Below, in pieces: positions 1 through 41,657 of a stretch of 41,657 nt of DNA. Source of the stretch: Pseudomonadota bacterium (lineage in GTDB: Bacteria > Pseudomonadota > Gammaproteobacteria > Xanthomonadales > Rhodanobacteraceae); the NCBI GenBank assembly GCA_021805685.1, contig JAJZET010000213.1:1-41657 (forward strand), read 5' to 3'. The stretch's first letter is position 1, and every line of letters begins with the position of its first letter. The position numbers and the translations under genes are program-made. Under the pieces are notes generated by a model. It saw only the letters and a program-made list of their open reading frames with translations. It was not told where the DNA came from and ran no database searches.

Positions 1-1
1 T

Positions 2-1930
2 CAGCAACGTCGCCGATTCGCCCTGTACCGCGTCGGGCGCAGGCGGCCCGCTCTCCGGCAGCGGCGTGTCAGGGGGCGCATTCGGCTGGGTGGCCAGCCA
101 CGCGTCGAGGATCTTGCGTGCGATCGGCCCGGCCGAGGAAGCGCCCCAGGCGCCGCGCTCCAGCAACACCGCCACCGCGATGCGTGGCTCCTCCGCCGGC
201 GTGAACATCTCGAACCACGCGCGGTGGCGGCTGGCCAGGTAGGCGAGGTTGGTGTCGTTGTTGTAGGCGTCGGTGTGGCGCGAATAGCGCTCGGCGGTGC
301 CGCTCTTGCCGGCGATGGTGTAGGGAAAGCCCTTGCCCAGCCCATAGCCGGTGCCGCGCGGATCGTTCACCACCATTTCCATGCCTTCGACCACGGCCTG
401 CCACGCGGAGGGTTCGCTGACCAGCGATGGCCCCTGCGGCGGATCGGGCAGCAGCTTCTTGGGCGCCCCCACCCCGGCCTGCGTGGCCATCACCAACCGG
501 GGCGCATGCGGCACGCCATGCCCGGCCAGCGTCGCCAATGCGTGCGCAAGCTGCAGCGGCGTCACTGCCCAGTAGCCCTGGCCGATGCCGGCGATCATCG
601 TTTCGCCGGGGTACCACGGCTTCCTGAAGTGTTTGGCCTTCCATGCGCTCGACGGCAGCACGCCGCTGGCCTCGTTGTCGAGATCGATGCCGGTGGGCTT
701 GCCGAAGCCGAACTTGCTCATCCACGCGCTGAAGCGGTCGATGCCCATGTCCACCGCCAGCTTGTAGAAATAGGTGTTCACCGACCACATGATGGCCATG
801 CGCAGATTGACCGTGCCGAAGCCGCCGCGGCGGTCGTCGCGGCGGCAGAACGTGGTACCCGGCAGGCACCACGTGCCGGTGGAAAGCACGGTATCCGCCG
901 GCGTGCGCAGGCCCAGCTCCAGTCCGCCCAGGGCCAGGTAGGGCTTCACCGTGGACCCGGGCGGATACACCCCGCGCAGCGCGCGGTTGAGCAGCGGCTT
1001 GTCCGGCGCGCTGGTCAGCGCGTTGTAGTCGGCATGGCTGATGCCGTCCACGAACAGGTTGGGATCGAAGGTCGGCTCGCTGACCATCGCCAGCACCTGG
1101 CCATTGCGCGGATCGATGGCCACCGCCGCACCGGGCTGGCCGCCCAGCGCCTTCTCGGCGGCCTTCTGGATGCGCGCGTCGATACTGAGGTAGATGTTCT
1201 TGCCGGGCGTGGCCGGGTGCGTCTGCAGCACGCGCTGGGTACGCCCGTCGGCGTTCACCTCGACCAGCTCGTAGCCCGGCGTACCGTGCAGCACGTCCTC
1301 GTAGGAACGCTCGATGCCGGTGCGACCTACGTGGGTGGTGCCCTTGTAGCGCGCCGGATCAAGGTGCTCGAGGTCGTCCGCGTCGATGCGCGAGACATAG
1401 CCGATCACATGCGCGAACAGTCCGCCCATCGGATAGCGGCGGTTGAGGTAGGGCACCACGTCCACCCCGGGGAAGCGCCAACGGTTCACCGCAAAGCGGT
1501 CGATCTCGTCCTCGGTGAGGCGCATCTTCAGCGGCACGCTTTCGAAGCGGCGACTTTGCTTCAGCTGCTTGTGGAACGCGTCGAGGTCATCCTGGCTGAG
1601 CGGGATCACCTTCTCCAGACGCGCCAGCATCGCCTTCATGTCCGTGACCTGCTCGGGCACCACTTCGAGCCGGAACGCAGGCACGTTGTTGGCCAGCAGC
1701 ACGCCGTTGCGGTCGTAGATCAGCCCCCGCGCCGGGGGAATCGGGATCGGTTTGACGCGGTTGTTCTCCGAGCGCGCGGCGAACTCGTCGTAGCGCGTCA
1801 CCTGCAGGGTCACGTAGCGCCCGATCAGGCCGAGCAGGCCGAGCAGGATCAGCGCGAAGCCCGCCAGCGCGCGGCGGCGGAACAACTCGCCTTCGCTGCG
1901 TGAATCCTTGATCGCGCGGCGCGGCTTCAT
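2..1930 (-). CDS. mrdA: Penicillin-binding protein 2, 3' end off the window
   Basis: Peptidoglycan D,D-transpeptidase of the elongasome, anchored in the inner membrane. Reading leftwards from ATG at 1930 the frame stays open to the window edge for 643 codons. It starts MKPRRAIKDSRSEGELFRRR, has one membrane segment at about residues 21-40, then a PBP dimerisation region. The transpeptidase motifs are all present: STVK with Ser326, SVN at 383-385 and KSGT at 542-545, almost the same spacing as in E. coli PBP2 (Ser330, KSGT 544-547). The TGA seen at bases 3-1 is out of frame, so the true stop lies beyond the window. It begins one base after the mreD stop, as last visible gene of mreBCD-mrdA. 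The C-terminal tail is Pro/Ala-rich and slightly longer than in E. coli. Identification is secure. Confidence 0.96.
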   Translation of the reverse strand, partial: MKPRRAIKDSRSEGELFRRRALAGFALILLGLLGLIGRYVTLQVTRYDEFAARSENNRVKPIPIPPARGLIYDRNGVLLANNVPAFRLEVVPEQVTDMKAMLARLEKVIPLSQDDLDAFHKQLKQSRRFESVPLKMRLTEDEIDRFAVNRWRFPGVDVVPYLNRRYPMGGLFAHVIGYVSRIDADDLEHLDPARYKGTTHVGRTGIERSYEDVLHGTPGYELVEVNADGRTQRVLQTHPATPGKNIYLSIDARIQKAAEKALGGQPGAAVAIDPRNGQVLAMVSEPTFDPNLFVDGISHADYNALTSAPDKPLLNRALRGVYPPGSTVKPYLALGGLELGLRTPADTVLSTGTWCLPGTTFCRRDDRRGGFGTVNLRMAIMWSVNTYFYKLAVDMGIDRFSAWMSKFGFGKPTGIDLDNEASGVLPSSAWKAKHFRKPWYPGETMIAGIGQGYWAVTPLQLAHALATLAGHGVPHAPRLVMATQAGVGAPKKLLPDPPQGPSLVSEPSAWQAVVEGMEMVVNDPRGTGYGLGKGFPYTIAGKSGTAERYSRHTDAYNNDTNLAYLASRHRAWFEMFTPAEEPRIAVAVLLERGAWGASSAGPIARKILDAWLATQPNAPPDTPLPESGPPAPDAVQGESATLL

Positions 1931-1931
1931 G

Positions 1932-2417
1932 TCACTGCAGGCGCAGACGCATGCGCAGGTCGTCCAGCAGCAGGAACAGGAACGGCCACAATGCAGCGCC
2001 CGTGAACGGGGCGAACCACCAGCTCGCCGGCGGCATCGGCGCGCCGGACAGCAGCCGCACCAGCAGCAACAGGATGCGATCGTTCAACAGCAAGGCAAGC
2101 ACCGCGAGCATCTGCTGCCCCATCGTGAAGAAGCGCAGCCGCGAGCGGAACCGCAGCACGATGAATACCAGCGCACACAGCCGAAGCGCCTGCTCGCCCA
2201 GCAGCACGCCGTCGAACAGGTCGATGCCGAGGCCAAGCAAGAACGCCAGCCCCAGGCTCACACGGCCTTCCGACTCCAACGCCCAGTACAGCAGCACCAG
2301 CGCCGGCCAGTACGGCTTGAACGGCTCCAGCACCGCAGGCAATGGCACCAGCATGAACAGCAGGGCGACCAGCAGGGTGCCGGCGAACCACCACGACGTC
2401 AGCCGCTGCCGGTTCAT
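1932..2417 (-). CDS. mreD: Rod shape-determining protein MreD
   Basis: Integral inner-membrane protein of the rod elongation complex. At 161 residues it is the normal length (E. coli 162). The product starts MNRQRLTSWWFAGTLLVALL and contains about five hydrophobic segments, including a GLAFLLGLGIDLFDGVLLGE stretch typical of MreD, and ends RLRLQ. The ATG at 2417 overlaps the mreC stop as ATGA, which fixes the start and implies translational coupling. The stop is one base before mrdA. A longer upstream reading of the same frame runs through mreC and is not real. Confidence 0.95.
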   Translation of the reverse strand: MNRQRLTSWWFAGTLLVALLFMLVPLPAVLEPFKPYWPALVLLYWALESEGRVSLGLAFLLGLGIDLFDGVLLGEQALRLCALVFIVLRFRSRLRFFTMGQQMLAVLALLLNDRILLLLVRLLSGAPMPPASWWFAPFTGAALWPFLFLLLDDLRMRLRLQ

Positions 2418-3442
2418 CGGGTGCTCCCGGCCGCCGCGGGTGCTGCCGACGGCAGCGACGCGGACGCGGCGGGGCGCGCCGGTGGCGTCCGCGCGATGGC
2501 GGCCGACGCGGCAGCTGCCGGTGCGACGCTGGCGCCCGGCGCCGGCGCCAGCGCCGCCGGCGGCCCGGCCGGAACCGCGGGCGCGGGCGGGCCATCCGGC
2601 TCGGCCTGGTCGTGCAGCAGGAGCACGTCTTCGCTGCGGTCGATGTCGGCCGCCGGCCGCACCCGGGCCACGCGGAACATGCCCGTGCTGTCCGTCGTCA
2701 CCGCCGTCACCTTGCCCACCGGGAAGCCCGGCGGGAAGCGGCCACCCAGGCCGGAAGTGAGCAGCCGGTCGCCCGGCCGCACGTCGGCTGATAGCGGGAT
2801 ATTCGGCAGCACCAGTCCGCTGCCGTCGCGTGCGCCATAGGCCACGGTGCGCAGGCCGGAGCGCTCGACCACCACCGGAATCGCGTGCACGGGATCGGTT
2901 ACCAGCATCACCACCGAGGTGGTCGGCAGCACGTCGATCACCTGCCCCATCACGCCGTGCGCGTCGATCACCGGCTGGCCCGGCTTCACGCCATCGCGGG
3001 CACCGAGGTTCAGCACCAGCCGCTGCTGCCAGGCGCCAAGGTCCACGCCGACCACGCGCGCCAGTTGCACCTTGAGGCCGAGGCTGCGCCGGGTATCCAG
3101 CAGTTCCTTCAAGTGCAGGTTCTGCTCGGCCACGCTCGCCATGCGGTTGAGCCGCGCATTGGCAAGCAACAAGTCCTCGCGCAGGCGCTGGTTCTGTTCG
3201 GTGAGCAGCTTGCGGTCGGCGAACGCCACGCTCAGCGTGCGGATGCCGGCGCCAGGCAGGTCGGCGAGCCGGTACATCGGCTCCACCACCACCGAAGCCA
3301 CGCTGCGCACGCGCCACAGCCAACCGTTGCGATGGTCCAGCACCATCAGCACCACGGCCAGTGCGAGATAGACGATCAGCCGCAGCGTGCCCGCGGCATT
3401 GCCGGCGAACAGGGGCGAGGATTCGTCGCGGGTACGCGCCAT
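2414..3442 (-). CDS. mreC: Rod shape-determining protein MreC
   Basis: Bitopic scaffold protein linking cytoplasmic MreB to the periplasmic peptidoglycan synthases. It has 342 residues (E. coli 367). Visible order: short cytoplasmic N-terminus, one membrane helix at about 20-36, a coiled-coil region at about 77-118, then the two-barrel periplasmic domain (ARVVGVDLGAWQQRLVLNLG, then VIDAHGVMGQVIDVLPTTS). The last 70 or so residues are almost only Ala, Pro and Ser and look disordered; this tail is longer than the core fold needs. It follows mreB after 12 bases and overlaps mreD as ATGA. Confidence 0.95.
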   Translation of the reverse strand: MARTRDESSPLFAGNAAGTLRLIVYLALAVVLMVLDHRNGWLWRVRSVASVVVEPMYRLADLPGAGIRTLSVAFADRKLLTEQNQRLREDLLLANARLNRMASVAEQNLHLKELLDTRRSLGLKVQLARVVGVDLGAWQQRLVLNLGARDGVKPGQPVIDAHGVMGQVIDVLPTTSVVMLVTDPVHAIPVVVERSGLRTVAYGARDGSGLVLPNIPLSADVRPGDRLLTSGLGGRFPPGFPVGKVTAVTTDSTGMFRVARVRPAADIDRSEDVLLLHDQAEPDGPPAPAVPAGPPAALAPAPGASVAPAAAASAAIARTPPARPAASASLPSAAPAAAGSTR

Positions 3443-3454
3443 CGTGGACGCGAT

Positions 3455-4525
<1,071 letters not shown>

Positions 4526-4542
4526 TTAAAAACAAGCTCACC

Positions 4543-4571
4543 AGTCTAGTCAGCGCGCCCCCCGCGTGCAA
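4543..4571 (-). promoter_or_regulatory. Predicted sigma-70 promoter of mreB
   Basis: On the minus strand the sequence reads TTGCAC, 17 bases, TAGACT. The -10 box matches TATAAT at 4 of 6 positions; the -35 keeps the TTG. The distance to the mreB ATG (4501) leaves a leader of about 35 bases. Seen in sequence; promoter function is inferred. Confidence 0.5.
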
Positions 4572-4653
4572 CCGGAAAGACGTTAAAAAACCCTTGCGCG
4601 ACGCTGCCTTCCGCACATTCCCGAGACTTCGCCTCAGCTCCGCGGATTCGCCA

Positions 4654-4667
4654 TGAACGCCCGTTCA
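4654..4667. promoter_or_regulatory. Perfect 6-bp inverted repeat upstream of the PfkB-family kinase
   Basis: TGAACG and CGTTCA separated by two bases form a perfect palindrome about 70 bases upstream of the kinase ATG. It sits just before a weak -10-like TACGAT (4671-4676). It could be an operator, but no family of regulator is recognised and a 12-base match can arise by chance. Confidence 0.25.
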
Positions 4668-4738
4668 CGATACGATGCGAACCTTTGCCGGCCGCTGCAG
4701 CGCGAGCCGCCTACCATCGCTGGGGCAATCACCGAACC

Positions 4739-5674
4739 ATGTCTGCCGTCATCTGCGGATCGCTGGCCTACGACACCATCATGGTGTTCCAGGACCAATT
4801 CAAGAACCACATCCTGCCCGACCAGATGCACATCCTGAATGTGTCGTTCCTGGTGCCGCGGATGCGCCGCGAGTTCGGCGGCTGCGCCGGCAACATCGCC
4901 TACAACCTGAAGCTGCTGGGTGGCGACCCGCTGCCGGTGGCCGCGGTGGGCCAGGACTTCGCGCCCTACCGCGCGCACATGGAAAAGTGCGGCATCCCGC
5001 TCGACCGCGTGCGCGTGTTCGACGACCAGTTCACCCCGCAGTGCTTCATCACCACCGACCTGGACAACAACCAGATCACCGCCTTCCATCCCGGCGCGAT
5101 GTCCAGCGCGCACGACAACCACGTGCGCGAGATCCCGGACATCGACTTCGCCATCGTCGCCCCCGACGGCCGCGAGGCGATGCTGCAGCACGTGGACGAA
5201 TTCGCCGCCCGCGGCGTGCCGTTCATCTTCGACCCGGGCCAGGCGATGCCGCTGTTCAGCGGCGACGAGTTCCGCGCGATGATCGAAAAGGCGACCTACG
5301 TGATCGTCAACGACTACGAGTCGCAGCTGCTGCAGACGCGCACCGGCTGGAGCGCCCTGGAAATCGCCAGCCGCGTGAAGGCCTACGTGGTCACGCTGGG
5401 GCCGCGCGGCTCGCTGATCCATGCCGACGGAACCATCCACGAGATCCCGCCGGCGCAGGAGCGCCGGGTCGTCGATCCCACCGGCTGCGGCGACGCCTAC
5501 CGCGCCGGCCTGATCTTCGGCATCATGCGCGGCAAGGACTGGCCTACGGTGGGCCGCATGGCGTCGCTGATGGGCGCGCTCAAGGTCGAACATCCGGGCA
5601 CGCAGAACCAGCGCTTCGACTACGCGCAGTTCGCCACCGCATTCAACCAGCAGTTCGGCTACGCGCTGGACTGA
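4739..5674 (+). CDS. PfkB-family carbohydrate/nucleoside kinase
   Basis: ATP-dependent kinase of the ribokinase/PfkB superfamily, 311 residues from the ATG at 4739 (MSAVICGSLAYDTIMVFQDQ). PfkB signature 1 is the GGCAGNIAYNLKLLGG region; signature 2 is DPTGCGDAYRAGL, with Asp252 as the expected catalytic base and the preceding Gly-Cys-Gly forming the anion hole. The start is chosen because the N-terminal beta strand of the fold begins there; a GTG-type extension upstream adds non-conserved residues. Close relatives in this order are usually called adenosine kinase or carbohydrate kinase, and the substrate cannot be told from sequence. It is monocistronic, convergent with glpK and divergent from mreB. 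Confidence 0.9.
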   Translation: MSAVICGSLAYDTIMVFQDQFKNHILPDQMHILNVSFLVPRMRREFGGCAGNIAYNLKLLGGDPLPVAAVGQDFAPYRAHMEKCGIPLDRVRVFDDQFTPQCFITTDLDNNQITAFHPGAMSSAHDNHVREIPDIDFAIVAPDGREAMLQHVDEFAARGVPFIFDPGQAMPLFSGDEFRAMIEKATYVIVNDYESQLLQTRTGWSALEIASRVKAYVVTLGPRGSLIHADGTIHEIPPAQERRVVDPTGCGDAYRAGLIFGIMRGKDWPTVGRMASLMGALKVEHPGTQNQRFDYAQFATAFNQQFGYALD

Positions 5675-5676
5675 CC

Positions 5677-5698
5677 CGCAGGAGCGCATGCTCCTGCG
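5677..5698. terminator. Hairpin between convergent kinase and glpK genes
   Basis: CGCAGGAGC and GCTCCTGCG form a perfect 9-bp stem around a GCAT loop, starting two bases after the kinase stop and 33 bases beyond the glpK stop. There is no U tract on either side, so it may be a 3'-end stabiliser rather than a strong intrinsic terminator. A second small stem, GGCGT/ACGCC, follows at about 5714-5725. Confidence 0.55.
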
Positions 5699-5730
5699 TC
5701 ACCGGTCCCGACCCGGCGTGTACGCCGCCT

Positions 5731-7230
<1,500 letters not shown>

Positions 7231-7271
7231 GGGTCACCTCGTGCGCGGGCAATGCACGAAGATTAACAAGA

Positions 7272-7301
7272 CGGCGGCGCGGCGTTTCCGCCGCGCCGCC
7301 G
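7272..7301 (-). terminator. Long perfect GC hairpin downstream of the small exported protein
   Basis: A perfect 13-bp stem with a four-base loop lies 26 bases beyond the stop of the 117-residue exported-protein gene. Read on the minus strand the loop is GAAA, a GNRA tetraloop, and the stem is followed by GTCTTGTT. Very stable; a likely terminator or 3'-end stabiliser of that gene. It also lies upstream of glpK. Confidence 0.65.
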
Positions 7302-7326
7302 CCTGCTCAACCCGGGGATGACCGGC

Positions 7327-7680
7327 TTACCAGGTACGTACGTCACCCACGCTGGCGGTGAAGCTGTTCGCGTCCGGGGTGGGATGGAACATGCGCCCCA
7401 GGTCGAAGGTCACCGTGCCGCCTGCGGGGATGTTGGAGGTGCCTGCCGGCCATGCCTGCCGGCTCTGCAGCACCTTGCCCGAAGCGTCCTTGACGTCGAT
7501 GTGGACCTGCGCGGCCGCCGCGGCGGCGCAGTTGTTGACCAGTTCGCCGCGCAGGATCATGCGTCCACCGGCGCCGATGACCGGCTTGAAGTCCTTGATC
7601 GCGAAGTCGGTGGCCGAACAGGCAGCATGGGCGGCCAGCGGGGCCAGCAGCAGGACGGCGGCAACGACAAAAGCTTTCAT
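7327..7680 (-). CDS. Small exported FxLYD-like protein
   Basis: A 117-residue protein with a clear Sec signal peptide (MKAFVVAAVLLLAPLAAHA, cleavage after residue 19 or 20). The mature part is about 97 residues, with an Ig-like beta pattern: MILRGELVNNC, then VHIDVKDASGKVLQSR, then IPAGGTVTFDLGRMF. This resembles FxLYD-type domains of exported proteins. Two cysteines, at about 21 and 50, could form a disulphide. I do not recognise a specific function. It is a single-gene unit: a sigma-28-type promoter lies 40-66 bases upstream and a strong hairpin downstream. The promoter suggests it is made together with late flagellar genes, so an envelope role linked to motility is possible but unproven. 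Confidence 0.75.
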   Translation of the reverse strand: MKAFVVAAVLLLAPLAAHAACSATDFAIKDFKPVIGAGGRMILRGELVNNCAAAAAAQVHIDVKDASGKVLQSRQAWPAGTSNIPAGGTVTFDLGRMFHPTPDANSFTASVGDVRTW

Positions 7681-7719
7681 GCAAGGCTCCGGTGGACGGT
7701 GAAAAGCGTGATGTCCACG

Positions 7720-7746
7720 TATTCGGTTGCCGTGCGGAAAACTTTA
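7720..7746 (-). promoter_or_regulatory. Predicted sigma-28 (FliA) promoter of the small exported protein
   Basis: Minus strand: TAAAGTTT, 11 bases, ACCGAATA. The -35 is a perfect match to the E. coli sigma-28 consensus TAAAGTTT-N11-GCCGATAA; the -10 keeps the CCGA core and matches 5 of 8. Predicted leader about 33 bases. It lies in the gap after the STAS gene stop (7782), so it serves only the exported-protein gene. Confidence 0.6.
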
Positions 7747-7781
7747 GTCTCCACGGCGTGGCGCGGTCTTGCCCTGCCGGC

Positions 7782-8087
7782 TCAGTGCAGCACGAACAGC
7801 TTGTCGAAGCCGGCCACGCGCAACGTGCTGCGCAGCTCGCCCGACGCGTTGACGATGCGGATGTCGGCGCGGTCGGCGCCGGCGTGCTCGCGCAGCAGCA
7901 GCAGCATGCCCAGCGCGGAACTGTCCATGCCGGTGACCTCGCCGAGGTCGACCACGTAGCTGCGTGCACGCCGACCCTCGCCCAGGCAGGCGTCGTGGAA
8001 ATCGCGATGGATGCTGAAGTCGAAGCGCTCGCCCAGCTGCAGGGTGAGGCAGTCGAGCTCGGCGTCGTGGTGGACAATGAGACTCAT
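7782..8087 (-). CDS. STAS-domain protein, last gene of the chemosensory locus
   Basis: A 101-residue single STAS domain, the fold of anti-sigma-factor antagonists such as SpoIIAA. Start ATG 8087 (MSLIVHHDAELDCLTLQLGE) has AGGAA at a good distance upstream; a longer reading to 8219 has no such support and a low-complexity start. The phospho-acceptor motif is intact: GMDSSALGMLLLL, with Ser in the canonical DS position. It lies 151 bases after the MCP-like gene. STAS proteins act by binding a kinase/anti-sigma partner or a membrane receptor; no RsbW-type partner is in the window. A role in receptor-array or partner-switch signalling is inference only. Confidence 0.85.
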   Translation of the reverse strand: MSLIVHHDAELDCLTLQLGERFDFSIHRDFHDACLGEGRRARSYVVDLGEVTGMDSSALGMLLLLREHAGADRADIRIVNASGELRSTLRVAGFDKLFVLH

Positions 8088-8198
8088 CGGGGCATTTCCT
8101 GGTTCAGAACGGCGATCCGCGATGGGCGGGTCGCCCGCAAATCGGACACGGCGCGCCTGGTTTGCCGCAGCCAAGCCCGGGCACGCACCGGACTCGGA

Positions 8199-8232
8199 CC
8201 GGGCGGGAGAACGCTGCAACGCCTCCCGGCCC
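8199..8232 (-). terminator. Hairpin just after the MCP-like gene
   Basis: Beginning seven bases after the MCP-like stop on the minus strand, GGGC plus CGGGAG-type arms pair with CTCCCGCCC across a 13-base loop (about 9 bp, one bulged G). No U tract follows. It is the only plausible stop signal between the MCP-like gene and the STAS gene; readthrough is likely. Confidence 0.35.
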
Positions 8233-8238
8233 GCATGG

Positions 8239-9429
8239 TCAGAAAAGTTCGATTTCGCCGGCGTCCATCGAGTTCTGCAGCGCAGGACCGCGGGAACGCA
8301 GGCGCGCCTTCTCGCGCTGGATCGCCAACCGGTTGCGCACGTTCTGCGCGCGCTCCTCCAGCGCCTCGGCTTCCAGCGTGGCGCAGGCCAGTTCCTCGAT
8401 GTCGCGGGTGCACTCGCTGGTGACCTCCTGCAGCTCGACCAGGCGCTCGCGGGTCTGCCCGATCAGCTGGCGCAGGATGTCCTCGAACTGCAGCGAACGC
8501 ACCGTGGTGGACACGTCGCTGGTGAGGCCACGGCTGATCTCGACCACCTGATCGGCCACCTTGCTGGTGCGCGCGTCACTCTCGGTGACGTGCGCCGTCA
8601 TCGCGTCGATGCCGCCCTTGGCCGACAGCGCCACGTTGAGATCCTGCGAGGCCATCGTGCCGATCAGGCCGCGCAGGTGCTCCATCGCGGTGCGGGCGCG
8701 CTCGACGTGGCCGCCGATGCGCTCGTTGAGCTGGTTCGAGTTGCTGGCCAGGTTGCGAATCTCGCCGGCCACCACGGCGAAGCCACGGCCGGACTCGCCG
8801 GCGCGCGCCGCTTCGATGGCGGCATTCAGGGCCAGCAGGTTGGTTTCCTCGGCGATCGTGCTGACGTTCTTGAGCAGGCCGAACACCGCGTCCATTTCCT
8901 TCGCCATGCCGTCGATGCGGTAGACGATGCGCAGGCTCTCGCGCGACATCTGTACGATCATGCCCACGAAATGTTCCAGCAGGTCGCCGGTGCGCGCGGC
9001 GAAATCCTGTACCGATACGCCGCCGTCCTGCACGTCGATGATCTGCTTGAGCAGCGACTGCTGCAGCGCGGTCTTGCTGGACAGGCCGTCGAAGCCGCCG
9101 CCAAGTTCGGACACCGCGTCGCGCAGCAGGTCCAGGCACTGGTGCAGCTCGCGGGTGGCGTGGCCGAGCTCGTCCACCAAAGCCGTACGCACGTCTTCCA
9201 GCGCTTCACGCACCGGACCGGCACCCGCCGGTACCGCGGCGGCAGCCGGTGCGGCAGCCTCGGCCGGTGCCTGGGCGCGCGTCGCGACGAACCAGGCCGC
9301 AGTAAGCGCCAGCACCACCAGCGGCGCCAGCCAGGCCGGATGCCAGATCAGGGTGAGCAACAGGGCGACCGCGCTGGCGATCCAGCCGGCCAGCGGGTTT
9401 CGGAAAATGGTGGCGGGAACGAATGACAT
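8239..9429 (-). CDS. Methyl-accepting-chemotaxis-like signalling protein without a periplasmic sensor
   Basis: A 396-residue protein with two closely spaced hydrophobic segments at about 13-30 and 33-48 joined by a turn, so almost nothing is exposed to the periplasm. After a short Ala/Pro linker comes an all-helical cytoplasmic part with the MCP hairpin tip [20 protein letters not shown] followed by [15 protein letters not shown]. The C-terminal part ([20 protein letters not shown]) departs from ordinary MCPs. The protein ends [10 protein letters not shown]. It follows cheB after 15 bases. With no sensor domain it may read membrane state or a partner protein. The terminal GEIELF matches the end of CheD (GEVELF). 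Confidence 0.88.
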
Positions 9430-9444
9430 GATCCTTGATCCGGG

Positions 9445-10548
9445 TCAGGCGCCTTTGGCGCTGGCAGTGGAGCCAAGATGGACGTGGTGCGCCAGCGCGA
9501 GCAGGCGGGCTGCAATCTGGTCGATCGGGAGCATTTCCGCAGCGGCGCCGAGCTTCCACGCGGCACCCGGCATGCCCCACACCACCGAGCTGGCCTCGTC
9601 CTGCACCAGGGTGGCGGCGCCGGCCTGGCGCAGTTCGAGCAGGCCGCGCGCGCCGTCGTCGCCCATGCCGGTGAGCAGGGCGGCCACGGTGGCCTTGCCC
9701 ACGCTGGCCGCCATGGAGCGGAACAGTACGTCCACGCTGGGCTTGTGGCGGTTCACCGGCGGACCGTCGTGCAGGCGGCACACGTACCTGGCGCCGTCCC
9801 ACATGGCCAGCAGGTGATGGCTGCCGGGCGCGATGTAGGCGGAGCCCTGCTGGATCGGCTGGCCGTCCTGCGCCTCGCACACGCGCATGGCCGAGCAGCG
9901 GTCCATGCGCGCAGCGAACGGCCCGCTGAAGGCGGCGGGGATGTGTTGCGTCACCAGGATCGGCGGCGCGTCCGGCGGCATCATCTCCAGCACCACGCGC
10001 ACCGCCTCGGTACCGCCGGTGGAGGCACCGATGGCGATGATCGGGCTGCCGCCGCGGCTGCCAGCCACCTGCGTGCGCGGCAGCACCGCATCGGCCGAGA
10101 GGCGCGGCGCCACGTCCAGCTTGCGCACCGTGGTCCGCGCCTGCGGCCGGGCCTTGGCGGCGTGCTTGACCTTGGCGCAGAGCTCCTGCGCGGCATCGCC
10201 GAAGCTGGCGGCCAGGTCGGTGTTCGGCTTGGCATAGAAATCCACCGCCCCCAATTCCAGCGCGCGCAGCGTGATGTCCGCGCCGGCGGTGGTGAGGGTC
10301 GACACCATCACCACCGGCATCGGCCGCAGCCGCATCAGGTTTTCGAGGAACGTGAGGCCGTCCATGCGTGGCATCTCGACGTCCAGGGTGAGCACGTCGG
10401 GATCCAGCTGCTTGATCTTGTCGCGGGCAATCAGCGGATCGGGCGCCGTGCCCACCACTTCGATCTCCGGGTCGCAGGCGAGCATCGTCGACATCAGCTT
10501 GCGCACCAATGCGGAATCGTCGACTACCAGTACGCGCACTTTTTCCAT
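9445..10548 (-). CDS. cheB: CheB receptor methylesterase/glutamine deamidase
   Basis: A 367-residue response-regulator enzyme that removes methyl groups from receptors when phosphorylated by CheA. Receiver domain at about 1-120 with phospho-acceptor Asp56 ([11 protein letters not shown]). Linker, then the methylesterase domain with the Ser-His-Asp triad: Ser176 in [10 protein letters not shown], His202 in [10 protein letters not shown] and Asp298 in [10 protein letters not shown]. Length is normal. It follows cheD after a 72-base gap holding a strong hairpin. It is the only cheB in the window. Confidence 0.97.
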
Positions 10549-10577
10549 TGCTCACCTTGGGCTATGCGGGGCCGAGG

Positions 10578-10609
10578 CCGGCGACGGCCCAAACGCGGGC
10601 CGCCGCCGG
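10578..10609. repeat. Strong intercistronic hairpin between cheD and cheB
   Basis: CCGGCGACGGCCC and GGGCCGCCGCCGG pair over 13 positions with a single wobble or mismatch and a six-base loop. It sits midway between the cheD stop and cheB start, in an otherwise tightly packed operon. No U tract, so it is more likely an mRNA processing or stability element than a terminator. Confidence 0.5.
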
Positions 10610-10620
10610 ACGCAACAGCG

Positions 10621-11274
10621 TCAGAACAGCTCGACCTCACCCTTTATCGGATCGTTCGCCAACTGCTTGAGGTACGTGCGCTCGTTGTCCACCAGCTTCA
10701 CGTCGTCGGTACGGCGTAAGAGGCGCACCCGCGCCTTGCCGCTCTGCGGGAAGAACTGCACCTGGCGCGGATAGACGTCGCCGAGATCTTCCGCCACCAC
10801 GCGCAGTTTCTCGGTGGCGATGTAGCGGCGCACGAATTCGATGTTGCGCTGGCCGACGTCGCTCATCTGCGCCAGCACGCGGCCGCCGCCGAACAGCTTC
10901 ACGGTGAAATCCGAGCGCTGCGCACCGGCCTTGAGCAAGGCATTGATGAGGTGCTCCATCGCGTCGGAACCGTAGCGCGCGGCACGCCCCACGGTAGACG
11001 ACCAGTTGTCGCCGGCACCGCGGGGTTCGGGAAGCATGAAGTGGTTCATCCCGCCGATGCCGCGCACCGGGTCGTGGATGCAGGCGGAGACGCAGGAACC
11101 GAGCACGGTGCTCACCAGCTCCTCCTGCGCGCCCACGTAGAACTCGCCCGGCAGCACCTTGACGTTCATGCAGCCCTGCACCGGATCCCAGTAGCGGCGC
11201 AGGTGCTCGAAGCCCGGCATGGCCTCCGGCAGGGTGGGTATGGCCCGGCGTTCCGAACGGCGCGCGTCCATCAT
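10621..11274 (-). CDS. cheD: CheD receptor glutamine deamidase
   Basis: A 217-residue deamidase that converts receptor glutamines to methylatable glutamates. The catalytic core is clear: VLGSCVSACIHDPV with nucleophile Cys61 and GGMNHFMLPE with His78; a Ser or Thr at 55/56 would complete the triad. The later KLFGGGRVL and VGQRNIEFVRRYI segments are typical of CheD. The ATG at 11274 overlaps the cheR stop as ATGA. It is longer than the minimal family at its C-terminus, which ends DPIKGEVELF, nearly identical to the end of the MCP-like protein two genes downstream. Confidence 0.96.
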   Translation of the reverse strand: MMDARRSERRAIPTLPEAMPGFEHLRRYWDPVQGCMNVKVLPGEFYVGAQEELVSTVLGSCVSACIHDPVRGIGGMNHFMLPEPRGAGDNWSSTVGRAARYGSDAMEHLINALLKAGAQRSDFTVKLFGGGRVLAQMSDVGQRNIEFVRRYIATEKLRVVAEDLGDVYPRQVQFFPQSGKARVRLLRRTDDVKLVDNERTYLKQLANDPIKGEVELF

Positions 11275-12155
11275 CCGCGCTTCCTGTAGACGGTACGGCC
11301 GATCAGGTCGAAGTCGTCGCTGATGCCGTGCAGCGATTCGGAGTGGCCGAGGAACAGGTGCCCGCCCGCCGGCAGCAGCGCGGCATAGCGGCTGAACAGC
11401 TTCTGCTTGGTGGGCTGGTCGAAGTAGATCACCACGTTGCGGCAGAAGATCGCGTCAAACGGCCCGCGCATCGGCCAGTCGTGCAGCAGGTTCAGCGGCT
11501 TCACGGTTACCAGCTCGCGCAGGCGCGGATGCACGCAGGCATAGCCCTCGTACTGGCCGGAGCCGCGCCTCATCCAGCGCCGACGCCGCTCCTCGCTGAT
11601 GCCGCCGAGCTTGTCCAGCGCGTAGACGCCGTTGCTGGCCGCTTCCAGTGCCTGCGGCGACAGGTCGGTGGCGAGGATCCTGGCGTCGATGCCACTGGCG
11701 CCGTGTTTCTCCAGCGCCTCGGCCAGCACCATCGCCAGCGCATAGGGTTCTTCGCCGGTGGAACAGCCGGCCGACCAGATGCGCAGCCGGTCGCCGTCGC
11801 GGCGCTTGTGCTTCAGCCACGCCGGCAGCAACTCGTTCTCGAGCAGCTCGTAATGGTGCGGCTCGCGGAAGAACGAGGTGACATTGGTGCTGATGACGCT
11901 GGCCAGCTCGCCCAGCTCGGCATCCGGCTCGCTGCGCAGCAGCTCGCAATAGGCCGCGTAGTCGGGCAGGCGCAGTGCGCGCAGGCGCCGCGCCAGCCGT
12001 CCCTGCACCAGCTGGCGCTTGTGCTCGCCCAGCGAAATGCCGAGGTGCTGGTACACGAAATCGCGCATGAAGCGGAATTCGGCGTCGCCGAGCAGGCCGC
12101 CGTCGTCGGCCGCCGACGCGGCCTCACCGCGGCTGGTACCGGCGACGGCACGCAT
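11271..12155 (-). CDS. cheR: CheR receptor methyltransferase
   Basis: A 294-residue SAM-dependent methyltransferase acting on receptor glutamates. The N-terminal helical domain is followed by the SAM site WSAGCSTGEEPYALAMVL, ILATDLSPQALEAA, and the late motif FDAIFCRNVVIYFD. The beta-subdomain loop reads MRRGSGQYEGY, closely matching the E. coli loop (RGTGPHEG) that grips the receptor C-terminal pentapeptide; this agrees with the two transmembrane MCPs here ending WxxF. It follows the MCP stop by two bases and overlaps cheD. It is the only cheR in the window. Confidence 0.97.
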   Translation of the reverse strand: MRAVAGTSRGEAASAADDGGLLGDAEFRFMRDFVYQHLGISLGEHKRQLVQGRLARRLRALRLPDYAAYCELLRSEPDAELGELASVISTNVTSFFREPHHYELLENELLPAWLKHKRRDGDRLRIWSAGCSTGEEPYALAMVLAEALEKHGASGIDARILATDLSPQALEAASNGVYALDKLGGISEERRRRWMRRGSGQYEGYACVHPRLRELVTVKPLNLLHDWPMRGPFDAIFCRNVVIYFDQPTKQKLFSRYAALLPAGGHLFLGHSESLHGISDDFDLIGRTVYRKRG

Positions 12156-12157
12156 GC

Positions 12158-13897
12158 TCAGAACTCCTTCCAGACGCCGGTGTCCGACTCGGCGGCGATG
12201 GCGCGCTGCGGCGGCGCCTTGCGCACGGCGGCGAACACCGCCTCGGTGGCCTTGGCCACTTCCTTGGCGCCACGTGCCGGCGCTGCGCTGTTGCCGCCCT
12301 TGGCCGCGGCGGCCTTGTTGCCAACGCGGAAGAAGCCCACCTGCGCGGTGAGGTCGGATGCCTGCTCCTGCATGGCGCGGGCCGCGGCCGAGGCCTGCTC
12401 GACCAGTGCCGCGTTCTGCTGGGTCATCTCGTCCATCTGCATCACGGCGTTGTTGACCTGGTCGATGCCGGCGGACTGCTCGTTGCTGGCCGCGGCGATC
12501 TCCGCCACGATGTCGGTGACCTTCTTCACGCTCTCGACGATGTCGGCCAGCGCCTTGCCGGACTGGTTGACCAGCTCCGAGCCGCTGCGCACCTTGTCCG
12601 CGCTCTCGGCGATCAGGCCCTTGATTTCCTTCGCCGCGCCGGCGCTGCGCTGTGCCAGGTTGCGCACTTCGCTGGCCACCACGGCGAAGCCGCGGCCCTG
12701 CTCGCCGGCGCGCGCCGCTTCCACCGCCGCGTTCAGCGCGAGCAGGTTGGTCTGGAAGGCGATGTCCTGGATCAACCCCACGATCTCGCCGATCTTGCGG
12801 CTGGAGGCGTCGATCTCGGCCATCGCGGCGACCGCCTTGGCGGCCACCTCGCCGCCCTGCTCCGCCTGCGCCCGCGCGCCGCTGGCCAGCTGGTTGGCGT
12901 GGCTCGCGTTCTCCGCGTTCTGCTTCACCGTGGAGGTCATCTCCTCCATCGACGAGGCGGTCTCTTCCAGGCTGGAAGCCTGCTCCTGCGTGCGCTGGCT
13001 GAGATCGTCGTTGCCGCGGGCGATCTCCTGCGCCGCGCTGTTGACCGCCTCGGAACCCTGGCGCACTTCATCCACGATGCCGCTCAGGCGTTCGTCCATG
13101 GTACGGAAGGCCTCGAGCAGGTTGCCCAGCTCGTCATGCCGATCGACCTTGATGTCGTGGCCCAGGTGGCCTTCGGCGATCGCATGCGCCACCGTCATCA
13201 GCCGCTTCAGCGTGCTGGTCAGCGAGCGCACCAGCAGGGTCGCCGTCACCAGCACGATGAGCAGGCCGATGCCCATGCCGGCCAGCACCAGCACGCGCAC
13301 CTGGTTGTAGCGCTTCAGCTGCTCGACATACGCCTGCTTGACCTCGTCGCCTTGCACCTTGATCAGCTTGTCGAGCGTGTCCATGCGCAGCATCAGCGCC
13401 GGGCGGACCTCCATTTCCAGCAGGTCGTGCGAGCCGTCGTCGGACTGATTCAGGGCGTCGGTGACATCCTTCAGGCTGTTGACGTAATCCTTGTTGGTGG
13501 CGTCCAGCGCCTTGTACTGCTTCTCGACCCTCGGGGTGAACTTGATCGCATCGAGCTGCTTCAGCAACGGCGGGATTTCTGCCTGGTTCTTCTGGAACTC
13601 GGCGAGCTTCTGCTTCACCTCGTCCGGCTTCTTGATCACGGCCGCCGCCTCACTGAGCACGATGAAGTTCATCAGCGAGCGACTGTGCAGCTCGGACATC
13701 AGTTGCACCGGCACCATGCCGTTCTCGTAGCTTTTCTGCATGCTAGAGTTTTGCCAGGACATCACGCCCAGGCCCACCGCCGCGCCCACCACCAGCATGA
13801 TCGTCATCAGGCCGATCATGCCGATCAGGCGTGCTTTCACGGAGAGGGCAGTCAGCTTGGAGAGGCGGAAGCTTGCAATGAATTTCTTGATGTTCAT
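12158..13897 (-). CDS. Methyl-accepting chemotaxis protein, four-helix-bundle sensor type
   Basis: A transmembrane receptor of 579 residues from the ATG at 13897 ([20 protein letters not shown]). Membrane helix 1 at about 25-48, a mostly helical periplasmic domain at about 49-198 of the 4HB type, membrane helix 2 at about 200-222, HAMP, then the signalling helices with tip [20 protein letters not shown]. The C-terminus GVWKEF fits the xWxxF tether for CheR/CheB (E. coli NWETF). An upstream in-frame Met is ignored: it would overlap cheW and adds no family sequence. Ligand unknown. The signalling half is very similar, in DNA too, to that of the other MCP at 15567-17297. Confidence 0.95.
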
Positions 13898-13910
13898 CAG
13901 GATTCCAGGA

Positions 13911-14417
13911 TCAAGCGGAAACTTCGACGTTGCGGACTTCGGGCAACGCGGTGCCCAGCGCATCGACATCTTCGGGACGCATCAGCTTTTCCACGTCCAG
14001 CAGCATCACCATGCGCTCGACGTGGGTGGCCAGGCCTTTCAGGTAGCGGGTATCGACGATGGCGCCCATGTCGGGCACCGGCTTGATCGCCGCCGGGTCG
14101 ATATCGACCACGTCGGACACCGAGTCCACCACGATGCCGAACAGGCGATCGGCCACGGCCACCACGATCATCACGGTGGCGTCGCCATAGTCTTCACGCT
14201 CCAGCCCGAAGCGCAGCCGCAGGTCCATCACCGGCACGATGGCGCCGCGCAGGTTGAGCACGCCGAGCAGGTGCTCCGGTGCCTGGGGGATACGTGTCAC
14301 GCGCGTCCATCCGCGGATCTCGCGTACCGACAGGATGTCGACGCCGTACTCCTCGCCCGCCAGGCTGAAGGTCAGTTGCTGCACGGCGGGCGCCGTGTCC
14401 GCAGTGTTTTCGTGCAT
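13911..14417 (-). CDS. cheW: CheW coupling protein of the second chemosensory locus
   Basis: A 168-residue adaptor that joins receptors to the CheA kinase. The single CheW domain is canonical: [20 protein letters not shown], then [20 protein letters not shown] and [13 protein letters not shown]. Receptor-contact Arg and the NLRG motif are present. It starts a transcription block cheW-MCP-cheR-cheD-cheB, with a well-matched sigma-28 promoter 48-74 bases upstream, so it is probably not dependent on the upstream cheA transcript. Confidence 0.97.
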
Positions 14418-14464
14418 GGATCGCCTACCTCGTGAGGATCGTGTCGGTACGCCCGTTACAGGCG

Positions 14465-14491
14465 CTATCGGCCGGGCCGGCGAACACTTGA
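14465..14491 (-). promoter_or_regulatory. Predicted sigma-28 promoter of cheW-MCP-cheR-cheD-cheB
   Basis: Minus strand: TCAAGTGT, 11 bases, GCCGATAG. Matches the sigma-28 consensus at 6 of 8 (-35) and 7 of 8 (-10) with the exact 11-base spacer. It begins one base after the stop codon of the outer-membrane barrel gene and gives a leader of about 40 bases before the cheW ATG. Confidence 0.7.
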
Positions 14492-14492
14492 A

Positions 14493-15542
14493 TCAGAACC
14501 TCAACTCGCTCCATACGCCCAGCTCGTTGGTGGTCGCCAGGGGCACGCCCTGCCGCCATGCCGCGGTGTGCTTGCCTACCAGGGCCAGCCGCAACCCCTT
14601 CTGAGGCCTCCATTCGACGCCGGTGTCGGCATAGCGCCCCCTGCGCGAAGGGTCCTGCAGGCGGCTCGGCCAGGTGTAGTCGCAGCGCGCGAACACGCTC
14701 CATTGCGGCGTGAGCTGCCGGCTGGCCCAGGTCGAGATGCTGCGCACGCGATCGCCGGGCACGGTGTACAGGTTGGCCCAGTTGCTGCCGTAGCTGTAGC
14801 GCACGCCGAACCGCCAGGCCCGGTCCGCCCAGGCCGCCAGCAGGTCGATGCGGCGGGCGGTGTGCTGCAAGGTATGCGTGGCGTCGCTTTCGTCACCCAG
14901 CCGGCCGTCGTAGCCGCCCAGCGCGACCACGGCGCGCGGATCGGGATGCCACGCGACCAGCGCTTCCACGTCGGCGCGCTCGCCGGTATGCGGCTGCTTG
15001 TAGCCGCCACCGGTGACCACGGACACGGCGAAGTCGAACGCCCGCGACGGCCGGCCGGCCAGATGTACGCCCCAGTCCGACGCCGTGTCGATCTTGGCCA
15101 GCGTGGTGCCGATGGCGTCGATGTAGCGGTAGCCGTACCACCGGCTGGTCAGCGCCAGCATGGGCATGTCGCTGGCGCCGATGCGCAGGGTGGTGCCAGG
15201 GGCGAACCGGCGCTGCAGGTAGAAGTGTTTCACCCACACGTCGGTGCTGTGCGCTTGCCCGCGCAGCCAGTTGACGTCGGTGGTGAGGTGCACCGACCAG
15301 GCGGGGTCGAAGGCATAGTCCGTATCCAGGTACAGGCGCTTGAGGTCGCCGTCCCACGCACGATGGCTGGCGCCGGTCCTGTCATTGTTCTGCTGCAGGC
15401 TGCTGATGTCGGCAAACACCTTGCCGCCGAAACGGAAGTCGCCAGCCTGGGTCGCGCTGGCGGCCAGAAGGAACAGCGCACCGATCATTGCAGCGCGCAC
15501 GTGCCGCGGCCGCCCGCTCATGGGGCGCAGGGTCGCTTGCAT
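14493..15542 (-). CDS. Outer-membrane beta-barrel (porin-like) protein
   Basis: A 349-residue exported protein. Signal peptide at about 18-34 (IGALFLLAASATQAGD, preceded by Arg-rich residues). The rest alternates polar and aromatic residues in strand-turn pattern (DWGVHLAGRPSRAFDFAVSV, WRFGVRYSYGSNWANLYTVP) and ends GVWSELRF, a terminal-Phe strand of the type recognised by BamA. ATG 15542 has GGAG four bases upstream; an internal ATG at 15521 is an alternative. It resembles porin-type barrels but I cannot assign a substrate. It is odd here: it lies between an MCP and cheW inside a chemotaxis operon, 24 bases after the MCP stop. Confidence 0.8.
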   Translation of the reverse strand: MQATLRPMSGRPRHVRAAMIGALFLLAASATQAGDFRFGGKVFADISSLQQNNDRTGASHRAWDGDLKRLYLDTDYAFDPAWSVHLTTDVNWLRGQAHSTDVWVKHFYLQRRFAPGTTLRIGASDMPMLALTSRWYGYRYIDAIGTTLAKIDTASDWGVHLAGRPSRAFDFAVSVVTGGGYKQPHTGERADVEALVAWHPDPRAVVALGGYDGRLGDESDATHTLQHTARRIDLLAAWADRAWRFGVRYSYGSNWANLYTVPGDRVRSISTWASRQLTPQWSVFARCDYTWPSRLQDPSRRGRYADTGVEWRPQKGLRLALVGKHTAAWRQGVPLATTNELGVWSELRF

Positions 15543-15566
15543 GCTCCGTCCCCTCGTCCGGGCTCG

Positions 15567-17297
15567 TCAGAATTCGGTCCAGCCGCCGTCCGTGGGAGCG
15601 GCCGTGGCGCTGTAGGTCGGCTTGGCCGGGCGCGCCAGTTCGCGCGATGGCGACGGCGTCGCCCTGGCCTGGCGCGCCACCGGCACCGGCTGGATCGCCT
15701 GCGTCTCCACCGGCGTCGCCTCGCCACCGTCCAGCCGGAAGAACGCCGTCTGGTTGCGCAGCTCCGCCGCCTGTTCCTGCATCGCCTGCGCCGCCGCCGA
15801 CGCCTGCTCCACCAGCGCCGCGTTCTGCTGCGTCACCTCGTCCATCTGCATCACCGCCCGGTTCACCTGGTCGATCCCCGTCGACTGCTCCGCGCTCGCC
15901 GCCGCGATCTCCGCCACGATGTCGGTCACCTTCCGCACGCTGTCCACGATCTCCGCCAGCGCCCTGCCGGTCTGCTCCACCAGCACGCTGCCCGTCTCCA
16001 CCCGCTCCACGCTCTCGCCGATCAGCGCCTTGATCTCCTTCGCCGCCGACGCGCTGCGCTGCGACAGGTTGCGCACCTCGCTCGCCACCACCGCGAAGCC
16101 CCGACCCTGTTCGCCTGCGCGCGCCGCCTCCACCGCCGCGTTCAGCGACAGCAGGTTGGTCTGGAACGCGATCTCGTCGATCAGCCCCACGATGTCCGCG
16201 ATCCGCCGGCTCGACGCCGTGATCTCGCCCATCGCCGACACCGCTTGCGCCGCTACCGTCCCGCCCTGTTCCGCCTGCGCCCGCGCGCCGCTCGCCAGCT
16301 GGTTGGCGTGGCTCGCGTTCTCCGCGTTCTGCTTCACCGTCGAGGTCATCTGCTCCATCGACGCCGCGGTCTCTTCCAGGCTGGACGCCTGTTCCTGCGT
16401 GCGCTGGCTCAGGTCGTCGTTGCCGCGCGCGATCTCCTGTGCCGCGCCGCTCACCACCTGCGAGCCACGCTGCACCTGACCGATTACTTCCACCAGCTTC
16501 AGGTGCAGCCGCTGCATCGCGTGCATCATGCTGCCCGGCGGCGGCGACAGCTTCTCGACGCCACCCAGCGCCAGGTCGCCGTCCGCCATGCGCCCGGTCA
16601 GCATCACCGCCAACGCCGGCTCGCCACCGATGCTCCGGCGAATGCTGCTCATCGACAGCCACACCACGCCGATCACCAGCAAGGCAAGCAGGCCCGCCCA
16701 GCCCAGCTGCACCTCCAACTCATGGCGAAACTTCGCGTCGATGTCGTCAAAGTAGGCACCGGCAGCCAAGTTGAGGTTCCACGGTTTGAACAGCTGCGCA
16801 TAGGTGATCTTGTCCTTGACGCCGCCGTTGGGCATTTTCTGCGCGTAGCGGATCAGGGCATGACCGTCCTTCACGTCGCCTTCGGACATCAGCCGGTAGT
16901 GCGGCAGGCCGTTGGCGTCGGTTTCGGCGCTCATGTCCTTGCCGGTCCAGGCAGGCCATAACGGATGCATGCGCATGATCAGGTCGGTGCCGAAAACGAA
17001 GACGTAGCCGCTACCGTTGTCCCAACGCATGTCGTGGATCTGCGCCAACGCCCGCTTCTGCGCCTCGGCCTCGCTGAACTCGCCCTTCTCCGCCCGCTCA
17101 TGGAAACCCTGCGCGATGGACGCCGCGCTCTCGATCTGGTTCCGCAGCCGGTGTTGCAGATCCGCCATCTGCATCGCCCGGCTGTGCCATGCGCTCATCA
17201 CGGTGAGGGCAACCAGACCGACCAGCACCACCGCGATCACCACGCCGACGCGGGCATTGAGACTCATGCGCTGGAACGACCACTTTTTGAACGACAT
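15567..17297 (-). CDS. Methyl-accepting chemotaxis protein, Cache-type sensor
   Basis: A 576-residue receptor from ATG 17297 (MSFKKWSFQRMSLNARVGVV); a GTG one codon upstream is possible, but AAGGGGG spacing favours the ATG. Membrane helix 1 at about 12-35, then a single-Cache-type periplasmic domain at about 36-195 with the hallmark DNGSGYVFVFG and KPWNLNLAAGAYFDDID segments, membrane helix 2 at about 198-218, then HAMP-like and signalling regions with tip [20 protein letters not shown]. The C-terminus GGWTEF is a WxxF tether. Such Cache domains often bind small organic acids; the ligand here is unknown. It follows cheA after 36 bases. Confidence 0.95.
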   Translation of the reverse strand: MSFKKWSFQRMSLNARVGVVIAVVLVGLVALTVMSAWHSRAMQMADLQHRLRNQIESAASIAQGFHERAEKGEFSEAEAQKRALAQIHDMRWDNGSGYVFVFGTDLIMRMHPLWPAWTGKDMSAETDANGLPHYRLMSEGDVKDGHALIRYAQKMPNGGVKDKITYAQLFKPWNLNLAAGAYFDDIDAKFRHELEVQLGWAGLLALLVIGVVWLSMSSIRRSIGGEPALAVMLTGRMADGDLALGGVEKLSPPPGSMMHAMQRLHLKLVEVIGQVQRGSQVVSGAAQEIARGNDDLSQRTQEQASSLEETAASMEQMTSTVKQNAENASHANQLASGARAQAEQGGTVAAQAVSAMGEITASSRRIADIVGLIDEIAFQTNLLSLNAAVEAARAGEQGRGFAVVASEVRNLSQRSASAAKEIKALIGESVERVETGSVLVEQTGRALAEIVDSVRKVTDIVAEIAAASAEQSTGIDQVNRAVMQMDEVTQQNAALVEQASAAAQAMQEQAAELRNQTAFFRLDGGEATPVETQAIQPVPVARQARATPSPSRELARPAKPTYSATAAPTDGGWTEF

Positions 17298-17333
17298 CAC
17301 GCCCCCTTTCGGGTGCCGGTCGAGTCGCTTGCG

Positions 17334-19352
17334 TCAGGCTGCCTTGACGCGCCGCCCCAACCGCACCACGCCGCCCACGTCGACGATCAACGCCACCGAG
17401 CCGTCGCTGACGATGGTGGCACCGGATACGCCCTGCACCCGCTCGTAATGCTTCTCCAGCGACTTGATCACCGCCTGCTGCTGGCCGAGTAGTTCGTCCA
17501 CCAGCAAGCCCACGCGCTGACCCTCGTCCTCGACCACCACCACGATGCCGCGCTCGATCTCGGCGATCGCATCCGTGCAGCCGAAGGCGCGGTGCAGGCG
17601 GATGATCGGCAGGTATTCGCCACGGAACTGGAACACCTCGCCGCCACCGGCAATCCTGCGCACCGTATCGGCGCCGAGGCGCAGCGACTCCACGATGGAG
17701 ATCAACGGCACGATGTAGCGCTCCTCGCCCACCGCGGTGACCAGGCCATCGATGATCGCCAGCGTCAACGGCAACGCGATGGTGAACACGCTGCCCTTAC
17801 CGGCCACGCTCTTCACGCCCACGGTGCCGCCGAGGTCGCGCACGTTGCGGCGCACGACGTCCATGCCCACGCCGCGGCCGGAAAGGTCGGTGGCGACTGC
17901 CGCGGTGGAGAAGCCGGGCTGGAATATCAGCTCGGCCACCTCGTCATCGCTGAGCTGCTGGCCGGCCGGAACCAGGCCACGCTCGACGGCCTTGGCCAGG
18001 ATGCGCTCGCGGTTGAGGCCGGCGCCGTCGTCGCTGATGCGTACCACGATGTTGCCGCCTTCGTGGTGGGCGTCCAGGGTGAGCGTGCCGGTCTCCGGCT
18101 TGCCCGCGGCGCGGCGCTGTTCCGGCACCTCCAGGCCGTGGTCGATCGCGTTGCGCACCAGGTGCACCATCGGGTCGCCGATCTTCTCGAGCACGGTCTT
18201 GTCCAGCTCGGTCTGCTCGCCCTGCAGCTCCAGCCTGACCTGTTTGCCCAGCTTGCGCTCGAGGTCGCGCACCAGGCGCGGGAAACGGTTGAACACCGAA
18301 CCGATCGGCAGCATGCGTATGCGCATCACGCTGTCCTGCAGCTCGCGCGTGTTGCGCTCGAGCTGCGCCAGCCCTTCGCGCAGGCGCTCCAGCTGCGACA
18401 CGTCGAAATTGGTGCCGATGTCGTTGAGCATGGATTGGGTGATGACCAGCTCGCCCATCATGTCGATCAGCGCATCGACCTTGTCGATGCCGACGCGGAT
18501 CGAACCGCCATCGGCAGGACCGGAGGCCGATCCCTCGCGCGCACCAGCCGGCGCCGCAGCTGGCACGGCCGTTGATGCGGCAACGGCGGGAGCGGCCGCG
18601 GCAGGCACGGGAGCCGGCGCGGCGGCCTCTTGCGGCGCGGCCAGCGCTGTGATGGCGAGCTCGCAGTCGCCGTCCAGCCATTCGAATACGGCGTCGAGAT
18701 CGGCACGCGCCACCGCTCCGTGCAGGCGCAGCTCCCAGCCCAGGTAGCACTGGCCGGGATCGATCGCGGCGAACTCCGCGGGCGCGGCATCGGTGATGAA
18801 GGCGCGCAGCACCTCCAGCCGGCCGAGCTGCTGCAGTTCGCGGAACAGGCGCAGCGGCTCGTTGCCGGTCTGCAGCAGGTGCGGCATCGCGACGAAACGG
18901 ATGTCCCAGCCCGCCACCGCCGCTGACTTGGGTTTGCTCGCCACGGCCACCGCGGCGACTTCGCCTTCGACCAATTGCGCCAGTTCGACGCGCAGCGACT
19001 CGCTGGTGGCATCGGCGGCAGGCAGGCCTTGCGCGGTGCGGTCGAGCATCGCGCGCATGCAGTCGACCGATCGCAGCAGCAGGTCGGTCAGGGCGGCGTC
19101 CACCACCCGGCGCTCGCTGCGCACCTCCTCCAGCAGCGACTCGGCCACGTGGGTGAACGCGGCCACGTCGGCAAAGCCGAACGTCGCCGCGCCGCCCTTG
19201 ATGGAATGCGCCGCGCGGAAAATGGTGTGCACCAGCTCGTGGTCGGTCGAACCCGAGTCCAGCGCCAGCAGCGCGGCCTCCATGGCGTCGAGGCCTTCCA
19301 GGCTTTCCTCGAAGAAGGTCTTGTGGAACTGAGTCAGGTCGACCGCGGCCAT
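17334..19352 (-). CDS. cheA: CheA histidine kinase of the second chemosensory locus
   Basis: A 672-residue sensor kinase. P1 (HPt) with phospho-His at about residue 49 in FRAAHSIKGGAATFG; a P2-like response-regulator-binding domain at about 155-240; an Ala/Pro linker; P3 dimerisation (IRVGIDKVDALIDMMGELVI); P4 kinase with N-box HLVRNAIDHGLEVPEQR, G1 SDDGAGLN and G2 DLSGRGVGMDVVRRNV; and P5 CheW-like at the end. All catalytic motifs are intact. It sits in order STAS-cheY-cheA-MCP and is probably driven by the sigma-28 promoter at 20114-20140. Confidence 0.97.
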   Translation of the reverse strand: MAAVDLTQFHKTFFEESLEGLDAMEAALLALDSGSTDHELVHTIFRAAHSIKGGAATFGFADVAAFTHVAESLLEEVRSERRVVDAALTDLLLRSVDCMRAMLDRTAQGLPAADATSESLRVELAQLVEGEVAAVAVASKPKSAAVAGWDIRFVAMPHLLQTGNEPLRLFRELQQLGRLEVLRAFITDAAPAEFAAIDPGQCYLGWELRLHGAVARADLDAVFEWLDGDCELAITALAAPQEAAAPAPVPAAAAPAVAASTAVPAAAPAGAREGSASGPADGGSIRVGIDKVDALIDMMGELVITQSMLNDIGTNFDVSQLERLREGLAQLERNTRELQDSVMRIRMLPIGSVFNRFPRLVRDLERKLGKQVRLELQGEQTELDKTVLEKIGDPMVHLVRNAIDHGLEVPEQRRAAGKPETGTLTLDAHHEGGNIVVRISDDGAGLNRERILAKAVERGLVPAGQQLSDDEVAELIFQPGFSTAAVATDLSGRGVGMDVVRRNVRDLGGTVGVKSVAGKGSVFTIALPLTLAIIDGLVTAVGEERYIVPLISIVESLRLGADTVRRIAGGGEVFQFRGEYLPIIRLHRAFGCTDAIAEIERGIVVVVEDEGQRVGLLVDELLGQQQAVIKSLEKHYERVQGVSGATIVSDGSVALIVDVGGVVRLGRRVKAA

Positions 19353-19364
19353 GGACGTGTTCCC

Positions 19365-19727
19365 TCAGCCCAGCACGCGCTTGACGGTCGCCAGCAACTG
19401 CTCGGGATCGAACGGCTTGACCAGCCAGCCGGTGGCGCCGGCGGCCTTGCCTTCCATTTTCTTCTCGGTGTTCGACTCGGTGGTGAGCATCAGGATCGGC
19501 ACGCCCTGGTACTCCGGCCTGGCGCGCAACGCGCGCACCATGCTGATGCCGTCCATCACCGGCATGTTGACGTCGGCAAGCACCAGGTCGAACGCACTGG
19601 CGCTCGCCGCGTCCAGCGCCAATTGGCCGTTTTCGGCCTCGGTCACTTCGTGGCCTGCGCCGCGCAGGGTGAAGGCCACCATGCCGCGCATCGAGGTCGA
19701 ATCGTCTACCGCCAGGATCTTTGCCAT
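19365..19727 (-). CDS. cheY: CheY response regulator of the second chemosensory locus
   Basis: A 120-residue single receiver domain. Acidic pair Asp8-Asp9, phospho-acceptor Asp52 (LADVNMPVMDG), switch Thr in MLTTES at about 83-84, and Lys105 in VKPFD. It is shorter and clearly different from the fli-linked CheY (26838-27233), for example lacking the WNMPNMTG motif, so it may serve a separate output. It sits 12 bases ahead of cheA and 13 after the STAS gene. Confidence 0.96.
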   Translation of the reverse strand: MAKILAVDDSTSMRGMVAFTLRGAGHEVTEAENGQLALDAASASAFDLVLADVNMPVMDGISMVRALRARPEYQGVPILMLTTESNTEKKMEGKAAGATGWLVKPFDPEQLLATVKRVLG

Positions 19728-19740
19728 GCTGCTACCTCAG

Positions 19741-20073
19741 TTAGGCCGGCCCGACGGCCGGCAGTTCCAGAATCCGTGCCAGGCCGAGCAGGCCGGCTGC
19801 ATCGTTCAGGGCGGCGCTGCTGCCGCGCCAGGCCAACGTGCCGCTGCAACCGTCCAGCGCCCGGCGCAACAGCACCAGCAACTGCAGCGCGGCGGTATCC
19901 ACGCGCTCCACCTGGCTGCCATCGAGTTCGATCGCGCCGCCTTGCAGCGCCTGCGCCAATTCCGCCTGCAGGGCCGCCTGCGCGGCGATGCGGCAGTCCG
20001 CCGGCAACACCACGGTCGCCACCTCGCCTGCCGCCTGTCCTTCGTCGTGTTTTGCCGCCCGCTTGCCGGCCAT
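19741..20073 (-). CDS. STAS-domain protein, first gene of the chemosensory locus
   Basis: A 110-residue STAS protein from ATG 20073 (MAGKRAAKHDEGQAAGEVAT), which has GGGGTGA upstream; a GTG at 20127 would lie in the leader and is less likely. Core: IELDGSQVERVDTAALQLLV. The usual phospho-Ser position is Thr (DTAAL), so phosphorylation control may be altered or absent, unlike the STAS protein at 7782-8087. It precedes cheY and cheA and is expected to be the first cistron from the sigma-28 promoter just upstream. Partner unknown. Confidence 0.85.
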   Translation of the reverse strand: MAGKRAAKHDEGQAAGEVATVVLPADCRIAAQAALQAELAQALQGGAIELDGSQVERVDTAALQLLVLLRRALDGCSGTLAWRGSSAALNDAAGLLGLARILELPAVGPA

Positions 20074-20113
20074 GCCGTCACCCCATGCGCGCCACCTGGC
20101 GCTGACTGCAGGC

Positions 20114-20140
20114 TTATCGGCCGGCACCCTAGTCGCTTTA
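20114..20140 (-). promoter_or_regulatory. Predicted sigma-28 promoter of STAS-cheY-cheA-MCP
   Basis: Minus strand: TAAAGCGA, 11 bases, GCCGATAA. The -10 is a perfect match to the E. coli sigma-28 consensus, the -35 matches 5 of 8, and the spacing is exact. Predicted leader about 34 bases to the STAS ATG. Its -35 is the mirror image of the -35 of a divergent sigma-28 promoter five bases away. Confidence 0.8.
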
Positions 20141-20145
20141 GGCTC

Positions 20146-20172
20146 TAAAGTTCGTGCAGACGCCGCCGATGC
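20146..20172 (+). promoter_or_regulatory. Predicted sigma-28 promoter of the FliK-like/FlhB-like pair
   Basis: Plus strand: TAAAGTTC, 11 bases, GCCGATGC. Matches 7 of 8 at -35 and 7 of 8 at -10 by eye, with the exact spacer. Predicted leader about 42 bases to the TTG at 20221. Five bases separate it from the leftward promoter; the two -35 boxes together form the inverted repeat CTTTAG/CTAAAG. Confidence 0.78.
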
Positions 20173-20220
20173 CCTACCCGATTAGCCGGTTCAGGCCCAT
20201 ACCCCCATGCAGGTCCCAGT

Positions 20221-21366
20221 TTGATCATCCAGCCGACCAGCCTCGCCGCCCTGACCTGGGCAGGCGCCGCCGCCGGCACGGCGGCGCCAAGCTGGCGCAT
20301 CGGCACCGTGCTGTCCGCGCGACCGCTTGGGGTGAGCCCGCAGGGGCTGCAGATACTGCAGATCGGCAGCCTGACGGTGGAGGCGGACGTGGTCAGCGCG
20401 CAGCTCCCCGCGCAATTCCAGGTCCGCGTGCTCAGCCTGGGCGCCCAACCCCAGCTGGAAATGCTCACGCCGCCGGCCGATGCCGCCCTGCAGCGCGCCC
20501 TGCGCGAGAGCCTGCCGCAGCAAAACGGCTACGCGCCGTTGCTGGCCACGCTCGACGCGCTGGCGCAGCGCCCGATGCTGCGCCAGCTGCCGCCGGACCT
20601 GCGCAGCGCGCTCGCCTCGCTGGAACAGGCCCTGCGCAGTCCGGCGGAAATCACCCGCGGCGAGGGCCTGCGCGAAGCCATCACACACAGTGGGCTGTTC
20701 CTCGAATCCACCCTGGCCCGCTCGCTGGGGCAGCCGCCGCCCGCCCTGCAGGACGACTGGAAGGCGGCATTGCTGCGCCTCGCCGCCGCGCTGGACAGCG
20801 GCGCACCGATGCCCCCGGGAGGCGCGCAGAACGCCGGCGAAACCGCGCCGCCGCTGCTGCAGCGCGGCCTGCAGGCGCAGCCGCGCGCACTGCTGCCGGA
20901 GCTGGCGCCGGAGGACGTGAAGCCCCTGCTTGGCCGCCTGCAAGGCGAAGTGCATGCCGCACTGGCACGCATCGAAGTGGCGCAGCTGGAATCCGGCACC
21001 GGCCCGCTGCCGGCCTGGATGATCGAGATCCCCATGCACGGCGAGGGCGGCAACGACGTATTGCAGGTGCAGCTGGAGTACACCGTCGACGACGGCGACG
21101 GCAGCCGCGGCTGGAACCTGGGCTTCGCGCTCGACCTGCCCGCGCTGGGCCCGGTCCAGGGCGAGCTGCAGCTGCGCGAGCCGCGCCTCTCGGTTCGCCT
21201 TTGGGCCGCCCAGCCCGATACCGTGCACCTGCTGGAACGCCAGTTCACCGCGCTGCGCCAGCGCCTGGCCGCCTGCGGCCTGCTGCTCGACCAGCTGACC
21301 TGCCAGCTCGGCCTGCCCGAGCCACCCAACCGCTACAGCGCCGTGCTGTTGCAGGCCACCGCATGA
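20221..21366 (+). CDS. FliK-like flagellar hook-length-control family protein (second copy)
   Basis: A 381-residue protein. The C-terminal 120 residues (LQVQLEYTVDDGDGSRGWNL, then GPVQGELQLREPRLSVRLWA) resemble the FliK C-terminal (Flg_hook) domain, which contacts FlhB to switch export specificity. The N-terminal two thirds are helical and Ala/Leu/Gln-rich. The start is a TTG at 20221 with AGG seven bases upstream; no in-frame ATG precedes it. It is separate from the canonical fliK at 38967-40205 and overlaps an FlhB C-terminal-like gene as ATGA. It could tune hook or filament export, or be a diverged paralogue; the family call is moderate. Confidence 0.7.
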   Translation: MIIQPTSLAALTWAGAAAGTAAPSWRIGTVLSARPLGVSPQGLQILQIGSLTVEADVVSAQLPAQFQVRVLSLGAQPQLEMLTPPADAALQRALRESLPQQNGYAPLLATLDALAQRPMLRQLPPDLRSALASLEQALRSPAEITRGEGLREAITHSGLFLESTLARSLGQPPPALQDDWKAALLRLAAALDSGAPMPPGGAQNAGETAPPLLQRGLQAQPRALLPELAPEDVKPLLGRLQGEVHAALARIEVAQLESGTGPLPAWMIEIPMHGEGGNDVLQVQLEYTVDDGDGSRGWNLGFALDLPALGPVQGELQLREPRLSVRLWAAQPDTVHLLERQFTALRQRLAACGLLLDQLTCQLGLPEPPNRYSAVLLQATA

Positions 21367-21632
21367 ACACGCCCACCGGCACGCCGCCGCCGCGCCGGGT
21401 CAGCCTGCGCGTCTCCCAAGCTGGCAGTACGGAGTCCCGGCCGAGCCTGCCGCCGGAATCGCTGGAGGCCCTGCGCGCACGTGCACAGGCCATGGGCCTG
21501 CCGCTGCACCCCAACCCGCAGATCGCGGCCCTGTTGGCCGCCCTGCGCCTGCGCGACGACGTGCCGGTGCTGCTCTACGCCGCCGCCGCCTCGGTGCTGG
21601 CCGCGGTCTACGACGCTGCCTCGGAGCAGTAG
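21363..21632 (+). CDS. Small FlhB C-terminal-domain-like protein
   Basis: An 89-residue protein starting MNTPTGTPPPRRVSLRVSQA. The segment LEALRARAQAMGLPLHPNPQ followed by IAALLAALRLRDDVPVLLYA resembles the cytoplasmic C-terminal half of FlhB after the cleavage site (compare the end of FlhB here: GSHRIPLVEAPPLARALYAS). It has no membrane helices and no NPTH site, as in stand-alone FlhB-like proteins such as B. subtilis YlqH. The ATG overlaps the FliK-like stop as ATGA, so the two are coupled and likely act together at the export gate. Confidence 0.75.
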   Translation: MNTPTGTPPPRRVSLRVSQAGSTESRPSLPPESLEALRARAQAMGLPLHPNPQIAALLAALRLRDDVPVLLYAAAASVLAAVYDAASEQ

Positions 21633-21655
21633 CTCAAGCCAGCGCCGGCAGGACT

Positions 21656-22003
21656 TCAGGTCGGCGCGCGCATGGCGACGATCAGCTTCGCCTCGTCGCT
21701 GGACAACCCGCAGCACGCCACCAGCTGCTCCGCATCGGCGCCCTCGCGTGCCAGCTGCTTGGCCAGCTCCCACGAACGATCGGGCAGCAGCGGCCGCTCC
21801 ACCTGGCCGAGCTTGCGTTCGACGCGCCCCAAGGCGGTCACGAGCATCGAGGTGGGCACGTCCGTGCTGGTACCCGCCGCGTTCTGCCACAGTGCATCGA
21901 CGCGCCGCTGCAGGCGGCGCGACTGCCGCCACATGAGCACCAGCAAAACGCTTTGGCCCACTGCCACCAGCAGCAGGGCGAGCATGCCCAGCTCAAGCCA
22001 CAT
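21656..22003 (-). CDS. DUF2802 family protein
   Basis: A 115-residue membrane-anchored protein. N-terminal helix LELGMLALLLVAVGQSVLLV, then a charged helix RRLQRRVDALWQ and a C-terminal helix-turn segment (LAKQLAREGADAEQLVACCG, LSSDEAKLIVAM) that resembles a small helix-turn-helix. It is the usual gene after cheW in polar-flagellum clusters of Pseudomonas and relatives; function unknown. ATG 22003 is chosen with GGAG nine bases upstream; a GTG two codons earlier is possible. It overlaps the end of cheW by 11 bases. It is convergent with the FlhB-like gene. Confidence 0.85.
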   Translation of the reverse strand: MWLELGMLALLLVAVGQSVLLVLMWRQSRRLQRRVDALWQNAAGTSTDVPTSMLVTALGRVERKLGQVERPLLPDRSWELAKQLAREGADAEQLVACCGLSSDEAKLIVAMRAPT

Positions 22004-22475
22004 GGTCACCGTCTCCGTTCAGGCGGTACAGGCGGCGCGCGTCGAGCAACACCACGAAGCCATCGCGCCAAGGCAACACGCCACTGACCGGATCGTCGTC
22101 ACGCTCCAGCCTGCCCGGCGGCGGCGGCGCGATTTCCAGGCCCTCGCTGTCTAGCAACTCGCCGACCGCGTCGACCTTCAGCCCAAGCGCCTGCCCCGCA
22201 TGCGACAGCAGCACGATGCGCACGCCGAGCGGATCGGCCTCGGGCTGCGCAGGCAGTCCGAGCCGGCGACGCCCGTCCATCACCGGCACGATGTGGCCAC
22301 GCAGGTGCCGCACGCCGAGCAGGTCGGTAGCGGACCCCGGCACCGGGGTGAGTTCGTCGTCGCGGATCACTTCGCTGACATCGGAGAGTCGCGCGGCATA
22401 CAGTTGCGCGCCGATGCGGAAGGTCAGCCAGTGGCGATCCTCGTCCGGATGGCGCTGCAGGGCAGGTGTGTTCAT
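21993..22475 (-). CDS. cheW: CheW coupling protein of the flagellar-linked locus
   Basis: A 160-residue CheW domain: WLTFRIGAQLYAARLSDVSE, then TDLLGVRHLRGHIVPVMDGR and LGLKVDAVGELLDSEGLEI. The HLRG motif takes the place of NLRG. The ATG at 22475 overlaps the motD stop as ATGA. In Pseudomonas the same position is preceded by a ParA-like gene and a second CheW-like (ParP) gene; both are missing here. Confidence 0.95.
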   Translation of the reverse strand: MNTPALQRHPDEDRHWLTFRIGAQLYAARLSDVSEVIRDDELTPVPGSATDLLGVRHLRGHIVPVMDGRRRLGLPAQPEADPLGVRIVLLSHAGQALGLKVDAVGELLDSEGLEIAPPPPGRLERDDDPVSGVLPWRDGFVVLLDARRLYRLNGDGDHVA

Positions 22476-23536
22476 TGAACGTCCTTGGCATGCGGTTCGG
22501 CGCCAGGCACGGCGCCCATCGAGGCAGCCGATGCCGGCGTCACTGTGGCGGTAGGCAGCGTCTGGGTGGCGGTCGCCTGTGGCCGGCGCGCGGTATCCGC
22601 GGGCACCGGCGAGGTCGAGCGCAGCACCTGCACGGCCGGCACGCTGTCCGCCGGCGCGGTTGCCGATGCAGCGGCGGCCATGCCGGCCTGGCGGTCGATA
22701 TGGCCGACGTCGCTCTGCGAACGCTGCGGCGCCGAGCCTTCGCCCATCACCACCACCAGGATGCGGCGATTGGCATTGCGGCCGGCCGCGGTGCTGTTGT
22801 CGGCGACCGGATGCGTCTCGCCCCAGCCGACGATGCCCAGCCGGTCCTGGGCGATGCCGCCATCCATGAACAGGCGCGCCACGCTGGCCGCACGCGCCGC
22901 AGAGAGCTCCCAGTTCGAAGGGAACTGCGGAGTGCTGATCGGCACGTTGTCGGTGAAGCCCTCGATGCGTAGCGGATTGTTGAAACGGGAGAGCACGTCC
23001 GCCAGGTTGTGCAACACGGCTTGCGCCTTGGTGGACAACTGCGCCACGCCGCTGGGGAACAGGATGTCGGTGCGTATCTCGATTTCCAGCCACTGCTGCT
23101 TGTTGCTCACCATCACCTGCTTGCTGTCGATCAGCGGCTGCAGCGCCTTGCGCACCTCGGACTCGATGCGCTTGAGCGTGTCCTTGCCGGAACCGGCGCC
23201 GATATTGCGCCCGTCGCCGCCCTGCAGCGCGACGGGGTGACGCGGGATCGGCACGGACACCACCGCCACGGCACCCGCCTTGCCTTCCGGCGAAGCGATG
23301 GTCGGGTCGATGTTGTGCGGCTTCACCTTGGTGGCCGGCAGCGGCGCAATGGCGTGGCTGGAGCCGTTGAATGCCTCGATCATCGATTCGGAGAGCACCT
23401 TGTACTTGCCCGCATTGACCACCGAGACGGCGTACATCACCACGAAGAAGGCCAGCAGCAGCGTGATCAGGTCCGCGTAGGGGATGGCCCAGGCTTCGTG
23501 GTTCAGGTGCTCTTCGTGCTTGTGCTTGCGGCTCAC
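22472..23536 (-). CDS. motD: Flagellar stator protein MotD (MotB family)
   Basis: A 354-residue stator subunit that anchors the motor to peptidoglycan. N-terminal helix YADLITLLLAFFVVMYAVSV with the proton-binding Asp22 (E. coli MotB Asp32), a plug/linker, then the OmpA-like peptidoglycan-binding domain (LRIEGFTDNVPIS, SNWELSAARAASVARLFMD). The last 80 or so residues are Ala/Pro/Thr-rich and look disordered, beyond what MotB needs. GTG start at 23536 overlaps the motC stop as GTGA. Confidence 0.95.
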   Translation of the reverse strand: MSRKHKHEEHLNHEAWAIPYADLITLLLAFFVVMYAVSVVNAGKYKVLSESMIEAFNGSSHAIAPLPATKVKPHNIDPTIASPEGKAGAVAVVSVPIPRHPVALQGGDGRNIGAGSGKDTLKRIESEVRKALQPLIDSKQVMVSNKQQWLEIEIRTDILFPSGVAQLSTKAQAVLHNLADVLSRFNNPLRIEGFTDNVPISTPQFPSNWELSAARAASVARLFMDGGIAQDRLGIVGWGETHPVADNSTAAGRNANRRILVVVMGEGSAPQRSQSDVGHIDRQAGMAAAASATAPADSVPAVQVLRSTSPVPADTARRPQATATQTLPTATVTPASAASMGAVPGAEPHAKDVQ

Positions 23537-24273
23537 GACACGTAGCCCTGCAGGCGCGCCTCGATCTGGCGCGGATTGTCGCCCTGGGCGATCGACACCA
23601 GTCCCTCAATCAGGATCTCGTGCATCCGGGTCTGCTTGTGGACCATGCTTTTCAGTCGCGCCGCCATCGGCAGCATGAACAGGTTGGCCAGGCCCACACC
23701 ATAGATGGTGGACACGAAGGCGGCGGCGATGCCGTGGCCCAGCTTGCTGGGGTCGGCCAGGTTCTGCATCACCGCCATCAGCCCCATCACCGCGCCGAGA
23801 ATGCCCATGGTGGGCGAGAAGATGCCCGCGCTTTCGAACACCTTGGCGCCCGCCAGGTCGATCGCCTCGCGGGTTTCCAGCTCGACCTCCATCACGCTGC
23901 GGATCGCCTCCGGTTCGCCACCGTCGACCAGCAGCTGCAGGCCCTTGCTGATGAACGGATCGGACTCGGCTTCGATCTGCGGCTCCAGCCCCAGCAGGCC
24001 CTGCCGGCGCGAGATCTCGCTCCAGCCCACCACCCGGCTGATCAGGTCGGCGGGGCGGTGCTGCGGCGGCCGGTAGACCATCTTCACCATCTTCAGGGCG
24101 TGCTTGAGCACGCCGCCGTGGTTCTGCAGCAACAGCGCCGAGGTGGTGCCGAAAATCACGATCACGAACGCGCCGTCGTTCCACAGCGCGTCGACGGTGG
24201 ATCCCTTGAGGATGGTGCCGATGATGAGCACCAGGAAGGCCAGTACCGTGCCGATGATGCTGATCAGATCCAT
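23533..24273 (-). CDS. motC: Flagellar stator protein MotC (MotA family)
   Basis: A 246-residue, four-helix stator subunit that works with MotD as a proton channel. ATG 24273 (MDLISIIGTVLAFLVLIIGT) is favoured over an upstream in-frame start that would run into cheA. The cytoplasmic loop keeps charged residues in ISRRQGLLGLEPQIE for FliG contact, and the conserved PTMGILGAVMGLMAV segment carries the channel proline. The length equals Pseudomonas MotC. It follows cheA by 10 bases. No motA/motB pair is visible here. Confidence 0.95.
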   Translation of the reverse strand: MDLISIIGTVLAFLVLIIGTILKGSTVDALWNDGAFVIVIFGTTSALLLQNHGGVLKHALKMVKMVYRPPQHRPADLISRVVGWSEISRRQGLLGLEPQIEAESDPFISKGLQLLVDGGEPEAIRSVMEVELETREAIDLAGAKVFESAGIFSPTMGILGAVMGLMAVMQNLADPSKLGHGIAAAFVSTIYGVGLANLFMLPMAARLKSMVHKQTRMHEILIEGLVSIAQGDNPRQIEARLQGYVS

Positions 24274-24283
24274 GAGCAGGCTC

Positions 24284-26185
24284 TCAACCGGTCTGTGCCA
24301 GGGGAACGACGGATTTCGCGGCACGTTCGGCCAGGCCGGCCAGGTCCATCACCAGCGCCAGCCGGCCGTCGCCGGTGACGGTGGCGCCGGCCACACCGGG
24401 CACGCCGGCGAACAGGTGGCCGAGCGGCTTGACGATGACGTCTTCGCGGCCGAGCACCTCGTGTACCAGGCTGCCCAGCCGCTGGTGGCCGATGTGCAGC
24501 ACGGCCACGTGACGCGTCGTTTCCGCTGCCACACCGGCCCAGGCGACCATGTCCACCAGCGGCAGCGCACGGCCGCGGTGGCGCGCCACCAGGCGGCCGT
24601 CCAGCAGGCTGTCCTGGCCCGGGTCCAGCTCGAAAACCTCTTCGACGTTGCCCAGCGGCAAGGCCAGCAGGCGGTTGCCCACGCGCACCATCAGCACGCG
24701 CACCACCGCCAGCGTCAGCGGCACGGCCAGCTCCAGCTCGCTGCCGTGGCCCAGGCGCGAATGCACCGCGAGCGTGCCGCCCAGCTCGGTGATGCGGGTC
24801 TTCACCACGTCCATGCCCACGCCGCGGCCGGAAATGTCCGACACGGTGGCGGCGGTGGAGAAGCCGGGGCGGAAGATCAGCTCGTAGCACTCGGTTTCGG
24901 ACAACCGCGCGGCCTGCGCCGCGTCGATCACGCCCTTCTCCACCGCCTTGCGCTTGAGGATCTCCGGGTCCATGCCGCGGCCGTCGTCGGACACGGTGAT
25001 GACGATGCGCTCACCCCGCTGGCTGGCCGCCAGCACCACGCGACCCTTGCGCGGCTTGCCGGCGCGCTCGCGGTCGGCCGGCTGCTCCACGCCGTGGTCC
25101 AGCGCGTTGCGCAAAAGGTGGATCAGCGGATCGGCCAGTGCTTCGACCAGGCTGCGGTCGAGGTCGGTGCCCTCGCCTTCCAGCACCAGCTCGACCTCCT
25201 TGCCCAACTGGCGGGCAAGGTCGCGCACGATGCGCGGGAAGCGCTGGAACAGGCGCCCCACCGGCTGCATGCGCATGCCCATCACCGCGCCCTGCAACTC
25301 GTCAGTGATGCGATCCAGCTCGCCGGCGGCAGCGGCCAGTGCTTCACTGCCCTGGCGCGCAGCGAGGCTGAGCAGGCGGTTGCGCGCCAGCACCAGTTCG
25401 CCGGCGTGGTTGACCAGCAGGTCCAGCCGCGAAGTGTCCACGCGCACCGTGGTCTCGGCGGCGGGCGCCGCAGCGGCCGGTCGCGGAGCGGGCGCCGCGG
25501 CCGGCGCAGGAGCAGCAACCGGCGCAGGTGGCGGCGCGGTGGTGTCGGGCTGGCCGGCCTTGCCGTGCAGCGTGTCCAGCAGCGCCTCGAATTCGTCGTC
25601 GTCGATGGTTCCGGCGGAGGCGGATGCGGGCGCCGTGGCGACCGGTACCGCAGCTGGCTCGATGGTGCCCGGCGCAGCGGTGCCGTAGAGGCTGTCGAGC
25701 AACGCTTCGAACTCGCTATCGTCGATGGCGCCGCCGCCCGCGTCGGCAGCCGGCGCCGCCACCGGAAGCGGCGCGGGCGCAGGGGCTGGCACGGGAGCGG
25801 CCCCGCCGCGTGGCAACAGCGCCTTGAGCAGTTCGGGGGGCGGCATCGCCAGCGGCTCGCCGGCGGCCAGCGCGGCCATCATTTCGACCAGCCGGTCCAG
25901 CGTCTGCAGCAGCGCATCCATGTAGCTGGCATCGAGGGTGACGGTGCCGTTGCGTGCCTGGTTGAGCAGGTCCTCGGCGTTGTGGCACAGCTGCACCATC
26001 GGCTCCAGCGCCAGGAAGCCGGCACCGCCCTTCACGGTGTGGAAGGCGCGGAACACGGCGTTGAGCAGCTCGCCGTCGCCCGGCGCCGCTTCCAGTCCCA
26101 CCAGCTGTTCACCCAGGCGCTCGACGAGCTCGCCCGCTTCGACCAGGAAGTCCTGGCGCAGCTCGTTGTCGAAATCCGCGTTCAC
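24284..26185 (-). CDS. cheA: CheA histidine kinase of the flagellar-linked locus
   Basis: A 633-residue kinase, GTG start at 26185. P1 HPt with His49 (FRAFHTVKGGAGFLA), P3 at about 255 on (VDTSRLDLLVNHAGELVLAR), P4 with HLLRNALDHGVEQP, SDDGRGMD and DISGRGVGMDVV, and P5 CheW-like. The region where P2 should be (about 125-250) has no folded domain: it is Ala/Pro-rich and carries two copies of a short helix motif, IDDSEFEALLDSLYG (154-168) and IDDDEFEALLDTLHG (194-208), spaced exactly 40 residues. The copies resemble the CheY-binding N-terminus of FliM (LSQDEIDALLDG), so they probably dock CheY. cheZ precedes it. Confidence 0.97.
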   Translation of the reverse strand: MNADFDNELRQDFLVEAGELVERLGEQLVGLEAAPGDGELLNAVFRAFHTVKGGAGFLALEPMVQLCHNAEDLLNQARNGTVTLDASYMDALLQTLDRLVEMMAALAAGEPLAMPPPELLKALLPRGGAAPVPAPAPAPLPVAAPAADAGGGAIDDSEFEALLDSLYGTAAPGTIEPAAVPVATAPASASAGTIDDDEFEALLDTLHGKAGQPDTTAPPPAPVAAPAPAAAPAPRPAAAAPAAETTVRVDTSRLDLLVNHAGELVLARNRLLSLAARQGSEALAAAAGELDRITDELQGAVMGMRMQPVGRLFQRFPRIVRDLARQLGKEVELVLEGEGTDLDRSLVEALADPLIHLLRNALDHGVEQPADRERAGKPRKGRVVLAASQRGERIVITVSDDGRGMDPEILKRKAVEKGVIDAAQAARLSETECYELIFRPGFSTAATVSDISGRGVGMDVVKTRITELGGTLAVHSRLGHGSELELAVPLTLAVVRVLMVRVGNRLLALPLGNVEEVFELDPGQDSLLDGRLVARHRGRALPLVDMVAWAGVAAETTRHVAVLHIGHQRLGSLVHEVLGREDVIVKPLGHLFAGVPGVAGATVTGDGRLALVMDLAGLAERAAKSVVPLAQTG

Positions 26186-26199
26186 TGCGCCGGAGCCCC

Positions 26200-26841
26200 T
26201 TAGAAACCGAATTCGCTGAGCAGCCGGTCGGCGTCCTCCTGACTGGTGACCTTGGCCACGTCGACCGGGGCCTCGGCGCCAGCCAGTGCGCCGGTGAGAC
26301 GCACCAGTTCCAGCAATGAGGTCTCGACCGTGCCGATGAAGGCGGACACCTTCTTGATGCGCTGGCCGGAGAGATCCTGCCAGGACTGCGCCACCACCAT
26401 GTCGGCGAGGCCGGTACGGCAGGTTTCGGCGAAACCGCCGGCGTCGCGGGCGAAGCCGGCGACCAGTTCGTCGCCGCTCGCGCGCTTGAGCACGTCGTCG
26501 GCGCGCTGCGCCAGCGCATCGGCCTGCGGCCGTATGCGCTCGGCGAAGTCGATGCTGCGGTTGGCGGCGTTCGCGCTCATTTCCAGCACGTCCTGCAGGT
26601 GCTGGCGCGCATCGGCCACGATGCCGGGCACGCCTTCCTGCGCCAGCTCGCCGCCGAGGCGGCGCACGGCGTCGTGCAGTTCGCGGGCCAGCTGGCCCAG
26701 CGCACGGAACAGGTGTTGCTCGCGCTGGCGCACCATGGTGTCCAGCGCGTGCTCGAAGGCGGGACCTTCCGGGCTGTTCAGCAGGTCGCGCAGTTCGGAC
26801 GGCAGGCTCTCGTCGCTCGCGAGGGGAATCAGGGTACTCAT
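26200..26841 (-). CDS. cheZ: CheZ CheY-P phosphatase
   Basis: A 213-residue, all-helical phosphatase (E. coli 214). Active-site helix [15 protein letters not shown] carries Asp156 and Gln160, matching E. coli Asp143 and Gln147. The C-terminus [13 protein letters not shown] fits the CheY-binding peptide of CheZ (ending LGF in E. coli), joined by a Thr/Ala-rich linker. The ATG at 26841 overlaps the cheY stop as ATGA. A longer open frame upstream runs through cheY and is not real. Confidence 0.96.
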
Positions 26842-27233
26842 GCTTTGGCTCCGCTGGCGGCGATTCGCTCGAAGATCTTGGTCAGCTTCTCCTGCAAGGT
26901 GGCCGCGGTGAAAGGTTTGACCACGTAGCCGTTCACGCCGGCCTGGGCGGCGGCGATGATCTGGTCGCGGTTGTTCTCGGCCGTGACCATCAGCACGGGC
27001 AGCCCCTTGAGCGAGGGCTCGGCACGAATCGCGCGCAGCAGGTCGATGCCGGTCATGTTCGGCATGTTCCAGTCGGTGACCACCAGGTCGAACGGCTGGG
27101 CGCGCAGCATGGTGAGCGCGTTGTTGCCGTCGTCGGCCTCCTGGATCAGGGTGTTGGTGAAGCCAAGCTCCACCAGCAGGTTCCTGACGATGCGCCGCAT
27201 GGTGGAAAAGTCGTCCACCACCAGGATTTTCAT
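26838..27233 (-). CDS. cheY: CheY response regulator of the flagellar-linked locus
   Basis: A 131-residue receiver that binds FliM to change rotation. Starting at ATG 27233 ([20 protein letters not shown]) it aligns closely with E. coli and Pseudomonas CheY; a TTG four codons upstream is an alternative. Phospho-acceptor Asp54 in [19 protein letters not shown] switch region and [13 protein letters not shown] at the end. It follows fliA by 60 bases with no clear promoter between. Confidence 0.97.
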
Positions 27234-27293
27234 GTTCTTGTCCAAACGACTGCTCCGCGTAACGATGATCTGTGGGGAATGCGGGTTCGAGGT

Positions 27294-28022
27294 TCAGGTG
27301 CGCCAGCCGGAGAGCTTGCCGCGCAGCCGGATCACGGCCTGGCCGTGGATCTGGCACACCCGCGACTCGCTGACGCCGAGCACGGCGCCGATCTCCTTGA
27401 GGTTGAGCTCCTGTTCGTAATACAGCGACATCACCAGTTGCTCGCGCTCGGGCAGCTCGACGATGGCCTGGACCAGCGCTTCGCGCATGCCGCTGTGCTC
27501 GATCCCCTCGTCCGGCGACAGGCTGTTCTCGTCGGCCACGTCGTACACGCCGGGCTCCTCGCCGTCGTCGGAGGAGGTGAGGCTGAGCAGGCGCGAGGAA
27601 AGCGCGTCGGAGAGCACCTGGTGGTATTCCTCCGCGCTGATGCCGAGCCGGCGGATGACTTCGGCGTCGTCCGCCTCGGCGCCGGTCTCGCCCTCGATCT
27701 GGCGGATCATCTCGGCCACTTCGCGGGTCTTGCGGTGCACCGAGCGCGGCGTCCAGTCGGCACGGCGCAGCTCGTCCAGCATGGCGCCACGGATGCGGAT
27801 GCCAGCGAACGTCTCGAAGCTGGCCCCCTTGTCGTTGGCAAAATGGCGCGCAGCTTCAAGCAAACCGATCATTCCTGCCTGGATCAGGTCGCCCACGTCG
27901 ACGCTGGCCGGCAGGCGCCCCATCAGGTGGTAGGCGATCCGCCGGACCAACGGCGCGTGCCGACGAACCAGTTCGTCGGCACTTCCGCGGGAAAATTGTA
28001 GATATTCCGAAGTCGCGCTCAT
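27294..28022 (-). CDS. fliA: Flagellar sigma factor FliA (sigma-28)
   Basis: A 242-residue sigma factor. Region 2 is clear (HAPLVRRIAYHLMGRLPASV, then DVGDLIQAGMIGLLEAARHF), region 3 follows (RGAMLDELRRADWTPRSV), and region 4 is at the C-terminus (LPEREQLVMSLYYEQELNL, then GVSESRVCQIHGQAVIRLRG). ATG 28022 overlaps the fleN stop as ATGA; an upstream extension would enter fleN. FliA should recognise the four TAAAG-N-GCCGAT-type promoters found in this window. Confidence 0.97.
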   Translation of the reverse strand: MSATSEYLQFSRGSADELVRRHAPLVRRIAYHLMGRLPASVDVGDLIQAGMIGLLEAARHFANDKGASFETFAGIRIRGAMLDELRRADWTPRSVHRKTREVAEMIRQIEGETGAEADDAEVIRRLGISAEEYHQVLSDALSSRLLSLTSSDDGEEPGVYDVADENSLSPDEGIEHSGMREALVQAIVELPEREQLVMSLYYEQELNLKEIGAVLGVSESRVCQIHGQAVIRLRGKLSGWRT

Positions 28023-28960
28023 CTCGGGGGTCCCCCGGCCGGAACCGCCCGGCCACCGAAGAAGGAGATGCGATCGAGACCCGCGCGACCGGGCTCGACC
28101 CACTTATCGACCGACTCGGCCAGTTTCTTGAGTGCCCTGGCCGACGGACTCGACGGCCACAGTTCTACCACGGCTGCCTGGCGACGGATCGCCTGGCGCA
28201 GACGTTCGTCGTGCGGCACCCAGCCCGAGAACTCGATGACCAGGTCGAGAAAGCGGTCGCTGACCCGCGCGAGCTTCTGGTGCAGCAGGCGCGCCTCGCC
28301 CTCGTTGCGCACCATGTTGGCCACCATGCGCAGCCGCCGCACGCCGAAATCGCGGCTCAGCACCTTGGCCAGCCCGTAGGCGTCGGTGAGCGAGGCCGGC
28401 TCGTCGCACACCACCAGCACCACGTCGTCCACCGCGGCGGCGAACATCGTCACGCTGTCGGACAGGCCGGCCGCGGTGTCCACCAACAGGAACTCCGGCG
28501 GACGCGGCAGTTCGTCGAAGGCACGGATGATCGTCGCCAGCTGGTTGCTGTCCAGCTGCGCCAGCCGGCGCGCGCCGGAACCGGCCGGCACCACCTGCAG
28601 GCCGCAGGCTGCAGGCATCACCAGCGACTCCAGCGAGCATTCGCCGTCCAGCAGGTGGCCAATGTGGCGGATCGGGGACAGCCCGAGCATCACGTCCACG
28701 TTGGCCAGGCCGGTATCGGCGTCCAGCAGCATCACCTCGCGGCCGGCACTGGCCAGAGCCGCACCGAGGTTCACCGCCAGCGTGCTCTTGCCGACACCGC
28801 CCTTGCCGCCAGTGACCGCGATGGTCTGGCAATGCCGCCGTGTGGTGGGCACCGCCGTGAGCAGGCCGTCGGCCTGGTGGCCCGCGGCGGACGCCTGGGT
28901 CGGCGTGGGCGGCACCACCATCGCGGCCAGCAGCTGCGTCAACCCGGAAGCCTGATTCAT
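28019..28960 (-). CDS. fleN: Flagellar number regulator FleN (FlhG), MinD-like ATPase
   Basis: A 313-residue P-loop ATPase that restrains flagellar number, acting on FleQ and FlhF in polar flagellates. Deviant Walker A AVTGGKGGVGKSTLAVNLG, switch/Walker B LLDADTGLANVDVMLGLSP, and VDTAAGLSDSVTMF. The N-terminal 45 residues before the P-loop are longer than in P. aeruginosa FleN. Start choice: ATG 28960 (MNQASGLTQLLAAMVV) has GGAGTG eight bases upstream; ATG 28978 would overlap the flhF stop as ATGA but its Shine-Dalgarno is too close. Confidence 0.95.
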   Translation of the reverse strand: MNQASGLTQLLAAMVVPPTPTQASAAGHQADGLLTAVPTTRRHCQTIAVTGGKGGVGKSTLAVNLGAALASAGREVMLLDADTGLANVDVMLGLSPIRHIGHLLDGECSLESLVMPAACGLQVVPAGSGARRLAQLDSNQLATIIRAFDELPRPPEFLLVDTAAGLSDSVTMFAAAVDDVVLVVCDEPASLTDAYGLAKVLSRDFGVRRLRMVANMVRNEGEARLLHQKLARVSDRFLDLVIEFSGWVPHDERLRQAIRRQAAVVELWPSSPSARALKKLAESVDKWVEPGRAGLDRISFFGGRAVPAGGPPR

Positions 28961-28974
28961 CGCAAACACTCCAT

Positions 28975-30363
28975 TCATACCTCAGCCACGGCCCGGCCGA
29001 AGCGCTCGGCCATCATGTCGTCATCGGGATTGGCGCTGGTCTTGACCGCGCGGGCGGCGCGGCACACCAGCTCGCGCGTATCGGCGGTGGCGATGTCCTC
29101 GGGTACGCGCTGGCCGTCGGTGACATAGTCCAGCGGCAGCCGGTGCCGGATCAGCACCGACAGCGCGCCGCCCAGGCGTGGCGCCTCGTCCAGCTTGGTA
29201 AGGATGCACGCGTGCGGGTTCAATTCGCGGTAAGCGCCCACCGCCGCCTCCAGCGAATAACTCTGCGCGTTGGCGGCCAGCACCAGGCAGGAACGCAGCT
29301 CGCCGGCGTCGGCGAGGATTTCCAACTGCTGCGACAGCCGCGGGTCGGTACCGGCCATGCCGGCGGTGTCGATCAGTACGGTATGGCGACCCTGCAGCAT
29401 CTCCAGCACCTTGCCGAGGCTGCGCGCGTCATAGGCCGGATAGACCTGCACGCCGAGCAGGCGGCCATAGTGCTCGAGCTGCGCCGCGGCGCCGATGCGG
29501 TAGTGGTCGGTGCTGACCAGCGCTACCTTGGCGGCGCCATGGCGCATCACCGCCCTGGCGGCGAGCTTGGCGATCGTCGTGGTCTTGCCGACGCCGGTCG
29601 GACCGACCAGGGCGGTGATGCTGCGTTCGTCGCCGCACAGGTCGCGGCCGGTCACCGCCAGGCTGCGGCTGAGGATGCCCAGCGGCAGGTAGCGCGCCTG
29701 CTCGGCGCTGATCTGTTCCGGCAGCTCGTTCACCAGGCTACGCGCCACGTCGGGCTCGATGCCGAACCGGGTCATTTCGCGCAGGATGCGTGCGCGCAGC
29801 GGCTGGCGCCGCTCCATATCGTTCCAGGCGAGGCTGGACAGCTGTACCTCGAGCATCGCGCGCAGCTCATTGAAGTCGTTGCGCAATTGCGCGGTGTCGC
29901 GCGCGGCGCGCTCCATCAGCGGATGCGCCGCCGGCGGCGCGACGGCGACCGGCGCGGCGGTGGGCCGCACCGGCTCGCGCGTAGGGCGCGGCACGACGGG
30001 CGCCGGGGCCGGGGCCGTCGCCACCCGTACCACCGGCGAGGGCGAGGGCGCTGTCGCGGGTCGCGACGCGACCACTGCTGCCGGTGCCTGCGGCTGCAAC
30101 TGTGGCTGTGACTGAAGCTGCGCCTGCGGCTGCGACCGCTGTTGCGCTTGCGGTTGCGGCTGCGGCACCGTTGGCGTGGAGACCGGCGTGCTTTGTCGGG
30201 CTGCCTCGCGCACCAGCGCCTCGTCATAGTCGATCGCAGCGATTACTTCGATACCGTCCTCCATGCGCCGGGTGGACAGGATCACCGCATCCGGCCCCTG
30301 TTCCTCGCGTACTTCGCGCATCGCCTGACGCATGTCCGGTGCCACGAAACGTTTGATCTTCAT
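28975..30363 (-). CDS. flhF: Flagellar biosynthesis GTPase FlhF
   Basis: A 462-residue SRP-type GTPase that sets the polar site of the flagellum. B domain at 1-60 (MKIKRFVAPDMRQAMREVRE), then a long Gln/Pro/Ala-rich low-complexity stretch at about 70-160, then the N and G domains with ALVGPTGVGKTTTIAKLAAR, STDHYRIGAAAQLEHYGRLL and the DTAGM motif (VLIDTAGMAGTDPRLS). ATG 30363 has GGAG six bases upstream; the frame stays open further but without a sensible start. It follows flhA by 126 bases that hold only a purine-rich stretch. Confidence 0.96.
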   Translation of the reverse strand: MKIKRFVAPDMRQAMREVREEQGPDAVILSTRRMEDGIEVIAAIDYDEALVREAARQSTPVSTPTVPQPQPQAQQRSQPQAQLQSQPQLQPQAPAAVVASRPATAPSPSPVVRVATAPAPAPVVPRPTREPVRPTAAPVAVAPPAAHPLMERAARDTAQLRNDFNELRAMLEVQLSSLAWNDMERRQPLRARILREMTRFGIEPDVARSLVNELPEQISAEQARYLPLGILSRSLAVTGRDLCGDERSITALVGPTGVGKTTTIAKLAARAVMRHGAAKVALVSTDHYRIGAAAQLEHYGRLLGVQVYPAYDARSLGKVLEMLQGRHTVLIDTAGMAGTDPRLSQQLEILADAGELRSCLVLAANAQSYSLEAAVGAYRELNPHACILTKLDEAPRLGGALSVLIRHRLPLDYVTDGQRVPEDIATADTRELVCRAARAVKTSANPDDDMMAERFGRAVAEV

Positions 30364-30489
30364 AGGTTGCTCCGCAAACGGGATCCGGATTGGGGAGACC
30401 GGCACCGGGCAGCGCCTGGGCAGGGGCATTGAAACACCGCTGCACCACGCTTTCCCCGCTCCTGTCTCCCTGCCCCCGATTCCCGGTTC

Positions 30490-32583
30490 TTACCGCCCCA
30501 AGGCCTGTACCAAGCGCACCCGACGGTTGTCGGGCACCTCGTTGTAGGCGAGCACGTGCAGGTTCTGTGCCACATGCCGCGTGAAGCGCGCGAGCCAGGG
30601 CCGCAACTGCGGCGCGACCAGCAGCACGGCCGGCTCGCCGCTCATTTCCTGCTTGCGCGCGGCGTCGGCCACGCTCTGCTGCAGGCGATCGGCGAGCCCG
30701 GGCTCCACCGCCGCGCCAGCCATGCCGCCCGCGCCGGACATCGAGCCGAGCAGGATCTGCTCCAGCTCCGGCGCCAGCGTGATGACCGGGATCTCGGTGC
30801 CCAGCCCGGCGATCTCCTGCACGAGCTGCCGGCCCAGCGCCACGCGTACCGCCGCGGTGAGCATGCCGGGATCCTGACTCTGCCCCGCATGCTCCGCCAA
30901 GGATTCGACGATGCTGCGCATGTTGCGGATCGGCACGCGCTCGGCCAGCAGGTTCTGCAGCACCTTCACCACCACGCCCAGCGACAGCCGCTTGGGCACC
31001 AGGTCCTCGACCAGCTTGGGCGCGCTCTGCGCCAGGCGGTCGAGCAGTTGCTGCACGTCCTGGTGGCTGAGCAGCTCGTGCGCATGGCCCTGCAGGATGT
31101 GCGACAGGTGGGTGGCGATCACCGTGGCCGGATCGACCACGGTGTAGCCGTAGCTTTGCGCCAGTTCGCGCTGGCCCAGCTCGATCCACACCGCTTCCAG
31201 GCCGAAGGCCGGATCCTGCGTGGCGATACCGGCCAATGTGCCGTGCACCTGGCCCGGGTTGATCGCCAGCAAGCGTTCGGTATGCACCTCCGCCTCGCCC
31301 ATCGGCACGCCCATCAGCATGATGCGGTAGGTGTTGGGGCCGAGGTCGAGGTTGTCGCGGATGTGCACGGCGGGGATAAGGAAGCCCAGCTCCTGCGACA
31401 GCTTGCGGCGCACCGACTTGATCCGCCCCATCAGCTCGCCGCCTTGGTGCGTGTCCACCAGCGGGATCAGCCGGTAACCCACTTCCAGACCCAGCGGATC
31501 GACCGTGGTGACGTCCTCCCAGCCCAGTTCCACGCGCTCGGCCGGCGCAGCGGCGGCCGGCGCCTCGGCCGGCGCAGCGGCCAGCTTTTCGCGCGTCTCG
31601 CGCTGGCGTTTGAACAGCAGCCATGCAGCACCGCCGCATACGCCGCTCAGCAGCAGGAAGGCGAGATTCGGCATGCCGGGGATCATGCCCATCACGCCCA
31701 GCACCACCGCCGCCACCGCCAGCGCGCGCGGCTGGCCGAACACCTGGCCGGCGAGCTGGCGCCCCATGTCCTGGGCGCGCGACACGCGGGTGACGATGAT
31801 CGCAGTGGCCACCGACAGCATCAGCGCCGGCACCTGCGCTACCAGGCCATCGCCGATGGTGAGCAGGGTATAGGTGTGCGCCGCCTGGCTGGCGGACAGA
31901 CCGTGCTGCATCACGCCGACGAAGAAGCCGCCGACGATGTTGATGAGCAGGATCAGGATGCCGGCGGTGGCGTCGCCACGCACGAACTTCGAGGCGCCGT
32001 CCATCGAGCCGTAGAAGTCCGCCTCCTCGCGTACCTCCTGGCGGCGCTCGCGCGCCTGCTCCTGGGTGAGCAGGCCGGCATTGAGGTCGGCGTCGATCGC
32101 CATCTGCTTGCCGGGCATCGCGTCCAGGGTGAAGCGCGCGGTCACTTCGGAGACGCGGGTGGCGCCCTTGGTGACCACCACGAAGTTGATGATGGTGATG
32201 ATGGCGAACACCACCAGGCCCACCGCGAAGTTGCCGCCGATCACGAACTCGCCGAACGCCTGGATCACCTTGCCGGCGGCGCCGGGGCCATCGTGACCGT
32301 GCAGCAGCACCACGCGGGTGGAGGCGATGTTCAATGCCAGTCGCAGCAGGGTGGCCATCAGCACCACGGTAGGAAACGCGGCGAACTCCAGCGGCCGCAT
32401 CACGTAGACCACCGCCAGCAGGATCACCAGCGACAGCGCGATGTTGAAGCTGAAGAGGATGTCGAGCAGGAACGGCGGCAGCGGCAACATCATCATTGCC
32501 AGCATCACCAGCATCATGATCGGGGCGCCGGCGCCCCGTCGCGCCAGTTGCCTGAAACTGCCCAATACCTGCGTGCCCGTCAT
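30490..32583 (-). CDS. flhA: Flagellar type III export gate protein FlhA
   Basis: A 697-residue export-gate protein (E. coli 692). The N-terminal half has eight membrane helices (for example IMMLVMLAMMMLPLPPFLLD and PTVVLMATLLRLALNIASTR) with the FHIPEP-type loop DADLNAGLLTQEQARERRQE between helices, then an Ala-rich linker at about 328-350 and the cytoplasmic substrate-docking domain (HIRDNLDLGPNTYRI, PKRLSLGVVVKVLQNLLAER). It follows flhB by 18 bases. Confidence 0.98.
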   Translation of the reverse strand: MTGTQVLGSFRQLARRGAGAPIMMLVMLAMMMLPLPPFLLDILFSFNIALSLVILLAVVYVMRPLEFAAFPTVVLMATLLRLALNIASTRVVLLHGHDGPGAAGKVIQAFGEFVIGGNFAVGLVVFAIITIINFVVVTKGATRVSEVTARFTLDAMPGKQMAIDADLNAGLLTQEQARERRQEVREEADFYGSMDGASKFVRGDATAGILILLINIVGGFFVGVMQHGLSASQAAHTYTLLTIGDGLVAQVPALMLSVATAIIVTRVSRAQDMGRQLAGQVFGQPRALAVAAVVLGVMGMIPGMPNLAFLLLSGVCGGAAWLLFKRQRETREKLAAAPAEAPAAAAPAERVELGWEDVTTVDPLGLEVGYRLIPLVDTHQGGELMGRIKSVRRKLSQELGFLIPAVHIRDNLDLGPNTYRIMLMGVPMGEAEVHTERLLAINPGQVHGTLAGIATQDPAFGLEAVWIELGQRELAQSYGYTVVDPATVIATHLSHILQGHAHELLSHQDVQQLLDRLAQSAPKLVEDLVPKRLSLGVVVKVLQNLLAERVPIRNMRSIVESLAEHAGQSQDPGMLTAAVRVALGRQLVQEIAGLGTEIPVITLAPELEQILLGSMSGAGGMAGAAVEPGLADRLQQSVADAARKQEMSGEPAVLLVAPQLRPWLARFTRHVAQNLHVLAYNEVPDNRRVRLVQALGR

Positions 32584-32601
32584 GGTTTTGACTCGTACGT
32601 G

Positions 32602-33735
32602 TTAGCGATAAGGCCCCATCAGATCCGGATCGACCTCGGGGTTCGGTGCGGGCGGAGGCGCTTCACCCTGCGTCGCAGCCTGCTTCAGCTGGTAGACGTA
32701 GACGAGCACCTGAGCCACCGCCACGTACAGCGCGGCGGGGATTTCCTGGCCCAGCTTGGTGGAGGCATACAAAGCTCGTGCCAGCGGCGGCGCCTCGACC
32801 AGCGGAATGCGATGGCTGCCGGCCACCAGGCGGATCTGCTGGGCCAACATGTCCGCGCCCTTGGCGATCACCCGCGGCGCGCCCATGCGGCCGTCGTCGT
32901 AGCGCAGCGCCACCGCGAAATGGGTGGGGTTGACCACCACCACGTCGGCCTTGGGCAGCTCCTGCATCATGCGCCGCCGCGCCTGCGCCATCTGCACCTG
33001 GCGAATGCGGCCCTTGATCTCGGGGCTGCCTTCGCTCTCCTTCATTTCGTCCTTGATCTCCTGCCGGCTCATGCGCAGGCTCTTGTCGTGGTCGTACTTC
33101 TGGTAGGCCGCATCGATGCCGCCGAGCAGCATCAGGATGCCGCCGAACCACAGCGCGGCCTGGCCCATCAGGCTCATCGCTTCCGCGATGCCGTCCATCG
33201 GGGAGCCGCGTCCGGTCGCCTGGATGCCAGGCTGCCAATGGCGCAGCAGCAGCGCCAGCACGGCGCCGATGAACACCACCTTGAGCAGCGCCTTGCCCAG
33301 TTCCACCAGGCCGCGCATCGCAAAGATGCGCCCCAGCCCGGCGATCGGGTCCAGGCGGCTGAACTTCGGTTCCAGCGCCTGCGCGCTGAAGTTGAGCCCG
33401 CCCAGCAGCAACGGCGCGGCCAGCGCGGCCAGCAGCGTGGCCAGCGCCACCGGCGCGAACAGCGCCAACGCCTCGCCCACCGCCGCACGCAACACCTGTT
33501 GCGGCAATGCATCCGAAAACAGCGCCTCGCGCGAATAGCCCAGGCCGAGCAGGAAGATGTTCCGGGCGTGCACGAACGACGCGTGGCCACCGGCCATCAG
33601 CGCGGCCACACCGGCCAGCACGACCGCCGCGCCGGAGAGGTCGCGCGATCGCGGAACCTCGCCTTTTTCACGCGACTCCTTCAGCCGCTTTTCTGTCGGC
33701 TGTTCGGTTTTTTCCTGGTCGCTGTCGTCCGCCAT
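32602..33735 (-). CDS. flhB: Flagellar type III export switch protein FlhB
   Basis: A 377-residue membrane protein that changes export from hook to filament substrates. Acidic/basic N-terminus DQEKTEQPTEKRLKESREKG, four membrane helices, and the cytoplasmic domain with the self-cleavage motif Asn269-Pro-Thr-His272 at the same numbering as Salmonella FlhB. C-terminal tail PPPAPNPEVDPDLMGPYR is Pro-rich. A small paralogue of its C-terminal domain is encoded at 21363-21632. Confidence 0.98.
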   Translation of the reverse strand: MADDSDQEKTEQPTEKRLKESREKGEVPRSRDLSGAAVVLAGVAALMAGGHASFVHARNIFLLGLGYSREALFSDALPQQVLRAAVGEALALFAPVALATLLAALAAPLLLGGLNFSAQALEPKFSRLDPIAGLGRIFAMRGLVELGKALLKVVFIGAVLALLLRHWQPGIQATGRGSPMDGIAEAMSLMGQAALWFGGILMLLGGIDAAYQKYDHDKSLRMSRQEIKDEMKESEGSPEIKGRIRQVQMAQARRRMMQELPKADVVVVNPTHFAVALRYDDGRMGAPRVIAKGADMLAQQIRLVAGSHRIPLVEAPPLARALYASTKLGQEIPAALYVAVAQVLVYVYQLKQAATQGEAPPPAPNPEVDPDLMGPYR

Positions 33736-33748
33736 GTCCCAGTCCGCC

Positions 33749-34519
33749 CTACCCGGCCAGCAGACGACGCATCAGGTCCCAGGCGGCGTCCTGCAGGGTG
33801 GCGAACGCACCGGGCAGGCTGCGCAACGACAGCCACAGGGCGATGAAGCCCAGCGACACGGTGATCGGAAAGCCCACCGCGAACAGGTTCATCGACGGCG
33901 CCGCACGGCTGATCGCGGCGAAACCGATGTTCACCAGCAGCAGCGAGGTCATCGCCGGCAAGGCCACGCGCACCGCGCCGCCGAACAGCCGCACGCCGAA
34001 CGCCATCACCGCATGCAGGCCGTTGGCGTCGATGCCGAAATCACCCGGCGAGGCGTGGCGGAAACTGTTGGCCAGCAATGCGATCAGCTGCAAGTGGCCG
34101 TTCATCGCCAGGAACAGCAGGGTCACCAGCGCCAGGTAGAACTGGCCAAGCACGTTGGCGTTGCCGCCGGCCTGCGGATCGACCACCTCGGCAAAACCCA
34201 GGCTCATGCCCTGCCCCACCAGACCGCCGCCGAACTGCACTGCATCGAACACCAACTGCAACACGAATCCCACCGCCGCGCCCGCCACGAACTGGCTGGT
34301 CAGGTTCACCAGGCCGGCCGGGCCGAGCACGTCCTTGACGTCGGGCGCCAGCGGAACCAGCACCAGGGTCAGCATCACCACCATGCCAGCGCGTACGCGC
34401 ATCGGCAGCACCGAGGCGCCGAACACCGGTGCGAGCATGCACAGGCCGCCCACGCGGGCCATGGCCCACAGGAACCGGTCCATCCACGGCAACAGCAACG
34501 CCACGTCCAGCGTGGTCAC
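33749..34519 (-). CDS. fliR: Flagellar export gate protein FliR
   Basis: A 256-residue integral membrane protein of the export gate (E. coli 261). Starts at GTG 34519, which overlaps the fliQ stop as GTGA, giving MTTLDVALLLPWMDRFLWAM. Conserved GAGMSLGFAEV-like segment (VGQGMSLGFAEVVDPQ) and NVLGQFYLALVTLLFLAMNG are present. It is followed by flhB after 13 bases. Confidence 0.96.
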   Translation of the reverse strand: MTTLDVALLLPWMDRFLWAMARVGGLCMLAPVFGASVLPMRVRAGMVVMLTLVLVPLAPDVKDVLGPAGLVNLTSQFVAGAAVGFVLQLVFDAVQFGGGLVGQGMSLGFAEVVDPQAGGNANVLGQFYLALVTLLFLAMNGHLQLIALLANSFRHASPGDFGIDANGLHAVMAFGVRLFGGAVRVALPAMTSLLLVNIGFAAISRAAPSMNLFAVGFPITVSLGFIALWLSLRSLPGAFATLQDAAWDLMRRLLAG

Positions 34520-34785
34520 CGGATCATCCCCGGCAGGCCCTGGATCAGTTGCGCGGTGTAGTGCACCAGCAGGCGCAGCATCCACGGCCCCGCGATCAGG
34601 GCGACCAGCGCCATCGCGACCAGCTTGGGAATGAAGCTCAAGGTCATCTCGTTGATCTGCGTGGCCGCCTGGATCACGCCGATCAACAAGCCCACCACCA
34701 GCGCCGTGAGCAGCATCGGGGCGGCCATCAGCATCGCCACGTAGAGCGCGTGCTGCCCGATCTGCATGATGGATTCGGGGGTCAT
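34516..34785 (-). CDS. fliQ: Flagellar export gate protein FliQ
   Basis: An 89-residue, two-helix membrane protein, the same length as E. coli FliQ. ATG 34785 (MTPESIMQIGQHALYVAMLM) is chosen by homology to MTPES starts and an AGAGG seven bases upstream; an ATG two codons earlier is too close to that site. The invariant QAATQINEMTLSFIPK block is intact. It is separated from fliP by 795 bases, whereas the two genes are normally adjacent. Confidence 0.97.
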   Translation of the reverse strand: MTPESIMQIGQHALYVAMLMAAPMLLTALVVGLLIGVIQAATQINEMTLSFIPKLVAMALVALIAGPWMLRLLVHYTAQLIQGLPGMIR

Positions 34786-34900
34786 GGGCATGCCTCTTTT
34801 TGCGCCGGACGCGGCGCTCGCGTCATGCCCGAACGAGTTTCAGATCGGTTTCGTGCGTCTGCCGCAAGCGACAGAGCGGCTTCGTCCACCTGCCGGTGGC

Positions 34901-34959
34901 CGAGTTCCTTTCTCTTTGCTTGCCCAAAGAAAAAGGAACCAAAGAGAAAGGGCACCCCG
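34901..34959 (+). repeat. Left arm of the 59-bp inverted repeat
   Basis: Begins CGAGTTCCTTTCTCTTTGC and ends GGCACCCCG. Differs from the reverse complement of the right arm at five positions. Internal 10-bp stem TTTCTCTTTG/CAAAGAGAAA. Confidence 0.9.
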
Positions 34960-35261
34960 ATGACGCGCCCTCCGGGCCTCCTGCCCTGCGGGTCCGCGTG
35001 CGGGTTACGGGGTTTTTCGACGGCACCTCCTGTACCGGCGAAAAACTGGCCGGCATCCCTACCGGCCATCCTGCGGACTGTTCCTCCACCCGCCCACCAC
35101 GTCATAGGGGCCCCGGGCAGAGCAGCGCGCTCCCAGCGCGCACTCTTCAGAAGAGCCGCAGCAAGAGCACCGCAGGTTGTGCTGCGCTCTGCTTTCAGCA
35201 TTTGCGGTTGCCTCTGGCGCGCAGGATGCGCGCCTGCTTTTCCCGGGGCCCCTGGGCGGCG

Positions 35262-35362
35262 GTGAGTCGGGGACGAGAAGGCCGCGCAGCGGGCGTCGCC
35301 ATGGATGGCGACGCCTTTTCGCGCGGGCAGGAGCCCGCTCGAAAAGCCCGGCACCGACTCAC
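35262..35362. repeat. Nested hairpin cassette inside the fliP-fliQ element
   Basis: Outer stem GTGAGTCGG (35262-35270) pairs perfectly with CCGACTCAC (35354-35362). Inside are GGCGTCGCCAT/ATGGCGACGCC (35292-35315, 11 bp with a two-base loop, followed by TTTT on the plus strand) and GCGGGC/GCCCGC (35323-35338). Further perfect stems lie to the left, for example GGCGCGCA/TGCGCGCC at about 35216-35234 and TGGCCGG/CCGGCCA at about 35047-35068. Such nesting suggests a folded RNA or a DNA cruciform. Confidence 0.75.
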
Positions 35363-35397
35363 GCACTTGTCGGGCACGAAGCCCGGCAAGCGCCAAC

Positions 35398-35456
35398 CGG
35401 GGTGGCCTTTCTCTTTGGTTACTTTTTCTTTGGCCACGCAAAGAGAAAGTAACTCG
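35398..35456 (-). repeat. Right arm of the 59-bp inverted repeat
   Basis: Inverted copy of the left arm, reading CGAGTTACTTTCTCTTTGC on the minus strand. It also forms its own AAAGAGAAAG hairpin. Confidence 0.9.
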
Positions 35457-35520
35457 GGCGCCGCAGGCGCACGAAAGCTTCTCGCAAGCAGGCCAGCCGT
35501 TGGCCAATTGTCTCGCGAGT

Positions 35521-35560
35521 ACCCGCCCTTCACCCCAGCCCTCCCCCGGAGGAGAGAGGA
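35521..35560 (-). repeat. CCTCCGGGGGAGGGCTGGGG-type intergenic repeat next to fliP
   Basis: On the minus strand, starting about 20 bases after the fliP stop, the sequence reads CCTCTCTCCTCCGGGGGAGG then GCTGGGGTGAAGGGC. Sequences of this form recur between genes in many proteobacteria. A short CTCC/GGAG stem may act as a weak 3'-end signal for fliP. Confidence 0.5.
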
Positions 35561-35580
35561 CGCAAATATGCGCGCAGCAC

Positions 35581-36417
35581 TCATGTGTAGAAGCTCCGCG
35601 CCAGCGTCCCCAGCAGCAGCGTCCAGCCGTCCACCAGCACGAACAGCATGATCTTGAACGGCAGCGAGATCAGCGAGGGCGACACCATCATCATGCCCAT
35701 CGACATCAGCACGCTGGCCACTACCAGATCGATGATCAGGAAGGGTATGAACAACAGGAAGCCCATCTGGAACGCGGTCTTGAGTTCCGAGGTGAGGAAG
35801 GCCGGCATCGCCACCTTGAACGGTACGTCCGCCTTGCTCGCGTAGGGCTGCTCGCCGGCCAGCTTGGTGAACAGTTGCAGGTCGGCCTCGCGGGTCTGGT
35901 CGAGCATGAAGCGCTTGAACGGCGCGGAGGCCGCCGGCAGCGCCTGCTCCACGCTCATCTGGCCGTCCATGTACGGCTTCACGCCGTCTGCGTAGGAGCG
36001 GTTCAACACCGGCGACATCACGAACAGGGTTAGGAACAGCGCCAGACCCAGCAACACCTGGTTCGGCGGCGTGGATTGCGTGCCCAGCGCCTGCCGCAGG
36101 AAGCCAAGCACGATGATGATGCGCGTGAACGACGTCATCATCAGGAAGATCGCCGGCAGCATGGTCAGCGCGGTCAGCAGCGCCAGCATCTGCAACGACA
36201 GGGTCCAGTTCTTCGTGCCATCCGGCGCATTGCGCACGGTCAGCACGGGGATGCCCGCGCTGCCGAGGCCGGATGGACTCGCCGGCATCGACAGCGCCGG
36301 CGCATTGCCCGCAGGCGCGACAGCACGCGTCGCCTGCGGCGCAGCCAGCGTGCACAGCGGCAACATCAACAGGGCGAACGCCAGCCACCAGCGCGCCCAG
36401 GCTACGGTGCGGCTCAC
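35581..36417 (-). CDS. fliP: Flagellar export gate protein FliP
   Basis: A 278-residue export-gate protein with a cleavable signal peptide (LAFALLMLPLCTLAAPQA). Four membrane helices follow; hallmark segments are LLTALTMLPAIFLMMTSFTR and IIIVLGFLRQALGTQSTPPN near the first helices and FIPFLIIDLVVASVLMSMGM near the end. Starts at GTG 36417, overlapping the fliO stop as GTGA. A linker of about 30 residues between signal peptide and core is Ala/Pro-rich. Downstream lies the 795-base insert before fliQ. Confidence 0.97.
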   Translation of the reverse strand: MSRTVAWARWWLAFALLMLPLCTLAAPQATRAVAPAGNAPALSMPASPSGLGSAGIPVLTVRNAPDGTKNWTLSLQMLALLTALTMLPAIFLMMTSFTRIIIVLGFLRQALGTQSTPPNQVLLGLALFLTLFVMSPVLNRSYADGVKPYMDGQMSVEQALPAASAPFKRFMLDQTREADLQLFTKLAGEQPYASKADVPFKVAMPAFLTSELKTAFQMGFLLFIPFLIIDLVVASVLMSMGMMMVSPSLISLPFKIMLFVLVDGWTLLLGTLARSFYT

Positions 36418-36842
36418 GACTTCCCCCTCCAGCGCGACAGCAACTGGGCAAGGTCGGGCACCGCCGGCAGCGCGGCCGGATCGTCCTCCATCGGTGCCTC
36501 GCCCTCGTAAACGTGCAGGGTGCGCATGCCGCCGGGTCCCACGCCGATCAGCAGGCGCTTGCCGTCGGCCTCGATCAGCAGCACGCGGTCGCGCGCGCCC
36601 AGCGCCATCGCCTCCACGCAGCGGATGCGTCGCCCGCCCGGGCGGCTGCGCGCCTGCAGGCGCCGGCTCATCCAGCCCGCCACGAAGATCAGCGCCACCA
36701 CTGCCACCAGGCTGAACAGCACGCGCAACAACTCGCCACCGACGTTGATGTCGGCCGCCGGAGCCGCGGCAGGCAGCACGGCCGCGAGCCGAGTCCCGGC
36801 TCCTGCCCTGCCCGCCGCATCCATCTGCCAGAACCGGATCAT
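36414..36842 (-). CDS. fliO: Flagellar biosynthesis protein FliO
   Basis: A 142-residue, single-helix membrane protein that aids FliP assembly. Membrane segment at about 38-57 (LLRVLFSLVAVVALIFVAGW), followed by a basic cytoplasmic domain (SRRLQARSRPGGRRIRCVEA, then GARDRVLLIEADGKRLLIGV). The sequence is poorly conserved in the family, so the call relies also on position between fliN and fliP. Start four bases after the fliN stop. Confidence 0.92.
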   Translation of the reverse strand: MIRFWQMDAAGRAGAGTRLAAVLPAAAPAADINVGGELLRVLFSLVAVVALIFVAGWMSRRLQARSRPGGRRIRCVEAMALGARDRVLLIEADGKRLLIGVGPGGMRTLHVYEGEAPMEDDPAALPAVPDLAQLLSRWRGKS

Positions 36843-36846
36843 GGGC

Positions 36847-37197
36847 TCACCTCAGCTTGCGCACGCGCTCGGCCGGGCTGATCACGTCGGTCAGGCGGAT
36901 GCCGAACTTCTCGTTGATCACCACCACCTCGCCATGCGCGACCAGGGTGCCGTTGACGAACACGTCCAGCGGTTCGCCGGCGGCGCGATCCAGTTCCACC
37001 ACCGAACCCTGGTTCAGCTGCAGCAGGTTGCGGATGCTGATGCGGGTGCGGCCGACCTCCATCGCCAGGGTCACCGGCACATCGAGGATCATGTCGAGAT
37101 TGACTTCGCCGGTGCCGGCAGGCGCGCCGCCGCGCAGCGAATCGAATTCGACGCGTTCGCTGGCGTTCTCGGCCATCGCTTCAGTGGACTGGTTCAT
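36847..37197 (-). CDS. fliN: Flagellar switch protein FliN
   Basis: A 116-residue C-ring protein. N-terminal acidic, flexible part (MNQSTEAMAENASERVEFDS), then one SpoA/SURF domain: DVPVTLAMEVGRTRISIRNL, LNQGSVVELDRAAGEPLDVF and GEVVVINEKFGIRLTDVISP. The ATG at 37197 overlaps the fliM stop as ATGA. Confidence 0.97.
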   Translation of the reverse strand: MNQSTEAMAENASERVEFDSLRGGAPAGTGEVNLDMILDVPVTLAMEVGRTRISIRNLLQLNQGSVVELDRAAGEPLDVFVNGTLVAHGEVVVINEKFGIRLTDVISPAERVRKLR

Positions 37198-38210
37198 GCG
37201 TTTTCTTCTCGGCTGAGCGGGTCGACGGCGGTGCGCAGCTCGCGCCGGCCGACCTGGGTATGGAAACGGATCGCATTGCGGCCGTTGGCCTGGCCGTAAC
37301 GGGCGCGGAACAGCGGCACGTCCTCGGCGTACACGGTGGACAGTTCGGGCAACTGGATCGGCAGGACGTCGCCGGGGCGAAGCCGCAGGAAGTCGCCCAG
37401 GGTGATCTCGATGTCGAGCAGTTCCGTGCTGAGCGGCACTTCGGCATCGAGCACTTCCTCGCGCAGCATCTCGGCCCAGCGGTCGTCGCGGTCGACGCGA
37501 TCGCTTTGCACGCCCGCATCGAGCAGGGTGCGGATCGGCTCGACCATCGCGTAGGGCATGGTGAGGTGGATCTCGCCGCCGCCGCCGTCGAGTTCGATGT
37601 GGAAGCGCGAGACCACCACCGTCTCGGTGGGGCTGACGATGTTGGCGAATTGCGGGTTGATCTCCGAGCTCTGGTACTCGAAGTTCAGCCCCAGCACCGG
37701 CGCCCACGCCTCCGCCATCGCGGTGAACAGTTCGGCCAGCAGGATCTGGATCACGCGGTTTTCGGTGGCGGTGAAGTCGCGGCCCTCGATGCGCGCGTGG
37801 AAGCGGCCGTCGCCGCCGAAGAAGTTGTCGATCACGCTGAACACCAGGCGTGGTTCGAATACCACCAGCGCGGTACCGCGCAGCGGCTTGATCTTCACCA
37901 GGTTCAGGTTGGTGGGCACCACCAGCCCGTGCACGTACTCGGCGAACTTCACCATCTTCACGCCCAGCACCGAAACCTCGCAGGTCTTGCGCAGCACGCT
38001 GAACAGGCCGGTGCGGAAATAGCGCGCGAAGCGGTCGTTGACCATCTCCAGCGTCGGCAGGCGACCGCGCACGATCCGATCCTGCTGGGTGAAGTCGTAA
38101 GACAACACCGCATCGCGCGGCAGCGGCTGGTCGCTGCCGGTTTCCACCGCGCCGTCGGTCACGCCGTCGAGCAGCGCGTCGATTTCGTCCTGGGAAAGCA
38201 GGTCGCTCAT
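37194..38210 (-). CDS. fliM: Flagellar switch protein FliM
   Basis: A 338-residue C-ring protein. N-terminal CheY-binding peptide MSDLLSQDEIDALLDG, the middle domain with YSFDFTQQ-like segment (SYDFTQQDRIVRGRLPTLEM) and GGDGRFHARIEGRDFTATEN, and the C-terminal SpoA domain (LDIEITLGDFLRLRPGDVLP). The fli-linked CheA carries two peptides that resemble its N-terminus. It follows fliL by 16 bases. Confidence 0.98.
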   Translation of the reverse strand: MSDLLSQDEIDALLDGVTDGAVETGSDQPLPRDAVLSYDFTQQDRIVRGRLPTLEMVNDRFARYFRTGLFSVLRKTCEVSVLGVKMVKFAEYVHGLVVPTNLNLVKIKPLRGTALVVFEPRLVFSVIDNFFGGDGRFHARIEGRDFTATENRVIQILLAELFTAMAEAWAPVLGLNFEYQSSEINPQFANIVSPTETVVVSRFHIELDGGGGEIHLTMPYAMVEPIRTLLDAGVQSDRVDRDDRWAEMLREEVLDAEVPLSTELLDIEITLGDFLRLRPGDVLPIQLPELSTVYAEDVPLFRARYGQANGRNAIRFHTQVGRRELRTAVDPLSREENA

Positions 38211-38226
38211 GCGCGCGATGCCTCCG

Positions 38227-38709
38227 TCACTGCATCACGAAGCTGGTGAAATACAAGGCTTCGATGTCGGACTGCCCGTTGGTGTGCGCCTTGACGATCT
38301 TGCGCACGGTCGCCAGCGCCTTGTCCTGCAGGTTGCGGCGGCCAGCAGCAGTGACGATCACCGTGTAATCCTGGTTGCTGAACAGCGACACCAGGGCGTC
38401 GCGGATTTCCGGGTCGGCATCCTTGGCCGCGCTGATGGCTTTGGGATCGTGCGACATCAACGTCACCGACACCTGCAGGTAGCGCAACGAATCGCCGTCC
38501 TTGAAGTTCACCACGAAGGGCGGATCCAGCGGCAGGTAGAGGTCCGCCTTGGACATCTCGCCCCGAGCCTGTCCCCCCGGATGCCCCGCCAGTCGGGTCT
38601 TCAAGAAGTAGCCGCCGCCGGCCAGCGCCAGCACCGCTACTACGCCGATGATCATCATCGGCTTGCGCGACTTGGCCGCCGGTGCCGCCGCTTTCCCTTC
38701 GTCTGCCAT
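38227..38709 (-). CDS. fliL: Flagellar basal-body-associated protein FliL
   Basis: A 160-residue, single-pass inner-membrane protein that surrounds stator units. Membrane helix at about 18-36 (MMIIGVVAVLALAGGGYFLK), then the periplasmic FliL domain (YLPLDPPFVVNFKDGDSLRY, then QVSVTLMSHDPKAI) ending YFTSFVMQ. First gene of a long fliLMNOP(QR-flhBA) run, with a clear sigma-54 promoter upstream and GAGGG five bases before the ATG. Confidence 0.96.
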   Translation of the reverse strand: MADEGKAAAPAAKSRKPMMIIGVVAVLALAGGGYFLKTRLAGHPGGQARGEMSKADLYLPLDPPFVVNFKDGDSLRYLQVSVTLMSHDPKAISAAKDADPEIRDALVSLFSNQDYTVIVTAAGRRNLQDKALATVRKIVKAHTNGQSDIEALYFTSFVMQ

Positions 38710-38745
38710 GAAACCCTCGATCTATCGTGTGGATGCTGCGTTGGA

Positions 38746-38761
38746 TGCAATCCATGTGCCA
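38746..38761 (-). promoter_or_regulatory. Sigma-54 (RpoN) promoter of fliL
   Basis: Minus strand TGGCACATGGATTGCA: GG and GC are separated by exactly 10 bases, and both boxes match the TGGCAC-N5-TTGCA consensus. Expected start near 38735, leader about 26 bases. It should need an enhancer-binding protein such as FleQ, not in the window. Confidence 0.85.
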
Positions 38762-38765
38762 AAGG

Positions 38766-38790
38766 AAAGCCGCGTCCCGGATGCGGCTTT
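38766..38790 (-). terminator. Hairpin ending fliK transcription
   Basis: AAAGCCGC and GCGGCTTT form a perfect 8-bp stem with a 9-base loop. It lies about 180 bases after the fliK stop and ends four bases before the -24 box of the fliL sigma-54 promoter, so it separates two transcription units. It is symmetric, and the better T run is on the plus strand. Confidence 0.6.
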
Positions 38791-38966
38791 TGTGCTGTCT
38801 GGCTTCTACTTTGTGGAATGGCGTGCATGCGTTCTTGCCGCGATTCGCTGGCAGACGGCACTTTCTTGACGCGCGCCGGAAGCACGTCGCGTCAGCATCG
38901 CGACACCCGCCCATGTAAGCGGAAGCGTGATGAAGCTGGCGTCTGTGCGACGCGGCCGCCGCGGAC

Positions 38967-40205
38967 TCAGGCGAACGCGTCGAGCAAGCCGATGCGGCTG
39001 GTGGCTGCACCCATCGAGGCAACGCCCTGGGCGTTGCCGCTCTCGTCGGCGGCCGCCGACGCATCGCCATCGCTGCGCGCGTGGCCATGGCCGTGGCCCT
39101 GTTGCTGCCCGACTTCGGCATGGCCGAGCGCGAGACCATGCTGCGACAGCATGTGGTCGAGTTGCGGCAGGCTTTGCTGCACGGCGGTGACGGCAGCCGG
39201 ATGCTGCGCGCTGAACACCACGTCCACGCGACCGTGGCTCACGCTGAGTTTCACGTCGAGCGCACCAAGGTCTTCCGGATGCAGGCGGACTTTCGCCTGC
39301 TGCACGCCCTGCTGGGCAAGCCATACCACCTGCTGGCCGAGCTCGCCGGCAAAACCGGCACTGCCCGGCGCCGACGACAACTGCAAGGCTGGCGCGACCG
39401 GCGCCGGCATCCTCGGCGTGGCGGCCGGCACCGGCGAGGTGGCCAGTGCCAGCGCATCCAGTGCGTTATCCTTGTGCGCCCCGGCGCTGGCCGCCGTCGG
39501 TATGCCGGCGGCGCTGCCCAACGCATTGGCGAGGCCGGCCACGGACGCACCGACCATGGCGTTGCCTGCCTGGCCATCCTGTGCGTTGGCTTGCAGCAGG
39601 ACACCGGTCGCCTTGCCACGACCCGATGCCGCGCCATCCGCAGAAACCTTGCCGCCATCCGCTTCGGCAGCCGCCGCTCCCGTGGCGGCTCCGCTGATCT
39701 GGCCCAGCATCGCAAGCATGGTGCCCGCCAGCGAGGCAACAGCCTGGCTGTCCGGCTCAGCGGCTTTCGTCGCGACCGCCTTGGCGGCCGTCGCAGCGCC
39801 CGCCCCGGCAGCGGCGGAGGCGGCCTGCGCCGTGGCAAGGGCGCTGTCGATCAAGGTGGCATCCGCCTGCGCGGGCGAGGCCGATGGGGCGCCGGTCGCA
39901 GCGGCGCTGTTTGCAGCCGGCGCGGCGGCGGCAGAGGCAAGCGTGGACATGTTCGGCTCCTGCGCAGGTTTGCCGTTGGCATCGGCGGCAGCTGCAGCGC
40001 CCTGCGCATCCGCGGTGGGCCGGGTTGCGTCCGATGCGCTTGGCGGGTTTGACGATGGCGTCGTGTCGGCGGCTTGCGCATTGCGCGCCGCCTGCAGGTG
40101 CTGGTCGAACGGGCTGGGCGAAGCATCGTCGCCCGGCGTGCTGGCCGGCACGCCGGGTGCGCTGGGAGCCATCGGCAGAGGGGGAAGTGCGGCAGGTGCG
40201 GGCAT
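38967..40205 (-). CDS. fliK: Flagellar hook-length control protein FliK
   Basis: A 412-residue secreted ruler. The first 290 residues are Ala/Ser/Pro/Thr-rich and flexible, as in other FliK. The C-terminal Flg_hook domain is clear: LGQQVVWLAQQGVQQAKVRL, HPEDLGALDVKLSVSHGRVD and SAQHPAAVTAVQQSLPQLDH. A Gln/Gly/His run (QQQGHGHGHA) follows the domain. ATG 40205 has AGGAG seven bases upstream. It is 33 bases after fliJ. The 257-base gap to fliL holds a terminator and the sigma-54 promoter, nothing else seen. Confidence 0.93.
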   Translation of the reverse strand: MPAPAALPPLPMAPSAPGVPASTPGDDASPSPFDQHLQAARNAQAADTTPSSNPPSASDATRPTADAQGAAAAADANGKPAQEPNMSTLASAAAAPAANSAAATGAPSASPAQADATLIDSALATAQAASAAAGAGAATAAKAVATKAAEPDSQAVASLAGTMLAMLGQISGAATGAAAAEADGGKVSADGAASGRGKATGVLLQANAQDGQAGNAMVGASVAGLANALGSAAGIPTAASAGAHKDNALDALALATSPVPAATPRMPAPVAPALQLSSAPGSAGFAGELGQQVVWLAQQGVQQAKVRLHPEDLGALDVKLSVSHGRVDVVFSAQHPAAVTAVQQSLPQLDHMLSQHGLALGHAEVGQQQGHGHGHARSDGDASAAADESGNAQGVASMGAATSRIGLLDAFA

Positions 40206-40238
40206 GGCAGGACTCCTGTGCAGGCAAACGGCGGCGCC

Positions 40239-40664
40239 TCAGCGCGGCCGCCGATGCTGCATGCGTTCGTCGATCTCGGCTTGTTCGTGCCGCTCTTCGG
40301 CGCGGCGTTCGTGTTCCTGGTGGTGCGCGATGACGGTGTCCAGCGCGCTTTCGCGGGCATGCGCCTGCTGCCAGTGGTCGCGCACCTGGTCGAGCCGGCG
40401 GTGCTGGCGGTTCACTTCGGCCGCTTGCTGGGCGATCGCCTGGTCGATCCGGGCGACGAACTGCTGGCGGTTGAGCAGCGCCGTGACGCTGACCGGGCCG
40501 TTGCCGGCCTCGGCGTATTCGCGCCGGTAGCGTTCCAGCTCGTCCAGCTGGTGCTCCGCCTTGGCCAGCGCCTGTTGCTGCATGGCGAGTTTCGCCAGCG
40601 CATCCTCGGCTTTCTGGTGGGCCTGGTCCGCCGCCGGCTGCAGGCGTTTGGAGCGGGAGTTCAT
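40239..40664 (-). CDS. fliJ: Flagellar export chaperone FliJ
   Basis: A 141-residue, almost entirely helical coiled-coil protein ([40 protein letters not shown]), matching FliJ in length (E. coli 147) and pattern. It ends in a His/Arg/Glu-rich tail. The ATG at 40664 overlaps the fliI stop as ATGA. Sequence identity is naturally low in this family; position after fliI supports the call. Confidence 0.94.
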
Positions 40665-41657
40665 GTCGTCACCCGTTCGGCGATGAGGTTGAGCCGCTCG
40701 ACGGCGGCGGCCAGCGTCACCGGCTCATCCACCTCTTGCTGCAGGAAGTCGCGCAGCTGCGGCCACATTTCGATGGCCTGGTCGACCTGCGGGTCGGAGC
40801 CCTTCTGGTAGGCGCCGACCGCGATCAGGTCGCGCTGCTGGCGATAGGCCGAATAGACGCGACGGAAGCGCTGCGCCGACTGCAGGTGCTCGCGCGCCAC
40901 CACCTGCGGCATCACGCGGCTGATCGAGGCCTCAATGTCGATCGCAGGGTAGTGGCCGGCCTCGGCCAGGTCGCGCGAGAGCACGATGTGGCCGTCCAGG
41001 ATTGCGCGCGCCGCGTCGGCGATGGGATCGTGCCGGTAGTCGTCGCCTTCGGTGAGCACGGTGTAGAAGGCGGTAATGGAACCCTTGCCTTCGGCGTCGT
41101 TGCCGGCGCGCTCCACCAGCGCCGGCATCATCGCGAATACCGATGGCGGGTAACCCTTGGTGGCGGGCGGTTCGCCGATCGCCAGCGCGATCTCGCGCTG
41201 GGCCTGGGCGTAGCGGGTGAGCGAATCCATCAGCAGCAGCACGCGCTGGCCGCGGTCGCGGAACCATTCGGCGATCGCGGTCGCGTACTGCGCGCCGCGC
41301 AGGCGCTTCAGCGGCGGCGCGTCGGCGGGCGCGGCCACGATCACCGCGCGGCGGCGACCTTCCTCGCCCAGGGTGTGCTCGACGAATTCCTTCACCTCGC
41401 GGCCGCGCTCGCCGATCAGGCCTACCACCACCACGTCGGCGTTGGTGTAGCGGGTCATCATGCCGAGCAGGGTGGACTTGCCCACGCCGGAGCCGGCGAA
41501 CAGGCCGATGCGCTGGCCGCGCCCCACGGTGAGCAAGGCGTTGATCGCGCGCACGCCCACGTCCAGCGGCGCGTCGATGGGCTTGCGCGCCATCGGGTTG
41601 ATCGGTTCGTTCTTCAGTGCGGCGTGCTCGTCGAGGTCGAGCGGACCGTAGCCATCC
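40661..41657 (-). CDS. fliI: Flagellar export ATPase FliI, 5' end off the window
   Basis: The C-terminal 331 residues of the export ATPase; the N-terminal domain lies beyond the right edge. The frame is open to the edge ([20 protein letters not shown]). Walker [15 protein letters not shown], catalytic [12 protein letters not shown], Walker [14 protein letters not shown], and the C-terminal domain ending [13 protein letters not shown]. All typical of FliI/HrcN ATPases; the neighbours fliJ and fliK fix it as flagellar. Confidence 0.97.

Follow-up and report, generated by a model that had tools for sequence, protein, structure and literature searches.

The CheA kinase encoded in the fliA-linked cluster carries no P2 domain. 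Instead, the flexible linker where P2 is usually found holds two copies of a short acidic motif that resembles the N terminus of FliM, and the motif recurs in every readable linker of a large clade of related kinases. Judged from their sequences, these motifs probably serve as a multivalent linear element that would dock CheY in place of P2. CheAs without P2 were already known: according to a 2023 survey of CheA architecture, over half of CheAs lack the domain and have an unstructured stretch there, and P2 was remarked to be dispensable (PMC10782961). Here, one large P2-less group proves to keep a short motif within the unstructured stretch, which makes the way in which such a kinase finds CheY directly testable. 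FliM does not occur in the main text of that survey. A full-text search of a literature collection with few subscription papers found neither a description of the motif nor its letters.

Two predicted FliM-like helices lie in the linker of a CheA without P2

The window, that is, the whole stretch of 41,657 nucleotides analyzed here, covers a flagellar and chemotaxis region. We take its minus-strand products to be, in order, FlhA, FlhF, FleN, FliA, CheY, CheZ, CheA, MotC, MotD, and a CheW-like protein, some of these names being assigned from the sequence. The features are as follows.

24284..26185, minus strand: cheA, 633 aa, of the F6 type, with cheY and cheZ upstream (translation, Pfam, clade placement)
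25886..26164, minus strand: P1/Hpt domain, CheA residues 8-100 (Pfam PF01627, E 2.8e-17)
25436..25819, minus strand: Ala/Pro-rich linker, CheA residues 123-250, at the usual place of P2
25682..25726, minus strand: FliM-like motif copy 1, IDDSEFEALLDSLYG, residues 154-168 (profile score 38.7)
25562..25606, minus strand: FliM-like motif copy 2, IDDDEFEALLDTLHG, residues 194-208 (profile score 45.9)
24323..25453, minus strand: CheA P3, P4, and P5 (dimerisation, kinase, CheW-like; Pfam)
26838..27233, minus strand: cheY, 131 aa, with V103, N104, Q117, and K119 in E. coli numbering (its top matches in the PDB are CheY chains)
26200..26841, minus strand: cheZ, 213 aa (1kmi_Z match over query residues 43-178, E 8.8e-10)
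37194-38210: FliM gene (Pfam FliM match)
38163..38198, minus strand: FliM residues 5-16, LSQDEIDALLDG
17334..19352, minus strand: second CheA, 672 aa, lacking the motif
18633..18914, minus strand: predicted P2-like fold in the second CheA, at residues 147-240

The earlier note on this DNA had read two FliM-like peptides, set 40 residues from each other within a linker rich in Ala and Pro, and the translation bears this out; the N-terminal letters of FliM and the C-terminal letters of CheZ that it quoted are likewise present in the window. Its claim that the fliA-linked CheA has no folded P2 also held. Pfam recognized Hpt, H-kinase_dim, HATPase_c, and CheW above their cut-offs, while no P2 or CheY-binding family matched the protein up to E = 1; SHOCT, scoring 17.1 bits against a cut-off of 27, matched below threshold on motif copy 2. 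In an AlphaFold2 model run with 19 relatives, residues 128-254 were mostly below pLDDT 50 except for two helices, 156-166 and 196-206. These helices are the motif copies, and their ten-residue block means reached pLDDT 50-57 with no partner present. A search of the linker against the PDB returned two matches only (E 0.65 and 0.83), and no folded domain was found between P1 and P3.

As a positive control, we folded the second CheA by the same method with its own 19 relatives. The model showed strands and helices at residues 148-236, within a domain spanning about 147-240 (block-mean pLDDT 58-84), in agreement with the claim that this protein keeps a P2-like fold. The solved CheA P1-P2 chain 2lp4 ranked 34th among the 50 Foldseek matches listed for the second CheA, over 253 columns, and was absent from the 50 listed for the fliA-linked CheA. 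The domain is thus a probable P2 by alignment length and by the order of its strands and helices, the match list giving no aligned range.

The motif is shared by a clade of F6-type CheAs

We collected CheA proteins by searching 140 genomes of this class and scanning named genomes, the latter giving 80 loci that were kept, and built a tree of the P3-P5 core of 130 proteins. The window CheA fell into a clade of 88 members (local support 0.84), which include Dyella, Stenotrophomonas, Pseudomonas, Stutzerimonas, Marinobacter, Shewanella, Alteromonas, Vibrio, Photobacterium, Moritella, Allochromatium, and Thioalkalivibrio. Its P3-P5 core groups with kinases from cheY-cheZ-cheA flagellar clusters, and cheY and cheZ lie upstream of it, as expected of an F6-type CheA; the name F6 is borrowed from PMC7184735 and assigned here by tree grouping rather than by a class model.

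The suggestion that related gammaproteobacteria might share the peptides proved right. The motif was present in all 84 readable clade linkers, counted with a profile made from these same sequences and controlled by shuffles and a later sample. Its consensus is I[TS]DDEFEALLDxLHG (favored letters I-[TS]-D-D-E-F-[ED]-A-L-L-D-x-L-H-G), where the T or S with an E three residues later would fit a helix capping box. Linkers carried one to four copies: one in 7, two in 27, three in 40, and four in 10. Four of the 88 members were left out of the count, as they had no P1 anchor; two were truncated CheAs with three and one copies, and two had none in the 50-64 residues remaining before P3. The exact spacing of 40 residues in the window is not special, since 139 spacings measured in the clade had a median of 41 and lay between 29 and 73 residues.

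A second sample, 199 genomes drawn from the phylum, yielded 28 high scorers (at least 746 bits), all from the same class, while the other rows listed reached at most 561 bits. The search profile includes motif columns, so that this gap and the motif are not wholly separate evidence. Twenty-seven were complete through P1, and each of these had two to four copies, with at least 4 of the 27 genomes also in the first sample; the 28th, which had no P1 and stood outside this count, had two. Outside the clade, the motif was found in 2 of 42 CheAs, those of loci L108 (Acidithiobacillus) and L020. A further CheA outside the clade, from L224, carried it as well, and L132 (Tibeticola) had a degenerate form.

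Two loci deserve separate mention. A contig whose title names a Klebsiella pneumoniae metagenome-assembled genome (L074) encodes a CheA of the clade, with matches to ParC and MotD downstream, and is probably mis-binned or misnamed. In genome G031, locus L179 has cheY-cheZ-cheA, parC, parP, and cheW beside flgE, with a split cheB and a CheA bearing three motif copies. No FliM match was found in this genome; the absence looks like gene loss but is not decisive.

The motif resembles the CheY-binding peptide of FliM

We scanned the 328 six-frame open reading frames of the window with a profile of the 11-residue motif core, from which the window sequence had been excluded. CheA ranked first and the N terminus of FliM second (16.9 bits), the next frame scoring 11.4. 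FliM was also the first-ranking frame in 29 of 30 loci containing FliM, the window among them, although these loci comprise just 18-40 frames each; in the remaining locus, L174, it ranked second. CheZ came tenth of 328 in the window, matched at its C-terminal end. Across 50 CheZ loci, this end was the top-scoring part of CheZ in 19, which makes for a weak test.

In FliM and FliY, EIDALL is described as the motif that binds phosphorylated CheY in the groove between α4 and α5 (PMC9126983), and a CheY-bound C-ring structure is reported to place the α4-β5-α5 face against the N-terminal region of FliM (PMC11528121). The CheA motif shares with these peptides a hydrophobic-[ST]-x-D-E-hydrophobic-[DE]-A-L-L core in a short acidic helix, both window copies reading EFEALL. 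It differs in having Phe for the Ile of FliM and a conserved D-x-L-H-G tail, and it is repeated one to four times inside a flexible linker of the kinase rather than placed at the N terminus of a C-ring protein of the motor, so that the likeness concerns only how the motif would work.

The C-terminal helix of CheZ seen in 1kmi, which we take to bind CheY, offers a second parallel. CheZ ends such as GQDEVDDLLSSLGF share D-E-x-[DE]-x-L-L-x-x-L with the CheA motif; in contrast, the CheZ helix is single-copy and C-terminal and matches the profile less well than FliM does. The proposal that the copies replace P2 by mimicking FliM is upheld in part: P2 is absent and the peptides are FliM-like, whereas "mimicking" is a statement about origin that goes beyond the data, convergence being as likely an origin as mimicry.

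CheY residues differ between motif-bearing and motif-less loci

CheY positions are given in E. coli numbering, set by anchors, with 5 of 87 CheYs that had no anchor pattern left out. Among 72 CheYs encoded beside clade CheAs, V103 and N104 were each found in 71, and position 117 was K in 62 and R in 2; the window CheY, unlike most, carries Q117. The CheYs beside eight motif-less betaproteobacterial CheAs all had A103 and S104, with D, A, S, G, or N at 117. The CheYs of L108, L020, L224, and L132, all outside the clade, had V103, N104, and K or R at 117. Position 94 was Q in 70 of the 72 and N in the eight betaproteobacterial CheYs, but N was also found in L108, L224, and L132.

In PMC7184735, a CheY taken over by an F7 CheA is described as changed at the P2-facing positions 92, 94, and 103 and at 117, which lies on the FliM-contacting helix, and its authors placed the changed residues on E. 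coli CheY with P1 and P2. Residues on the FliM-binding face of CheY differ between the motif groups, which fits the docking reading but may reflect FliM or CheZ instead. The difference may also be a single clade split, since the motif-less comparison set is one clade of eight loci (support 0.999).

The linker motifs would dock CheY in several weak sites

In the model that we favor, the linker between P1 and P3 would be a flexible tether bearing a pair of short acidic helices of the EIDALL type known from FliM. Each helix would bind the α4-β5-α5 groove of CheY in the fashion of the FliM N terminus, holding CheY near the phosphohistidine of P1 and raising its local concentration. The copies would thereby do the docking of the missing P2, with one to four per chain, two chains per dimer, and many dimers per array, so that several weak sites would stand in for one domain. 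The motifs lie at the same place between P1 and P3 as the P2 domain described in PMC10782961 and presumably do the same job, yet they are linear motifs and form no folded domain. We infer that they would bind CheY at this site, speed phosphotransfer, and compete with FliM and CheZ. An affinity of 27 µM is quoted for a FliM peptide and activated CheY in PMC9126983, which suggests that single sites are weak and that several copies would be of use. Deletion of P2 in E. coli, as recounted in PMC10782961, slowed phosphotransfer and impaired chemotaxis, while P2 was not essential and an extra Hpt compensated; a replacement for P2 therefore need not exist.

Activated CheY, according to PMC9126983, binds the FliM N terminus better, which is odd for a dock that receives the substrate. 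It would suit a motif that, instead of docking unphosphorylated CheY, mainly holds the product, phosphorylated CheY, at the array and competes with FliM and CheZ, and the closeness of the CheA motif to that of FliM points the same way. Such holding would delay the signal on its way to the motor unless binding were weak (the value quoted for the FliM peptide is 27 µM), and we regard this explanation as possible but doubtful. A preference of the motif for CheY or for its phosphorylated form would separate a substrate dock from a product sink.

On the reading that we prefer, substrate docking in place of P2, a single CheY binding code should be common to kinase, motor, and phosphatase in many gammaproteobacteria. 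More tentatively, F6 CheAs in gammaproteobacteria such as Pseudomonas, Vibrio, and Shewanella might carry a multivalent set of motor-mimicking EIDALL-type peptides that bind phosphorylated CheY as well as CheY; the array would then be both source and sink, rivaling FliM and CheZ, and copy number (one to four) would help to set the motor threshold.

The motif occurs in genomes where no ParC ortholog was found

The linker motif could instead be all or part of the CheA localisation and inheritance domain (LID), whose partner at the cell pole is the AIF domain of ParP. As described in PMC5706961 and PMC7534058, this domain binds ParP, sits between P2 and P3, and is said to be limited to CheAs accompanied by ParC and ParP. 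The motif resembles the Vibrio LID in lying before P3 in CheAs of polar flagellates. Where at least 4.6 kb of sequence followed a motif-bearing cheA (54 loci), a downstream ParC match was present in 43. The other 11 loci had none, and a genome-wide search left 9 of these 11 genomes, that of the window included, with no ParC match above 140 bits, although some of the nine are incomplete (the genome of the window is 87% complete) and ParP was sought downstream of cheA only. Three controls in this search scored 278-308 bits, the weakest neighboring ParC scored 186 with the same query, and the two remaining genomes had ParC elsewhere (218 and 243 bits). A motif bound to ParC and ParP as a LID was rejected, since the motif occurs in nine genomes, some of them incomplete, where no ParC ortholog was found; from sequence, a ParP-binding role appears unlikely.

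Several observations concern the same gene neighborhood. Unlike Pseudomonas loci, the window has no ParC, ParP, or CheB match beside the fliA-linked cheA (21993-24284), and array placement may work another way in this genome. Open reading frames at the ParP position of some loci start with a similar peptide: ALDDYFEALLDDLGD in a 197 aa frame of L090 (position 19), ALDDYF in a 482 aa frame of L107, and ALQSYLDALLQE in the ParP of the Pseudomonas locus L084 (11907-12767). ParP may thus carry a related helix.

Other partners and chance resemblance

Acidic helices are common, and the likeness to FliM might be a generic by-product of a helix that binds another partner, such as CheB, CheZ, FliN, or the kinase core of CheA itself, and modulates array output. 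P2 has been described as docking CheB besides CheY (PMC11978298). However, FliM outranked the other frames in nearly all of the small loci scanned, and the motif is kept in the window even though the best CheB match lies ~13.7 kb downstream of the fliA-linked cheA, not adjoining it. We consider a partner other than CheY improbable.

Codon comparisons across eight species pairs provided a measure of constraint on the motif. Amino acid–changing codons numbered 22 of 390 in the motifs, 451 of 1433 elsewhere in the linker, 60 of 880 in P1, and 184 of 2950 in P3-P5, where the motif positions had been picked by their conserved pattern, which biases them toward low change, and some species entered two pairs. 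Synonymous change was similar throughout (34% in the motifs, 31% in the rest of the linker, 27% in P1, and 31% in P3-P5). With few changed residues at a similar level of synonymous change, the motif is as constrained as the folded domains, while the linker around it drifts. Between the two copies in the window, 6 of 15 aligned codons were identical, 6 synonymous, and 3 non-synonymous, and this synonymous divergence indicates that their likeness is kept at the protein level. Despite the Ala/Pro-rich surroundings, a low-complexity linker whose segments are alike by chance or recent duplication can be dismissed: none of 1680 shuffled linkers (20 per linker) matched the motif, the best reaching −6 against a threshold of 12, which rules out chance, and the synonymous divergence between copies together with the strong constraint rules out recent duplication.

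Linker peptides in other CheA groups

The eight betaproteobacterial sister CheAs without the motif (L109, L111, L113, L114, L116, L118, L125, and L128) show no obvious P2 by eye. Their linkers share a short D-W-x-x-[LM] peptide, which in most cases ends in TG, and are mostly RR-rich before P3; a different linear docking element is possible there, as far as sequence can tell. Three Campylobacterota CheAs (L098, L100, and L103) have the linker peptide [ML]-S-x-x-x-V-E-A-E-I-x-R-L-L, which is faintly EIDALL-like and occurs twice in L100, a Sulfuricurvum locus.
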